From a bacterium (lineage in GTDB: Bacteria > Acidobacteriota > Polarisedimenticolia > Polarisedimenticolales > Polarisedimenticolaceae), in the NCBI GenBank assembly GCA_024226515.1, contig JAAELQ010000263.1, positions 1 to 64,000 on the forward strand: DNA of 64,000 bases. Direction: 5' to 3'. The notes beneath the pieces were generated by a model. It was not told where the DNA came from. It searched no databases and saw nothing but the letters and a program-made list of their open reading frames with translations. The position numbers and the translations under genes are program-made. This document shows positions 1 to 64,000 of this stretch, in pieces; positions within the stretch are counted from its first letter, which is position 1; each line of letters opens with the position of its first letter.

Positions 1-2493
<2,493 letters not shown>

Positions 2494-2503
2494 GACGCGG
2501 GAC

Positions 2504-2634
2504 TCAGGGCACCACGACCCGTGACGTCAGCGTCACGTCGTCTCGTTCGTGCAGCGGCCGGCAACCGCGCTCGCAGACCGGCACGCCGTCGATGGCCACG
2601 ATCAAGTCGCCGACCCGTTCCGCCGAGCGGCGAA
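2504..2634 (-). pseudogene. PDZ-like half-domain remnant or frameshifted 3' extension
   Basis: Directly after the stop codon of the acidic protein (2635-3609), the minus strand can be read in the -1 register as a ~44-codon stretch ending in TGA at 2504-2506. It contains RSAERVGDLIVAIDGVPV and ends in DDVTLTSRVVVP. GDLIVAIDGVPV is the typical central strand/loop of PDZ domains (xGDxIxxIDGxPV), but the first half of the domain is missing. By hand count, 39 of the 45 codons end in G or C, as real genes here do. One extra base near 2637 would fuse it to the upstream protein. It could be a decayed PDZ gene, a frameshifted C-terminus, a sequencing error, or chance. Confidence 0.35.
2520..2537. terminator. 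Stem-loop between convergent genes
   Basis: CGTGACG and CGTCACG form a perfect 7-bp inverted repeat around a TCAG loop, 26 nt after the stop of the first gene. It sits between two convergent genes, where a bidirectional terminator is expected. There is no T tract on either side, so a factor-independent terminator is not established. Confidence 0.3.
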
Positions 2635-3609
2635 TCAGCGCCGGATGCGCTTGATGAACCACAGCATGGATTCGGTGTTGTCCTCGATGCGCCCGAGCTG
2701 CTCGGTCATCGACTCCATCGCCGCTTGCGTGGCCTCGTCGTCTCCGTCGTCCTCGCTGTCGCTATCATCGTCGCACTCACTGTCGTCGTCGCTCTCGTCG
2801 TTGCTATCGCTATCGCTGTCGTCGTCACTCTCGCTGTCTTCGTCGTCGTCGCTGCTCTCGTCGTCGCTCTCGTCGTCGTCGAAGGCGCTGTTGATCGCGA
2901 CCAGCTCGAGCTCCTCGTCGGCCACGATCCCGACGCCGGGGCAATAGACCTTCAGATCCCCGGAGTCCGAGCTCATCGCGCTGCTGTCGAGAACCTCGAC
3001 GCAGCCGTGGAACGTGCCGAGCGGAACGTCCACGGTCACGCCCATCGCCACGTTCTCGCCTCGATCGAGCGCGATTCCGGGAGCGTATTCCTGGAAATAG
3101 CGCGAGCCGATCAGGAAGCGCCCCGGCATCATCAGACCGGGCAGCGCGCCGCCCTCGCCCGCGACCCATGCACCCTCGTGATCCACGATCTCGCCGTCCT
3201 CGTAGTCGTCCACATTCTCGCCGAAGTAGAAGACGTCTTCCGTGTCCTCACACAACGCGAAGAAGTTGCGCGACACCTCGACCAGCTCGCCGTCCTCCCA
3301 TTCCCGTTCCTCGACCACGCGGGTCTCGACGGCCAGCGTCGACCCGCGCCAGGTCTCGAAGACGACCCAGCGAGTCTCGGCCAGCACGGTGATCTGTTGT
3401 GTGATCGTCTCGCCGTCCTCCTCGCCCTCGAGGACGACCTGGTAGCCGGGCTCGAGGCTGAAGTAATCGTTCCCCTCGCGTGAGGAGAAGTCGCAGTCCT
3501 CCAGGTCGAAATCCGCCGTGAAGTCGAGGTCTCCGGCCGAGATCGAGGATGCCCCCGCGCTCAGGAGAAGCGTCAAGCAGAGAAGCCAATGCATCGCACG
3601 TCGTGTCAT
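2635..3609 (-). CDS. Secreted protein with Asp/Ser-rich acidic C-terminal tract, conserved hypothetical
   Basis: 324 residues from the ATG at 3607-3609. That start has GGAGG 7 nt upstream and gives a clean signal peptide (MTRRAMHWLLCLTLLLSAG), unlike the longer upstream frame. Residues ~28-230 form one domain with RVVEEREWEDGELVEVSRN, FYFGENVDDYEDGEI and GAWVAGEGGALPGLMMPG. I recognise this pattern only as a conserved hypothetical secreted family. Residues ~235-285 are almost pure Asp/Ser/Glu, which would bind divalent cations or act as a flexible spacer. A short amphipathic tail (ESMLWFIKRIRR) ends the protein. The gene is divergent from the small peptide gene at 3865, and a shifted PDZ-like reading follows its stop. 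Function unknown. Confidence 0.75.
   Translation of the reverse strand: MTRRAMHWLLCLTLLLSAGASSISAGDLDFTADFDLEDCDFSSREGNDYFSLEPGYQVVLEGEEDGETITQQITVLAETRWVVFETWRGSTLAVETRVVEEREWEDGELVEVSRNFFALCEDTEDVFYFGENVDDYEDGEIVDHEGAWVAGEGGALPGLMMPGRFLIGSRYFQEYAPGIALDRGENVAMGVTVDVPLGTFHGCVEVLDSSAMSSDSGDLKVYCPGVGIVADEELELVAINSAFDDDESDDESSDDDEDSESDDDSDSDSNDESDDDSECDDDSDSEDDGDDEATQAAMESMTEQLGRIEDNTESMLWFIKRIRR
2735..2886. repeat. Low-complexity GAC/TCG trinucleotide-like tract
   Basis: About 150 bp of near-repetitive tcg/gtc triplets encode, on the minus strand, the Asp/Ser/Glu tract of the 2635-3609 protein. Such tracts tend to expand, contract or shift frame during replication and assembly. This matters because a possible frameshifted extension lies just downstream. 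Confidence 0.7.
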
Positions 3610-3727
3610 GGTCCAACCTCCAGAAACGTCGTCGTTCGTTGTCTTGCCTGTGTCACCCGCGGGGTTCGGGAGTTGGAGGGGCGGGAGCCGTCGGTTCCTT
3701 CGAAAGAGAATCCGATGGTTCAGAGCA

Positions 3728-3745
3728 CGTGAACAGACGTTCACG
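3728..3745. promoter_or_regulatory. Perfect palindrome with a GAAC-N4-GTTC core
   Basis: CGTGAAC and GTTCACG form a 7-bp inverted repeat separated by AGAC, in the divergent region between the acidic secreted protein and the small peptide gene. GAAC-N4-GTTC is the core of the LexA box in actinobacteria and Firmicutes. Whether LexA of this lineage recognises it is unknown, so it is best described as an operator-like palindrome about 120 bp upstream of both start codons. Confidence 0.4.
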
Positions 3746-3789
3746 AACCGGGGGCGGCGCGCGCGCAAACCACGCAGGAATGCCCGAAA

Positions 3790-3804
3790 ACGACGAAACG
3801 TCGT
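3790..3804. promoter_or_regulatory. Inverted repeat just upstream of the sigma-54-like promoter
   Basis: ACGACG-AAA-CGTCGT is a perfect 6-bp inverted repeat whose right edge lies 2 nt from the TGGCAC element of the sigma-54-like promoter. The rest of the 3610-3864 spacer shows no other clear element besides the palindrome at 3728-3745. The repeat could be a regulator site, but it is close to the polymerase footprint. Confidence 0.3.
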
Positions 3805-3806
3805 TC

Positions 3807-3822
3807 TGGCACGCACCTGGCA
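3807..3822 (+). promoter_or_regulatory. Sigma-54 (-24/-12) promoter for the small peptide gene
   Basis: The sequence is TGGCAC-GCACC-TGGCA. The consensus is TGGCAC-N5-TTGCA/T, so only one position of the -12 element differs, and the essential GG-N10-GC spacing is exact. Transcription would start near 3833, leaving a ~32-nt leader that contains the AGGGAGGT ribosome binding site at 3851-3858. Confidence 0.5.
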
Positions 3823-3864
3823 ATGTATGATCGCGGAAGATCACGCAAAGAGGGAGGTACGGAC

Positions 3865-4047
3865 ATGACGCGCAAACTGAACGACGACGAATTGGACAAA
3901 GTCGACGGAGCCGGAGACGACCGGCCGATGTACCGCGACGTTTCTCCGTCCGATCAGGAAGATCTCAAGCCGGACCCGGGCGCGCCGATCGAGCGCCGTC
4001 CCTCACGGGACCTCGACGGCGAAGAGAACATCGGACGCTGGGAGTAG
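3865..4047 (+). CDS. 60-aa peptide with a RiPP/GG-type leader motif
   Basis: The ATG at 3865 is preceded by AGGGAGGT at an ideal distance. The peptide begins MTRKLNDDELDKVDGAGDD. The LxDDELxxVxGxG pattern matches leader peptides of ribosomally synthesised modified peptides and bacteriocins (the L-S-D-E-E-L-x-x-V-x-G-G type), which are cut after the double-Gly-like site by peptidase-containing ABC exporters. The remaining ~43 residues are hydrophilic, rich in Asp, Pro and Arg, and have no Cys and few Ser, so this is not an obvious lanthipeptide core. No modifying enzyme or exporter is encoded nearby. The gene is convergent with the lipoprotein gene at 4051, with only 3 nt between stop codons. 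It could also be an unrelated small acidic protein. Confidence 0.6.
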   Translation: MTRKLNDDELDKVDGAGDDRPMYRDVSPSDQEDLKPDPGAPIERRPSRDLDGEENIGRWE

Positions 4048-4050
4048 CGG

Positions 4051-4578
4051 CTAGCGACAATCCCGGGTGTTCGATGTGTCGTCGAAGACCACGGTCTTGT
4101 CCGTCCGCGCGAGTGTTATCGCCGTGACCGGGGCGCTGAGCGACAGGGTCACCATGCAGCCGGACCCCGGCGCCGTCGAGGTCACGCGGACGTGCAGACT
4201 CGTCTCGTCCTCGACGATCGAGTCGACTCGAATCGAGTGGCCGCCTGTCGGCCGCGATCCCAGCTCGGCCGCGATCACCATCCGCTGATCGAAGTCGATC
4301 CGCGGCGATTCCGGCGGTGGGAACAGCGTCGCGTTCAACGAGTCGTAGTAGTCGTTCCACTCGGTCTCGTCGCGGATGACCAGCCGCTGCGCGTCGAAGC
4401 CGCCGAACACGTCACCCTGGCGAACCTCCGTGATCACCTCGAACTCGACGTCGGTCGTCGTCTCGAAGGCGTCGGTCCCCGGAGACAGTGTCTGTGACGG
4501 CGCGGTGCACGCGGTGGTCCACAGGAGCAGAAGCGCGGCGACGGAGATTCCGATTCGGCCCGGCATGGAGCTACGCAT
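4051..4578 (-). CDS. PrcB-domain-like lipoprotein
   Basis: 175 residues. The ATG at 4576-4578 is preferred because AGGAGG ends 6 nt upstream; a GTG one codon earlier is too close. The N-terminus is a lipoprotein signal (AALLLLWTTACTAP, lipid-accepting Cys after TTA). The C-terminal ~110 residues carry VIRDETEWNDYYDS, DFDQRMVIAAELGSRPTGG and HSIRVDSI. This order (ExxW, DFxxxMVxAxxxGxxPTGG, SIxIxxI) is what I know from the PrcB C-terminal domain, named after a Treponema protease-complex subunit. It would sit at the outer or inner membrane facing the periplasm. A likely -10 (TATGAT) lies just upstream. Confidence 0.6.
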   Translation of the reverse strand: MRSSMPGRIGISVAALLLLWTTACTAPSQTLSPGTDAFETTTDVEFEVITEVRQGDVFGGFDAQRLVIRDETEWNDYYDSLNATLFPPPESPRIDFDQRMVIAAELGSRPTGGHSIRVDSIVEDETSLHVRVTSTAPGSGCMVTLSLSAPVTAITLARTDKTVVFDDTSNTRDCR

Positions 4579-4602
4579 CACTCACCTCCTCGTTCTGTCG
4601 AC

Positions 4603-4608
4603 ATCATA
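4603..4608 (-). promoter_or_regulatory. -10 element of the PrcB-like gene
   Basis: The minus strand reads TATGAT, one mismatch from TATAAT, about 25 nt before the start codon. No good -35 is visible at 16-18 nt, so the element is weak evidence by itself. Confidence 0.35.
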
Positions 4609-4648
4609 CGCCGGTCGAGCGGTACGGCCGAGTCGATGCACGACACGT

Positions 4649-4667
4649 CGCGGATCCGGGATCCGCG
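4649..4667. terminator. 19-nt perfect palindrome downstream of the MBL hydrolase gene
   Basis: CGCGGATCC-G-GGATCCGCG is perfectly self-complementary and lies 11 nt after the stop of the gene at 4678-5568. A strong stem without a T run suggests either a transcription end or a dimeric-protein operator ahead of the PrcB-like gene. Confidence 0.4.
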
Positions 4668-4677
4668 CGGCGTGCGG

Positions 4678-5568
4678 TCAGGAGGCGTTCTTCTTGCGCC
4701 AGTAGCGGGAGATGCCGTCGACCGACATCGAGCGCGGGTTGGCCAGTTCGTACGCGCGCGCATCGCCGTCGTCGATCGCCGCGCTGGCGCGTTCGCGCAT
4801 GCGGCGGGAGAACTCCGCGATCATCGCCTCGCGCTCGAGCCCGCGCTCGAACATGTCGCGGATCCAGTCGACCGCGACCTCCATCGTCTCCTCGAATCGG
4901 TCCAGCTCGGCGGCGGCGTCGGCCCCGGGGCCGAAGTGCGTGCGATACAGCGTCCGCAGGTCCAACTCGCGTAGCCGGGAGAGCGTGGTGCGCCACGCCT
5001 CGCGGTCGAACTCCGGAGGCGGAGCGGGCAGGTCGATCCAGGCGTGCTGCGGCAGCTGGATGCCGGCGGCGTCTCCGGTGAAGGCGACGTCGTCGATACA
5101 GAACACATGATGGTGCCAGGCGTGTCCGGGCGTCTCGACCACGCGAAACTTCAGCCCACCGGCCTCGATCGTCGCACCGTCCTCGACCACGACGACCCGG
5201 TCCGCGGGGGCGGCGAGGATCTCACCCCACAGCGTCTGCATCCGGTCGCCGTAGATCCGCGTCGCGCTGGCCAGCAGCTTGCTCGGATCGATCAGGTGCG
5301 GCGCCCCGATCGGATGCACGTGCACGCGCGCCCCCTCGCGCGCCCACCAGCCCGCGCAGCCCGCGTGGTCGAGGTGGATGTGCGTGACGAGCACGTCGCG
5401 CACGTCTGCCGGTCGGATGCCGCGCCGGTCGAGCTCGGCGATCAGCGTGGGCAGTGTGGATCCCGGGCCGGTCTCGATCAGCACCGGGCTCTCCGGGCCG
5501 TGGACCAGGAAGGCGGCGATGACGTGTTCCGAACCTTGAAACCGTAGGTCGAGCGTTTCGATCTTCAT
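4678..5568 (-). CDS. Metallo-beta-lactamase-fold hydrolase
   Basis: 296 residues from the ATG at 5566-5568 (MKIETLDLRFQGSE); a TTG 7 codons upstream is less likely. The zinc-binding signature HIHLDH is at residues ~63-68. Further metal ligands are expected in ETPGHAWHHHVF and FTGDAAG, with a C-terminal His in RTHFGPG. Length and motif order fit glyoxalase II-like or generic MBL hydrolases. The C-terminal ~90 residues are helical and end in SRYWRKKNAS, as in MBL proteins with an added winged/helical tail. The gene lies 46 nt after the giant FG-GAP gene and could be its last operon member. The substrate cannot be inferred. Confidence 0.8.
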   Translation of the reverse strand: MKIETLDLRFQGSEHVIAAFLVHGPESPVLIETGPGSTLPTLIAELDRRGIRPADVRDVLVTHIHLDHAGCAGWWAREGARVHVHPIGAPHLIDPSKLLASATRIYGDRMQTLWGEILAAPADRVVVVEDGATIEAGGLKFRVVETPGHAWHHHVFCIDDVAFTGDAAGIQLPQHAWIDLPAPPPEFDREAWRTTLSRLRELDLRTLYRTHFGPGADAAAELDRFEETMEVAVDWIRDMFERGLEREAMIAEFSRRMRERASAAIDDGDARAYELANPRSMSVDGISRYWRKKNAS

Positions 5569-5614
5569 CACGCCGTATCGTAGAGCCAATCCCGCAGCTC
5601 CGCACGGGTTCCGG

Positions 5615-8600
5615 TCAGGGCTGTTCCCGCTCGTACGCGCCGATGTCGCAGACCGTCCCCTGGGGACGCGGGATTCCGCGTTGATCCTGCGTTCCGCACG
5701 TTTCGGCGCCGGTGTCGAGCGCCGGACTGCCGGAGAGCAGCTCGCGCGTCGGCGTCGGGCCGCCGTTGTCCTGCAGCGGGCCCAGGAGAGGATCCACGAA
5801 GACGCGATCGGTCGGCTGGTTCAGCGAGCAGTCCGTATCCGACCCGATGTTGTGCCCGTCGCTCTGCACCGTGAAGGCGTAGCATGTGGAGCCGCCGCCG
5901 TTGCCGATCAGGATCGAGTTGCGCAGCGTGATCGGTCCGTAGCTCGAGAAGACGACGCTGCCGGAGATGGCCGGATTGTCGGTCACCGTGCTCGTGTCGA
6001 TCGAGATCGATCCGGTATCGAAATGGTACTGGCCTAACGCGCCGCCGTAGTTGGCCTGGTTTCCGCTGATCGTCGACGAGGAGATCGTGACGCTGCCGTG
6101 CGAGAGGTAAACACCTCCGCCGTTGGAAGCTGCGTTGTTGTTGCGGATCACCGAGCGCGTGATCGTCACGTCGCTGCCGAACGAGACGATTCCGCCGCCG
6201 CTAGTCGACGTCTGGTTGCCGCGGACGTCGCAGGCGATCAGCTCGACGTCGGACCCGCCCTCGATCCGCATCGCGCCGCCGCCGTTTGTCGCATTCCCGT
6301 CACGAAGGGTCAGCCCGGAGATCGACACCTGTGCGCCGGACGTCACGTGGAACACTCGATTGATGGTGCCGCCGTTCAGCTCCAGCACGTCCGCGCCGGG
6401 ACCGGCGATGATCAGGTTCTTGTCGACGACCAGCTCCCCGACGACGGGGATCACGCCGCTGACTCCGAACGTGATCGCCTGTCCGGGCGAGGCGAAGGCC
6501 AGCGCGTTGCGCAACGACCCGGGGCCCGAGTTGTCGTGGTTCGTCACGACGAGCCCGGCGCCCGGGCAGGTCAGGTCGCGGACGAAGTTGTACGAGTCCA
6601 CGCCCCAGCTTCCCTCGTACGGGGCGACGGGCCGATTGAGGTAATAGCGCGTGCCCCCCGGCAGCGGTTGGATCGGATCGTCGAACGAGGTCTCCGCGCC
6701 GACGAGGTGCACGCTGCACGTGCCCGGCAGGAAGCGTGACGTCGTCGCCACGGCGACCTCGTAGCCCGTCGCGCCCGGCTGCTCGTCCCAGTCGTAGACG
6801 TCCTTGTCCAGGCCGAAGCCGCCGGACTGTGTGTTCTCGTCGACGATCCCGTTGCAGTTGTCGTCCTGGCTGTCGTTAAACTCGATCGCGCCCGGATTCA
6901 CCGTGGCGTCGTCGTCCGAGCAGTCGTACGGGTCGCTCCATCCGTCCTGGTCCGTGTCGAGCACCAGCGCGGCGTAGAGGGCGAATTTGCCGACCTGAAA
7001 CTCGACCGCACGGCGGCTGACCGATTGCTGCGGCACGGGTGTCGGAACCACCGTTCCGCTCGAGAAGTAGTCCCAATCCGGTCCCGCGAACGTGTAGACG
7101 TCGACCGAAGCTCCCTCGGGAAGCTGCGTCTCGTACTCGGAACGAATCGGCACGAAGACGGTCGCCAGGGGATTCGCGTTCGGATCGTACCCATTCGGGA
7201 AAGTTGCACTGTCGCCGACGTCGGTCAGGAGTTCGTTCTGCGCCGCCGCGATCTGCGTCGCGGTCAGCTCGACGAAGCCGACGATGTCGACGTCGTTCAA
7301 GGGACCCGGCAAGACGCCCTCGTGGACGATCAGCATGGCGCCACTCTCGAGATCGATTCGCTCGCAGCCGTCCGACCCGCACGACTCGTCGGGCTCGGTC
7401 ACGCCGTAGGCGGTGCCGGCGTCGTCGGCCCCGCTGTCCGGGGCCCCGACCGCGTAGTCGGGAGCCCCGTCGTCGTTGACGTCCCCGGCCGCCGCCACGG
7501 ACGTCCCCGCGAACTCGTCGGTCTCGACGCCGACCTGGACGGTCCCGGGGATCGTGTCGCCGATCTGGGCGACGTCGCCTCCCGCGGCTGTGCTGGGCGG
7601 CGCGCCGTCCACGGTGTAAACGGCGCCGGCGCGCGCTTGCCCGGAGCCCGCGAAGCCGTCGAGTGACGCGCCCGGCGGTAGCGGACTCGCACCCGCGTCG
7701 AACCACGGCGCGCCCATCGCGATCTCGTCGAAGCCGTCTCCGGTGATGTCGCCGATGCCCGCCACGGCAAACCCCAGCCGGTCCTCCGCGTTCGAACCCT
7801 CCCAGATCACCCCGTCGATCGTCGATCCGACGTCTGCGGCCGAGTAGAGCCCGGTGGCCAGTCGCTCGCTGATATGGATGACACGTCCCGCGTTCGTTCC
7901 GTTCGCACCGTCGTACAGCGGAGCCCCGATCAGCAGGTCGGGCTCGCCGTCGATCCGGTTGTCGCCGCCGCCCGCGATGTCGTGTCCGGAGCGCTCGGCC
8001 GGGGCGTCGCCGAGGATCTGAACGCCGAAGCCGACACCGACCGCACCGACCGCGAGCGTGCCGCTCGCCACCGAGCCGCCGTCGACCACGTACGTGCGTC
8101 CCGCGCCGGCCACGGTCGTCGGCGCGAACGGGGCGCTCATCGCGAAGTCGCCCGGCCCCGGGTCGGCACCGATGACGTTGCCGACGAAGTCGACGGCGTG
8201 CCCCAGACGATCGCCGGCTCCGCCGCCGTTGAAACGAATGCCGGCGACGCTCCCGCCCACGTCGCCCAATGCGATCGACCCGGCCGCCGTCGGGTCGAAC
8301 ACCACGTAGACCGCGCCCGTGTTCGAACCGCGCCCGGGGGCTCCGATCAGCAGATCGGGAGTCGGGGCGCCGCCCGCGTCGATCCCCGCGGCGACGGAGA
8401 AGCCCGCGCGATCGCCGGTCGTCTGGCCCGTGATCACGATGCCGTCGATCGCGTCGCCCTGTCCGCTGTTCACGCGATCCAGCGACACGATGTCCGTGGC
8501 CGGGTCGACGAGGTCGTAGTCCGACGGATCGAAGAAGATCACGTAGACCTTGCCCGGGCCGCTCGAGCCTTGCTCCTCGGCACCGATGACCAGATCATCT

Positions 8601-10594
8601 CTTCCGTCCCCGTTGAAGTCGTAACCGCCGGAGACGGCGATGCCCACGCGCTCGTCGGTCGCCGTGCCGGTGAACACGATGTCGGGGCTCTCGCGTTCCG
8701 CACGTTCTGCGTCGCCGAGGAACACGACCGCGGCGCCGGCATCCGGCCGCGACGGTCCGCCGGGATCGAAGCCCGGTGCTCCGGCGAAGAAATCGTCGAT
8801 GCCGTCTCCGTCGAGGTCGCCCGCCCGGGAGACGGAGGTGCCCGCTCGCGCCTGGCTCGAACCCGGCGGAGGTTGACCGGCCGTCGATTCGTCGAGCGGC
8901 GTCTCCTCCGGCGCCGCGGGCCCCGTCGCGAACAGGCTCGAGAACGGCACGAGCGTGTTCGTCGCCCCGGCGTTGGCGATCCCGCCGGTCAGGGTCACGA
9001 CGTGGATCGCCGATGGATCGAGATTCGCGAAGGGGTCGAACACCGCGTGCAGACTGTCGGGCCCGACCGTGACCGTACCGCTGACGGGGAACCCGTTGCC
9101 GGAAACCAGGAACGTCGCGGGTGTCACCGTCCCGGCCAGAACCGGTTCGCTGAACTCGACGCTGATCCCGGTGGCCGGCGGGACGCTCGTCGCGTCGTCG
9201 CGCGGTGTGACTTGCACCACGCGGAACTCGCAGACATCTCCGATGCCGTCGCCGTCCGTGTCTTCCTGGCCGGGGTTCGCATCGAGCCAGCAGTTGTCGC
9301 AGGCGTCGCGCACGCCGTCCGCGTCGTCGTCGGAGAAGCCCTCGTCGATCATCATGTCGCAGTCGTTGTCCAGCCCGTCGCACGCCTCCGCGGCGCCGGG
9401 GTAGATCTGGTCGTCGTCGTCGTCGCAGTCGGTGCGTCCGCCGCTGCAGATCACGGGCGTGCCGCTGCCTGGGATGTCGGCGTCGCAGTAGTCGTCGCCG
9501 TCGTCGTTGCAGCCCTCGTCGATCGTCCCGTCGAGGTCGTCGTCGAGGTCGTTGCACTCCTCGTAGTCGAACGTCAGCGAGTCGCCGGAGGTCAACGCCT
9601 GGTTCAGCAGGACGGCGCCCGCCATCGGCGATCCCGCGCTCGGCGCGGCGGGGTCGTTGCGCCGCAGCGCGACCCCGGTGCCGACGCCGTGCACGAGCAC
9701 GCCGTGGACTCCGCCGAGCCCTTCGCCGTCGAAGTCGTAATAGGACGCGCCGCGGCAGTCCAGCGTCATCCAGCCGTGCTCGTCCTGACCCAGAGTGCCC
9801 AGGTTCGGGAAGGCCAGCCGGCTGTCGATGTCCTCGAGATCGACGTACGTCCAGCAACCGAACTCGAGCGACGTATCGAACGTCTGGCCGCTGGTGGCGC
9901 GCACCGAGATGTCGCACGACATGCTCGGCACGACGCCGCGGTTGAAGCCCAGCGTGAACAGGCCCAGCCGCGAGCTGCGCCCTCCCCCGGGGTCCGGAGC
10001 GATGAAGTCGGTGCTGACGATACGTGGGAACTTGTCGTACTCGAGCTCGTCGAAGTCGTAGTTGTGATCTCCGTCGTTGGTGAACCCCTGAAAGGTCACG
10101 GCCGGGACCGACCAGGAGTGCCCCTGCGCGTAGTCCACGACCAGCGAATCTCCGACAAGGACGTTGTCCTCGATGGGGATGCCGTCCCCGTCGGCCAGGA
10201 CCGCGACGAGGAAGCCGTCGCCCGAGGGGCAGGCGGTCGAGAACGAACCCTCGACCGAGCTGATCAGCGTCTCGTACGTCGGGCCCGGCATCACGGTCTG
10301 TTTGATCTCGAGCGTCTCCGTGCCGAACGCCGAGAGATGGAAGTTGAGCTCGCAGCTCGCGCATGTCGTTCCGTCGACGAGGTAGATTCGGACGCGGTAG
10401 GAGGACGAGCTCGAGTTGGTGATCGTCGTGTAGGTGACGACCTCCGGGATCCCGCCCATGCTCGATTCGTTGAGCACGACCGGGAAAACAAGGGCCGCCG
10501 CGACCTCGTTGATCGAGGTCGACGAGCCCAGGGCCACGCCGCACACGAGCGCGCTCGCGAGCAAGGCGACCGTGGCTGAGCCTGGTCCCTTCAT
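5615..10594 (-). CDS. Giant secreted FG-GAP/beta-helix modular protein (copy A, long partner)
   Basis: 1,659 residues. Order of parts: signal peptide (1-24); an N-terminal domain (~25-335) homologous to the whole short partner upstream, with the DGTTCASCELNF motif; a MopE-type metal-binding motif (~340-380) and a second one with thrombospondin-type-3-like Asp repeats (~398-455); a Big_5-like Ig domain (~458-558, SVEFSEPVLAGTVTPATF); integrin-alpha-like FG-GAP repeats (~585-1070, SRAGDLDGDGIDDFFAGAPG); a ZU5-like stretch opening with GCERIDLESGAMLIVHEG; another MopE motif (~1211-1255); the shared SWG module; and a right-handed beta-helix of POMP-like repeats (~1348-1650) ending in CDIGAYE. There is no recognisable sorting signal. 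Its ATG overlaps the stop of the 10591-11649 gene (ATGA), so the two are probably translationally coupled. It is probably a calcium-stabilised surface or released protein. Confidence 0.85.
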   Translation of the reverse strand: MKGPGSATVALLASALVCGVALGSSTSINEVAAALVFPVVLNESSMGGIPEVVTYTTITNSSSSSYRVRIYLVDGTTCASCELNFHLSAFGTETLEIKQTVMPGPTYETLISSVEGSFSTACPSGDGFLVAVLADGDGIPIEDNVLVGDSLVVDYAQGHSWSVPAVTFQGFTNDGDHNYDFDELEYDKFPRIVSTDFIAPDPGGGRSSRLGLFTLGFNRGVVPSMSCDISVRATSGQTFDTSLEFGCWTYVDLEDIDSRLAFPNLGTLGQDEHGWMTLDCRGASYYDFDGEGLGGVHGVLVHGVGTGVALRRNDPAAPSAGSPMAGAVLLNQALTSGDSLTFDYEECNDLDDDLDGTIDEGCNDDGDDYCDADIPGSGTPVICSGGRTDCDDDDDQIYPGAAEACDGLDNDCDMMIDEGFSDDDADGVRDACDNCWLDANPGQEDTDGDGIGDVCEFRVVQVTPRDDATSVPPATGISVEFSEPVLAGTVTPATFLVSGNGFPVSGTVTVGPDSLHAVFDPFANLDPSAIHVVTLTGGIANAGATNTLVPFSSLFATGPAAPEETPLDESTAGQPPPGSSQARAGTSVSRAGDLDGDGIDDFFAGAPGFDPGGPSRPDAGAAVVFLGDAERAERESPDIVFTGTATDERVGIAVSGGYDFNGDGRDDLVIGAEEQGSSGPGKVYVIFFDPSDYDLVDPATDIVSLDRVNSGQGDAIDGIVITGQTTGDRAGFSVAAGIDAGGAPTPDLLIGAPGRGSNTGAVYVVFDPTAAGSIALGDVGGSVAGIRFNGGGAGDRLGHAVDFVGNVIGADPGPGDFAMSAPFAPTTVAGAGRTYVVDGGSVASGTLAVGAVGVGFGVQILGDAPAERSGHDIAGGGDNRIDGEPDLLIGAPLYDGANGTNAGRVIHISERLATGLYSAADVGSTIDGVIWEGSNAEDRLGFAVAGIGDITGDGFDEIAMGAPWFDAGASPLPPGASLDGFAGSGQARAGAVYTVDGAPPSTAAGGDVAQIGDTIPGTVQVGVETDEFAGTSVAAAGDVNDDGAPDYAVGAPDSGADDAGTAYGVTEPDESCGSDGCERIDLESGAMLIVHEGVLPGPLNDVDIVGFVELTATQIAAAQNELLTDVGDSATFPNGYDPNANPLATVFVPIRSEYETQLPEGASVDVYTFAGPDWDYFSSGTVVPTPVPQQSVSRRAVEFQVGKFALYAALVLDTDQDGWSDPYDCSDDDATVNPGAIEFNDSQDDNCNGIVDENTQSGGFGLDKDVYDWDEQPGATGYEVAVATTSRFLPGTCSVHLVGAETSFDDPIQPLPGGTRYYLNRPVAPYEGSWGVDSYNFVRDLTCPGAGLVVTNHDNSGPGSLRNALAFASPGQAITFGVSGVIPVVGELVVDKNLIIAGPGADVLELNGGTINRVFHVTSGAQVSISGLTLRDGNATNGGGAMRIEGGSDVELIACDVRGNQTSTSGGGIVSFGSDVTITRSVIRNNNAASNGGGVYLSHGSVTISSSTISGNQANYGGALGQYHFDTGSISIDTSTVTDNPAISGSVVFSSYGPITLRNSILIGNGGGSTCYAFTVQSDGHNIGSDTDCSLNQPTDRVFVDPLLGPLQDNGGPTPTRELLSGSPALDTGAETCGTQDQRGIPRPQGTVCDIGAYEREQP

Positions 10595-11649
10595 TCGAGC
10601 TCCAGCGTCACCGCGTCACCGGTGGTGACGGACTGCTTGCCCAGCCTGCCCCAGGCCGCCGGGGAGGTCAGCGAAAGCGTCGCTCCTCCGGGGCGCCCGA
10701 ACAGTACCGTGCCGAGCGGAGCCCACTGGGAAATCACTCCGTGCACGGCGCCGTTCGCGTCCGGAGTGAGATTCGCATCGGTGTCGACCTGACAGTCGAG
10801 CTGGATCCAGCCCGATTCCGCCTCGGTGGGCACCCCGAGATCGGGATAGTTGAATTCCGGCGTCAGCGAGCCCAGCTCGACCTGGGTCCAGCAGCCGAAC
10901 ATCACGGAGTCGCTGAAGGAGTTGCTCTCGTCATCGAAGGCAGTGATGCTGCAATCCGTGATCGGAGACACACCATCGACGAAGCCGAGCGTGAACAGCG
11001 TCAGGTACGCGTCGAACGCCGTGGGAGCGATCGCGTTGGGCGCGACGAAATCGAAGGCGACGAACCGGGACAACCGGGAATACTCCACGTCGTCGAACGC
11101 GTAGTCACGGTCCGAGTTGCCGCCGCCGCTTGCGTGCAGCGCGAGCGCCTCCGTGGTGAACGACCGGCCGTTCGTGTAGTCGACGATTCGCTGCTCGCCG
11201 AGTAACACGTTCTCGCGCAGTGTCTCGCCGAGGTCGTTCTCGATGCTGACGGTGACGAAACCGCGCTCGGCGGGACAGGAGCGCGTCTGGTTCGTGCGCA
11301 GCACGCGCAGCTCGGTGCTCATACCGTCGCGTTGCACGACGACGATCTCGGAGTCGTCGGGGGAGATCGGGACCGTGAACGTGCACGCCTGACAGGTAGT
11401 TCCGTCGATGAAGTTGATCCGTGCCCTTATGTTCATCGACCCGCCGCCGGTCCCGGGGGCCGCGGACGGCGCGTTCGCGATGGTCAGCCACGTTTCGACC
11501 GGTACTCCGGATCCCGGGAATGTCTCGGTCTGCACACTCGGGAATACGAGAAATGCGCCGACCTCCTGGTTGCCGGGCCGCGCCTCGAGCACCGACCCGG
11601 AACAACTGAGGAGCAACCAGAGGATCAGGAAGCCTTGGCGTAGGGACAC
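10591..11649 (-). CDS. Secreted single-domain protein (copy A, short partner)
   Basis: 352 residues from a GTG start with GGAGG 7 nt upstream. A signal peptide (ILWLLLSCSGSVLEA) is followed by one domain with GAFLVFPSVQTET, NFIDGTTCQACTFTV, NVLLGEQRIVDYTNG, FDDVEYSRLSRFVAFDF and FGCWTQVELG. The same domain opens the long partner downstream and both plus-strand paralogues (16372 and 17403). The CxxC in TTCQAC and further paired cysteines suggest disulfides in an exported protein. It ends where the long version continues into metal-binding repeats, so it looks like a stand-alone copy of that N-terminal domain. A promoter is visible upstream. I know no named family for the domain. Confidence 0.8.
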   Translation of the reverse strand: MSLRQGFLILWLLLSCSGSVLEARPGNQEVGAFLVFPSVQTETFPGSGVPVETWLTIANAPSAAPGTGGGSMNIRARINFIDGTTCQACTFTVPISPDDSEIVVVQRDGMSTELRVLRTNQTRSCPAERGFVTVSIENDLGETLRENVLLGEQRIVDYTNGRSFTTEALALHASGGGNSDRDYAFDDVEYSRLSRFVAFDFVAPNAIAPTAFDAYLTLFTLGFVDGVSPITDCSITAFDDESNSFSDSVMFGCWTQVELGSLTPEFNYPDLGVPTEAESGWIQLDCQVDTDANLTPDANGAVHGVISQWAPLGTVLFGRPGGATLSLTSPAAWGRLGKQSVTTGDAVTLELE

Positions 11650-11682
11650 GATTCGCCCTCCGGCGGAGCAGGCGTTGGCCCG

Positions 11683-11711
11683 ATCCTACGCCTGTAGCCG
11701 GAGGATGTGAA
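11683..11711 (-). promoter_or_regulatory. Sigma-70-type promoter of the copy A operon
   Basis: The minus strand reads TTCACA, a spacer of exactly 17 nt, then TAGGAT. The -35 has one mismatch and the -10 two mismatches from consensus. The -10 lies ~34 nt before the GTG start of the short partner gene, which fits a short leader. Confidence 0.55.
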
Positions 11712-11751
11712 GACGAGATCGGCGACCGTGATGGTCGACTAGTACGGAGGG

Positions 11752-11778
11752 GGCGCGCGAGCGCCGGCGCGAAGCGCC
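11752..11778 (-). terminator. Two tandem GC hairpins after the RodZ-like gene
   Basis: GGCGC-GCGA-GCGCC and GGCGC-GAA-GCGCC lie side by side 13 nt downstream of the stop at 11792. They lack a U run, so they are a possible transcription end or RNA-stabilising structure rather than a proven terminator. They separate the RodZ-like gene from the promoter of the next minus-strand operon. Confidence 0.35.
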
Positions 11779-11791
11779 GATACCTAGGGGG

Positions 11792-12871
11792 TCAGCGTGG
11801 ATTGCAGAAAAAAGCCGCGCGGGCCAGCACATTTCCGTCCGCGTCACGCGCCTCGACCGCCCACTGCCCGGCGCCCCACAGCGTCTTGCGGCTGTGGGTA
11901 CGCCAGTGCGATGCGCCGACGCGCAACCGGATCGTCTGCACCGGTTTGCCGTCGCGCAGCCAGACGTGGCGAATCGAGTCGCCGGAGGTACCGCCGACGA
12001 CGCGCGTCCAGAACGTCGCCGCCTCGCCCTCGACGAAGACCTCGGTCCGATCCTGCAGCTGACGGTTGGCGACGCGGCGGCCGACGCCGAAGTCGGGAAC
12101 CTCGAGTCGTGACGCCGTCGTCGGAGCCGGCGGCGTCTCGGTGGGTGCGGGAAGAGGTGTCGTCTCGACGGGCTTCGTCGCGGCCTGCCGCTGCGGAGGT
12201 TCGGGCTCGACCACGGGCGGCTCGGCCGGTTTCGACTCGGCTTCGTCGATCGCCGGCGGTGCGGTCTCGACCGGCGTGGTCTCGGCAGCGTCCGCAGGTT
12301 CGACCGGGGGAGCCTGCGTCACCGCGGCCGGCTCGCCGGCCGGAGCCGTGGCGGCAGCGTCGCCGGCCGGCTCGACAGGCGTCGCGTCGCCGCCGCGGAA
12401 GAACACCATGTAGATCGCCGCGACGACCAGCAGCAGGCCCGCGCCCGCGATCGCGAGTCTATTCGGGGCCGGAGGGGCGCCCCGCTGCGGCGTTTTCTGC
12501 GCCATCGCCGCCTCGAGCGCACCGACGATCTTCTGCCGCTCGTCGTTGATCGGAGGGGCGACGGCAGGCGCCGCCGCCGGCGACTTCGTCTCGCCGCCGC
12601 CAGGTCCGCGCAGGGCGTCCAGTTCGCCTCTGCGTCGCGCGCGCAGTTCGTCGTCGTAGTCGACGATCAGCTGCTGCGGGTCGAACCCCAGCACATCGGC
12701 GTAGGCACGGATGTAGAACTTGCCGAAGGCGTGACCCGGCAGGACGTCGAGATCGCCCTGCTCCAGCGCCTCGAGGTAGCGGCGTTGGATCTTGGTCGTG
12801 GCGGCGATCTGCGCGATCGTCGTGTCGCGACTCTCGCGCTCGTGCCGCAGTTTTTCGCCGAATGTCGACAT
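11792..12871 (-). CDS. RodZ-like membrane protein: HTH + transmembrane + DUF2914
   Basis: 359 residues. Residues 1-75 form a RodZ-type helix-turn-helix (FGEKLRHERESRDTTIAQIA, then KIQRRYLEALEQGD and FGKFYIRAYADVLGFDP). In RodZ this cytoplasmic domain binds MreB rather than DNA. One transmembrane helix (~134-156, AGAGLLLVVAAIYMVFF) leads to a Pro/Ala/Glu/Thr-rich linker and a C-terminal domain (~270-358). That domain's FVEGEAATFWTRVVGG, IRHVWLRDGKPVQTI and SRKTLWGAGQWAVEA match DUF2914, not the DUF4115 domain usual in RodZ. It lies 78 nt downstream of the dockerin/FG-GAP gene. A role in cell shape or envelope sensing is likely; a transcriptional role is possible. Confidence 0.75.
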   Translation of the reverse strand: MSTFGEKLRHERESRDTTIAQIAATTKIQRRYLEALEQGDLDVLPGHAFGKFYIRAYADVLGFDPQQLIVDYDDELRARRRGELDALRGPGGGETKSPAAAPAVAPPINDERQKIVGALEAAMAQKTPQRGAPPAPNRLAIAGAGLLLVVAAIYMVFFRGGDATPVEPAGDAAATAPAGEPAAVTQAPPVEPADAAETTPVETAPPAIDEAESKPAEPPVVEPEPPQRQAATKPVETTPLPAPTETPPAPTTASRLEVPDFGVGRRVANRQLQDRTEVFVEGEAATFWTRVVGGTSGDSIRHVWLRDGKPVQTIRLRVGASHWRTHSRKTLWGAGQWAVEARDADGNVLARAAFFCNPR

Positions 12872-12949
12872 GGTTTCGTCGACCCCAGTCTAGCCCGCGG
12901 ACCGCACAAAATCACGAGGGAAACGTCGTTTCACCGTCGGAAAAAGCGC

Positions 12950-15900
12950 TCAGGAGCCTCCGCTGCCGAGTCCGGTCAGCGGGACGCAGATCGTGCCCTG
13001 CAGTGGATCGTCGCTGTCGATTCGAAGCGCGCCTGCCGACTCGCCGGCCGTCGCGGGCGAGTAGAATACGGGCAGCTCGACGTAGCCGAAGGCCGGGATC
13101 AGCACCGCCTCGTTCAGTCGGGTCGCGAACTCCGGCGCGGGCTCTTCCCCGGCACAGTCGCGAAAGACCGCCACCCGGCTCACGGTGAGGTCGGAGAAGC
13201 CGAAATTCGAGATGCGCAGCGAGCGCCGTTCGGACTCTTCCACGCCGACCGCGCCGAAATCCAGCGCCTCGGGCGTGACCCCGATCCGCTGCGCGGGCGG
13301 GCCGTTCTGCCCGGCCTCGATCGTGACCCCGGCCCCCGAAACGAAGCTCACGCCGTCGATCACGTACGAGCCGCCGCCCTCCGGGTCCAGGCCGATCAGG
13401 CTCGGTCCGCTCTGCCCGAGGGCGCCGAACTCCAGCCGCGCCGATCCGGCCCGCCGCGCCCGGAACACCAGCCGGATCAGCTCCGCGCCGTCGCACGGAA
13501 CCGCCTCGGGGGGCAGCGTCCCGATCGTGACGGTGACTCGCCCGGGTGTCGTATCGACCACGTCGTTGATCTGCGCCAGACCGCCGCTCACGCAGTCGCC
13601 CGGCCGGAACCCGATGAGCTCCAGGACCTGTGCGGATCCCGACTCGGGCTCGAACGTCAACGAGAAATCGGCGGCGGCCACGCGCTCGCCCCCCGCGTCG
13701 GCCAGCAGGGCCAGGGTCAGCGTGTCGCCGGCCGCCTCCACGGCGCTCAGCGTGACCGTCCCCGGCCCGGGGGATCCTCCGCCGGAGAGTTCTGCACGCA
13801 GCAGCGAGACCTCGCGCTGCAGCTCGCCGAAGCGCGAGGCTGCGGCCGTGAGGTCGAAGCCGTCGATGATGCCGTTGATGTCGATGTCGGTGCGGCGCAG
13901 GTACTCCGCGTCGGGCGAGTTCTTGCCGATCCGTCGGCCGATCTCGGAGATGTCGAAGCCGTCGATGCGGTTCGAGCCGTTGGGGTCCGCGCGCTCGTCC
14001 AGTCGATTGAGCAACAGCGAGACCGTGTCGCTGCCGCTGCAGCTGACGATCAGGTCGGGATGCCCGTCGCGATCGATGTCTCCCGAGACGATCCCGATCG
14101 GGGCCCGCGCCACGGAGAGGTCGGGATGCACCGAGCTGCCCTCGGACAAACCGTTTCGCGCGACGCTCTCCGCGTCGCGCACGAGTCGCCCGGTGCCGTC
14201 GCCGAGCAGGATCGTCACCGCGTCGCCCAGCTGTCCCGCGACGGCCAGGTCCGGCAGCCCGTCGGCGTTCAGGTCGCCCAGGGTCGCCTCGGACGGGCCG
14301 GGGCCGACGGCGACGCGATCGATCAACGTGAAGTCGCCGTCGCCGTCGTTGAGCCGCACACTGACCGAGTCGTCGAAGCGGTCGACCGTGATCAAATCCG
14401 GGTCCCCGTCGAGATCGATGTCTCCCGCCGCCACGAAGAACGGGCTACGATCGGGTTCGAGCAACGTGGAGACCGGGTCGAAGGGCCGATTCGCGTCCCC
14501 GGTCCCGCGGAACACGTCGAGCCTGGGCGGGCTGGTGGTGGCGGCGACGAGGTCGATCCGTTCGTCGCCGTCGAAATCGGCAGCGGCGATCGACCACGGG
14601 CCCTGGTCGGCGCCGAGCGTCAGGTCGTCCAGGACGCGGAACCGGCCGTCCCCCAGGCCCATCAGCAACCCGAGACTCGCCCCCGACGAGTTGGCGACGA
14701 CGAGGTCCGCGTTGCCGTCGCCGTCGAGGTCGCGCGCCAGCAAGGCGAACGGGCTGCCGCCGACGTCGATCGGAGACTCGACCGACGGGGTGTAGCCGCC
14801 GCGCCGGTCCGCCAGCAGGATCGAGACCGTGTCGTCGAGCAGGTTGGCGACGGCGAGATCGGCGAGGTCGTCGTCGTCGAAGTGGGCGACCGCGACCGCG
14901 CGCGGGCCTTGACCCACGTCGAGCTGCGCCCGCGGCGTGAAGCCGCCGATCCCGTCTCCCGCGAGGATCGAGAGCGTGGCGCCGCCGAAGTCGGCCGTCA
15001 CGATGTCCGGAACGTCGTCTCCGTCGAGGTCCGCCAGCACGGTGTCGGTCGGGCTGCGGCCCACCGCGACCTCCGGCGCGCGCTCGAAGTCGCCGATGCC
15101 GTCGCCGAGCATGAGCCGCACCGCGTCGTTGAACCCGCTGACGACCGCCAGGTCGACCGACCGCTCGCGATCGAGCTGCGCCGCGATCAGCGCCTCCGGG
15201 TCGTCACCGACCGACAGCTCGCGCGTGCGCGAGAGTCGGCCGTCGCCGTCGTTGATCAGCACGGTCAGCAGGTCCGCGTCGAGGCTGACCACGGCGAGGT
15301 CGGGCGATCCGTTCGAGTCGAAATCGCCGACCGCGATCGAGCGCGGTCCCGCGGCGACGTCGATCACCGAGTCCGCCTCGAACGATCCGTCTCCCTCGCC
15401 GAGCAGCAGCGAGACCGTGTCGGCGCCCGCCGCCGCGACGGCGAGATCGCGCCGGCCGTCGTCGTCGAAGTCGTCGATCGCGACCCACCGCGGGTCGGAG
15501 CCGACCGGTGTGATCGAGCTCGCGGCGTTGCCGTCGCCGAACCCGCCGGACGCGTTGCCGAGCCAGACATTCACGCTGGGGGCGAGGAAATCGGTGTAGA
15601 TCAGGTCGGGCAGTCCGTTGCCGTCGACGTCGTCGATCGTGACGAACAGCGGGAAGCCCTCGACCGTCAGCTCCCCGAGCGGCAGAAAACCGCCGTCGCC
15701 GTCGCCCGCCAGCAGGGTCAGCGTTCCGCCGAAGTAGCTTGGGAACACCACGTCGTCGACACCGTCGCGGTTCAGGTCGCCGACCGCCAGCGAGAACGGA
15801 AAGCCGCCGACGGCGCGCTCCACCGGGTCGCGGAAGCCGCCGCTCCCGTCGCCGAGCAGGATGCTGAGCGAGCCGCTGTTGCTGTTGGCGACGATCAGGT

Positions 15901-16261
15901 CCATGGCGCCGTCGTCGTCGAGATCCGCCGCGCTCACGGCCGCCGGCGTCCTGCCGACGAGCGGAACGGTGTCGATCGGCGAGAAGCCGCCGATTCCGTC
16001 CCCGCGCAGAATCGTGACGGAGTGCTCGTCGCGGTTGGCCACCGCCAGGTCGATGAGGCCGTCGTCGTCGAAATCGCCGGCGGCGATCGCGGTGGGGTGC
16101 CGGCCCGTCGGCAAGTTGATCGAGGCCGGGCCGAACAGCTCCGTTGCCGGCGTCGTCGGTCCCGAGGATGCCACGACCAGCCACAGCAACGACAACGCCG
16201 CGCGACGGGCAAGCCGTCGCCGTAGATCGGATGTCCGAAGTTTGCGGTATTTGAATCTCAT
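12950..16261 (-). CDS. FG-GAP propeller protein with dockerin-like, cohesin-like and ASH-like domains
   Basis: 1,103 residues. After a basic N-terminus and signal segment (LARRAALSLLWLVVASSG) come about 14 FG-GAP/VCBS repeats of 45-50 residues (DFDDDGLIDLAVANRDE, SILLGDGSGGF) up to ~730. Next are two dockerin-type calcium loops (DPNGSNRIDGFDISEIGRR; DIDINGIIDGFDLTAAASRF, ~755-805) and a cohesin-like beta-sandwich (~845-960, LTLALLADAGGERVAAADFS). A C-terminal ASH/MSP-like Ig domain (~1000-1100) has DFGAVGVEESERRSLRIS and YSPATAGESAGALRI. Dockerin-cohesin pairs hold large extracellular assemblies together. Having both partners in one chain allows self-association. The gene diverges from 16372 and precedes the RodZ-like gene. 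Confidence 0.75.
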   Translation of the reverse strand: MRFKYRKLRTSDLRRRLARRAALSLLWLVVASSGPTTPATELFGPASINLPTGRHPTAIAAGDFDDDGLIDLAVANRDEHSVTILRGDGIGGFSPIDTVPLVGRTPAAVSAADLDDDGAMDLIVANSNSGSLSILLGDGSGGFRDPVERAVGGFPFSLAVGDLNRDGVDDVVFPSYFGGTLTLLAGDGDGGFLPLGELTVEGFPLFVTIDDVDGNGLPDLIYTDFLAPSVNVWLGNASGGFGDGNAASSITPVGSDPRWVAIDDFDDDGRRDLAVAAAGADTVSLLLGEGDGSFEADSVIDVAAGPRSIAVGDFDSNGSPDLAVVSLDADLLTVLINDGDGRLSRTRELSVGDDPEALIAAQLDRERSVDLAVVSGFNDAVRLMLGDGIGDFERAPEVAVGRSPTDTVLADLDGDDVPDIVTADFGGATLSILAGDGIGGFTPRAQLDVGQGPRAVAVAHFDDDDLADLAVANLLDDTVSILLADRRGGYTPSVESPIDVGGSPFALLARDLDGDGNADLVVANSSGASLGLLMGLGDGRFRVLDDLTLGADQGPWSIAAADFDGDERIDLVAATTSPPRLDVFRGTGDANRPFDPVSTLLEPDRSPFFVAAGDIDLDGDPDLITVDRFDDSVSVRLNDGDGDFTLIDRVAVGPGPSEATLGDLNADGLPDLAVAGQLGDAVTILLGDGTGRLVRDAESVARNGLSEGSSVHPDLSVARAPIGIVSGDIDRDGHPDLIVSCSGSDTVSLLLNRLDERADPNGSNRIDGFDISEIGRRIGKNSPDAEYLRRTDIDINGIIDGFDLTAAASRFGELQREVSLLRAELSGGGSPGPGTVTLSAVEAAGDTLTLALLADAGGERVAAADFSLTFEPESGSAQVLELIGFRPGDCVSGGLAQINDVVDTTPGRVTVTIGTLPPEAVPCDGAELIRLVFRARRAGSARLEFGALGQSGPSLIGLDPEGGGSYVIDGVSFVSGAGVTIEAGQNGPPAQRIGVTPEALDFGAVGVEESERRSLRISNFGFSDLTVSRVAVFRDCAGEEPAPEFATRLNEAVLIPAFGYVELPVFYSPATAGESAGALRIDSDDPLQGTICVPLTGLGSGGS

Positions 16262-16332
16262 TGGCTTCCACCCGAGTCTATCGCAGACACGCCCGGGTCG
16301 ATTTCTCTGTTCGCCCGCGGGGCGACTACGCG

Positions 16333-16338
16333 TACAAT
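16333..16338 (+). promoter_or_regulatory. -10 element ahead of the copy B operon
   Basis: TACAAT (one mismatch from TATAAT) lies 34 nt before the ATG at 16372, in the 110-bp divergent spacer. No convincing -35 is seen at 16-18 nt spacing. The same hexamer occurs before the gene at 62458. Confidence 0.35.
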
Positions 16339-16371
16339 AGCGCCAACTCTGATTCAGGTCCGAGGGGAATC

Positions 16372-17406
16372 ATGACGCGACGACGGACCAAGGGAATCCT
16401 CTTTTTGCTGGTCTGTGTGGTCGCGAGCACCGTCGCGGGCGCAGCCGCCGACCTGAACGAGGTCGCGCCGTTCCTGGTTTTCCCGTCGGTGTTGACCGAG
16501 ACGTATGTCGGCTCCGGCGTCCCGGTCGAGACCTGGCTCAGCGTGACCAACTCGGCCGAGACCGACTACACGGTGCGCGTGACGTTCATCGACGGCACGT
16601 CCTGCCAGGCCTGCGACTTCACCGTGTCCCTGGTGGCGAGCGACGCGGAGGTGATCGTCGTGCGCGACGCCGGTGCGAACACCGAGCTGACCGTGCTCTC
16701 GACGAATCAGAAGCACAGTTGCTCCGCCACGCGCGGATTCGTCACGGTCAGCCTCGAGGACGGCATGGGCAACACGCTGACGGACAACGTGCTGCTCGGC
16801 GAACAGAAGGTGATCGACTACACGAACGGACGCTCGTTCGCGACGGAGGCGATCGCCCTGCAGGGGATTAACGGCGACGGAGACCGGATCTACGAGTTCG
16901 ACGACGTCGAGTACTCCAAGCTGCCGCGAGTCATCGCGCTCGATCTCGTCGCCCCCAACGCCGGCGCCCCGACGGAGTTCGACGCCTACCTGACCCTGTT
17001 CACGCTGGCCTTCGCCGACGGCGATCCGCCGCTCGTCGATTGCAGCGTCACCGGCTACGACGAGGAGGAGAATCCGTTCAGCTCGTCGGTCCAGTTCGGC
17101 TGCTGGACGCAGGTCGACGTGGGGGCGATCGACACGGAGTTCTACTATCCGAACCTGGGCGCGATGCCCCCCGGCGACGACTACGGTTGGCTACAGCTGA
17201 ACTGCAGGGTCGACGCCGACGCCGATCCCGACTTCGAGATCGACGGGGGCGTGCACGGGGCGATCCAGCAGTACGCGCCGACGGGGACCGTCCTGTTCGA
17301 GCGCGCGCAGGGGAGTACGCTCGACGTCGGCGCTCCGATCTCCTGGGGCAACGCCGCGCAGCAGTCGGTCACGACGGGCGACGCCCTGACGCTGGACCTC
17401 GAATGA
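16372..17406 (+). CDS. Secreted single-domain protein (copy B, short partner)
   Basis: 344 residues from the ATG at 16372 (GAGGGG just upstream; the signal peptide KGILFLLVCVVASTVAGA follows). The upstream extension in frame codes for nothing signal-like. It is closely related along its full length to the protein at 10591-11649: FLVFPSVLTET, FIDGTSCQACDFTV, NVLLGEQKVIDYTNGRSF, APNAGAPTEFDAYLTLFT and QSVTTGDALTLDLE all have direct counterparts. Its stop overlaps the next start as ATGA, exactly as in copy A. Function unknown. Confidence 0.8.
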   Translation: MTRRRTKGILFLLVCVVASTVAGAAADLNEVAPFLVFPSVLTETYVGSGVPVETWLSVTNSAETDYTVRVTFIDGTSCQACDFTVSLVASDAEVIVVRDAGANTELTVLSTNQKHSCSATRGFVTVSLEDGMGNTLTDNVLLGEQKVIDYTNGRSFATEAIALQGINGDGDRIYEFDDVEYSKLPRVIALDLVAPNAGAPTEFDAYLTLFTLAFADGDPPLVDCSVTGYDEEENPFSSSVQFGCWTQVDVGAIDTEFYYPNLGAMPPGDDYGWLQLNCRVDADADPDFEIDGGVHGAIQQYAPTGTVLFERAQGSTLDVGAPISWGNAAQQSVTTGDALTLDLE

Positions 17407-20400
17407 ACGGGCTGCGGATCGACGGGCGTCTCGCCGCGGTCGTCGCGGCGCTGTCGCTCGCCATCGTGGCCGGCTCCACGGCCGGGTTCGCCGCCTCCGA
17501 CGTCAACGAGGTCGGACCGCTGCTCGTCTATCCGGTCGTGCTCAACCAGTCGGACGCGATCGACGGGGTCGAGACGGCGACCTACATCACGATCACCAAC
17601 GCGAGTGTCACGCCCTACTGGGTTCGTCTGTATCTCGTCAACGGCACGACTTGCTCGGCGTGCGAGCACAGGATCTGGCTCGGCGCCAACGACGTCGACA
17701 CGGTCGAGATCGAGCACGACGTCGGCAACAACGAGACCGACATCGACGAGCTCGAGAACGACGGAGGCGTGAGTTGCGACTACGGCAACGGCTTCCTCGT
17801 GGCCGTGCTCGAGGCCTCCGCGACGGACGAGACGCTGGCCGACAACGTGCTGCTCGGCAGCGCCCTGGTCGTCGACTACGTGAACGGCACCTCGTTCTCC
17901 TATCCGGCCGTACCGTTTCAGGGGGGGGGGCAGGACGGCGACAGGGTCTACGAGTTCAACCAGGTCGAGTACGACGCGCTCCCCAGGTTCGTGGCGACCG
18001 ACTTCATCACTCCGGATTCCTCCGGGGGCTTCGGGGCGCGATTCGGGCTGTTCACGCTCGACTTCAACCGCGGGGTTCCGCCCCGGGTGGAGTGCGACGT
18101 CACGACCTACGCCACCAGCGGCCAGGTCAAGCTCGACTCGTTCGAGTTCGGTTGCTGGAGCTACCAGGACATGCTGGCCATCGACCCCGACCTCGGCTAC
18201 CCCGAGCTGGGCACCCTGGGCCGGGACGAGAACGGCTGGATCTTCATGGATTGCTCCGTCGACCGCGACAACGACGGGAGCCTCGACGTCCTCGGCGGTG
18301 TCCACGGCGTGCTGGTCCAGCAGGCCGAGACGGGCACGGTGCTGCGACGCATCGACCCCGCCTCGCCGACCGCCGGCGCTCGGATGGCCTGGTCCGAGCT
18401 GATGGAGCAGAGCGTAACGGTCGGTGACGCGAGCACGTTCGGTTTCGAGGAGTGCAACGACGCTGACGACGACGGCAACGGCACGACCGACGAGGGCTGC
18501 GACGACGACGCCGACGGCTACTGCGACTTCACGATTCCGACGCAGGGACTCCCGCTGGTCTGCGAGACGGGTCTGGGCGATTGCAACGACGGCGACAGCG
18601 ACGTGTATCCCGGGGCCCCGGAACTGTGCGACGGCATCGACAACGACTGCGACCTGATGATCGACGAGGGGGCACCGGACGCGGATCTGGATGGCGTGCG
18701 CGACGCGTGCGACAACTGCCCGTTCACGTTCAACGCCAACCAGTCGGACACGGACATGGACGGCGTGGGAGACGTGTGCGAGTTCCGCGTCATCGCGGTG
18801 ACGCCGTCCGACGGCGGCGTCGACTTCCCGCTCGCGTCCAACATCAGCGTCACGTTCAGCGAGCCGGTTCTCCCGGGCACCGTGACCGGTGCGACGTTCC
18901 GACTCTCGGGCGGAGGATTCCCGGTCCCGGGAACGGTCACCGTCGCGGCGGACGGCCTGTCCGCCACGTTCGACCCGCTGGTGCTGCTCTCGACGTCCGC
19001 CGTGCACGCCGTCACGCTGACCTCCGGCGTGACCAACGCCGGTGCAACGAACTCGCTCGAGCCGTTCGGCAGCTCGTTCGTCAGCGCGGACTCGGCCGGC
19101 AGCGTTCCGCTGGACCAGTCCGGCGCCTCGCAGCCTCCGCCCGGTTCGGCCGGGGCGAACACGGGCACGTCGGTCGCCTCCGCCGGCGACCTGGACGGCG
19201 ACGGTATCGACGACTTCATCGCGGGCGCTCCCGGATACGACCCGGGCGGCCCGTCGCGACCCGGCGCAGGTGCGGCGGTCGTTTTCCTGGGCAGCTCCGT
19301 TCAGGCCGAGCGCGAGTCGCCCGACATCGTCTTCACAGGAGTCGCGATCGATGACCATGCGGGCGTCTCCGTCGCGGGCGGCGTTGACTTCAACGGCGAC
19401 GGAACGGACGACCTGGTGATCGGCGCGGATCAGTTCGACGGGGTGTCCGGCCCGGGCGCGGGCGCGGTCTATGTCATCTTCTTCGACGCGTCGGACTACG
19501 ACCTGGCCGACCCGGCGACGGACATCGTGTCGCTGGATCGCGTCAACAACGGCCTGGGCGATCAGATCGACGGCATCGTGATCACCGGTCAGGCAACCGG
19601 CGATCGGGCGGGCTTCGCGGTTGCGGCGGGCGGCTCGATCGGCGGAGGCGCCGGCCCGGATCTGCTGATTGGCGCGCCCGGTCGCAGCTCGTCGGCCGGC
19701 TCGGCCTACGGCATCTACGATCTTTCCGCGGTCGGTTCGATCGCGTTGTCCGATGTGGGTGGTGTGGTCTCCGGCGTGCGGCTCGACGGCACGGTGGCCG
19801 GCGACCAGGCCGGTTACTCGGTCGACTTCGTGGGCAACGTCATCGGACTGCTGCCCGGAACGGTCGACTACGCGATCGGCGCGCCGTTCGCGACTCCGGC
19901 CGCGTCCGGCGCGGGCATCGTCTACGTGGTGGATGGCGGATCGCTGGGTAGCCTGACGTTCGGCATCTCCGCCATCGGTGTCGTGTTCGGCATTCAGCTT
20001 CACGGAACGGATATGGACGAGCACTTCGGCTTCGACGTTGCCGCCGGCGGGGACAACCTGTTCGACGGCCTGCCCGACCTGCTGATCGGTGCGCCGGACT
20101 ACGACGGCGCGAACGGTGTCGACGCGGGCCGCGTGGTGCAGATCACAGATCGACTGAGCACCGGTGCCTACTCGGCCGGCGCGGTCGGCGTCACCATCGA
20201 CGGCTTGATCTGGGAGGGTGAGAACGCGGGCGACCGGCTGGGGTACGCCGTGGCGGGAGTCGGCGACCTCAACGGCGACGGCTTCGACGAGATCGTGCTC
20301 GGCGCGCCGTTCTTCGACGTGCCGGCGTCGCCCGCCCCGCCGTTTGCACCGCTCGGAGGCGGAGGAGCGGCGGGTACCGGAGGCTTCGACGACGCCGGAG

Positions 20401-22385
20401 CGGTATACACGATCGACGGCGCACCCTTCGGCGCGGTGCCCGGCGGTGACGTGGGCAACGTCGGAGACACGGTGCCCGGCACCGTGCAGACCGGCGTCGA
20501 GGACGACGAGCTTGCGGGTTCGGCGCTGGCCGCCACGGGAGACATCGACGACGACGCGTCGCCCGACTACGCCGTGGGCGCTCCGGACAACGGCTTCGAC
20601 GACGGCGGCGCGGCCTACGGCGTCACCGAGCCGCCCGGCGAGTGCGGCCCCTCCGGCTGCGAACGCATCGATCTCGACACCGGGGCGATGCTGGTCATCC
20701 CCGCGGGCGCGCTGCCGAACCCCATCCCCGGAATCGAGGTGTCGGGCTTCGAGGAGCTCACCTCGTTGCAGCAGCAGTCCGCGGTGTCATCCGACCTGAC
20801 CCAGGCGGGCAACGGGCTGTTCGTCCCCGACGGGACGAGCCCGGCCACGGCCACCGCGTTCATCCCGTTGCTGCCGGAGCTGGAGAACCAGTTCGCCATC
20901 GGGGCGAACATCGGTGTCTACGAGTTCGACGTGTTCCAGTGGGTCCAGGTCGCAACGGGCACGGTCGTCCCAACGCCTGTCCCCGAGCAGGACGTCACGC
21001 GCAAGGCGATCCAGGCCGACGTGGGCGAGCTGCAGATCTACGGTGCGTTCTTCCTCGACTCGGACCAGGACGGCTGGAACGACGTGGACGATTGCGCTGA
21101 CGACGACGCGGCGACCAACCCGGGTGCGGTCGAGTTCAACGACAACCGGGACAACAACTGCAACGGCATCGTCGACGAGAACTCGCAGCTGACCGGATTC
21201 GGCGAGGACAAGGATCGTTTCGAGTGGCCGGCTCAGCCCGGGGCGACGCTCTACGAGGTCGCCGTCTCGACGACGGTCACGTTCCAGCCCGGGACCTGCT
21301 CGATCGAGGAGGTGACCGACCCGGCGTTCGACGACCCGATCCAGCCGCTGCCGGGTGGCACGCGCTTCTACCTCCACCGGCCCCTCGAGCCGTACGCCGG
21401 AAGCTGGGGTACGGACTGGCAAGGCATCGTGCGGCAGGTGATCTGTTCCGTTCCCGATTTCGTCGTCACCAGTACCGGGGATGCGGGTGCGGGATCCCTG
21501 CGCCAGGCGCTCGCCGATTCGACGATGGGCTCCACGATCACGTTTTCCGTCGCGGGGACGATCCCCGTCGGGAGCGAGCTGCTCGTCGCGGAGTCCCTGA
21601 CCATCCAGGGGCCCGGCGCGGACGTTCTGGAGCTCGACGGGCAGAACGCCGGCCGCGTGCTGCGCGTGACCGGCGGCGCGGACGTCGAGATCTCGGGGTT
21701 GACGATCCGGCGCGGATCCTTCACATCGGGAGCAGGCATCCGGGTCGACAGCGGAAGCAGCCTCGACCTGGTCGAATGTGTCGTACGGGACAACAACTCG
21801 TCCGGTAGCGGAGGCGGTATCGCCTCCTTCGGCGATACGCTGGCGATCACGCGGTCGGTGATCCGCGACAACAGCGCGAACTCCTATGGAGGCGGCATCT
21901 ACTTCGGGAGCGGCGACGTCGCGATCACCACGTCGACGGTCAGCGGGAACTCGGCCTCCATTGGCGGCGGCGTCTCCGCGTATTTCGCCTACGGGGACAT
22001 CTCGCTGCAGTCCAGCACACTGGCGAACAACAGCGGGAGCTACGGTGCCGCCGTCTACGCGTACTACGGAACGGTCAGCCTGACCAACTCGATCCTGAGC
22101 TCTTCGAGCGGCGCCGCGTGCTACGCCACGTCCATCGGCAGCAACGGAAACAACATCGCCTCGGACTTCTCCTGCGGCCTGGGTCAGCCGACCGACCAGC
22201 CGAACACCGATCCACTGCTGCTGTCCTTGGCGGACAACGGCGGACCGACCGCAACACACGCACCGGGCCCGGGCAGCCCGGCGATCGACGCCGGTCCGGC
22301 GACGTGCGAGCCGCTGGACCAGCGCGGTATCCCGCGGCCGCAAGGGGTGGCCTGCGACGTCGGCGCGTTCGAGAAGCAGCCCTAG
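17403..22385 (+). CDS. Giant secreted FG-GAP/beta-helix modular protein (copy B, long partner)
   Basis: 1,660 residues from the ATG at 17403, which overlaps the upstream TGA and opens a signal peptide (AAVVAALSLAIVAGSTAGFA). Domain order equals copy A: N-terminal domain with NGTTCSACEHRI (~30-340), MopE motif (~345-385), MopE/TSP3-like Asp repeats (~400-462), Big_5-like domain (~463-563, VTFSEPVLPGTVTGATF), FG-GAP repeats (~590-1080), ZU5-like segment starting GCERIDLDTGAMLVIPAG, MopE motif (~1218-1262), SWG module (WPAQPGATLYEVAVS ... SWGTDW), and a beta-helix (~1350-1616) ending CDVGAFEKQP. The long near-identity of architecture with 5615-10594 in opposite orientation shows duplication with inversion. 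It is probably exported and calcium-loaded. No anchor is recognised. Confidence 0.85.
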   Translation: MNGLRIDGRLAAVVAALSLAIVAGSTAGFAASDVNEVGPLLVYPVVLNQSDAIDGVETATYITITNASVTPYWVRLYLVNGTTCSACEHRIWLGANDVDTVEIEHDVGNNETDIDELENDGGVSCDYGNGFLVAVLEASATDETLADNVLLGSALVVDYVNGTSFSYPAVPFQGGGQDGDRVYEFNQVEYDALPRFVATDFITPDSSGGFGARFGLFTLDFNRGVPPRVECDVTTYATSGQVKLDSFEFGCWSYQDMLAIDPDLGYPELGTLGRDENGWIFMDCSVDRDNDGSLDVLGGVHGVLVQQAETGTVLRRIDPASPTAGARMAWSELMEQSVTVGDASTFGFEECNDADDDGNGTTDEGCDDDADGYCDFTIPTQGLPLVCETGLGDCNDGDSDVYPGAPELCDGIDNDCDLMIDEGAPDADLDGVRDACDNCPFTFNANQSDTDMDGVGDVCEFRVIAVTPSDGGVDFPLASNISVTFSEPVLPGTVTGATFRLSGGGFPVPGTVTVAADGLSATFDPLVLLSTSAVHAVTLTSGVTNAGATNSLEPFGSSFVSADSAGSVPLDQSGASQPPPGSAGANTGTSVASAGDLDGDGIDDFIAGAPGYDPGGPSRPGAGAAVVFLGSSVQAERESPDIVFTGVAIDDHAGVSVAGGVDFNGDGTDDLVIGADQFDGVSGPGAGAVYVIFFDASDYDLADPATDIVSLDRVNNGLGDQIDGIVITGQATGDRAGFAVAAGGSIGGGAGPDLLIGAPGRSSSAGSAYGIYDLSAVGSIALSDVGGVVSGVRLDGTVAGDQAGYSVDFVGNVIGLLPGTVDYAIGAPFATPAASGAGIVYVVDGGSLGSLTFGISAIGVVFGIQLHGTDMDEHFGFDVAAGGDNLFDGLPDLLIGAPDYDGANGVDAGRVVQITDRLSTGAYSAGAVGVTIDGLIWEGENAGDRLGYAVAGVGDLNGDGFDEIVLGAPFFDVPASPAPPFAPLGGGGAAGTGGFDDAGAVYTIDGAPFGAVPGGDVGNVGDTVPGTVQTGVEDDELAGSALAATGDIDDDASPDYAVGAPDNGFDDGGAAYGVTEPPGECGPSGCERIDLDTGAMLVIPAGALPNPIPGIEVSGFEELTSLQQQSAVSSDLTQAGNGLFVPDGTSPATATAFIPLLPELENQFAIGANIGVYEFDVFQWVQVATGTVVPTPVPEQDVTRKAIQADVGELQIYGAFFLDSDQDGWNDVDDCADDDAATNPGAVEFNDNRDNNCNGIVDENSQLTGFGEDKDRFEWPAQPGATLYEVAVSTTVTFQPGTCSIEEVTDPAFDDPIQPLPGGTRFYLHRPLEPYAGSWGTDWQGIVRQVICSVPDFVVTSTGDAGAGSLRQALADSTMGSTITFSVAGTIPVGSELLVAESLTIQGPGADVLELDGQNAGRVLRVTGGADVEISGLTIRRGSFTSGAGIRVDSGSSLDLVECVVRDNNSSGSGGGIASFGDTLAITRSVIRDNSANSYGGGIYFGSGDVAITTSTVSGNSASIGGGVSAYFAYGDISLQSSTLANNSGSYGAAVYAYYGTVSLTNSILSSSSGAACYATSIGSNGNNIASDFSCGLGQPTDQPNTDPLLLSLADNGGPTATHAPGPGSPAIDAGPATCEPLDQRGIPRPQGVACDVGAFEKQP

Positions 22386-22457
22386 CGATCCACGACCCGC
22401 CCGGTCCGCGTGGTGTAAGATCGGAATCGACCCAAGCCCCGCCACGAGGAACCGGCG

Positions 22458-25220
22458 ATGTCGAGACTGTTGCTCGGAGCGTCGATCGCTGCCGCCGTCG
22501 CGGCGCTGGCGTTCTCCACGACCTCCTGCTGCGGCCACTGCTCCCGCTCCGTGGCCTTCCAGTACTCCCCACGCGCCGCCGCCGCTGCGGGCCACGTGCT
22601 GTCGGTCGTTCCGGCGAACAACGCGCTCGACGTCTCGCCGGGCGCCCGCGTCACGGTGGAGTTCACGCACCCGGTCGTCGGCTGGACGGTCACCGAGTCC
22701 AGCTTCTCGCTCTCGAGCGGCGGCGCGCCGGTCGCCGGTGCGCTCTCGATCTCGCCGGATCACCTGCGCGTCACGTTCGACCCGGGAGTGCCGCTCGACA
22801 GCGCCACCGTCCATCGCCTGACGCTGACGCGCGACATCGTCACGGCGGCTGGACCGCTGACTCCGTTCCAGAGCCTGTTCCGCACCGGCGAGCGTCGGGC
22901 GGTGGAGGTTCCGCTCGACGACTCGACCGTCGCCACGCCGCCAAAGGGCTCGACGCAGGCCCGCAGCGGCACGTCGGTCAGCGGAGCGGGGGACCTGGAC
23001 GGGGACGGAATCGACGATTTCATGGCGGGTGCGCCGGGCTTCGATCCCGGCTCGCCGTCCCGGCCGCACTCGGGCGCGGCGCTCGTGTTCCTGGGGGATC
23101 GGGGGCGTTCGGAGCGGGAGAGTCCGGACATCATGTTCGTCGGCGCGAACGCGGGTGAGCGCGCGGGCGTCTCGGTTGCGGGCGGCGCGGACCTCAACGG
23201 CGATGGGACCCCGGATCTCGTGATCGGCGCGGACCAGAGCGAGGCGATCAGCACGCCGGCCGCGGGCCCGGGCCTGGTCTACGTCATCTACTTCGATCCG
23301 GCGGACTACGATCTCGCGGACCCGGCGGTGGACGTCGTCTCGCTGGATCGCGTCGACAACGGCATGGCCGACGAGATCGCCGGAGTCGTCTATCACGGTC
23401 ACGAGATCGGGGATCGCGCGGGTTTTTCCGTCGCCGTCGGTCGTGGCGCGCCGGGGCCGACCGGGCCGGAGCTGCTCGTCGGCGCCCCGGGGCGCGACGC
23501 GCGCGCGGGCGCGGTGTATCTCCTGTTCGATCCGTCGCCCGCGCTCACCAACGATCTGGCCTCGGCCGCGGGTCTCCTCGTCGAGGGCTCCTCTGCGGGG
23601 GACGCGCTGGGCTACTCGGTCGCCTTCGTCGGCGATGTCACCGGCGACCCCTCGACCGGGGACTACGCCTTCGCCGCGCCGTTCGCCGACACACCGGCGA
23701 TCGATGCCGGTCGGGTCTACATCCTCGACGGCGGCACGTCCGAGACGGGGACGATGAGCGTCACCGCGGCGGACGTCGCGATCCACGCGGAGACGGCGGG
23801 CACCCACCTGGGCTGGGACGTCGCCGGCGGTGGAGACGCCCTGAGAGATTCGGTCCCGGACCTGTTGCTGGGCGCTCCGGAGTGCGTGGGCCTCAACGGC
23901 GGGGCGGGTTGTGTCTGGCACCTCTCCACGACACTCCTTCCGGGCACGCACTCCGTCGGCGACCTCGCCGCGGCGCGCGGCGTGGTGTGGCACGGCGCGT
24001 TCACCAAGGACCGTTTCGGCATCGCCGTCGCACACCTGGGGGACGTCAACGGCGACGGGTTCGACGACGTCGGCATCGGCGCTTCGGGCTTCGATACGGC
24101 GGACGGAATCTCCAACGCCGGGGCGACGTACCGCATCGACGGCTTCGACTTCCTGCACGCTGCCGTATTCGACGTGCACGTCGTGGGCAGCACGCTGCCG
24201 GGTAGCTTACAGGTCGGCGTCGAGGCGAATGAAGGGGCGGGAACGTCCGTCAGCGCGGCGGGCGACGTCGACGACGACGAGCTTCCGGACTACGCCGTCG
24301 GCGCGCCGAACAACGGCGTCGACAACGCCGGCGTGACCTACGTCGTGACGGACTCCACCGGGGTCTGCGACTCGACGGGCTGTGAACGGATCGACATCCT
24401 GACGGGGGGTAAGCTGGTCGTGCCTCCCGGCGCGCTCACCTCGCCGACCGAGGGGTTCGACGTCACCGGTCTGATCGAGCTGAGCCCGACCGGGCGGGCC
24501 GCCGCGGAGCTACAGAAACTGACCTGTATCGGCAGCGGGTCTTACCTCCCCACCCCGTTCCAGTTCGAGCCCGACCTGCCGCTGCCGACGATCTTCGTGC
24601 CCATCGCAACCGAGTTCGACGCGCAGGTTTCGTTCGGGGAGTCGTTCCCGGTCCACGAGTTCGACGCCCCGCAGTGGAAGGTCGTCGGGACCGGGGTCGT
24701 CGTGCACAACCCGTGGCCCGAGCAAATGGCGAGCCGCCGGGCCGTCCGCATCGAGATCGAGCAGTTTCACGCCTATGCGTTGTTCGTCGCGGACGCGGAT
24801 CTCGACGGATGGAGCGATCCGCTCGACTGCAACGACGACGACGAGACGATCAACCCGGGCGCCGTCGAGTTCAACGACGACGAGGACGACAACTGCAACA
24901 CGGTGAAGGACGAGAACACCGGACCCGCCGTGATCGAGGCCCAGGGAACGATGTACGACTGGGAAGACCAGCCGCTGGCCACGATGTACGACGTCGCGGT
25001 GTCGACGACGGCGCAGTTCATCGACGGGACGTGCACCATCACCCGGCTGCCGGAGGGCATCTCGGCCCACGACGACCCGATTCAGCCGCTGCCCGGTACC
25101 CAGCGCTACTACCTGAACCGGCCGGTCGAGCCGCACCTGGGAAGCTGGGGCCTCGAGGAAGACGACGACGACAGCCCCGAGGACAGCGACGAGAGAAACC
25201 CGACCTGCCCGCAGTTCTAG
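22458..25220 (+). CDS. Secreted FG-GAP modular protein, third paralogue without N-terminal domain and beta-helix
   Basis: 920 residues. A signal peptide ends near FSTTSCCGHC; the Cys could be a lipidation site, though the box is not canonical. A Big_5-like domain (~45-144, TVEFTHPVVGWTVTESSF), integrin-like FG-GAP repeats (~175-630, SGAGDLDGDGIDDFMAGAPG), a ZU5-like stretch (GCERIDILTGGKLVVPPG), one MopE motif (~780-821, DCNDDDETINPGAVEFNDD) and the SWG module (~828-920) follow. It lacks the TTCxAC domain at the start and the beta-helix at the end, so it is the minimal core of the 1,660-residue paralogues. A weak -10 (TAAGAT) lies in the 72-bp gap after the previous gene. Its stop overlaps the stop of the convergent gene at 25217 by 3 nt. 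Confidence 0.85.
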   Translation: MSRLLLGASIAAAVAALAFSTTSCCGHCSRSVAFQYSPRAAAAAGHVLSVVPANNALDVSPGARVTVEFTHPVVGWTVTESSFSLSSGGAPVAGALSISPDHLRVTFDPGVPLDSATVHRLTLTRDIVTAAGPLTPFQSLFRTGERRAVEVPLDDSTVATPPKGSTQARSGTSVSGAGDLDGDGIDDFMAGAPGFDPGSPSRPHSGAALVFLGDRGRSERESPDIMFVGANAGERAGVSVAGGADLNGDGTPDLVIGADQSEAISTPAAGPGLVYVIYFDPADYDLADPAVDVVSLDRVDNGMADEIAGVVYHGHEIGDRAGFSVAVGRGAPGPTGPELLVGAPGRDARAGAVYLLFDPSPALTNDLASAAGLLVEGSSAGDALGYSVAFVGDVTGDPSTGDYAFAAPFADTPAIDAGRVYILDGGTSETGTMSVTAADVAIHAETAGTHLGWDVAGGGDALRDSVPDLLLGAPECVGLNGGAGCVWHLSTTLLPGTHSVGDLAAARGVVWHGAFTKDRFGIAVAHLGDVNGDGFDDVGIGASGFDTADGISNAGATYRIDGFDFLHAAVFDVHVVGSTLPGSLQVGVEANEGAGTSVSAAGDVDDDELPDYAVGAPNNGVDNAGVTYVVTDSTGVCDSTGCERIDILTGGKLVVPPGALTSPTEGFDVTGLIELSPTGRAAAELQKLTCIGSGSYLPTPFQFEPDLPLPTIFVPIATEFDAQVSFGESFPVHEFDAPQWKVVGTGVVVHNPWPEQMASRRAVRIEIEQFHAYALFVADADLDGWSDPLDCNDDDETINPGAVEFNDDEDDNCNTVKDENTGPAVIEAQGTMYDWEDQPLATMYDVAVSTTAQFIDGTCTITRLPEGISAHDDPIQPLPGTQRYYLNRPVEPHLGSWGLEEDDDDSPEDSDERNPTCPQF

Positions 25221-26245
25221 TGGGTGATCTCGGGACCGGCCGTGTCGGAGCGCGCAGCCTCACCGGTCGCCGCGGACGGCTTCGGCCCACGACGCACGAC
25301 GCGATTCCGCCCGCGCTCCTTCGCCTCGTACAAGGCCTCGTCGGCGGCACGGATCAACGCGTCGACCGAGTCGACGGCGGGAGTCGCGGGATACGTGGCG
25401 ACCCCCGACGAGACGGTGACGCGCGTCGGCTTCTCGTCCTCCAGGAAGACGAACTGCTCGACCGCGCGGCGGATACGTTCGGCGACGCGCTCGGCCATCT
25501 CGCCGTCGGTGTGGGGCAGGATGACGGCGAACTCCTCGCCGCCGTAGCGCGCGGCGAAGTCGTTGGTCCGCGCGCCGCCGGCGACCAGCGTGGCGAAGTC
25601 GCCCAGGATGCAGTCGCCGGCTTGATGGCCCAGGGTGTCGTTGATCTGCTTGAAGTGATCGATGTCGAGGAACACCAGCGACAGCGGGACGGCGTAACGT
25701 TCGGAGCGCTCCCACTCCTCGCGCAAGCGGCGCTGGAACTCGCGGAAGTTGTAGAGACCGGTCTTCTCGTCGATCATCGCCAGCTGCTCGAGCTGGCGGT
25801 TGGAAGACGAGAGCTCCTGGACGGTGGATTCCAGGCCGGACAGAATCTCGCGCCGGCGTAGCTGGCCGCGGATGCGGGCGGCGATCTCCTCGAAGTCGAA
25901 CGGCTTGGTGACGTAGTCGTCGACTCCGGCGGTGAACGCTTCGACCTTGGTGTTGATGTCGCGACACGCGGTGAGCAGCACGACGGGAACGCTGCGCCAC
26001 CGCACGTCTTCGTTCAGGCGCCGGGCGACGGTCAGGCCGTCGATGCCCGGCATGGTCAGGTCGAGCAGGATCAGGTCGGGGGATACGCGTTCGGCCGACG
26101 CCAATCCGCTCTCGCCGTCCGGGGCATCGTGGATCTCGTACTCCGATTCGTCGAGCCACGACCGGAGCAGACGGGCAGTCTCCGGATCGTCGTCGACGAC
26201 GAGAATCCGGGCGCGCCGATTCGTCTGTTCCTTCGTCCGGGTCAC
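25217..26245 (-). CDS. PleD-like response regulator with GGDEF (diguanylate cyclase) domain
   Basis: 342 residues. The receiver domain (~12-130) has the acidic pocket VVDDD, phospho-acceptor Asp62 in LILLDLTMPG, and Lys in VTKPFDF. The GGDEF domain (~155-320) has DIDHFKQINDTLGHQAGD and the active-site signature GGEEF (235-239). An inhibitory-site RxxD (RTND, 226-229) lies exactly five residues before it, so c-di-GMP feedback inhibition is expected. It converts two GTP to c-di-GMP. The start is GTG, 4 nt after the ftsZ stop, with no strong ribosome binding site, so it may be read as the last gene of the dcw transcript. It ends against the convergent FG-GAP gene. Confidence 0.9.
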   Translation of the reverse strand: MTRTKEQTNRRARILVVDDDPETARLLRSWLDESEYEIHDAPDGESGLASAERVSPDLILLDLTMPGIDGLTVARRLNEDVRWRSVPVVLLTACRDINTKVEAFTAGVDDYVTKPFDFEEIAARIRGQLRRREILSGLESTVQELSSSNRQLEQLAMIDEKTGLYNFREFQRRLREEWERSERYAVPLSLVFLDIDHFKQINDTLGHQAGDCILGDFATLVAGGARTNDFAARYGGEEFAVILPHTDGEMAERVAERIRRAVEQFVFLEDEKPTRVTVSSGVATYPATPAVDSVDALIRAADEALYEAKERGRNRVVRRGPKPSAATGEAARSDTAGPEITH

Positions 26246-26249
26246 GGGA

Positions 26250-27542
26250 TCAATCCATCTGTTTTCTCAGAAACGCGGGAACGTCCAGGTCATCCTTCAT
26301 TTTACCGAAGTTCGGCGTAAAACCGTCGTCGCTGGCGTCGAATTCGAGGGTTTCGTTCGCTCCGGGCCGGAAAAAACGCTCCGGCTCCTGTTGAGCGGGG
26401 ATCTCGTTCACCGGTGGTTGTGCGGCGGGGGTGTCCGGCTCGGTGTGCTGGACCGGCGGCTCGACGAACGGGGTGCCGGCGTCGGCGAACGGATTGCTGC
26501 GCTGAGGCCGCGCCGGCTCGCTGCCGGAGACCGCCGCCTGGGCCTCGTCGCGGTGGAAGCCGGTGGCGATCACGGTGACCTTGACCGTGCTCTTCTGCTT
26601 CTTGTCGATCACGGTGCCGAAGATGATGTTGGCGTCGGGGTCGGCCGCCTCCTGGATGATCCGCGCCGCCTCGGACACCTCGTGCAGCGACATGTCGTCG
26701 CCGCCGGTGACGTTGATCAGCACGCCGCGCGCGCCGTGGATCGAGGCGTCCTCGAGCAGCGGGGACGACACGGCGCGTTGCGCGGCCTCGACCGCGCGGT
26801 GCTCGCCGTCGGCCGTACCGGTGCCCATCAGCGCCATTCCCATACCGGCCATCACCGCCTTGACGTCGGCGAAGTCGAGGTTGATCTCGCCCGGAACGGT
26901 GATCAGGTCGGAGATGCCCTGGACCGCCTGGCGCAGGATATCGTCCGCGGCGATGAACGCCTCGTTGATCGGCGTTCCCTGCTCGACGGTGTGCAGCAGC
27001 TTGTCGTTCGGGATCGTGATCACCGTGTCGACGACGCTGCGCAGCTCGGCCAGTCCCTGCTCGGCCTGCATGCGCCGGCGACGGCCCTCGAACGAGAACG
27101 GCAGCGTCACCACCGCGACGACGAGCGAGCCCATCTCGCGCGCCAGGTTGGCGATGATCGGCGCCGCGCCGGTGCCCGTGCCGCCGCCGAGGCCCGTCGT
27201 GACGAAGACCATGTCGGCGCCGGTCAGGTGCTCGACGATTTCCTCGGTGTCTTCCAACGCCGAACCGCGCCCGATCTCCGGGTTACCGCCCGCACCCAGG
27301 CCGCGCGTCAGCTTCGCGCCCAGCTGCACCTTGACCGGCGCGCAGCTCCCCTGCAACGCCTGGCAGTCGGTGTTGGCGGCGATGAAATTGACGCCATCGA
27401 CCTTGGCCGAGATCATGCGGTTGATCGCGTTGCCGCCGCCACCGCCGACACCGCAGACCTTGATTTCGGCCACGCCTGCCTGGGAGTCGTCGAACGACAC
27501 CTCCAGCGGACCGTCGTCGTACTTGTCGTCTATCGTGATCAT
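26250..27542 (-). CDS. ftsZ: Cell division protein FtsZ
   Basis: 430 residues. This tubulin-like GTPase forms the division ring. A 26-residue N-terminal extension precedes [18 protein letters not shown]. The GTP-binding loop GGGTGTG is at residues 119-125, and the T7 catalytic loop [11 protein letters not shown] follows later. A variable linker leads to the conserved C-terminal peptide [13 protein letters not shown], which binds FtsA and other partners. AAGGGG stands 6 nt before the ATG. It lies 25 nt after ftsA in the usual order. Confidence 0.98.
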
Positions 27543-27567
27543 GCGTATCCCCTTCGAATCTTCGGAA

Positions 27568-28812
27568 TCAGAACATCTCCGAGAGCCACGCCTTGACGCG
27601 TCCCCCGACTCGACCCAGAGCCCCCGTCTGAGCCGTCAGCGGAACCCCCGCTCTCGGCCGCCTGTTTTTGGCGGTGTACAGAGCCAACCCGATCGCCGTT
27701 GCGTGCTGCGGTCCCGCGGCGGGGTCCACCAACCCCTCCGCGCCCCGCGGCTCGCCCAGCCGAACCGGTAGCTCGAAGATCTGCTCGGCCACCTGCGTGA
27801 CGCCCGGCAGCAGGCTCGCCCCTCCCGTCAGGACGAGTCCGGCGTTGAGCATCTTGTCGAATCCGGCACGGACCACCTCGTCCCGGAACAGCGTGAACAA
27901 TTCGTTCGCCCGTGGCTGCAGGATCTCGGTCATCACCTGGTGCGAGAGCAGCCGCGGCTTGCGCCCACCCACGGTGGGCACCTCGATCGGCGCGCCGGCG
28001 TCTTCCACCAGCGAGGCCAGCGCGCATCCGTGCTTCTTCTTCAGTCTCTCGGCGTCGGGGATCGGTGTGCGCAGCCCCACCGCGAGGTCGTTGGTGAAGT
28101 GATCGCCGCCCACCGGCAGCACCGCGGTGTGCCAGATCGAGCCGCGCTCGAAGATCGCCAGGTCCGTCGTGCCGCCGCCGATGTCGATCAGCGCCACGCC
28201 CAGCTCGCGTTCGTCCTCGCTCAGCACGGCCTCCGAGCCCGCGAGCTGCTCCAGCACCGTGTCGCGCACCTCGATCCCCGCGCGGTTGGCGCAGGTGACC
28301 AGGTTCTGCACCGAGGTCGTCGAGCCGGTCACGATGTGCACGTTCGCCTCGAGCTTGCTGCCGACCAGGCCCGCGGGGTCGTCGATCGCTCCCTGGTCGT
28401 CCAGCACGTACTCCTGCGGCAGCACGTGGAGAATCTCGCGACCCTGCGGAATGCTGACCGCGCGCGCCGCGTCCATCACGCGCTTGACGTCGTCGCGCGA
28501 GACGGTGCGGTCGCGGTTGGATACGGCGACGACGCCGCGGCTGTTGAACGATCTGATGTGGCCTCCGGCGATGCCCACCGTCGCCGACTCGACGCTGACG
28601 CCGGCCATCAGCTCGGCCTCCTCGACGGCGGCCTTCACCGACTCGACCGTGGCGTCCAGATTGACCACCACACCCTTGCGCAGCCCGCGCGAGGGGGCCT
28701 GGCCGAAACCGACGACGTGGACCTTGCCGTCGTCCCGGATCTCGCCGATGACGCAGCAGATCTTCGTCGTCCCGATGTCCAGCCCGACGGTGTAGCGTTC
28801 AGTCTTGGCCAT
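27568..28812 (-). CDS. ftsA: Cell division protein FtsA
   Basis: 414 residues. FtsA is an actin-fold ATPase that anchors FtsZ to the inner membrane. Visible are the N-terminal phosphate loop ([16 protein letters not shown]), the adenosine-binding segments [14 protein letters not shown] and [11 protein letters not shown], and a C-terminal amphipathic membrane-targeting helix ([12 protein letters not shown]). Length and order are normal. It lies 12 nt after ftsQ. Confidence 0.97.
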
Positions 28813-28824
28813 GTCTTCCTTCCC

Positions 28825-29658
28825 CTATTGAGTCAGCTCTTCCGGCATCACCAGAATCCGGTCGCGCCAGCGCAGGTCCACGTATCGCGTGCCGCCCACG
28901 CGGCGCTCGATCTCCTCTCGGAGTCCCACATATCGATGGACGTTGCGCTCGACAATCATCGGATCGAGCAACAACGTGGGGCCGCGTGAGACGGTCCGGA
29001 CTTGAAGCCGGTCCGTCGCGGCCAGGTTCATCTCCGACATCCGGTCCACGAACAGCGGGTCGGCGTCTTCGAGACGTCGCACCATATCAGCCCCGCGCTG
29101 CAGATCCGCGACCAGCTCGTCTCTCCCGTCTTCCGCCAGCCCGGTCAGCACCGGCAGGTCGTCGGACATCGCGAGCCCGGCGGGTCCGATCACGTAGCCC
29201 GTTTCGTCGATCACGTGCACGACGCCACCGATCACGGCCAGCGCGACGGGCCGTCGCTCCTCGATGACCACGCGCACGCCGCTCGGCAGGCGCCGCTTGA
29301 CGTGCGCCTTGCGGACCCACGGGTCGCGCGCCGCAAGCTGCTCGACGTGCGCCAGCGGCAGCGACAGGACGGGCTGCCCGATGAAGCGGGCCAGATCGGC
29401 CTCGATCTGATCGGCCGAAGCGCGAGAACATCCGGATACCTCGATCCGCTTCACGGCCAGCTCGGGGCTCTTCGCGAGGTGACTCAGGATGCGCGATCCC
29501 GAGTAGAGCAGCACGCCCGCGATCACTCCGTGCGTGAGCAGGATCACCGACCAGCGCAGCAGGGTCCGCGTAACGCGAGCCTTGCGCACCTGCCGGTTGC
29601 CCCGGTGTCGCCAGTAGCGCGGATCGCGGTCGCGCGTCGGTCCGACGATGGTCTTCAT
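28825..29658 (-). CDS. ftsQ: Cell division protein FtsQ/DivIB
   Basis: 277 residues. A basic cytoplasmic N-terminus is followed by one transmembrane helix (~35-55, WSVILLTHGVIAGVLLYSGS). The POTRA domain (~70-140: VKRIEVSGCSRASADQIEAD, then LPSGVRVVIEERRPVALAVI) and beta domain lie in the periplasm. FtsQ bridges early and late divisome proteins through FtsL/FtsB. The start overlaps the murC stop as ATGA. murB and ddl, often placed between murC and ftsQ, are not present. Confidence 0.9.
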   Translation of the reverse strand: MKTIVGPTRDRDPRYWRHRGNRQVRKARVTRTLLRWSVILLTHGVIAGVLLYSGSRILSHLAKSPELAVKRIEVSGCSRASADQIEADLARFIGQPVLSLPLAHVEQLAARDPWVRKAHVKRRLPSGVRVVIEERRPVALAVIGGVVHVIDETGYVIGPAGLAMSDDLPVLTGLAEDGRDELVADLQRGADMVRRLEDADPLFVDRMSEMNLAATDRLQVRTVSRGPTLLLDPMIVERNVHRYVGLREEIERRVGGTRYVDLRWRDRILVMPEELTQ

Positions 29659-31046
29659 CGTGTGCCCCGCTTGCCGTCTTTCGTCGCCAGCTTGACCAGC
29701 GCCTCGCCCACGCGCCAGACGTCTCCGGCGCCCAGCGTCAGCACCATGTCGCCGGGACGGACCTCTTCGCGCAGTCGTGCCGGCAGGCCCGCGACGTCGG
29801 CCACGTACTCGACCGACGGGTGGCCGTGGCGCACGAGCGCATCGGCGACGACGGAGCCGTCGAGGCCCGGGATCGGTTTCTCGCCGGCGGGGTAGATGTC
29901 GGTGACGTAGACGCGATCGGCGAGGAAGAACGAGCGCCCGAACTCCTCCAGCAGCGCCTGGCTACGCGAGTAGCGGTGCGGTTGGAACACGGCGAGCGTG
30001 CGCGAGCCGAACCCCTCGCGAATGGCGGCCAGCGTGGCCGCGATCTCGGTCGGGTGGTGTCCGTAGTCGTCCAGCACCGTCGCGCCGAACGCCTCGCCTC
30101 GCCTCTGCAACCTGCGGTCGACGCCGCGGAAGCGCTTCAGCGCGGAGGCGATCGTGTGGAACGGGACGTCCAGTTCGAGGCCCACGGCGATCGCCGCCAG
30201 GCTGTTGTAGATCGAGTGACGCCCGGGGAACTGGAGTCGGATGCGCCCCAGACGCTCGCCCCAGGCGTGCACGACGTAGGTCGATTCGAAGCCCTTGATC
30301 TCCACGTCCGTCGCGACCAGGTCGGCGTCGCTCGACAGGCCGTACGTGATCGTCTTGCGATCGACGCGCGGCAGGATCTCGCGCACGTTGGGCTCGTCGA
30401 GGCAGACGACCGCGGCGCCGTAGAACGGCAGGCGCGAGAGGAAGCCGACGAAGGCGTCCTGGATCGTGGGCAGATCGCCGTAGTGATCGAGGTGCTCGCG
30501 GTCGATGTTGGTCACGACCGCGATCGTCGGCTTCATCTTGAGGAACGAGCCGTCGGATTCGTCGGCTTCCGCGACGAGCAGCTCGCCGCTGCCGAGTTTG
30601 CCGCCCGAGCGCAGCGTGCCCAGGCGTCCGCCGATGACGATTGTCGGATCGAGATCGGCGCCGCCGAGCACCGCGGCCACCATTGCGGTGGTGGTGGTCT
30701 TGCCGTGGGCGCCCGCGACCGCGACGCCGTACTTCATCCGCATCAGCTCGGCCAGCATCTCGGCGCGCGGGATCACCGGGATCTTCAGCCTGCGTGCCTC
30801 GATCACCTCCGGGTTGTCCTCGCCCACGGCACTCGAGATGACGACCACGTCGGCATCGCGCACGTGGCGCGCGGCGTGGCCTCGATGGATCTCGGCGCCC
30901 AGCTTCTTCAGTCGCCGGGTGGCGGGGTTCGATGCCAGGTCCGATCCCGACACGGGATAGTCCATGTTGACCAGCACCTCGGCGATGCCGCTCATCCCCG
31001 AGCCGCCGATGCCGACGAAGTGCAGCCGTCTGGCCTTACGAAACAC
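29655..31046 (-). CDS. murC: UDP-N-acetylmuramate--L-alanine ligase MurC
   Basis: 463 residues from a GTG at 31044-31046, chosen because AAGGAG lies 6 nt upstream and because it places the Rossmann motif FVGIGGSGMSGIAEVL at the N-terminus. The open frame extends much further upstream, but that part is out-of-frame murG. The ATP loop GAHGKTTTT is at ~112-120. MurC adds L-Ala to UDP-MurNAc in the cytoplasm. It overlaps murG by 11 nt and ftsQ by 4 nt. Confidence 0.96.
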   Translation of the reverse strand: MFRKARRLHFVGIGGSGMSGIAEVLVNMDYPVSGSDLASNPATRRLKKLGAEIHRGHAARHVRDADVVVISSAVGEDNPEVIEARRLKIPVIPRAEMLAELMRMKYGVAVAGAHGKTTTTAMVAAVLGGADLDPTIVIGGRLGTLRSGGKLGSGELLVAEADESDGSFLKMKPTIAVVTNIDREHLDHYGDLPTIQDAFVGFLSRLPFYGAAVVCLDEPNVREILPRVDRKTITYGLSSDADLVATDVEIKGFESTYVVHAWGERLGRIRLQFPGRHSIYNSLAAIAVGLELDVPFHTIASALKRFRGVDRRLQRRGEAFGATVLDDYGHHPTEIAATLAAIREGFGSRTLAVFQPHRYSRSQALLEEFGRSFFLADRVYVTDIYPAGEKPIPGLDGSVVADALVRHGHPSVEYVADVAGLPARLREEVRPGDMVLTLGAGDVWRVGEALVKLATKDGKRGTR

Positions 31047-32151
31047 CGGCAGCTCCTTCGCCGAGAGTCGGCACCAGTCGTTCCGCGATGGCGGCGATCT
31101 GCGCGGTCGCGTCGGGCAGCGCAAGCTCTCGCGCGGCCCGGCCCATCTCGCGCAGCCGGTCGCGATCCTCGACGAGCTCGACGATGGAGCGAGCGAGCCG
31201 CTCCCCGTCGAGCTCCTGGTCCAGCACGACGAGCCCGCCTCCGAGCTCCCGGAATGTCTCCGCGTTGTGTCGCTGGTGGTCGTCCGCGGCATACGGATAC
31301 GGCACCAGCAGCGCGGGACGCCCCGCCGCGGCCAGCTCGGCCAGCGTCGAGGCGCCCGCACGGCACACGACCAGATCGGCCGCTGCGAGACGCGACGGCA
31401 TGTCATCGAGAAACGCGCGCACTTCCCACAGATCCTGCGGGTAGTCTCCGTACGCCCGGCGAACCGTCTCCTCGTCGTCCGCACCGGTCTGGTGGACGAT
31501 GAAAGGCGGGACGGGAAGAGACGCCAGTTGCGCCAGAGCGTCGGACATCGCCCGGTTGATCGAGCGCGCGCCACGACTGCCGCCGAAAACCAGGAGCGAG
31601 GGGACCTCACCGCCCGGGGATTCAGCAATCTCGTGAAACTCGGCACGCACCGGGTTGCCGGTGACCGTACCGATCCCCCCCAGGCGTTCGCGCGCGGCCT
31701 CGGAGGGCACGCACACGGCATCGACTCGCCGGGACAGCCAGCGATTCGTCGCACCGGGGAAGTGATTCTGTTCCATCACCATCGTCTTGACCCGAAGCCA
31801 TCCGGCCGCGAGGACGGCGGGACCGGACGCGTAGCCGCCGACTCCGATAACCAGGTCCGGCCGCTCGGCCAGCATCCACGCGACGCAGCGCAGCACCGCC
31901 CAGGCGGCCCCGAGGCCGGCGACCAGCCGCGCGGCGAGACCGCGTCCCTTGATGCCCGACAGACGCAGCGAGAGCAGTGGGTAGCCGGCGGCCGGTACGA
32001 GGCGCTGTTCGAGCCCGCGGCGCGCGCCGACAAAACGGATTCGCGCCGCCGGATGCCGGCGGGCCAGCTCGTCGGCGATGGCCAGCGCGGGGTACAGGTG
32101 TCCGCCGGTGCCGCCGCCCGCGAAGACGATTCTGTGTGCGCGTCGTTCCAC
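31036..32151 (-). CDS. murG: UDP-GlcNAc transferase MurG (lipid II synthesis)
   Basis: 371 residues from a GTG that begins one base after the ftsW stop. The glycine-rich loop GGTGGH is at 13-18, a second loop reads GVGGYASGP, and the C-terminal UDP-GlcNAc site appears as FGGSRGARSIN and CRAGASTLAELAAAGRPAL. MurG transfers GlcNAc to lipid I at the inner face of the membrane. The GT-B fold and length are normal. Confidence 0.96.
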   Translation of the reverse strand: MERRAHRIVFAGGGTGGHLYPALAIADELARRHPAARIRFVGARRGLEQRLVPAAGYPLLSLRLSGIKGRGLAARLVAGLGAAWAVLRCVAWMLAERPDLVIGVGGYASGPAVLAAGWLRVKTMVMEQNHFPGATNRWLSRRVDAVCVPSEAARERLGGIGTVTGNPVRAEFHEIAESPGGEVPSLLVFGGSRGARSINRAMSDALAQLASLPVPPFIVHQTGADDEETVRRAYGDYPQDLWEVRAFLDDMPSRLAAADLVVCRAGASTLAELAAAGRPALLVPYPYAADDHQRHNAETFRELGGGLVVLDQELDGERLARSIVELVEDRDRLREMGRAARELALPDATAQIAAIAERLVPTLGEGAAGVS

Positions 32152-32152
32152 A

Positions 32153-33244
32153 TCAATTCGAGTGCTGCGAGACGTTGATCAACAGTCCCATCGCCATCAT
32201 CGAGACCAGCAGCGATGAGCCGCCGTAGCTGATCAACGGCAGCGGTAGTCCCTTGGTCGGAAGCAGGCCCAGGCAGACGCACATGTTCACCAGCGCCTGC
32301 AGCACCAGCATCAGCGTCAATCCCAGGGCCAGGTAGAAACCGAAGCGATCGGGTGCCCTGACCGCTGCGCGCAAGCCGCGCCAGAAGACGAGCATGAACG
32401 CCAGCAGCAGGGTCATCGTGCCGATCAGTCCGAACTCCTCACCGATCAGCGAGAAGATGAAGTCCGTGTGCACGGCGGGCAGGAACAGCGCCTTGGCCTG
32501 TCCTCCCCCGAGTCCCTCGCCGGTCAGCCCGCCGTTGCCGATCGCGATCAGCGACTGCTTGAGCTGCCAGCCCGAGCCGAATACGTCCGCGTCGGGGTTG
32601 AAGAACGTCAGCACGCGTCGGACGCGGTAGCCCTCCGAGATGATCGCGCCGACGAACGCCACCCCGGCCATGCCGGCCGTGATCGCGACGTATCTCCAGC
32701 GCAACCCGGCGACGAAGACCATCACGCCGGCCACCGTGGCCAGGATCACCGCCGAGCCGAGGTCCGGTTCGATGATGACGAGGAAGCTCAGCGTGGCGAT
32801 GACGACCAGGCACGGGAGCGGAACGACCCACGGCTCGTTGACCTGCTCTTCCTTGCGCGAGAGCAGCGAGGCCATGAACACCACGGTGACCAGTTTGGCG
32901 AACTCCGAGGGCTGGAAGTTCAACGGACCGATCGGGATCCAGCGCCGCGCGCCGGCGATCGGCGGCATGGCCAGTACGAAGATCAGCAGCACGAGGAAGA
33001 TCGCCAGCAGCAACAGCACCAGCCGTCGATCGGCCAGCGCACGATACGGGATGGTCAGCGCGGCCATCAGTCCGACGAAGCCCAGTGCGAGGTGGCCGAG
33101 GTGCTTGAGGTACAGGGCCGAGGCGCCCTGGTCGAACTCGAGCGACTGGTAATTCGACGCGCTACCGACGATCAGCAGCCCGCCCACGGCCAGCAGCGAT
33201 GCGGTGAGAAACAGCCAGCGATCGTAGGCCATGGTCCTAGGCAT
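32153..33244 (-). CDS. ftsW: Cell division SEDS polymerase FtsW
   Basis: 363 residues from ATG 33242-33244, which overlaps the murD stop by 8 nt and has GAGG at good spacing; ATG 33232 (MAYDRW) is an alternative. About ten transmembrane helices are visible. SEDS signatures include GARRWIPIGPLNFQPSEFAK, FLVIIEPDLGSAVIL, HTDFIFSLIGEEFGLIG and LPLISYGGSSLL. FtsW polymerises glycan strands from lipid II at the septum together with FtsI. It lies between murD and murG as in most dcw clusters. Confidence 0.95.
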   Translation of the reverse strand: MPRTMAYDRWLFLTASLLAVGGLLIVGSASNYQSLEFDQGASALYLKHLGHLALGFVGLMAALTIPYRALADRRLVLLLLAIFLVLLIFVLAMPPIAGARRWIPIGPLNFQPSEFAKLVTVVFMASLLSRKEEQVNEPWVVPLPCLVVIATLSFLVIIEPDLGSAVILATVAGVMVFVAGLRWRYVAITAGMAGVAFVGAIISEGYRVRRVLTFFNPDADVFGSGWQLKQSLIAIGNGGLTGEGLGGGQAKALFLPAVHTDFIFSLIGEEFGLIGTMTLLLAFMLVFWRGLRAAVRAPDRFGFYLALGLTLMLVLQALVNMCVCLGLLPTKGLPLPLISYGGSSLLVSMMAMGLLINVSQHSN

Positions 33245-34649
33245 CGCCGGCCTCGCGCTGCAGCTCGAGCACGACGCGGCGGAAGTCGTCGCCGCGCGCC
33301 TCGAACCCTGTGTACTGGTCGAACGAGGCGCACGCGGGCGAGAGCAGGACCACATCGCCGGGTTGCGCCGCGGCAAGGCCGGCCCGCACGGCGCGCTCGA
33401 TCGTCTCGCAGTCCTCGTGGTCGACGATGCCGTCGACCAGCGGAAGCAGGGCCGTGGCCGCCTCGCCGACCAGCAGGACCTGACGCACGCGTCCGGCGAT
33501 CGCCTCGACGAACGGCTTCCAGTCGGCGCCCTTGTCGCGACCGCCGAGGATCAGCCGCACCGAACCCGCATCGAACGCGGTCAGCGCCTGCAAGACGGAC
33601 GACGGGTTGGTTGCCTTCGAATCGTTGTAGAACGTGACGCCGCCGACGGTCCCGACCGGCTCCAGCCGGTGCGACAGCGCGCGGAACGAGCGCAGGCCGT
33701 CGGCGACGGCGGCGGCATCGCAACCGGCGAGCCGACAGGCCAGCGCGGCCGCGAGGGCGTTGGCCACGTTGTGCTCGCCCGGAACCGCCAGCTCGTCGGC
33801 GCCGAGCAGGTCGTCTTCGCCGAATCGCGTGCGCAGCACCAGCCGTCCGTCGCGCACGAACGCGCCACGCTCGACGGGCCCGCGCAGCGAGAACAGGTGC
33901 CGTCGCCCGCGCACGGCGTCGTCGAAACGCCGGCTGTCCGTGTCGTCCGCATTCAGCACCGCGTCGTCGGTCGTTTCCTGCAGGGTCAGCACGCGGGCTT
34001 TGGCCCGGGCGTAGTCGTCGTAGGAGTCGTAGCGGTCCTGGTGGTCCGGGCTCAGGTTGAGCACGACCGAGACGGCCGGCCGGAACGCCGCGGTCGCCTC
34101 GAGCTGGAACGACGACAGCTCGACCGCATGCACCGCGTCGGGCCCGTCGTGCGCCAGCAGGTCCGAGAACGGAGTGTCGAGGTTGCCGCCCGTGCCGCCG
34201 GGGATCCGGGCGCCGCGCAGGATGGTTCCACACATCGACGTGACCGTGCTCTTGCCGTTCGACCCCGTGATGCCGACGACCTTGCCGCGGCAGAAGCGCG
34301 CGGCCAGCTCGACCTCGCCCCAGACGGGAAGCTCGCGCCGGGCGGCCTCGCGGACGACGTCGATCGTCGGCGGAACGCCCGGACTGACGATCAGCAGGTC
34401 GGCCGCCGCGGCGAGCTCGGCCGGGTGGCCGTCGGTGTGCGTCTCGCAACCCAGCGTGCGCAGCGCGCTCACGGCTTGCTCGAGCTGCTCGGCGCGTCGG
34501 TTGTCGGCGACCGTGACCCGCGCGCCGTGGCTCGCGGCCAGGCGCGCCGCCGCAACACCGCTCTTGCCCATGCCGATCACCAGCACCCGCAGCTCGTGCA
34601 GGTCCGGGTCGCGCGGGGCAAGGGCTCGCTGGGTCATCTCGACGGTCAT
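33237..34649 (-). CDS. murD: UDP-N-acetylmuramoylalanine--D-glutamate ligase MurD
   Basis: 470 residues. The ATG at 34647-34649 overlaps the mraY stop as ATGA; the frame upstream of it is out-of-frame mraY. The N-terminal Rossmann segment reads LVIGMGKSGVAAARLAA, the ATP loop GSNGKST is at ~129-135, and NLSPDHQDRYDSYDDYARAK and NDSKATNPSS are typical of MurD. It adds D-Glu to UDP-MurNAc-L-Ala. Confidence 0.96.
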   Translation of the reverse strand: MTVEMTQRALAPRDPDLHELRVLVIGMGKSGVAAARLAASHGARVTVADNRRAEQLEQAVSALRTLGCETHTDGHPAELAAAADLLIVSPGVPPTIDVVREAARRELPVWGEVELAARFCRGKVVGITGSNGKSTVTSMCGTILRGARIPGGTGGNLDTPFSDLLAHDGPDAVHAVELSSFQLEATAAFRPAVSVVLNLSPDHQDRYDSYDDYARAKARVLTLQETTDDAVLNADDTDSRRFDDAVRGRRHLFSLRGPVERGAFVRDGRLVLRTRFGEDDLLGADELAVPGEHNVANALAAALACRLAGCDAAAVADGLRSFRALSHRLEPVGTVGGVTFYNDSKATNPSSVLQALTAFDAGSVRLILGGRDKGADWKPFVEAIAGRVRQVLLVGEAATALLPLVDGIVDHEDCETIERAVRAGLAAAQPGDVVLLSPACASFDQYTGFEARGDDFRRVVLELQREAGDA

Positions 34650-35731
34650 CTCAACTTCAGGGTCGCCAGTGAGAGCAGAGAGAACAGCACGGCCAGGATC
34701 CAGAACCGGATCACGACCTTGGACTCGCTCCATCCCGCCAGCTCGAAATGGTGGTGCAACGGCGACATGCGGAAGATCCGCTTGCCGCGCAGTTTGAAGG
34801 ACCCGACCTGCAGGATCACCGAGGCGGCCTCGACCACGAACAGCCCGCCGACGAGGATCAGCAGGACCTCCTGTTTGATCATCACCGCCACGGTGCCGAG
34901 GGCGCCGCCCATCGCCATCGAGCCGACGTCGCCCATGAATACCTCGGCGGGGTGGCTGTTGAACCACAGGAAGCCCATCCCCGCACCGACGACGGAGCCG
35001 CAGAACACCGTCAGTTCGGCGGCGCCGCGCACGTTGGTGATGCCCAGGTAGTCCGCGACGATGGCGTGACCGCACGCGTAGCACAGGATCGCGAACGTGC
35101 TCCACGCGATCAGCAGCGCGCCGATCGCCAGGCCGTCGAGACCGTCCGTCAGGTTGACGCCGTTGGCCGAGCCGGCCAGAACCAGGACGACCAGCACCGG
35201 GAAGAACCAGGCCAGGTCCGGGGTGAACGACTTCAGGAACGGCAGCGACAGCGTGCTCGAGAAGCTGCCGCGCCCGGCCATCCACAGCAGCACCACGCCG
35301 ATCGCCAGCGCCACGAGCACCTGCAGCGCGAACTTGCTCCGCGCGTTGAGGCCCAGGCTTCGCTTGCGCACGACCTTGAGGTAGTCGTCGACGAACCCGA
35401 TGGCGCCGAAGGCCAGTGTCGCGCCGACGGCGATCCAGATGAACGAGTTGTTCAGGTCGGCCCACAGCAGGGTGGGCAGCACAGCGGCGGTGATCACCAG
35501 CAGGCCGCCCATCGTCGGCGTGCCGCGCTTCGTCTGGTGCGAGGACGGTCCCTCCTCGCGGATCTCCTGTCCGATCTGAAACTGCTGCAGCCGACGAATC
35601 AGGTACGGGCCCAGCAGCAGCGAGACCAGCAGCGCGGTGAGCGCGGCCATCGCCGTGCGGAACGTGACGTAGCGGAACACGTTGAACGCGCCGAACGCCG
35701 TGTGCAGCGGATACAGCAGGTGGTAGAACAT
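34646..35731 (-). CDS. mraY: Phospho-MurNAc-pentapeptide translocase MraY
   Basis: 361 residues. The ATG overlaps the murF stop as ATGA. About ten transmembrane helices are visible. MraY signatures include KRGTPTMGGLLVI, GFVDDYLKVVRKRSLGL, NLTDGLDGLAIG and RMSPLHHHFEL. The Asp pairs in FVDDY and the Asp in DGLDG are the catalytic/magnesium residues. It transfers phospho-MurNAc-pentapeptide to undecaprenyl phosphate, making lipid I. Confidence 0.97.
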   Translation of the reverse strand: MFYHLLYPLHTAFGAFNVFRYVTFRTAMAALTALLVSLLLGPYLIRRLQQFQIGQEIREEGPSSHQTKRGTPTMGGLLVITAAVLPTLLWADLNNSFIWIAVGATLAFGAIGFVDDYLKVVRKRSLGLNARSKFALQVLVALAIGVVLLWMAGRGSFSSTLSLPFLKSFTPDLAWFFPVLVVLVLAGSANGVNLTDGLDGLAIGALLIAWSTFAILCYACGHAIVADYLGITNVRGAAELTVFCGSVVGAGMGFLWFNSHPAEVFMGDVGSMAMGGALGTVAVMIKQEVLLILVGGLFVVEAASVILQVGSFKLRGKRIFRMSPLHHHFELAGWSESKVVIRFWILAVLFSLLSLATLKLR

Positions 35732-37128
35732 CAGCCGGCCCCGTGATGCTGCGACGTCAGGGCCTGCACGACGCGCTCCAGATGGATGCCCCGCGAACCC
35801 TTGACGACCACGAGGTCGCCTTCGCGAAGGAAGTCCCAGATCGAGCCCGCGGCGCGTGCCGCGTCCTTGAAGTGGTACACCTCGGGAACACCCGCCCGGC
35901 GGGCGACGTCCGCCGTCGCGCGGGACAGCGCGCCGACGGCAACCAGCACTTCCACGCCCGAGGTCGCGGCTCGCTTGCCGGCCTCGCGGTGCAGCGCGTC
36001 CTCCAGCGAGCCCAGCTCGAGCATGTCGCCCATGACCAGCACGCGGCGTCCGGTCGTCTCGCTGACGCGCAGCGTCTCCAGGATCGAGGCCAGCGCCGAC
36101 GGGCTGCTGTTGTAGCTGTCGTCGACGACGACGATGTCTCGGTCGAGCCGGTGCACGCGACCGCGGCCCGCGCCGGGTTCGACCTGCTCCAGGCTGTCCG
36201 CCGCCGCGTCGAGATCGCCTCCGACGGCGACGACGCCGGCGAGCGCGGCCAGCGCGTTGAACGCAGCGTGGGCGCCACCGATGCGCAGATGCACCTGGCG
36301 CCGCTGATCCTGGTAGCGGTAGACAAACCGAGCGCCGGGGATGAACCGGTTCTCGAGGTCCTCCATGCGCAGGTCGGCCTGCGGGTGCTGGCCGAACGTG
36401 ATCTGCGGGCCGACGTGACGTGTGGCCTGCAGCCGAACGTGCACGTCGTCCGCGTTGACGACGGAGGTCGCGCGATCGCGCAGCAGCGCGTACAGCTCGC
36501 CCTTGGCCGCCGCGATGTTGTCCAGCGATCCGAAGTTCTCGATGTGGACCGCGCGGACGTTGGTCACGACACCCACGTCGGGATCGACGATCTTCGTCAG
36601 CTCGGCGATCTCTCCCGGCTCGCTCATCGCCATCTCGATCACGGCGATCTCGGAGTCGGCCGGGCAGGCCAGCAGCGTTAGCGGGACGCCGAGGTGGTTG
36701 TTGAAGTTGCCCGCCGTGCGGTGCACCTTCGCCGCCGAGGAGAGCCCCGCCGCCATCAGTTCCTTCGTCGTCGTCTTGCCGTTGCTGCCGGTCACGCCGA
36801 TCCACTTGACCGTGCTCAGCTTCCGGCGGACGTACTCGCCGCAGCGCGCCAGTGCGGCCACCGCGTCGTCGACCTTGATCAGCACCGGCGGCAGAGGCTG
36901 GTCGCTCTCCGGCTCGCGCTCGACCACCGCCGCCGTGGCTCCATTGGTGGCGGCCTCGGCGAGGAATCTGTGCCCATCGGTCCGTGTTCCGCGCAGGGCG
37001 AAGAACAGACCGCCCTCGCGGATGCGCCGCGTGTCGATCACGTACGAGTCGACCGTGATCTGGGACTCGCCGCGCAACAGCACGCCGCCCGTGGCCTTGA
37101 GCAGCTCCGTGACCGCGAGCTCAGGCAT
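35731..37128 (-). CDS. murF: UDP-MurNAc-tripeptide--D-Ala-D-Ala ligase MurF
   Basis: 465 residues from ATG 37126-37128, 8 nt inside the end of murE. The ATP loop GVTGSNGKTTT is at ~111-121. AGNFNNHLGVPLTLL, EMAMSEPGEIAELT and DDSYNSSPSAL are characteristic of MurF. It attaches D-Ala-D-Ala to complete the UDP-MurNAc-pentapeptide. The ddl gene that makes its substrate is not in this cluster. Confidence 0.96.
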   Translation of the reverse strand: MPELAVTELLKATGGVLLRGESQITVDSYVIDTRRIREGGLFFALRGTRTDGHRFLAEAATNGATAAVVEREPESDQPLPPVLIKVDDAVAALARCGEYVRRKLSTVKWIGVTGSNGKTTTKELMAAGLSSAAKVHRTAGNFNNHLGVPLTLLACPADSEIAVIEMAMSEPGEIAELTKIVDPDVGVVTNVRAVHIENFGSLDNIAAAKGELYALLRDRATSVVNADDVHVRLQATRHVGPQITFGQHPQADLRMEDLENRFIPGARFVYRYQDQRRQVHLRIGGAHAAFNALAALAGVVAVGGDLDAAADSLEQVEPGAGRGRVHRLDRDIVVVDDSYNSSPSALASILETLRVSETTGRRVLVMGDMLELGSLEDALHREAGKRAATSGVEVLVAVGALSRATADVARRAGVPEVYHFKDAARAAGSIWDFLREGDLVVVKGSRGIHLERVVQALTSQHHGAG

Positions 37129-38632
37129 GGCGCGTTTCCTTCCAGCCCATCTCGCGCAGGATCTCGGTCGCCACGTGTCGATCGTCGAACGAGAAGACAC
37201 GATTGCCGACCGTCTGCGTGGTCTCGTGTCCCTTGCCGGCGAGCAGGACGACATCTCCCGCCTCCGCCTCGGAGAACGCCCGGCGTATCGCGTCGTCGCG
37301 TTCCACGTCCTCGCTCGTGCGCTCGAGCGCGCCCGTGACGTCGGCGACACCGCGCTTGATCTCGGCCACGATCTCGAGCGGATCCTCGCTGCGCGGATTG
37401 TCGGCGGTCAGGTACAGCCGATCGGCCAGCTCGGCCGCCACGCGGCCCATCGAGACACGCTTCCCGCGATCCCGGTCACCGCCGCAGCCGAACAGCACGC
37501 GAACCCGGCCCACGGCAAGCTGCCGGATCCAGGTCAGCACGTTGCGCATCGCGTCGTCGGTGTGGGCGTAGTCCACCACGACGAGAAACGGTTGTCCGAG
37601 GTCGACACGTTCGACGCGCCCGGGAACCCGCTCGAGCGCGAGGATCCCGGCGGGGATCGATTCCGGCGGCAGACCGGCGGACAGTGCGCACGCGGCGGCC
37701 GCGGCGGCGTTGTCCAGATTGAAACGACCCAGCAGGAACGTGCGGATCGGCAGCGGCCCGGACGGTGTGCTCAGCACGGCCGAGCAGCCGTCGAGCGAGA
37801 CGTGCTCGTTGCGCAGGTGAACTTCCGCGCCCTCTTCCCGACCGAACGTCGTGACGCGCGCCTGCGTGCGCTCGCGCAACCGTCGGCCGTACGGCGAGTC
37901 CGCCGGGATCACGGCGTGGGCGCTCGGGTCCAGCTCGTCGAACAGCCGCGCCTTGGCGTCGAAGTACGCCTCCTCGTCTTCGTAGAAATCGAGATGCTCG
38001 CGCGTCAGGTTGAGGAACGCGCCGGTGTGGAACCGGGCCCCGACCACGCGATCGAGCGACAGCGCGTGCGAGGAGACCTCCATCGCGACCAGCTCGACAT
38101 GCTCGTCGCGCATTTCGGCCAGCAGGCGGAACAGATCGGGCGCCTCGGGCGTCGTGTGCTTCGCGTCGACGCGCGTCGCCCCGTAGACGTAGCCCGTGGT
38201 GCCGATGCGGCCCCCGGTCAGGCCCGCCGCGGCCGCGATCGCCTCCAGCATGAACGTCACGGTCGTCTTCCCGTTGGTTCCGGTGATGCCGATCAGCTTC
38301 AGCTGCTCGTCCGGTCGGCCGTGAAGCTCGCGCGACAGCAGCGCGGTGGCGCGCCGTACGTCGTCGACCTGTACCCAGGCCACGGAGGCGGGCAGGCCGT
38401 CCGGCCGTCCGGCGGCGGCGACGATCGCCGCGGCGCCGCGCTCGACGGCCTGGGGGACGAACTGTTCGCCGTTACGATTGAACCCGCGCACGGCGAAGAA
38501 CAGACCACCGGAAGCGACCGCTCTCGAGTCGAGCGTGGCGCCCGTCAGAACTGGATCCGCACCGAGCTCGGCAAGGGCGCCCACGCCGGACCGGCGAAGC
38601 AACTGCGACAGGCGCGCCCCTCCGGTCGTCAC
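37121..38632 (-). CDS. murE: UDP-MurNAc-L-Ala-D-Glu--diaminopimelate ligase MurE
   Basis: 503 residues from a GTG whose last two bases start the ftsI stop (GTGA overlap); AGGAG lies 6 nt upstream. The ATP loop GTNGKTT is at ~118-124. Central-domain segments include GTTGYVYGATRVDAKHTTPE and EVSSHALSLDRV. DNPRSEDP at ~411-418 is the sequence that selects meso-diaminopimelate over L-lysine, so mDAP-type peptidoglycan is predicted. Confidence 0.96.
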   Translation of the reverse strand: MTTGGARLSQLLRRSGVGALAELGADPVLTGATLDSRAVASGGLFFAVRGFNRNGEQFVPQAVERGAAAIVAAAGRPDGLPASVAWVQVDDVRRATALLSRELHGRPDEQLKLIGITGTNGKTTVTFMLEAIAAAAGLTGGRIGTTGYVYGATRVDAKHTTPEAPDLFRLLAEMRDEHVELVAMEVSSHALSLDRVVGARFHTGAFLNLTREHLDFYEDEEAYFDAKARLFDELDPSAHAVIPADSPYGRRLRERTQARVTTFGREEGAEVHLRNEHVSLDGCSAVLSTPSGPLPIRTFLLGRFNLDNAAAAAACALSAGLPPESIPAGILALERVPGRVERVDLGQPFLVVVDYAHTDDAMRNVLTWIRQLAVGRVRVLFGCGGDRDRGKRVSMGRVAAELADRLYLTADNPRSEDPLEIVAEIKRGVADVTGALERTSEDVERDDAIRRAFSEAEAGDVVLLAGKGHETTQTVGNRVFSFDDRHVATEILREMGWKETRHA

Positions 38633-40608
38633 CCTCGGCTCCTCCGCGAGCCGGGCACGCCGGCCGCACGCGGCTCGAGCCGCAGCATGCACTTCGATCC
38701 GGGAGCGAGTTGCGCTCCGGCGGCAGGTTCCTGACGCGCCACGTAGCCCGTGCCTCGTGCCTGAACGCGGCATCCGCTGGCGGCCAGCGTCGAGCTGGCG
38801 CGGCGCAGGCTCATGCCGCGCACGTCCGGCGCGAAGCCGCCGGGTTGCGCGCTGGGCGCAGCGCTCGGGGGCCGACGCGGCTGCGGCGCCGCGGCGACGC
38901 GATAGTCGAAACCAGGCTCGTCGTCGGAAGGGATGCGCAGGTGGCGCAGCGCCGCGGTGAAGATGCGCCGGAACACCGGCGCGGCGATGCGCCCGCCGTC
39001 GTCGATCTCGCCCGACGGCGAGTCGACCAGGACCAGGCCGACCAAACGCGGGTCGCGACCCGGACCGAACCCTCCGAACGAGGCAATGTGGTGCTTGGTC
39101 GAGTAGCCCGTGCGGCCGGCGGCCTTCTTCTGGGCCGTTCCGGTCTTGCCGCCGATGCGGTAGCCGTCGATGGCGGCCTCCATGCCGGTGCCCTTCTCGA
39201 CGACGCGCTCCATCATCGCGCGCACGTGCCGCGCGGTGCCGGTGGAGATCACGCGGCGCGTCTTCTCCGGGCTCTTCGGCCGGAGCTCACCGGATTCGTC
39301 GCGCGTGCCGAGAACCACGCGCGGCGGTACGAGGACGCCGTCGTTGGCCACGATCCCCAGCGCGGAGGCCATCTGGATCGCGGTTACGCCGATCTCCTGG
39401 CCGAACGAGATCGAGTCGTGCGAGAAGCCGGACCAGCGCGAGACGTCGAGGAACGAGCCCGCCGACTCTCCGGGCAGCTCGATCCCGGTTTGTTCGCCGA
39501 AGCCGAAGCTGTGCACGGTCTCCCACAGCTCGCGCTGGGTCAGGTTCTTGGCCAGCTTGACCATGCCGATGTTGCTCGAGCGGGCGACGATCTCGTACGG
39601 CGTCAACCAGCCGTGCGGCTTGGTGTCGCGGATCTTCCGCTTCTCCGTGAGCAGCAGGCCGTTCTCGCAGAACACGCGCTGGTTGAGTCGCGGCGCCCCG
39701 TGCTCGAGGATGGCGGCCATGGACACGACCTTGAACGTCGAGCCCGGCTCGTAGAAGTGCACGGCCGCCCGGTTGATCTTCTCGGCATCCGAGGCTTGCG
39801 AGTAGCGGGCCAGGTCGGCGGCGGGTCGATTGGCCAGCGCGAGAACCTCGCCGGTGCGAGCGTCGAGCAGGATCGCGGTCGCGGCGCCCGCACCCGTTCG
39901 CCGCATCGCGTCGTCGAGCTCGTGCTCTACGAGATGCTGCAGCACCATGTCGATCGAGAGCACGACGTCGTGGGGCTGGTCGTCCGGCGAGTCGATGCTG
40001 ATCGATTGCGTTCGGCGGCGGCCGTCGAGCTGGAACTTGTAGCGCGTCGGTTCGCCGCGCAGAACTCCGTCGAACGTCTGCTCGATGCCCTCGACGCCGT
40101 CCCCGTCGATGTTCGCGAAGCCGACGATGTGCACGCCGAGCTTACCGTAGGGATAGAAGCGCCGCGGCTCGGGCTGGAAGTTGAACGCTTCGTCGCTGTC
40201 GATCGGGATCTCGAGCTTCTGCAGCTCCGCGGCGGTACTCGGCTCGAGGAAACGCTTGACCCAGACGAACGGCTGTTCGGATCGCAGGCGTTTCAGCAGG
40301 TCCGCTCGCGAGATGTCGAGGGCCCGCGCCAGCACCGTGGCGGCGTGCTCGGGATCCTCGATCCGCTGCGGATGTGCGTAGAGCGAGAACGTCTCCAGCG
40401 TCGACGCCAGTGAGATTCCGTTGCGGTCGACGATCGCTCCGCGCCGCGCCTGAACCGTTACGACCTGTTCCTGCTGCATCTCGGCCGCCTGACGCAGGCG
40501 GTCGTGACTCAGGACCTGCAAGTGGTACAGCCGTGCGCCGATGCCGAGACACATCAGGCACACGGCGGCCGAGACCTGGATCAGCCGCGATCGGTTGACT
40601 TTCGTCAC
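38629..40608 (-). CDS. ftsI: Division-specific transpeptidase FtsI/PBP3 with C-terminal PASTA domain
   Basis: 659 residues. A short cytoplasmic tail and one transmembrane helix (~10-28) precede the PBP dimerisation domain (RRGAIVDRNGISLAS at ~55-69). The transpeptidase domain has STFK at 290-293 (catalytic Ser290), SSN at 344-346 and KTG at 488-490. A Pro-rich linker leads to a single PASTA domain (~598-645, APDVRGMSLRRASSTLAASG). PASTA domains are typical of Gram-positive PBP2x/SpoVD but also occur in FtsI of some diderm phyla. It cross-links septal peptidoglycan with FtsW. The start overlaps the ftsL stop (ATGA). Confidence 0.95.
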   Translation of the reverse strand: MTKVNRSRLIQVSAAVCLMCLGIGARLYHLQVLSHDRLRQAAEMQQEQVVTVQARRGAIVDRNGISLASTLETFSLYAHPQRIEDPEHAATVLARALDISRADLLKRLRSEQPFVWVKRFLEPSTAAELQKLEIPIDSDEAFNFQPEPRRFYPYGKLGVHIVGFANIDGDGVEGIEQTFDGVLRGEPTRYKFQLDGRRRTQSISIDSPDDQPHDVVLSIDMVLQHLVEHELDDAMRRTGAGAATAILLDARTGEVLALANRPAADLARYSQASDAEKINRAAVHFYEPGSTFKVVSMAAILEHGAPRLNQRVFCENGLLLTEKRKIRDTKPHGWLTPYEIVARSSNIGMVKLAKNLTQRELWETVHSFGFGEQTGIELPGESAGSFLDVSRWSGFSHDSISFGQEIGVTAIQMASALGIVANDGVLVPPRVVLGTRDESGELRPKSPEKTRRVISTGTARHVRAMMERVVEKGTGMEAAIDGYRIGGKTGTAQKKAAGRTGYSTKHHIASFGGFGPGRDPRLVGLVLVDSPSGEIDDGGRIAAPVFRRIFTAALRHLRIPSDDEPGFDYRVAAAPQPRRPPSAAPSAQPGGFAPDVRGMSLRRASSTLAASGCRVQARGTGYVARQEPAAGAQLAPGSKCMLRLEPRAAGVPGSRRSRG

Positions 40609-41003
40609 GGCGCGGGCTCCGCGCCGGCCACGAGCTGCCCGTCATTCGTGTTGCGGCGATGGACGATGTGGACATCCCGTGGGTCGGGCTGGACCAGGCC
40701 GGGCTGCCGATCGGCCCAGCGGGTGATGCGCGTCAACGCTTCGAGTCGCGAGCGTTCGAGGTCCAGCCGGCGCTGTTCTTCGATCAGATCGCCAGATTCC
40801 GCGCGGAGTTCGTTGAGTTCGTACACGACCTCGAGGTAGGCGTTCTGATGGTAGCGATGCGCGCCGACGGGAAGCAGCGCGACGATGATGCCGAACAGCG
40901 TGCGCCACAACCAGCGTACGCGCTCCTCGTCGCGCTCGCGAACCAGCGTCTGATTGCGTCGCCATCCGTCGTTGGCGGCGGATGCCTGGCGTCGTTGCGT
41001 CAC
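40605..41003 (-). CDS. ftsL: FtsL-like divisome protein
   Basis: 132 residues, small and divergent. A basic N-terminus, one transmembrane helix (~33-50, TLFGIIVALLPVGAHRYH) and a periplasmic coiled coil (VVYELNELRAESGDLIEEQR, then RRLDLERSRLEALTRI) are the FtsL plan. The call rests on this topology and on its place between rsmH and ftsI, overlapping both by 4 nt. The C-terminal ~30 residues are unstructured and Pro/Asp-rich. Confidence 0.8.
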   Translation of the reverse strand: MTQRRQASAANDGWRRNQTLVRERDEERVRWLWRTLFGIIVALLPVGAHRYHQNAYLEVVYELNELRAESGDLIEEQRRLDLERSRLEALTRITRWADRQPGLVQPDPRDVHIVHRRNTNDGQLVAGAEPAP

Positions 41004-41938
41004 AGGCGCTCCGCCGCCCGCAAACGGGCGCTGCGGGACCGCGGATTGCGCGCGATCTCCTCGTCGGACGGGCGCGTCGGCTTTCCGGTCAGCAGGCGGA
41101 CGATGTTCTCTCGGCCACAGCCGCAGACCGGAAGTCGCGGCGGGCAGTTGCAGCGTTCGGCGAGGCCGCGCAGCGTGTGCTTGACGATGCGGTCCTCGAG
41201 CGAGTGATAGGCCAGCACGACGACGCGGCCCGTGGGCCGCAGCAGCAGCACCGCGTCGTGGACCGCAGCCTCGAGCCGATCGAGCTCGCAGTTGACCGCG
41301 ATGCGCAACGCCTGGAACGTTCGTGTCGCCGGGTGGATTTTGAAGCGTCGCGCCGCGGGCCCCAGGACCCGGGCGACCAGCTCGGCCAGCTCGGCCGTCG
41401 TCGCGATCGGTCGTTCGTCGCGGGCGCGCACGATGGCGCGGGCGATCCGTCCCGCCTGCCGCTCCTCGCCGTAGTCGCGCAGGATGCGCTTCAGCTCGGC
41501 CCCATCGGTCTCCGCGACCAGCTCGGCGGCGGTGCGCCCCGTGGTCGTGTCCATCCGCATGTCGAGCGGACCGTCGGCGCGGAAGGAGAAGCCGCGCCCC
41601 GGATCGTCGAGCTGCATCGAGGAGACGCCGAGATCGAGCAACACGCCGTCGACCGCGTCGAGCCCCTGCTGCCGGACCAGCTCACGTAGGTCGGCGTGCT
41701 CGCCGTGCAGGCCCACGAAGCGATCCCCGAAGCGGGCCAGCCGTGCTCGGGCCAACTCGAGAGCCGCGGTGTCGCGGTCGATGCCCAGCACGCGGCCGTT
41801 CGGACTCGTGGCCTCGAGCAGCGCTTCGGCGTGACCGCCGGCGCCGAGCGTGCCGTCGACGAAGACGGCGTCGCTGCGCGGAGCGAGTAGCTCGAGCGTC
41901 TCCGGCAGAAGGACCGGCTCGTGCGGCGCGCCGCTCAC
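41000..41938 (-). CDS. rsmH: 16S rRNA m4C1402 methyltransferase RsmH (MraW)
   Basis: 312 residues from the GTG at 41936-41938 (GGAG 6 nt upstream, product starting MSGAPHEPVLLPET). A TTG ten codons earlier is possible but lacks a site. The SAM-binding motif DGTLGAGGHAEALL is at ~28-41, and GVLLDLGVSSMQLDDPGRGF and LAYHSLEDRIVKH are diagnostic. It methylates N4 of C1402 in 16S rRNA. Second gene of the dcw operon, as usual. Confidence 0.96.
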   Translation of the reverse strand: MSGAPHEPVLLPETLELLAPRSDAVFVDGTLGAGGHAEALLEATSPNGRVLGIDRDTAALELARARLARFGDRFVGLHGEHADLRELVRQQGLDAVDGVLLDLGVSSMQLDDPGRGFSFRADGPLDMRMDTTTGRTAAELVAETDGAELKRILRDYGEERQAGRIARAIVRARDERPIATTAELAELVARVLGPAARRFKIHPATRTFQALRIAVNCELDRLEAAVHDAVLLLRPTGRVVVLAYHSLEDRIVKHTLRGLAERCNCPPRLPVCGCGRENIVRLLTGKPTRPSDEEIARNPRSRSARLRAAERL

Positions 41939-41984
41939 CGGGTACTCCGTTGTAAGGGCCGGAAACAAAGTCGCGCTCCGATGC

Positions 41985-42425
41985 TCAAAAGCCGAGCGAG
42001 GCCAGTTCGATCAGTTCTTCGGGCGTCAGCGGGTCGTTCAACACGCGGTCCTCGAACACGCCGCGGTTCCAGACTTCGAGGTAGTTCTGCTGGCCGACCA
42101 CGGCGACCTCGCCGGTGATCGAAGCCTTCTCGCGCAGCCACGGGTGGACCAGGATGCGCCCCTGCGAGTCCATCGAGGCGCGCTGGCCCATGCCGTTCAG
42201 GGCGTTGCGCAGCTTGCTGACGAGCGGCTGTACACTGGACGCGTCGAGCAGGCGCTGCTCGAGCTTGGCGTACACTTCCATCGGATACAGGCGCGCCGAT
42301 TCGCCGGTCAGGCTGGTGACGAAGAACTCGGTGCCGTACTGGGAGTCGATGATCGAGCGGAACACGGCAGGGAGCTTCAATCGCCCTTTGTCATCGACCT
42401 TGGCGAGTGCGTTTCCCCGCAGCAT
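41985..42425 (-). CDS. mraZ: Transcriptional regulator MraZ
   Basis: 146 residues with two SpoVT/AbrB-like halves: GNALAKVDDKGRLKLPAVFR at the N-terminus and QRASMDSQGRILVHPWLRE in the middle. MraZ forms ring-like oligomers that bind direct repeats in front of the dcw operon and usually repress it. Such repeats are present at 42550-42574. It is the first gene of the operon, with 46 nt to rsmH. Confidence 0.96.
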   Translation of the reverse strand: MLRGNALAKVDDKGRLKLPAVFRSIIDSQYGTEFFVTSLTGESARLYPMEVYAKLEQRLLDASSVQPLVSKLRNALNGMGQRASMDSQGRILVHPWLREKASITGEVAVVGQQNYLEVWNRGVFEDRVLNDPLTPEELIELASLGF

Positions 42426-42549
42426 GTGCTTCCGTCCGTTTGGAGACAGGGATGCAGAGGAGTTGACGATTCACCGGCATGCCGTGCCTCAGCACCGGCG
42501 GGTCGCCGCTCCTCAATCTGCGCGAAAATGAGAGATATGGTCTCAGCTA

Positions 42550-42574
42550 GTCCACTCTGCTCCATTTCCGTCCA
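42550..42574 (-). promoter_or_regulatory. MraZ boxes (three 10-bp-spaced repeats)
   Basis: On the minus strand TGGAC, TGGAG and TGGAC occur exactly 10 bp apart, 125-149 bp upstream of the mraZ ATG. Known MraZ operators are three or four TGGGN-type pentamers separated by 5 bp. The arrangement fits MraZ autoregulation of the whole dcw operon, though the pentamer here is TGGAN. They also lie within 100 bp of the divergent gene at 42644. Confidence 0.6.
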
Positions 42575-42643
42575 CCAGCCCCGCCATGATAGGGAAGCAC
42601 CCTTGGCAGTGTCAACAAGTTAGAGGAAAGAAAAGGCTGTGTT

Positions 42644-43828
42644 TTGAAGCGAAAACAGAGCGAAAACTTCCGTCCGAGGACCCTGTGCGCTCGCCCATCG
42701 CCCGATCCCGTGGAGTCGGGACACCCGCTCTCGCCGGTGATCGTTCCGTCGTCGGCCTTCGCCTTCGAGAGCCAGGAGGCGATTGATCGGTACCACGATT
42801 CGCGCGAAGGGTTTCTCTACGCGAGGTACGGGAACCCGACGATCGTCGAGGTCGAGGGTCGGCTGGCCGCTCTCGAGGGCGCGGAGCGCTCGGCGGTGTT
42901 CTCCTCCGGCATGGCCGCCATCACGACGACCCTGCTGGCCGTGGCAGGCCGCGGCGCACGGATCGCGATACAGCGCGACGTCTACGGGGGCACGATCGAG
43001 CTGGCGCAGCGTGTCCTGTCCGATCTGGGCATGAGCGTGGACTGGCTGGGACACGATGACCTGCTTCGTCTCGAGCCGGGGCGTATCGAGGGCTGCGGGT
43101 TGCTGCTGCTCGAGACCCCGGTCAACCCGACGCTGCGCGTGATCGACCTCGATCCTCCCGTGCGCGCCGCGCGCGAGGCCGGGGTGCCCGTCGTCGTCGA
43201 CGCGACGTTTGCGACCCCGATCCTGCACCGACCGCTCGGGCAGGGCGTCGATCTCGTCGTTCACAGCGCGACGAAGTACCTCGGCGGGCACGGCGACCTG
43301 ATCGCCGGAGTCGTCTCCGGCTCCGACACGGTCGTGGAACGCATCGCCGACATGCGGCGTGTGATGGGGGGGATACTCGATCCCTTTCCCGCGTATTTGC
43401 TGCACCGCGGCCTGCGCACGCTGGCCGTCCGGATGGAGGCGCACTGCCGCGCCGCCGCCGCCGTGGCCCGGATGCTGGCCGACCACCCGCGCGTGGCGAG
43501 CGTGAGCTATCCGGGCCTGCCGGATCACCCGGACCACGAGGTGGCCGCGCGTCAGATGGACGACTTCGGCGGCATGATCGCCTTCGAAGTCGACGGAACG
43601 CCGGCGGATGCCGTTCTGGTGCACGATCGCCTACGGCTCTTCGCGCGCGCGGGCAGCCTGGGGGACGTCGAGTCGCTCGTCTCGATGCCGGCCCGCATGT
43701 CGCACCGCAACCTGGACGACGAGACGCGGCGCAGCCTGGGCATCCCGCAGCAGTTGCTTCGCCTGTCGGTTGGGCTGGAAGATCCGCGCGACCTGATCGC
43801 GGATCTGGAGCAGGCGCTGGCGATGTAG
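42644..43828 (+). CDS. Trans-sulfuration PLP enzyme (cystathionine gamma-synthase/lyase, methionine gamma-lyase family)
   Basis: 394 residues from a TTG with an A/G-rich stretch (AGAGGAAAG and AAAAGG) upstream; no better ATG precedes the conserved part. Fold-type I Cys/Met metabolism PLP signatures are complete: YARYGNPT (~59-66), SSGMAAI, ETPVNPTLRVIDL, DATFATP, and SATKYLGGHGD with the PLP Lys at ~211. These enzymes interconvert cysteine, homocysteine and methionine intermediates in the cytoplasm. Choosing between synthase, beta-lyase and gamma-lyase needs a tree. Divergent from mraZ, followed by a large inverted repeat. Confidence 0.88.
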   Translation: MKRKQSENFRPRTLCARPSPDPVESGHPLSPVIVPSSAFAFESQEAIDRYHDSREGFLYARYGNPTIVEVEGRLAALEGAERSAVFSSGMAAITTTLLAVAGRGARIAIQRDVYGGTIELAQRVLSDLGMSVDWLGHDDLLRLEPGRIEGCGLLLLETPVNPTLRVIDLDPPVRAAREAGVPVVVDATFATPILHRPLGQGVDLVVHSATKYLGGHGDLIAGVVSGSDTVVERIADMRRVMGGILDPFPAYLLHRGLRTLAVRMEAHCRAAAAVARMLADHPRVASVSYPGLPDHPDHEVAARQMDDFGGMIAFEVDGTPADAVLVHDRLRLFARAGSLGDVESLVSMPARMSHRNLDDETRRSLGIPQQLLRLSVGLEDPRDLIADLEQALAM

Positions 43829-43830
43829 TT

Positions 43831-44186
43831 TTCGGGGAGTTTCTTTCGGTTCTCGGAGGGTGGACCCCCGGGGGCTACTGCCCCCGGACCCCCGCTACCG
43901 CACTCCACGACGGCCGCAGACGGCCATCGTTCCGTTTGGTCCTGGTTCTCTCGGACGAGGTGCGATCGTTGCTCTTTGCCTCGTCACGGCGACAGTCCTC
44001 GATCCAGTGAGAAACGGAATCCGCAGAAGCGGCGAACAGCTTCACCCGACCGCATATCGCCCTCCGAGAGAAAAGGACCAAACGGAGCGACGCCGTTCTG
44101 ACGGCGTCGTGGAGTGCGGTAGCGGGGGTCGGGGGGCAGTCGCCCCCCGGGGTTCCCCTCCCGAGCCATCGAAGAAGCTCCCCGAA
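43831..44186. repeat. ~356-bp REPIN/MITE-like element with ~126-130-bp inverted arms
   Basis: The left arm (43831-43960) and right arm (44061-44186) are imperfect reverse complements over about 125 bp. Shared blocks include TTCGGGGAG, ACCCCCGCTACCGCACTCCA, CCGTTTGGTCC and TCTCTCGGA. Each arm carries its own strong hairpin (CCGGGGGC-TACT-GCCCCCGG on the left, GGGGGGC-AGTC-GCCCCCC on the right). About 100 bp of unrelated DNA lies between them. Two inverted REP-like palindromes around a spacer is the REPIN plan. It carries no ORF, and no flanking target duplication is evident. It fills nearly all of the 437-bp gap between the PLP enzyme and the next gene. Confidence 0.75.
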
Positions 44187-44206
44187 CCCGCCGACGACAT
44201 CGAACG

Positions 44207-44236
44207 AAAAAGGGCCGCGAGCTAAGCCCGCGGCCC
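44207..44236 (-). terminator. Rho-independent terminator of the HTH-TPR/secreted-protein operon
   Basis: On the minus strand a perfect 8-bp stem (GGGCCGCG / CGCGGCCC) with a 9-nt loop is followed at once by TTTTT. It lies 30 nt after the stop at 44266. This is the clearest classical terminator in the window. Confidence 0.85.
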
Positions 44237-44265
44237 CATGAATGGACGATCTTCGATCGGTCGAC

Positions 44266-44955
44266 TTACTTCGAGGTGCTGCGTCCGATGGATCCCACCG
44301 GCGCCTCTTCCTCTTCTTGGGTCTCTTCGCTCTGCCCGCGCTTGCGATCTCGCTCGGAGACAGGCCGGGGTCCGCGATGTCCGAACGGGTCCGGACCGTC
44401 GTTGATGCCGTGCGTTCCGATGGCGGTCGACGCCAGCGGCAGGGCGAGGTCGAGGATCTGGATCTGGTTGCCGACGAGCGCGGCGATGACGAGCGAGCCG
44501 CCGACGATCTTGACGCTCGGGGCGGCGGCGCGCACGGAGTGTCCCGTCAGCAGGCGCGGCAGAGACCAGGCGCCGGTCTCGCCATCGAGCGCGGACAGCA
44601 CGAGGCGGCCGGCGTCGACGAACACGAGGTAGATCGAACCGTCCTCGGCGATCGTCAGCGCCGGTTGCGACTGACTGCGTCCGTCGTGTCTGCCGAAGAA
44701 CTGCGGTTCGCTCCACACACCGGTGCTGTCGGTGTGGGACACGGCCAGGTCGTACTCCGCGCCGTCGCGGTAGGCCCAGGCGGCCCACAGACGATCGTCG
44801 GTGGGACTCTTGATCTGGACCAGTCCTTCGTCGAGGGAGCCCGGGGCGAACCGAGCCGGATGGCCGAGCTCTCGCGGAGCGGCGGACGTCAGGGTCGTGC
44901 CGACGGCGAGGATGCAACACAGGGCAATGAAACCAAGGACGATGGACCTACGCAT
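44266..44955 (-). CDS. Secreted BNR-like protein with charged tail, paired with HTH-TPR regulator
   Basis: 229 residues from ATG 44953-44955, with AAGGAGG 8 nt upstream, 8 nt inside the end of the regulator gene. A signal peptide (SIVLGFIALCCILAVGTTLTSA) is followed by strands such as DRLWAAWAYRDGAEYDLAVS, GVWSEPQFFG, QPALTIAEDGSIYLVFVD and GAWSLPRLLTG. The pattern resembles BNR/sialidase-type propeller blades, but only 2-3 are present. The last ~35 residues are highly charged (ERDRKRGQSEETQEEEE). A terminator follows. Function unknown; the overlap points to co-regulation with the upstream HTH-TPR protein. Confidence 0.7.
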   Translation of the reverse strand: MRRSIVLGFIALCCILAVGTTLTSAAPRELGHPARFAPGSLDEGLVQIKSPTDDRLWAAWAYRDGAEYDLAVSHTDSTGVWSEPQFFGRHDGRSQSQPALTIAEDGSIYLVFVDAGRLVLSALDGETGAWSLPRLLTGHSVRAAAPSVKIVGGSLVIAALVGNQIQILDLALPLASTAIGTHGINDGPDPFGHRGPRPVSERDRKRGQSEETQEEEEAPVGSIGRSTSK

Positions 44956-46135
44956 GGCGTCGGCCTCCTTCCACGAAGTCATCGAATACTTCAACCTCGG
45001 GCAGCCTGCGCTCGAGGCTCGACCGTAGCGCCTTCAGGCGGCCGAAGGCGATCTTCTCCCGCGTGGGGTTGTCCTCTTCCTGAGCCATTCTCCATTCGTG
45101 GAAGGCATTGAAGAAGAGCACATCCGTTTGCTTTTCGTTGTTGTACAGGGCCAGGGCGTCGGACTCGCGGAAACAGCTGCGAGCGCGGCGCCAGTCTTTC
45201 ATGCGGAAATAGGCGTCCCCGATGTTGCTCCAGGCGACGGCCTCCAGGCGACGGTGGGAACTGCCGCGGGCCTCGTCGAGCGCGCTGCGCAGCAGGCGGA
45301 CGCCCTCGCGCGACTTGCCCAACTCGATGTAGCACGAGCCGATGAACGTTTTGACTCGAATCGCTTCGTAGGTGTTGCCGGCCGCGGCGTAGAGTCGGGC
45401 CGACTCGCGGAAACGCTGGATCGCATGCGCCGGACGTCCCTGGTCGGACAGCACGCGACCGAGCGTGTGCAGCGCCATGGCGGCCAGCTGGTCCATTTCC
45501 AGATCCCGGGCGGCCTCGTAGGCTTTCTCGGCTTCCATCTCACTGAGGAATCCGTCGCCCTGGTCGGCGTGGATGTTGGCCAGCAGCAGGAAGGACCGCG
45601 CGCGCAACTCCGGAGACAGGTTCTCCTGGTCGCGCAGCGCACCGCGCAGTTCCTGCTCCGCCAGCGACAACTTGCCCAGACGGTGCAGTGCCAGCGCCTG
45701 GTTGACCTTGGCGCGGCCCATCATCTTCTGTCGATCGATGCTCGCCGGGGCGTCGAGCAGCATCTCCACCGCTCTCTCGAACAGGGCGAAGGCACGACCG
45801 TTGTTGCCGGCCTTGGTCTCTTCGATGCCGCGATCGACCATGCCCGAGGGGTCGCCGGCGAGCGGCTTGAGCTCCTCGAAGGATTCAAGATCGACTACGT
45901 CCGAAAAGGACTGGATGGAGACGTTGAACACGTTGGCCAGAATCCTTAGCTTGTCGAACGAGGGGTAACAGATTCCCTTCTCGTATCGACTGAGCTGCGA
46001 GTTGTCGATCTCGCCGCCTTCCGCCTTGGCTCTCTCTTCGACACGGCGAAGCGAGTAGCCGTAGCCGCTGCGCAGCTTGCGCAGGTATCCGCCAAGCCTG
46101 ACGCTTCCTTTAAGATTGGCCTGCTGTGACCCCAT
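44948..46135 (-). CDS. XRE-type HTH regulator with TPR repeats
   Basis: 395 residues; GGAGGGG precedes the ATG. The N-terminal HTH (~12-77: LGGYLRKLRSGYGYSLRRVE, then NSQLSRYEKGICYPSFDKLR) should bind DNA. The rest (~105-375) is all-helical with repeated A/G/Y patterns of tetratricopeptide repeats (e.g. MALHTLGRVLSDQGRPAHAI, AVAWSNIGDAYFRMKDWRRA). HTH plus TPR is the plan of RNPP-type regulators, in which the TPR part reads a peptide, and of other ligand- or protein-sensing regulators. The gene overlaps a downstream secreted-protein gene by 8 nt. Confidence 0.8.
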   Translation of the reverse strand: MGSQQANLKGSVRLGGYLRKLRSGYGYSLRRVEERAKAEGGEIDNSQLSRYEKGICYPSFDKLRILANVFNVSIQSFSDVVDLESFEELKPLAGDPSGMVDRGIEETKAGNNGRAFALFERAVEMLLDAPASIDRQKMMGRAKVNQALALHRLGKLSLAEQELRGALRDQENLSPELRARSFLLLANIHADQGDGFLSEMEAEKAYEAARDLEMDQLAAMALHTLGRVLSDQGRPAHAIQRFRESARLYAAAGNTYEAIRVKTFIGSCYIELGKSREGVRLLRSALDEARGSSHRRLEAVAWSNIGDAYFRMKDWRRARSCFRESDALALYNNEKQTDVLFFNAFHEWRMAQEEDNPTREKIAFGRLKALRSSLERRLPEVEVFDDFVEGGRRHA

Positions 46136-46395
46136 GCGCCCCTCCTATCATCGAGAGAAGACTAGGATCCGATCCAACGCCCCCGTTCATCGAATCCCGG
46201 GCATTCCAAACATGACAACGATATCAAAGGCCGAATGCTTCTGATACTTACACTATGGCGACCCGGCAACCCGGTCAACGAGGAACTTCCGGGGTCGGGC
46301 CGGAATGCGGTGAGAATGCAGCGGAGTGGCCCCGAGCCCCGAAAACGATAGAATAGTCGTGGTTTCAACGAGTTAGGCTGGATCCAGGGACGGGA
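46136..46395. other. Divergent intergenic region between HTH-TPR and histidine kinase genes
   Basis: 260 bp serving both divergent genes. It is more AT-rich than its surroundings around 46210-46260, as expected of a regulatory region. A TAGAAT -10-like hexamer at 46349-46354 stands 42 nt before the kinase start. For the minus-strand gene I see no convincing promoter. No ORF or RNA gene is seen. Confidence 0.5.
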
Positions 46396-47748
46396 ATGTC
46401 AACAAGTTTTCGCCAGGTTTTCGCCCGATCGGGTCGCGGAGAGACGGTCCGCGCTTTTTTGCTGTTCGGCGTTCTGCTGCTCGTCCTGGTCGGTGTCGCG
46501 GGCAACCTCGCGCTGCGCGAGCTCAACGTCAAGGTACTGAGCAACCGGCTCGATCTGATCCGTCACGAGGCCGAGCGCATCGCCCGCACGGTGGCCCACC
46601 TGGGTGGAGATCCGGGCAGCATCGACTTCTCCCGGGTGCGCGCGGGGCAGGACGCGTTACGCAACGTGATCCACGAACGATTCTCACGTCGGTTCTTCAT
46701 GCACCACGTCGAGATTCGTGACCGCTTCGGCGTGCGCCAGATGATCTTCTTCCGCGAATCCGTGCCGATGCCCCAGCCCGAGCTGAAGCCGGGCATGGTG
46801 CCGGTCGACTGGCCCACCGGTGGGCAGCAGGAGGTTCGAGTGCCGCTTGGATTGTCCGAAGGCGAGGTCATCGTCGGAATCGCGGCGCAGCCGCTGCTCT
46901 CCGAGCTCGAGAACCTGCGCAGCTCGCTGCGGTTGAAGGTCGTCGTCGCCGCCGTGCTCGCGGTGGGCGTGCTGGTGGCCGGGTTCTTCTACGTGCTGCA
47001 CCTGCTGAAAAAGAACCGGATGCTCGAGCAGGCGCGCCAGTCGGCCGAGAGGGCCTCGTACGTCGGTTTGCTGGCCTCGGGACTGGCCCACGAGATCCGC
47101 AATCCGCTCAACGCCATGAACATGAACCTGCAGATGCTCGAAGAGGAGCTGCAGTGCAGGCCCGATTGCGCCGACCTCGATTATCACGAGCTCCTGGGAA
47201 CCAACCAGAGCGAGATCAAGCGACTCGAGCGACTGGTGAACAACTTCCTGGCCTACGCACGGCCGGCCCGGCCACGCTTCGAGTCCACCGACCTGAACCA
47301 GATCGTCTCCGAGGTCGCACGGTTCCTCGAGGGTGACTTCCGCCAGAGTCAGGTCGAGTTGTCCACGGAGCTGGAGCCGATGGTGCCGCACGTCGAGATC
47401 GACGAGACGCAGTTCAAGCAGGCGTTGATGAATCTGCTGGTCAACGCGCGCCAGGTGTTGCCGGCGAACGGTCGCGTCGTCGTCCGCACCCGTCCCGGGT
47501 CGCAGGGCGAGGTCGTGCTGGAGGTCGAGGACGACGGCCCCGGGATCCCGGCCGAGGCGCGGGAGCGCATCTTCGAGGTGTTCTACTCGAGTCGTGGTGG
47601 GGGCACGGGGCTCGGTCTGCCGATCGCGCGCCAGATCGTCGAGCGCCACGGAGGGACGATCGACCTCCGGTCCGAGGAGGGGAAGGGGACGACCTTCATG
47701 ATCCGCCTGCCCCGGCGCCATCCTGCGCACGCCGCGTCGAACGACTGA
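46396..47748 (+). CDS. Membrane sensor histidine kinase (NtrB-like)
   Basis: 450 residues. A transmembrane helix at ~20-40, a periplasmic sensor domain (~42-175) of no recognised family, a second helix (~181-203), then HisKA with phospho-acceptor His232 in GLAHEIRNPLNAM. The HATPase domain has N-box LMNLLVNARQVL, G1 EVEDDGPGIP and G2 GGGTGLGLPIARQIVERHGG. The HEIRNPLN form is the one usually paired with NtrC-type, sigma-54-dependent regulators, two of which lie 6-10 kb downstream. No receiver is adjacent. Its last 53 nt overlap the 3' end of the convergent SGNH gene. Confidence 0.92.
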   Translation: MSTSFRQVFARSGRGETVRAFLLFGVLLLVLVGVAGNLALRELNVKVLSNRLDLIRHEAERIARTVAHLGGDPGSIDFSRVRAGQDALRNVIHERFSRRFFMHHVEIRDRFGVRQMIFFRESVPMPQPELKPGMVPVDWPTGGQQEVRVPLGLSEGEVIVGIAAQPLLSELENLRSSLRLKVVVAAVLAVGVLVAGFFYVLHLLKKNRMLEQARQSAERASYVGLLASGLAHEIRNPLNAMNMNLQMLEEELQCRPDCADLDYHELLGTNQSEIKRLERLVNNFLAYARPARPRFESTDLNQIVSEVARFLEGDFRQSQVELSTELEPMVPHVEIDETQFKQALMNLLVNARQVLPANGRVVVRTRPGSQGEVVLEVEDDGPGIPAEARERIFEVFYSSRGGGTGLGLPIARQIVERHGGTIDLRSEEGKGTTFMIRLPRRHPAHAASND

Positions 47749-49414
47749 TTCGCTCCAGCGCCCTGCGCGGGGCGCTCCAGTCCGGCCGTAGCTCCGCGGC
47801 GGCGCGGTAGTGCTCGGCCGCCTCGTCGAGGCGCCCGCGCGCGGCGAACACGTTGCCCAGCCCGTGATGCGCCCCAGCGGCGGCCGCGTCGAGTTCGACC
47901 GCGCGGCGGAACGCCGCCTCGGCCTCGTCGAGGCGACCCGCCTGGGCCAGCAACGCCCCGAGCCTGGCCTGCAGGGCCGGGTCGCCGGGGATCGAAGCCG
48001 CGGCGCTCTCGTAGTGCGGCAGCGCGGCGCCGAGATCGCCGCTGCGCTCGAGGGCGATCGCGAGATTACGCTGCACCTCCGCACCCGCCCCGGGGTCCTC
48101 GAGAGCGCTGCGATAGTGCTCGATCGCTCCTTCGAGATCCCCGCGCGCCAGCAGCAGGTTGGCGAGGTTGTTGTGGGCGTCGGAATAGTCAGGACGCTCG
48201 GCCAGCGCACGGTGGAAGCTGCGCTCGGCATCGTCTTCCCGCCCGGCTCGCTTGTGGGTCAGCCCTTCGTTGTTGAACACGTGCGCGTAGTCGGGAGCGC
48301 TCTGGCCTCGGTCGAGCGACGCGCGAATCGCTTCTGCATCCTCGGACGACCGCGGGCCGAGCGCCATGCCGCCCGGTTCCGCGAGCCAGGCGCGCAACGC
48401 GTCCGCCGCGACGCGGCAGCCCTCGACGGAAGGGTGCAACCGGTCGCCGACCGTGTACAGCAGGCGCGGGCTTGCGTTCGAGCCGCGTCGCGCCAGGTCG
48501 GCGCGGAACGCCGGCGCCAGACGGCGCACGCTCAGGCCGTGCATCGCCGCCAGCCGCTCGACGATCAGTGCATCCGAACCCGGCATGGCCTCGGGATCGA
48601 CGATGCCGTCGTCCTCGAACACCGGCCACACCGCCACCCCGACCTCGAAGCCGTGCGCCTCGGCCAGCTCGCGCAGCAGCGCGAGCCCCTCGCTCACGTT
48701 GCCCTCGCCGATCGCCCGCCGATTCCAGCGCACGGGATCGAACTCCGCGCCGAAACCGAAGAGGTTCGTGCGGATCGAGCCCGCGCGGAACAGGTGCGAG
48801 GCGTGAAACAGGCGCTCGGCCCAGGCCGGTCGCGCGAGGTCCCCCTCCAGGCGATACGCCTCTCGATTGAAGTCGTCGAAGTCGTTCGCGACGAAGACGA
48901 GCAGCACGACGTCGGGCCGAAACGCCAGCCCCTTGACACGCAGCAGCTCGACCTCGGCCCGCGTGCAGTAGCCGCTGACGCCGAAGTTCAGCACCTCGAC
49001 ATCGCCAGCGGAGTTCCGCTCGAGTCGGCGCGAGATCGTGTCGTCGAGATCGCGGATGTCGTGGCCCTCGACGACCGAATCGCCCAGCAACAGCACTCGC
49101 CGGCCCCCGGGACGCGCCTCGACCGTGCGCTCGACGTCGCGCTGCCCCCAGGAGTTCGTGCTCGGGTACGACCGCGCGAAGTCGGCGTCGGGGTTGCGAT
49201 AGTCGGACTTCAGCTCGAACCCGAGGATCGGGTTCGTCGAGCGGCGGTAGACCGAGTCCGCGCCGTCGATCTCCAGGGCCTTCACCGCGGGCGCGACCCC
49301 CAGCGCCCGGATCGCGCCCTCCGCCAGCAGCAGCGCGAGGACCGTGGAGCCCAGGGCTGCCAGCAGCTTCGCGGCGCGGCCGGCGCCCCGGCGCGTTGAT
49401 CGGTCAGGTTGCAT
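47696..49414 (-). CDS. Membrane-anchored SGNH hydrolase fused to TPR repeats
   Basis: 572 residues. An N-terminal membrane anchor/signal (~15-38) is followed by an SGNH/GDSL domain (~60-350): block I LLLGDSVVEGHDI (nucleophile Ser113), FGVSGYCTRAE, block III-like VANDFDDFN and block V GDRLHPSVEG with the catalytic Asp/His pair. Four to five TPR units follow (~380-555: DAHNNLANLLLARGDLEGAI, HHGLGNVFAARGRLDEAAEH). SGNH enzymes cleave esters, often acetyl groups on polysaccharides. The TPR part suggests a protein partner. It would lie in the periplasm. Confidence 0.85.
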   Translation of the reverse strand: MQPDRSTRRGAGRAAKLLAALGSTVLALLLAEGAIRALGVAPAVKALEIDGADSVYRRSTNPILGFELKSDYRNPDADFARSYPSTNSWGQRDVERTVEARPGGRRVLLLGDSVVEGHDIRDLDDTISRRLERNSAGDVEVLNFGVSGYCTRAEVELLRVKGLAFRPDVVLLVFVANDFDDFNREAYRLEGDLARPAWAERLFHASHLFRAGSIRTNLFGFGAEFDPVRWNRRAIGEGNVSEGLALLRELAEAHGFEVGVAVWPVFEDDGIVDPEAMPGSDALIVERLAAMHGLSVRRLAPAFRADLARRGSNASPRLLYTVGDRLHPSVEGCRVAADALRAWLAEPGGMALGPRSSEDAEAIRASLDRGQSAPDYAHVFNNEGLTHKRAGREDDAERSFHRALAERPDYSDAHNNLANLLLARGDLEGAIEHYRSALEDPGAGAEVQRNLAIALERSGDLGAALPHYESAAASIPGDPALQARLGALLAQAGRLDEAEAAFRRAVELDAAAAGAHHGLGNVFAARGRLDEAAEHYRAAAELRPDWSAPRRALERISRSTRRAQDGAGAGGS

Positions 49415-49487
49415 CTCAGCGTTCCCCGGGACGTGCCGTTCCGGCAGCGGACGGCTATTGTGTCACCGATCGAGAGGAGGCATCCGA

Positions 49488-50579
49488 ATGAAAGCCAGCT
49501 CGCAGCTTGTCTATGCCGCGCCGTTTGTCTGCGCCGCACTGTTCGCGACGATGGGGTGTGACGGGGGCGGCTCCGGCTCGGCCGGTGGCGACCTGTCCGC
49601 ACTCACGCTGGACCCCGACCAGGAGATCCACCGCATCGCCTTCGGATCGTGCGCCGACGAGACGGCGCCGCAACCGATCTGGGATGCGATCCTCGAGGCC
49701 GACCCCGACCTGTTCATCTTCTCGGGCGATGCCGTCCACAACAGCGGCGGGCCCGCCGCGCTGGACGAGGCCTACGCCAAGCTGGCGGCGATCGAGGGTT
49801 TCAGAAAGCTGCGCGAGACGAAGCCCATGCTGGCGATCTGGGACGATCACGACTTCGGCCTCAACGACGGCGGCGCGAGCTTCGAGGGCAAGGATGTCGC
49901 GAAGCAGAAGTTCCTCGACTTCTGGCAAATCCCGGCGGACTCCCCGCGCGCGACGCGACCGGGCCTGTACGACGCGGTGACGGTCGGGCCCGAGGGGCGG
50001 CGCCTGCAGATCATCCTCATCGACACGCGCTGGTTCCGCGATCCTCTGCGGCGCTCCGAGGTGAGCACCGGAGGACACGGTCCGTACATCGAGCACGAGG
50101 ATCCGTCGGCGGAGATGATCGGCGAGGAACAGTGGGAGTGGATCATCGAGAAGATGGAGCAGCCGGCGGACGTCCGCATTCTCGTCAGCAGCATCCCGTT
50201 GCTGACGTCGCGCGAGCACTGGGAGAAGTGGACCAACTTCCCGGAGGACGTGTCGCGCATCGTCGGCGTCATCGAGACCACGAACGCCTATCACACATTG
50301 ATCGTCAGCGGCGGCCGTCACTTCGGCGCGATCTACCGCGGTGGACTCGGCGTGCCGTACCCGCTGCACGAGGTGGCGACGGGGTCGTTGAACATGGCGG
50401 ATGCTCCTCCCGCGGAGGCCGTCCGGGACATGACCCGCATCGGAGATCCGTTCTACGTCCCCAACTTCGGCGTGATCGAGATCGACTGGGAGAAGGACTC
50501 CGTGCGTCTCGAACTGCGCGACGAGAAGGGCGTGACGTTGCGCCACATGATCCTCGATCTGGCGACGCTCGAGATGTAG
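49488..50579 (+). CDS. PhoD-like metallophosphatase lipoprotein
   Basis: 363 residues from ATG 49488, preceded by GAGAGGAGG; upstream codons are not signal-like. A signal with a likely lipobox (LFATMGCDGGG) precedes a PhoD-type domain. IAFGSCADETAPQPIWDAIL, DPDLFIFSGDAVHN, AIWDDHDFGLNDGGA and IILIDTRWFRDPLR are the usual landmarks of bacterial PhoD-like phosphatases. The last metal-binding motif reads SGGRHFGAIY, where SGDxH is normal, so one acidic residue is missing. Probable periplasmic phosphodiesterase or phosphatase. A GGGGTCAGAC repeat begins at its stop codon. Confidence 0.85.
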   Translation: MKASSQLVYAAPFVCAALFATMGCDGGGSGSAGGDLSALTLDPDQEIHRIAFGSCADETAPQPIWDAILEADPDLFIFSGDAVHNSGGPAALDEAYAKLAAIEGFRKLRETKPMLAIWDDHDFGLNDGGASFEGKDVAKQKFLDFWQIPADSPRATRPGLYDAVTVGPEGRRLQIILIDTRWFRDPLRRSEVSTGGHGPYIEHEDPSAEMIGEEQWEWIIEKMEQPADVRILVSSIPLLTSREHWEKWTNFPEDVSRIVGVIETTNAYHTLIVSGGRHFGAIYRGGLGVPYPLHEVATGSLNMADAPPAEAVRDMTRIGDPFYVPNFGVIEIDWEKDSVRLELRDEKGVTLRHMILDLATLEM

Positions 50580-50659
50580 GGGTCAGACTGTGCATTGTGC
50601 GATATGCACAGAGCACAGTCTGACCCCCTACTTCTTTGCGCGATGCACGGTCTGACCCC
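50579..50659. repeat. REP-like cluster: three GGGGTCAGACNGTGC copies
   Basis: GGGGTCAGACTGTGC at 50579-50593 pairs perfectly with GCACAGTCTGACCCC at 50613-50627 (15-bp arms, 19-nt loop that itself contains TGCA...TGCA pairing). A third copy, GCACGGTCTGACCCC, is at 50645-50659. GGGGTCAGACC-type palindromes are scattered in many bacterial genomes near RAYT-type REP transposases. No transposase is present here. The cluster fills the gap between the phosphatase and methyltransferase genes and enters the N-terminus of the latter. Confidence 0.7.
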
Positions 50660-51791
50660 TCTTTCGTGCCCGGTCTCGACGGCTTGCGGCGGGTGTCCGC
50701 TGATCGACGAGCCGTACTCGCGGCAGCTCGGGATCAAGACGCGCATCGTGCGTGACGCGCTGGCGCGTTGGCCCGCGCTGGCCTCGACGCCGGTTCGCGA
50801 TTGCGTTGCGGCACCGCAAACGGAGGCCTACCGCAATCGCGCGAAGCTCGCGCTGCGCGCCGACGCGGGGCGCGTCGTGGCGGGCCTGTATCGCCGTGGC
50901 ACCGACGAGGTCGTCGACATCTCGCAGTGCCGCGTCCAGGGGCACACCTCGCTCGCGGCGCTGCGCGAGGTCGTGGCGTGGTTGCAGCGGCATTCGCTGG
51001 CGCGTCCCGGCGGGCCGCTGCGCAACGTGGACCTGCGCGAGACCGCGGCGGGGGGCGTGCACCTGAACCTGGTCGCCGAGACCGGGCCGAACGACGCGCT
51101 CGAGCTTCCCGTCGACGACCTGCAGATCGACGGCCTGTCCGGCGTCTCCGTCAACTTCAACCCACGCGCTTCGTCCTACGTGTTCGGCCCGACGACGCGC
51201 ACGCTGCGCGGCGAGCGCACGTTCTTCGCCGCCGCCGTCGGGCCCGATGGCGAACGGAGGGAGTTCGAGGTCCCCGCGGTCGGCTTCTTCCAGGTCGCGA
51301 CGGGGCCGCTGGCTGCGATCCACCGCGAGCTGTCGGCCCACCTGGGTCGCGGCGGCCCGCTGCTGGACCTGTACTGCGGCGTCGGACTGCACGGACTGAC
51401 GTTGAGCGCCCCGGAGGCCGGGGCCGCACCCCTGATCGGCATCGAGGAGGTTCCCGCGTCCGCCGCGTGCGCGCGCCGGAACGCGGCGCGGATGGGCGTC
51501 GCGGCCCGCTTCCGCACCGGCCGGGTCGAGGCGCTGGCCGCGGCCGAGATCGAGAAGCTCTCCGGCGCCCGCGTGATTCTCAACCCGGGACGCCCCGGTT
51601 GCCGCGATTCCGTCCTGCGCGCGATCACCGCGGGCGACGTCCGCCGTATCGCCTACCTGTCGTGCAATCCCGAGACGCTGGCCCGCGACCTCGCCGCGCT
51701 GGCGGCCGCGGGACGCGAGGTGGTCTCCGTCACGCCGTACGACATGATGCCCCAGACCGCGCAGGTCGAAGCGCTGGCCTTGCTGAGCTAA
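50643..51791 (+). CDS. RlmD/TrmA-family RNA (uracil-5-)-methyltransferase-like protein
   Basis: 382 residues if read from the ATG at 50643 (no ribosome binding site; ATG 50604 and TTG 50595 are alternatives). The N-terminus has the iron-sulfur Cys pattern C-x5-C-G-G-C (CPVSTACGGCPLID), with a later Cys in ISQCRV as fourth ligand. No TRAM domain precedes it. The SAM motif LLDLYCGVGLHGLTLS lies at ~238-253 and the catalytic-Cys motif YLSCNPETLARD at ~338-349. Where RlmD/TrmA carry DPPR/DPAR, this protein has LNPGRPGC, so the substrate or activity may differ. It probably modifies a uridine in rRNA or tRNA. Confidence 0.8.
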   Translation: MHGLTPLSCPVSTACGGCPLIDEPYSRQLGIKTRIVRDALARWPALASTPVRDCVAAPQTEAYRNRAKLALRADAGRVVAGLYRRGTDEVVDISQCRVQGHTSLAALREVVAWLQRHSLARPGGPLRNVDLRETAAGGVHLNLVAETGPNDALELPVDDLQIDGLSGVSVNFNPRASSYVFGPTTRTLRGERTFFAAAVGPDGERREFEVPAVGFFQVATGPLAAIHRELSAHLGRGGPLLDLYCGVGLHGLTLSAPEAGAAPLIGIEEVPASAACARRNAARMGVAARFRTGRVEALAAAEIEKLSGARVILNPGRPGCRDSVLRAITAGDVRRIAYLSCNPETLARDLAALAAAGREVVSVTPYDMMPQTAQVEALALLS

Positions 51792-53810
<2,019 letters not shown>

Positions 53811-53825
53811 AATCTCGGTGGGTCC

Positions 53826-55220
53826 ATGAACGACACGGTCAGCATCATTCTCATCGAAGACGAGGAGCCGAACCGGCGCACGCTCAAACGCGCGCTGACC
53901 TCGGTCGGCTACGACGTGGCCGACTTCGCCGGCGCCGATCCTGCGCTGGACCACCTACGCAACCACGCGGAGGTGACGATGATCATCACGGACCTGATGC
54001 TGCCCGGCACCGACGGGTTCGGCGTGCTGGACCAGGCGCGCAAGATCAACCCCGACGTGGGCATCCTGATGGTCACCGGGCACGGCTCGGTCGAGTCGGC
54101 CGTGGACGCGATGAAACGCGGCGCCGACGACTACCTGACGAAGCCCGTCGACCTGTTCGAGTTGCGCAAGCGCACGTCGGCGATCGTCGAGAAGCGCATG
54201 CTGTCCCGCCGCGTGGACGAGCTCGAGAAGCGGCTCGGCGAGAAGTTCGGCAACCTGATCGGCCGCTCGAAGGCGATGGAGGGGTTGTTCCGGCAGATGG
54301 ACCTCGTCGCGCCCGCGCGATCCAACGTGCTGATCATCGGCGAATCGGGGACGGGCAAGGAGCTGGTGGCGAACGCGCTGCACGAGCACTCTCCTCGTCG
54401 CGATGCGCGCTTCCTCCCGATCAACTGCGCGGCGATCCCCGCCGAGATTCTCGAGTCCGAGCTGTTCGGTCACGAGAAGGGGGCGTTCACCGGGGCGTCG
54501 GCGCGCAAGGTGGGCAAGTTCGAGCTGGCCGACGGCGGAACGCTGTTTCTGGACGAGATCGGTGAGCTGCCGCTCGAGATGCAGGTCAAGCTGCTGCGCG
54601 TCCTGGAGCAGCGCGAGTTCATGCGCGTGGGCGGGACCGAGACGATCCGCGTCGACATTCGCCTGGTCGCGGCGACCAACCAGGACCTGGAGAAGATGGT
54701 CGAGGAGCGGCAGTTCCGCAGCGACCTGTACTACCGGCTCAAGGTCGTGACGATCCAGATCCCGCCGCTGCGCGACCGCGAGGGTGACATTCCGTTGCTG
54801 GCGAACCAGTTCCTCGAGCGTTTCGCCAAGGAGAACGAGCGCAAGGAGCTGCGCTTCAGCGCGGACGCGATGCGCGTGCTCGTCGGGCACCGCTGGGAGG
54901 GCAACGTCCGCGAGCTGAAGAACACGGTGGAGAGCCTGGTCGTCCTGGCGCCCAACGACGAGATCGGCGTGGAGGATCTGCCCCCGGAGTTGGCCCGAGA
55001 CGTGCCGGCCGCGCCGGCCGGCGGCAGCGCGACCCCGGCCGGCGACGCGTCCGGCGAGGACCTGACGATGGGCGAGATCGAGCGCCTGGCGATTCTGCGC
55101 GCCCTGGAGAAGACCGACGGGAATCGAACCCAGGCCGCGGAGATGCTGGGGATCGGCCTGCGCACGCTGCAGCGGAAGCTCAAGGAGTACCGGATCGCCG
55201 GGACGGCGGAGGGCAATTGA
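53826..55220 (+). CDS. NtrC-family sigma-54-dependent response regulator (GAFTGA intact)
   Basis: 464 residues. Receiver (~6-120) with Asp56 in [13 protein letters not shown]+ domain with Walker A GESGTGKE (172-179), GAFTGA loop (219-224), Walker B LFLDEIGE and arginine fingers ([11 protein letters not shown]); C-terminal Fis-type HTH ([20 protein letters not shown]). It activates sigma-54 RNA polymerase by ATP hydrolysis when phosphorylated. GGTGGG stands before the ATG. A sigma-54-like promoter lies 109 nt after its stop, in front of the next gene. Its cognate kinase is not adjacent; the kinase at 46396 is a candidate. Confidence 0.95.
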
Positions 55221-55328
55221 GCCCCCGTAGTCGCCTCCGACGCGCCACATTGGCGTCCGTGTCGCGCCTGCTTGGCTCCGGCTCGTCCGCCGCGCCGCAA
55301 AAACCCCGGAATCTCACACCCCACGCCC

Positions 55329-55344
55329 AGGCACAAGCCTTGCT
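55329..55344 (+). promoter_or_regulatory. Sigma-54 (-24/-12) promoter before the single-receiver gene
   Basis: AGGCAC-AAGCC-TTGCT matches TGGCAC-N5-TTGCA/T except for the first base, with exact GG-N10-GC spacing. The expected start point near 55355 leaves only ~5 nt before the ATG at 55360, so the mRNA would be almost leaderless. The rest of the 55221-55359 spacer shows nothing else clear. Confidence 0.55.
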
Positions 55345-55359
55345 ACTTTGTTAAGCGTC

Positions 55360-55767
55360 ATGTCACCCCGATGCAACGATTGCTACACGGTCCTGGTCGT
55401 CGACGACGATCCGGCCGTGCTCGCCACCTACCGCCGCCTGCTGACCCGGGCCGGATACAACACGGTGGCCCAGGCCGATCCGCGCAAGGTGCTGACCCAC
55501 GGACACGACGGCGCCGATCTGCTGCTGATCGACTACAAAATGCCCGGAATCGACGGCTTGACCCTGCTGGCCGAGCTGCGCCAGCGTGACTGCACGGCTC
55601 GTTGCATCCTCGTTTCCGCCTACCTGAACGACGACGTCAGGAACCAGGCACGCCACCTCGGGGTGGACCGGGTGCTCGACAAACCGGTCGACATCTGCGC
55701 CCTGCGGCGCGTGATTCAGGAGTTGCTGCCGCGCGAGGCGGCCAGCCCGGCAAACGTCGGCAGATGA
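55360..55767 (+). CDS. Single-domain response regulator (receiver only)
   Basis: 135 residues from ATG 55360; a TTG four codons upstream is the only alternative, and neither has a ribosome binding site. Receiver motifs are complete: VLVVDDDPAVLATYRRLL, phospho-acceptor Asp in LLLIDYKMPGIDG, Ser/Thr switch in CILVSAYL, and Lys in VLDKPVD. There is no output domain, as in CheY/Spo0F-like relay proteins. Three cysteines in the first ~10 residues and middle are unusual. It lies between a sigma-54 activator and the HtrA gene, behind a sigma-54-like promoter. Confidence 0.85.
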   Translation: MSPRCNDCYTVLVVDDDPAVLATYRRLLTRAGYNTVAQADPRKVLTHGHDGADLLLIDYKMPGIDGLTLLAELRQRDCTARCILVSAYLNDDVRNQARHLGVDRVLDKPVDICALRRVIQELLPREAASPANVGR

Positions 55768-55810
55768 AATACGTAAGACATTCCGAGGGGCCGTCACGGA
55801 GATCCGTACG

Positions 55811-57358
55811 ATGAACAGTCGTGCTTTCGGGTTCTTTTCGCTTCTGCTCGTGATCGGCGCGAGCATCGTCTTCGGCATGCTGCTCGGCGGCAAGCTCAAC
55901 GCGCCCGACGTGGCGCATGCCGCGCCGATGCAGAATCGCCTCGAGCTCGCACCGGCGCGTTACGTGCCCTCGGGCTCGGAGACGATCGCCGACGTGGTCG
56001 AGCAATCGCTGCCGGCCGTCGTCAGCGTGACCGCCACGCAATTGACCGGAAAAGAAGCCGAGGAGAGCGAAGGCGAGGACGTCCCCGAGATGTGGGAGTG
56101 GCTCTTCCCGCCCGAGGACGAACAGCGTGGCCCGAACCGCCGCCCGCGCGTCGGCGAGGGATCCGGTTTCGTGATCTCCGACGACGGCTACGTGTTGACC
56201 AACAACCACGTCGTCGAGGATGCGGATCAGATCGAGGTCGGCATGCAGGACGGTCGCAAGTTCGCGGCCGAGGTCGTGGGCGCCGATCCGTCGATCGATC
56301 TCGCGTTGCTCAAGGTCAACCCGCGCGGAGAGACTCTTCCGACGCTGCCGCTGGGCGACTCGGAGTCGCTGCGCGTCGGCGAGTGGGTCATCGCCATCGG
56401 CAACCCACTCGACTTCGAGCAGACCGTCACGGTCGGTGTGGTCTCCGCCAAGGAGCGCCGCGTTCCGATCGGTGCCACCGACTCCATGGTGGTCAGCTTC
56501 ATCCAGACCGACGCCGCGATCAACTTCGGCAACTCCGGCGGCCCGCTGCTCGATGGAGCCGGCAACGTGATCGGAATCAACACCGCGATTCGCCGCGCGA
56601 ACTTTGCCGAGGGAATCGGCTTCGCGCTACCGATCAATCACGCCCGCGCCGTGATGGACCAACTTCTCGACCGCGGCTACGTGCGCCGCGGCTACATCGG
56701 TATCACGATGAACCGCAACGGGATCGACGACACTGCGCGTGAGTGGTACGGCCTGCCCGACGGTTTCGGCGTCATCATCGACGACGTCGCCGGCGAAGGA
56801 CCGGCCGAGCGCGCAGGGCTGAAGAAAGGCGACATCATCCGCAAGGTCAACGGCGAGCGCGTTCGCGACAACCGTGACCTGGTGGGCAAGATCGCCTCGC
56901 ATCAACCCGGCGATCACGTCGAGCTCGAGGTGTTCCGCCGCGGAGGCAGGACCTTCACCGCCCGCGCGACCCTCGAAGACCGCGACGAGGGGCTGGCCGC
57001 GATCAACAACCGGCCGTTGCCCGACCGCGAGGAGCGCCGCGCGACGCCGAAGTCCGGGACCGGCCTCGGGATCACGGTCGAGAACCTCACGCGTGAGCTG
57101 CGTGAGTCGATGGGCCTCGGTCGCAGCGTGCGCGGCGTGATCGTGGCGGACGTGACCTTCGACAGCGAGGCCGCCGACAAGGGCCTGCTGCGCAACAGCA
57201 TCATCACCAAGATCAACGACGATTCGATCGCCGAGGTCGACCACTGGATCGACGTCGTCGAGGATCTCGGGCCGGGCGCCGCCGTGAAGATGGAAGGCCT
57301 CCAGCCCAACGGAACGATCTTCACGGTCTTTCTGCGGGTGCCCGGGCAAGCCGACTGA
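55811..57358 (+). CDS. Periplasmic serine protease, DegP/HtrA family
   Basis: 515 residues. A signal anchor (~6-28) precedes a trypsin-like domain with His133 (TNNHVVED), Asp163 (SIDLALLKV) and Ser242 (NFGNSGGPLLDG). Two PDZ domains follow (~285-380 with KGDIIRKVNGERVRDNRDL; ~420-510 with NSIITKINDDSIAEVDHW). This is the Do/DegP plan: a periplasmic protease and chaperone for misfolded envelope proteins. An acidic insert (EEAEESEGEDVPEMWEW-like, ~82-105) sits where the regulatory LA loop is expected. A stem-loop terminator follows. Confidence 0.95.
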   Translation: MNSRAFGFFSLLLVIGASIVFGMLLGGKLNAPDVAHAAPMQNRLELAPARYVPSGSETIADVVEQSLPAVVSVTATQLTGKEAEESEGEDVPEMWEWLFPPEDEQRGPNRRPRVGEGSGFVISDDGYVLTNNHVVEDADQIEVGMQDGRKFAAEVVGADPSIDLALLKVNPRGETLPTLPLGDSESLRVGEWVIAIGNPLDFEQTVTVGVVSAKERRVPIGATDSMVVSFIQTDAAINFGNSGGPLLDGAGNVIGINTAIRRANFAEGIGFALPINHARAVMDQLLDRGYVRRGYIGITMNRNGIDDTAREWYGLPDGFGVIIDDVAGEGPAERAGLKKGDIIRKVNGERVRDNRDLVGKIASHQPGDHVELEVFRRGGRTFTARATLEDRDEGLAAINNRPLPDREERRATPKSGTGLGITVENLTRELRESMGLGRSVRGVIVADVTFDSEAADKGLLRNSIITKINDDSIAEVDHWIDVVEDLGPGAAVKMEGLQPNGTIFTVFLRVPGQAD

Positions 57359-57394
57359 CGAGCATTCGCCCGTTCTAGAATCCGATTGCACGCG

Positions 57395-57417
57395 GGGCGC
57401 CTCCGGATGAGGCGCCC
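57395..57417 (+). terminator. Stem-loop terminator after the HtrA gene
   Basis: GGGCGCCTC-CGGAT-GAGGCGCCC is a perfect 9-bp stem with a 5-nt loop, followed by TTCGTG. The U run is short, but the stem strength and place (37 nt after the stop) fit a terminator. A TATATT -10-like hexamer follows at 57424. Confidence 0.65.
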
Positions 57418-57462
57418 TTCGTGTATATTGCGTTTCTTGCACGTGCTCGACGGGTTCCCCTC

Positions 57463-58869
57463 ATGCCGCTGAAGACCAAGCCGCGAATCCTGCTGGCCGA
57501 CGACGAGGCCGATATTCGGTCCTCGCTGCGCATGATTCTCGAGTACGAGGGGATGGAGTCGATCGAGGCCGCGACCGGCCCCGAGGCGCTGGAGAAGGTC
57601 GCCTCGGACGAGCCCGACGCCGTCCTGCTGGACATCAAGATGCCGCGGATGGACGGGCTGGAAGTCCTGGCCCAGCTGCGCGAGAAGCATCCGGATGTTG
57701 CCGTCGTCATGATCTCCGGCCACGGCACGATCGAGACAGCGCTCGAGGCGACACGGCTCGGCGCGCTGGACTTCATGGAGAAGCCGCTCGAGCGCGAGCG
57801 TGTCCTGCTGGTTCTGCGCAACGCCCTCGAACGCAGCCGTCTCGAGCGCCAGGTGCGCGAGTTCCGCTCCAGCGCCGAGGAACGCCACCGCATGGTCGGC
57901 GATTCCGCCGTGCTGCGCGAGATCCGGGACGCCGTGGCGCGCATCGCGCCGACGCGCGCCTCGGTGCTGATCACCGGCGAATCGGGAACCGGCAAGGAGC
58001 TGGTCGCGCGGGCGATCCACCGCAACAGCACGCGATCCGACAAGCCGTTCGTCAGTGTCAACTGTGCGGCGATTCCCGAAGAGCTGATCGAGTCGGAGCT
58101 GTTCGGACACGTCAGGGGCTCGTTCACGGGAGCCAGCAAGGATCAGATCGGCAAGTTCGTGCGCGCCGAGGGCGGAACGATCTTCCTCGACGAAGTCGGT
58201 GACATGAGCCTCAAGACGCAGGCCAAGGTGCTGCGCGTACTGCAGGACGGCAGTGTCGAGCCGGTCGGCGCGGCCAAGACGCTGGCCGTCGACGTGCGAG
58301 TCGTGGCCGCGACCAACAAGGACCTGCCGCACGAGATCTCGGCCGGCGCGTTCCGCGAGGATCTGTACTTCCGCCTCAACGTCGTTCCGCTGCACCTGCC
58401 GCCCTTGCGCGAGCGAGCCGACGACGTCGAGGCGCTCGTGAAACACTTCGCCGGGACGTTCTGCGCAGAGAACAATTATCGCGAGAAGGAGTTCGACGCC
58501 GCCGCGATTCGTGCGCTCGCGCGCCAGCCGTGGCGCGGCAACGCGCGCGAGCTGCGCAACGCGGTCGAACGGCTGATCATCATGGCGCCCGAGAGCACCG
58601 TCCGCGCCTCGGACCTGCCCGCCGGTCTCGGCCTGGCGCTGGCCACCGAGGGCGCCGCGGCGGCCGACGGCGTGTTGCCCATCGCGTATCACGGCGCGAC
58701 GCTGCAACGGTTCAAGGAGCGAGCCGAGAGGGCGTACATCGTTGCGATGCTGCGCGCGAACGACTGGAACATCGCCGGGACGGCCAAGTCGATCGAGACA
58801 CCGAGATCCAACCTGTACAAGAAGCTGGAAGCGCACGATATCAATCGTGAGAAGGACGGTGCGTCATGA
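57463..58869 (+). CDS. NtrC-family response regulator with GSFTGA loop, in operon with beta-oxidation genes
   Basis: 468 residues from ATG 57463; a GTG at 57421 is in frame but adds non-conserved residues. Receiver with Asp57 ([10 protein letters not shown]), AAA+ domain with Walker A GESGTGKE (172-179), Walker B IFLDEVGD, and C-terminal Fis-type HTH ([20 protein letters not shown]). The sigma-54 contact loop reads GSFTGA (219-224) rather than GAFTGA. Ser in place of the first Ala occurs naturally but is uncommon and may alter sigma-54 interaction. Its stop overlaps the thiolase start as ATGA, so regulator and enzymes are co-expressed. Confidence 0.93.
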
Positions 58870-60161
58870 ACGGCGATCGAGATGTCGTCGTCGTCGCAGG
58901 GGCTCGCACGCCGTTCACCAAGTCGGCGGGCCAGATGGGAAACGTCTCGGCCGTCGAGCTCGGCCGGGTGGCGATGCGCGAGGCCATCGAGCGCGCCGGC
59001 ATCCCGCCGGCGGAGATCGACGAGGTCGTGGTCGGCAACATCGCCGGTCCTCCCGACTCGGCGAACGTGGCCCGCGTCATCTCGCTGCTGGCGAAGGTGC
59101 CGCAGTCGGTGCCCGCGTTCACGGTCAACCGCAACTGCGCCTCCGGGCTGGAGTCGATCGTCGAGGGCGCGTATCGCATCGGCGCCGGGCACGCGGACCT
59201 CATCGTCGCCGGCGCGGTCGAGTCGATGACCAACATCCCGTTTCTGTTCAGCGAAGATGCGCAGCGGATCTGGACCCGGCTCGCCCGCTCGAAGGGGCTG
59301 CTGGCCCGCCTCGGCACCGCGACCGCGTTCCGGCCCGCGCACTTCAAGCCGGTCATCGGCCTGATGCTCGGACTGACCGACCCGGTCTCGGGCCTGAACA
59401 TGGGAGAGACGGCCGAGGTGCTCGCGCGCGAGTTCGCGATCAGCCGCGAGGACCAGGACCGCTTCTCGCTGCGCAGCCACCAGCGCGCCGAGGCTGCGTG
59501 GGCCGAGGGCCGCCTCGAGCCCGAGGTCGTCCCGGTTCCGATTCCCCCGAAATACAAGGAAGCGGCACAGCAGGACGACGGCATCCGCGAGGGACAGTCG
59601 CTCGAGGCGCTGGCCCGGTTGCGAACGGTGTTCGACCGCAAGTTCGGCACCGTCACGGCCGGAAACTCGTCCCAGATCACCGACGGCGCGGCGGCTCTGG
59701 TGCTCGCCTCGGCGCGGCGAGCGCGCGAACTCGGGCTACGCGTGATGGGTCGCATCCGCTCCTGGGGCTTCGCCGGCTGCGACCCGGCGCGGATGGGGCT
59801 GGGGCCCGTCCTGGCGACGCCCGTCGCGCTGCGCCGCGCGGGTGGCCTGACGATGGACCGCATGGACGTGGTCGAGATCAACGAGGCCTTCGCGGCTCAG
59901 GTGCTGGCCTGTTTCAAGGCGTTCGAGTCGCGGAAGTTCGCCGAGCGTTTTCTGGGTGGCGCCCCGATCGGCGCGCCGCCGATGGAGCGGGTCAACGTCA
60001 ACGGCGGAGCGATCGCGCTCGGGCATCCCGTCGGCGCCACCGGTGGCCGTCTGGTGCTGACCGCGTTGCTCGAGATGGAACGACGCAACGCCAACCTGGG
60101 CCTGGTCACGCTGTGTATCGGCGGCGGACAGGGCGGAGCAATCGTGTTGGAGCGTGCGTGA
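58866..60161 (+). CDS. Acetyl-CoA acyltransferase (thiolase), FadA/FadI type
   Basis: 431 residues. Nucleophile Cys91 is in [18 protein letters not shown]. The C-terminal catalytic pair is present: His in [17 protein letters not shown] and Cys in LCIGGGQGG. The length matches FadI-like trifunctional-protein beta subunits better than short acetoacetyl-CoA thiolases. It releases acetyl-CoA from 3-ketoacyl-CoA in the last step of beta-oxidation. It sits between the sigma-54 activator (ATGA overlap) and the multifunctional subunit (1-nt TGATG overlap), so one complex is likely. Confidence 0.93.
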
Positions 60162-62305
60162 TGTCGGTGCCTGGCATGACCCATAAGATCGATGCCGAAG
60201 GTATCCTATACATCGTCTTCGATCGGCAGGGCGAGAAGGTCAACCTGCTGGGCAAGACGGTCCTCGAGGAGCTGGCGCGGGTGCTCGAGGAGGCGAGCCG
60301 GCGCGACGACGTGCGCGCCATCCTGTTCGCCAGCGCCAAACCCAAGATGTTCGTCGCCGGAATGGACGTCGAGGAGATCTCCTCGGTCAACGACGCGTAC
60401 CGCGCCGCCGAGGGCGCGCGCTTCGGCCAGGCGATCTTCGAGCAGGTGGCGCAGATCGGGCGCCCGTCCGCCTGCGCCATCGGCGGCACGTGCCTCGGCG
60501 GAGGCACCGAGCTGGCGCTGGCCTGCACGTTCCGCGTCGCCGCCGACGAGCCCTCGCTGCGCATCGGCCTGCCCGAGGTCAAGATCGGCATCGTCCCGGG
60601 CTTCGGTGGAACCCAACGGCTCCCACGGCTCGTCGGTCTTCCGGCGTCCCTCGACATGATCCTCACCGGACGAGGGTTGACCGCGAAGCAGGCCAAACGC
60701 ATCGGGCTGGTCGATCGCATCGTTCCGGCGTCCTACCTCGAGCGCGAGGCGTTGGGGTTGCTGCGCCGCGCGGCGGCCGACGGCATCGACGCGGTCGTCC
60801 GTTCGTTGAAACGCCCGCGACCGCTGGCCGCGCGTCTGGCGGGTCGCATCGGCCCGCTGCGCCGCTACGTCTTGAACCAGGCACGCAAGAAGACGGAGTC
60901 CAAGGTCAATCCGCTCGAGTACCCCGCCCCGTTCCGAGCGATCCACGCCGTCGAGGCGGCCTTCCTGCACGAGATGCCGCAGGGGCTGGACTACGAGGCG
61001 CGCGTCGTCGGCGAGCTCGTGCCGACTCCGACGTCGAAGAACCTGATCTGGCTGTTCAAGAGCCACGCGTCGCTGAAGGGCGACAACGCGGGCATCCAGG
61101 CGGTGCCGCGCAGGGTACGGCGTTGCTCGGTCATCGGCGCCGGCGTCATGGGCGGCGGAATCGCGCAGCTGGTGGCCAACAGGGAGGTCCCCGTCCGTTT
61201 GAAGGACGTGCGCTACGACGCGATCCTCACCGCATTGCGCACCGCGCGCTCGGTCTACGATCACAAGCTGAAGCGCCGCCGGATGACCGAGCGCGAGGTC
61301 GCGCAGAAGATGGCCTTCATCGCGCCGACGCTCGACGACAGCGGCCTGCGCCAGGTCGACCTGGTGATCGAGGCCGTCGTCGAGAGCCTGGAGATCAAGC
61401 GCCAGGTGCTGGCTCAGGCCGAGCACCACCTGGACGACCGGGCGGTCTTCGCCACGAACACGTCGTCGCTGCCGATCCGCGAGATCGCCGCGCACGCCGT
61501 GTACCCCGAGCGCGTGGTCGGCCTGCACTTCTTCAACCCCGTGCACCGCATGCCGCTGGTCGAGGTGATCAAGGGCCAGCGCAGCTCGCCCGAGGCTCTG
61601 GCCACGGTCCGCTCCTTCGCGCTCGCCCTGGGCAAGGTGCCCGTCGTCGTCCGCGACGAGCCGGGCTTCCTGGTCAACCGCATCCTGATGCTGTACCTAA
61701 ACGAGGCGCTGGGCTTGCTGCGCGAGGGGCTCAAGATCGAGACGATCGACGCCGCGATGAGCGGCTTCGGCATGCCGATGGGCCCGCTGGCCCTGCTCGA
61801 CCAGGTCGGGCTGGACACGGCGGGGCACGTCGCGGACGTGCTGAAGGCCGCCTTCGGGGCCCGCCTCGGCGGGGACGACACCCTCCTGCGGGCGATGGTC
61901 GCCTCGGGTCGGCTGGGCCAGAAGAACGGCAAGGGCTTCTATCGCTACCGCGACGGCAAGCGGACGACGCCGGACGCCGAGGTCTACGGGCTTCTCGAAT
62001 GCGAGCCGGGGACCGAGATTCCCCCGGAAACCCTGCAGGAACGCATGGTTTTCGCCATGATCAACGAGGCGATCGTTTGTTTACAAGACGGGGTCGTCCG
62101 CGAGCCGCGCGACGTCGACCTGGCGATGGTCATGGGCACCGGATTCCCCGCTTTCCGGGGAGGTTTGCTGCGCCACGCGGACTCCGTCGGAATACCGATC
62201 GTCGCCGACCGGTTGTCGCGCCTGGCGGAGGCCCACGGCGAGCGATACCGTCCTGCGGGGAGTTTGCAGCAGATGGTTCGGGAGCAGAGACGCTTCTACG
62301 CGTGA
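60161..62305 (+). CDS. Multifunctional enoyl-CoA hydratase/3-hydroxyacyl-CoA dehydrogenase (FadB/FadJ type)
   Basis: 714 residues from ATG 60161; the long upstream frame is out-of-frame thiolase sequence. The N-terminal crotonase domain has the oxyanion loop CLGGGTELALACTFRVA and the second catalytic Glu in GLPEVKIGIVPGFGGTQRLP. The 3-hydroxyacyl-CoA dehydrogenase part starts at ~320 with VIGAGVMGGGIAQLVA, then GLHFFNPVHRMPLVEVI (catalytic His) and NGKGFYRY. The C-terminal domain contains MGTGFPAFRGGLLRHAD. It hydrates enoyl-CoA and oxidises the hydroxyacyl-CoA, feeding the thiolase upstream. Confidence 0.95.
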   Translation: MSVPGMTHKIDAEGILYIVFDRQGEKVNLLGKTVLEELARVLEEASRRDDVRAILFASAKPKMFVAGMDVEEISSVNDAYRAAEGARFGQAIFEQVAQIGRPSACAIGGTCLGGGTELALACTFRVAADEPSLRIGLPEVKIGIVPGFGGTQRLPRLVGLPASLDMILTGRGLTAKQAKRIGLVDRIVPASYLEREALGLLRRAAADGIDAVVRSLKRPRPLAARLAGRIGPLRRYVLNQARKKTESKVNPLEYPAPFRAIHAVEAAFLHEMPQGLDYEARVVGELVPTPTSKNLIWLFKSHASLKGDNAGIQAVPRRVRRCSVIGAGVMGGGIAQLVANREVPVRLKDVRYDAILTALRTARSVYDHKLKRRRMTEREVAQKMAFIAPTLDDSGLRQVDLVIEAVVESLEIKRQVLAQAEHHLDDRAVFATNTSSLPIREIAAHAVYPERVVGLHFFNPVHRMPLVEVIKGQRSSPEALATVRSFALALGKVPVVVRDEPGFLVNRILMLYLNEALGLLREGLKIETIDAAMSGFGMPMGPLALLDQVGLDTAGHVADVLKAAFGARLGGDDTLLRAMVASGRLGQKNGKGFYRYRDGKRTTPDAEVYGLLECEPGTEIPPETLQERMVFAMINEAIVCLQDGVVREPRDVDLAMVMGTGFPAFRGGLLRHADSVGIPIVADRLSRLAEAHGERYRPAGSLQQMVREQRRFYA

Positions 62306-62400
62306 TTCACCGAACATTTTGTTCTGAAAAGCCCGCAAAACGGGGCACGTGCGAAGTGGCCTGCGCAGCGGGCCGGGTCGATGCGGGGTCTGAACCCGCA

Positions 62401-62406
62401 TACAAT
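62401..62406 (+). promoter_or_regulatory. -10 element before the last gene
   Basis: TACAAT lies 52 nt before the ATG at 62458 in a 152-bp spacer. No -35 is convincing. A short GCGGG/CCCGC inverted repeat immediately precedes it. Confidence 0.35.
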
Positions 62407-62457
62407 GACATGCGTATGAGATACCGAGGCATTTCACATATCTCGCCGGAGGGAGTC

Positions 62458-64000
62458 ATGGATCACTCGAGGAAGGTCCTGTCCACGCAGACCGTGATCG
62501 GTTTGCTGGCGGTCCTGCTGATCGCGGTGCTCGCAGCGCCGTCCGCGCTCGCGACCACGGAGCGCGTTGCGCTGAAGGACCTGGATGAACAGCTTGCCGC
62601 GTCGCTGCAGGCTCCGCTGCGGGCCAAACTGGCCGAGATCAGCGGCCAGAAGAACGACGAGGGCATCAAGAACGTCCGCGGTTCGTACTCGCGGTTGCTG
62701 TCCAAGGTCAGCGACGAGAAGTACGAGGTTTCGTTCCTCGAGCGCCGCGCCGACCCGGACACGCTCGTGGCGACCCGAATGGCGCTGACTCTCGAGCCGG
62801 ACCCGGCGAAGAAGGAAAGCTGGAAGATCACCAACGAGGAGGTCGTCGAGACGTACGACGACATGCATCGTGCCCTCGGTCTCACCTGCTACGACTTCGA
62901 CAAGTTCGACTTCGACCGCGAGGGCTTGAAGGTCACCGGCTCGAACGGCTCGGTGTGCGAGTACTACCGGCAGGGTACGGTGATGGGCTTCGCGCTGATC
63001 ACCGACGACCTGAAGTACGACTATACCGCGCCCAAGTATCTCGACTTCTACACGTTGCAGCAGATGAACGAGAGCGATTGGCCGGAGTACGTGGATTTCG
63101 ATCCGAAGTTCATTGAAATGTACTGCGATGCCGACACCTGCGAAGAGCTGCTCGACGAGCTCTTCACCGGGCTCGATCGCATCCCTGCCGACCAGCGTAA
63201 GGCGGAGATCAAGGGCAGAACGGACTCGCTGCCCGCCGCCGCGAAGACGTGGATGGACAAGCAGGTCCAGAAGATGGTGGACCGCCGGAAGGAGAGCCCG
63301 TTCGCCGACTTCGGCCCCGACACCCCCCCCGGCAACCGCAATTACGTCGTCGCCGTCAACAAGAACGACAAGGAAGCGGTCGGGCTGCGCTACAACAACT
63401 GGGGCGGCTTCGAGCTGACGTTCTGGGCTCGGATCAACGATCCGGCCTTCGGCATCCAGAGCGCCAACCTGTACGGTTACTACACCGAGGAGACCACGAA
63501 GACTACGCCGCCCTACGAGCTGGAGGCGCGCCCGGATCTCGGCAACCGCTGGTACGACCTGTACAAGGTGACCGGCGAGGTCGAGGTCGCGCTGAACGAC
63601 CCGGAGATGATCTCCGGCGACGTGGAGTACGGCGTCAACATTCGGCAGGACATCGACGTCCTCCCGTTCTTCGTGGCCACCAAGCCGCGTGAGAACGTCA
63701 AGCGCCCTTCGCTGTTCCTCAACTCGGTCGAGTACGAGGGCAAGGATCTGACCTGGGTGCAGGTCAACCCCTACGGCGGGTACATCGTCTTTCCCGAGGT
63801 GATTCCCGGCGGTACCAAGATCGACCTGCGTATCGTCTTCTCCTCGCGCGCGCTGCACAAGGTGAACCACGCGTTCACGCGCACGCCGCGCGGCTCGTGG
63901 CTGCCGCTGGTGCGCTTCGGTGACTTCATCGAAGAGTTCGACATGGTCTACAAGAGCCCGTCGAAGTACACGCTGCTCGGCATCGGCAAGAAGGTGCACG
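62458..64000 (+). CDS. Unrecognised secreted protein, 3' end missing
   Basis: 514 codons are visible and the frame is open to the window edge. GGAGGGAG stands before the ATG. A signal peptide (VIGLLAVLLIAVLAAPSALA) is followed by a helical start (LDEQLAASLQAPLRAKLAEI) and a mixed region with NNWGGFELTFWARINDPAFG, NLYGYYTEETTKT and VNPYGGYIVFPEVIPGGTKI. Two close Cys pairs (TCYDFDKF...VCEYY; YCDADTCEEL) suggest disulfides. I recognise no catalytic motif in this part; the domains that define the family may lie beyond the window. It is separated from the fad operon by a 152-bp spacer with its own -10-like hexamer. Confidence 0.7.
   Translation, partial: MDHSRKVLSTQTVIGLLAVLLIAVLAAPSALATTERVALKDLDEQLAASLQAPLRAKLAEISGQKNDEGIKNVRGSYSRLLSKVSDEKYEVSFLERRADPDTLVATRMALTLEPDPAKKESWKITNEEVVETYDDMHRALGLTCYDFDKFDFDREGLKVTGSNGSVCEYYRQGTVMGFALITDDLKYDYTAPKYLDFYTLQQMNESDWPEYVDFDPKFIEMYCDADTCEELLDELFTGLDRIPADQRKAEIKGRTDSLPAAAKTWMDKQVQKMVDRRKESPFADFGPDTPPGNRNYVVAVNKNDKEAVGLRYNNWGGFELTFWARINDPAFGIQSANLYGYYTEETTKTTPPYELEARPDLGNRWYDLYKVTGEVEVALNDPEMISGDVEYGVNIRQDIDVLPFFVATKPRENVKRPSLFLNSVEYEGKDLTWVQVNPYGGYIVFPEVIPGGTKIDLRIVFSSRALHKVNHAFTRTPRGSWLPLVRFGDFIEEFDMVYKSPSKYTLLGIGKKVH

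Follow-up and report, generated by a model that had tools for sequence, protein, structure and literature searches.

We found that a 60-codon gene in the stretch of DNA analyzed (64,000 nucleotides, hereafter the window) is one of 11 paralogues that probably form a dispersed, co-regulated family of double-glycine-type precursors, cleaved in the case of the window peptide after Ala16 and exported in trans as secreted peptides. This reading is based at the sequence level on the family itself, its leader residues, a sigma-54-type promoter with an inverted repeat, the presence of RpoN, and an exporter with intact catalytic residues. The window corresponds to contig C262 of a 6.5-Mb draft genome (320 contigs, ~97% complete).

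The window gene encodes a peptide with a double-glycine-type leader

The precursor peptide gene (3865-4047, forward strand) consists of 60 codons plus stop, starts with the ATG at 3865, and encodes MTRKLNDDELDKVDGAGDDRPMYRDVSPSDQEDLKPDPGAPIERRPSRDLDGEENIGRWE. Its frame stays open in the 5' direction as far as position 3823, and the ribosome binding site GGGAGG is located at 3852-3857 of the same strand; comparable sites are present upstream of all 11 family members. The GC content at codon positions 1, 2, and 3 (0.72, 0.41, and 0.77, respectively) is like that of genuine genes of this genome, which, along with the existence of paralogues, rules out a spurious open reading frame.

The first 16 residues (3865-3912, forward strand; MTRKLNDDELDKVDGA) form a double-glycine-type leader with Leu at -12, Glu at -8, Leu at -7, Val at -4, Gly at -2, and Ala at -1, corresponding to L5, E9, L10, V13, G15, and A16 of the peptide. 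Leu-12, Glu-8, Leu-7, and Val-4 have been described as recognition residues in a consensus with GG, GA, or GS that is read by C39 exporters, Gly-Ala being among the cleavage motifs (PMC6363468). The predicted exported core (3913-4044, forward strand) contains 44 residues, has a pI of 4.4, lacks Cys, and is predicted to be disordered. The AlphaFold model of the peptide alone (mean pLDDT of 62, pTM of 0.15) is informative only as to likely disorder, and Pfam and NCBIfam searches with the precursor peptides returned no family above the cut-off.

The gene, leader, ribosome binding site, and -24/-12 site were all located where an earlier note on this DNA had placed them. The note had also stated that the gene has no neighbors for export or modification, and we found none adjoining it; the adjacent genes encode a lipoprotein with a PrcB_C domain and a protein with the metallo-beta-lactamase fold. 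The former (4051-4581, reverse strand) is lipoprotein-like, contains the PrcB_C domain (Pfam E value of 9.5e-13), and is convergent with the precursor gene.

The family comprises 11 genes at six loci

The description of the gene as an orphan in the earlier note turned out to be incorrect. By searching its own genome with the window peptide and then with growing alignments, we retrieved ten paralogues: three tandem genes on C115 (39357-40383, reverse strand), four genes on C227 (30252-31617, reverse strand), and single genes on C87 (59727), C8 (31477), and C254 (L103:1480), the last of which was found only through its leader. Weak matches at C214, C149, and C231 were rejected because their sequences resemble internal parts of coding regions unrelated to the family.

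As the note had proposed for homologues, the leader is conserved among these paralogues and the core is more variable. The leaders contain 15 to 19 residues, with Leu at -12 (Met once), Asp/Glu at -8 (Ile once), and Leu at -7 (Met once), and all members have Val/Ile at -4, Gly at -2, and Ala at -1. Each recognition position is thus matched in at least 10 of the 11 members, in support of the leader type initially suggested. The absence of Cys, noted before for the window core, extends to all 11 cores, which are 38 to 63 residues long, contain few Ser/Thr, and are very hydrophilic (GRAVY from -0.7 to -1.8). Their pI is between 4.1 and 4.4 in 8 of 11 cases; the remaining three, all from C115, are close to neutral.

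A scan of 1.35 Mb of the genome for small open reading frames with a ribosome binding site and a double-glycine leader retrieved the family members and one TPR fragment, and nothing else. Similarly, a leader pattern search of this genome, with limited recall, returned family members and matches inside long open reading frames but no other candidate substrate of the exporter. The leader shared by ten paralogues, the promoter pattern at family genes, and the outcome of the 1.35-Mb scan place the observation made in the window beyond chance. When 10 members were compared with the model TIGR01847 (bacteriocin-type signal sequence), one matched with an E value of 0.2 and none exceeded the cut-off, and none matched TIGR03793 (NHLP) or TIGR03798 (Nif11). 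Since an NHLP or Nif11 leader domain is absent, the window precursor is of neither type.

Sigma-54-type promoters and an inverted repeat precede four loci

The -24/-12 promoter of the window gene (TGGCACGCACCTGGCA; 3807-3822, forward strand) reads TGGCACG-N4-TGGCA and has a predicted transcription start at ~3833. Its near-consensus character was confirmed, with one mismatch and exact spacing with respect to TGGCACG-N4-TTGC(A/T), the consensus used for sigma-54 sites (PMC7910581). It contains GG at -24 and GC at -12, and RpoN is encoded in the genome; regulation by sigma-54 itself is a prediction. The exact pattern TGGCACG-N4-TGGCW occurs five times in the 6.5-Mb genome, as does its reversed control, and three of these five sites are found at family genes, namely, 58 to 74 nucleotides upstream of the window gene and of two C115 genes. 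The C115 copies are duplicates, and their promoters are therefore not independent. The C254 gene has a sigma-54-like site (CGGCACGCCGTGTGCA) at -65, whereas at C227 there is a weak site (TGGTATG...GTGCA), ~200 nucleotides away from the first peptide gene. The -12 element at the family sites is TGGC or GTGC, compared to TTGC in the consensus. Neither a sigma-54-like promoter nor the repeat described below was found at the C87 and C8 copies. A further exact site (L046, C115:335108-335123) is located ~56 nucleotides upstream of a gene for a protein that begins with MKPMKRLLVVLLMLATAAAPALA; this start is signal-peptide-like, the protein is likely secreted, and the site has no GTGAAC repeat.

An inverted repeat that had escaped the earlier note, GTGAACAGACGTTCAC, is present at 3729-3744 and is proposed to be the site of an activator (enhancer-binding protein). 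Repeats of the form RTGAAC-N4..6-GTTCAY are also present 5' of C115, C227, and C254 members, so that each of the four loci (of six) with a sigma-54-like site has an RTGAAC-N4/6-GTTCAY repeat upstream. This repeat looks like an activator site. It occurs nine times in 1.35 Mb of the genome, with four copies at family loci; the same 1.35 Mb contains 23 relaxed sigma-54 sites. Pairs of repeat and site in the right order and at most 250 bp apart occurred four times, in all four cases 5' of family genes; from those counts ~0.04 pairs would be expected by chance, a figure to be read with the repeat having first been noticed in these very regions. In a blind scan for shared repeats, the RTGAAC repeat, discovered initially by eye, ranked first and was equaled in 7 of 300 random draws.

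Several additional repeats were observed. At the C227 cluster, GTGAACCGCAGTTCAT and TGGTATGTAGCGTGCA (L041:9900 and 9836) are situated ~200 to 300 nucleotides before the first peptide gene, and a small frame between them and this gene (MAENQRQEVARLRDEELDPTRRAWAGR) may represent a leader peptide that has decayed or is of another kind. A GTGAAC-N5-GTTCAC repeat is present at 63862-63878 of the window with no sigma-54 site near it; N5 copies occur five times in the 1.35 Mb, all distant from the peptide family. The combination of sigma-54 site and repeat was not found upstream of three genes of the exporter operon.

On this basis, RNA polymerase with RpoN, together with a single activator bound to the upstream GTGAAC inverted repeat, would switch on four of the six loci, covering 9 of the 11 genes when the downstream members of clusters are counted.

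A single peptidase-containing exporter is encoded elsewhere in the genome

The genome-wide check for peptidase-ABC exporters suggested in the note revealed one, on a different contig: Peptidase_C39 was detected in a single protein of the whole genome, encoded on C229. The products of this intact operon score above the curated cut-offs of TIGR03896, TIGR03794, TIGR03796, and TIGR03797, which define an NHLP-type export system. The best match of the peptidase domain to a solved structure was LahT (6MPZ, E value of 3.7e-44). Residues Q17, C23, H96, and D112 align with Q21, C27, H101, and D117 of LahT, whose roles are documented (PMC6363468), and the catalytic residues are intact. The window precursor is thus of the double-glycine/PCAT type with respect to both leader and exporter. 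We infer that the C229 exporter is cognate to the family leaders; since the precursors are unlinked to it, this pairing depends on the uniqueness of the exporter and the fit of the motif. The leader would adopt a short helical form and dock into the C39 peptidase domain, which would cut after Gly15-Ala16. The exporter operon (L043:1701-8054) adjoins genes for two proteins identified by reading, apparently a TPR-containing Ser/Thr kinase and a protein of FHA-GAF-cyclase type; these and the TIGR03896 cyclic-nucleotide-binding protein encoded at the operon suggest that export is regulated.

That the family consists of small acidic cytoplasmic proteins with a coincidental resemblance to leaders would agree with the lack of linkage to any exporter and with the unrelated housekeeping or surface genes that neighbor several copies. 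However, the positions read by C39 peptidases are kept in all 11 members while the remainder diverges, and among the genomes sampled this is the only one of its class with a full NHLP exporter, so that we consider a cytoplasmic role highly improbable.

The earlier note had also envisaged a new class of precursor acting in trans with distant enzymes. The part concerning a distant partner is likely to apply to export, but modification enzymes are unlinked at most loci, which, together with the absence of an NHLP/Nif11 leader domain, argues against a classical RiPP cluster. Candidates for modification of the cores in trans before export do exist: NHLP exporters often carry modified peptides (PMC2887384), a B12-binding radical-SAM gene, weakly similar to the RiPP enzyme ApyD, precedes the C87 gene by 75 bp, and the search for RRE-bearing enzymes retrieved three PqqD/RRE-like proteins. 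The latter are encoded on C304, C238, and C316, contigs that carry none of the precursors, and the best NCBIfam matches of the radical-SAM protein are hopanoid-type enzymes, far below the cut-off. Furthermore, no modification enzyme was present among the neighbors sampled at the window, C115, C227, and C8, and the cores offer no Cys and few Ser/Thr. RiPP precursors are hence an unlikely interpretation. The radical-SAM gene (L009:8204-9652) has a DUF4070 tail and, lying directly 5' of the C87 precursor, is possibly co-transcribed with it.

The family appears to be lineage specific

No convincing family member was detected in 80 relatives, among which the genus was not otherwise represented, or in 396 genomes spread over the phylum. 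Matches in relatives with E values of 0.002 to 5 were dismissed, since they were mostly to long frames and outside the leader. Two GTDB contig scans likewise returned no relatives, although very near records may be missing from these scans. At present sampling the precursor family therefore looks lineage specific, its leader occurring in this genome only among the 80 relatives. Exporters above the TIGR03796 cut-off (full NHLP) were found in 3 of the 80, this genome included. One relative, G059, contains three full NHLP-type exporters (L090, L091, and L092) with GG-leader precursors near two of them; LTEQELDAVAGG is NHLP-like and LTDTQLEALSGG Nif11-like, labels that come from reading the sequences and not from model matches.

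Proposed role of the peptides

The 44-residue acidic, flexible core would leave the cell as a linear, probably unmodified peptide and act outside it, most likely in signaling or competition. Alternatively, the peptides could be class II microcin-type antibacterials, i.e., unmodified double-glycine peptides that kill competitors. Leader and exporter are of the types found in class II microcins (PMC9746304), and there are several divergent copies in this one genome, but no evident immunity gene adjoins the family copies, and very hydrophilic cores with a pI mostly of 4.1 to 4.4, predicted to be disordered in the window peptide, do not point to membrane-active peptides. We thus regard an antibacterial function as rather unlikely. 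The hydrophilic, likely disordered cores and the absence of an evident immunity gene favor, with low confidence, a signal-like role, toward which we lean, or another extracellular one; a function in the matrix is a further candidate. It is conceivable, as a tentative extension, that the family constitutes a dedicated sigma-54- and activator-controlled signaling regulon, in which lineage-specific, unmodified, mostly acidic and disordered peptides, each behind a minimal leader of the Gly-Ala type, are encoded at scattered loci and served in trans by one NHLP-type transporter.

NHLP-type exporters are usually taken to mark clusters for modified peptides. The likely substrates of the exporter studied here are scattered, linear, and Cys-free, and genome mining based on clusters would overlook such peptides; a search combining promoter and leader does recover scattered precursors. 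Because the sigma-54-type site and the repeat are shared, both co-regulation and a cognate activator are accessible to direct testing.

Comparison with known systems

The family shares with NHLP/Nif11 systems (Haft 2010, PMC2887384) the exporter family (TIGR03794/03796/03797), paralogous precursors of which some are distant from export genes, a Gly-Gly-type cleavage motif, and variable cores. It differs in its leaders of only 15 to 19 residues, which have a Gly-Ala motif and no nitrile-hydratase or Nif11 domain, in its Cys-free cores, and in the sigma-54-type promoter with inverted repeat. A short GG/GA leader, a PCAT with a Cys-His-Asp triad, and a membrane fusion protein are features in common with class II microcins (PMC9746304), from which the family is set apart by the lack of a visible immunity gene, the unlinked exporter, the hydrophilic and mostly acidic cores, and the 11 copies at six loci. 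Sites like TGGCACG-N4-TTGC(A/T) and an upstream activator repeat are also known from sigma-54 natural product genes of Myxococcus (PMC7910581); that set comprises polyketide and non-ribosomal peptide genes, whereas the genes described here encode ribosomal peptide precursors and have a GTGAAC repeat. What is new is the association of a minimal Gly-Ala leader with an NHLP-type exporter, dispersed loci, and an architecture of sigma-54-type site and repeat.
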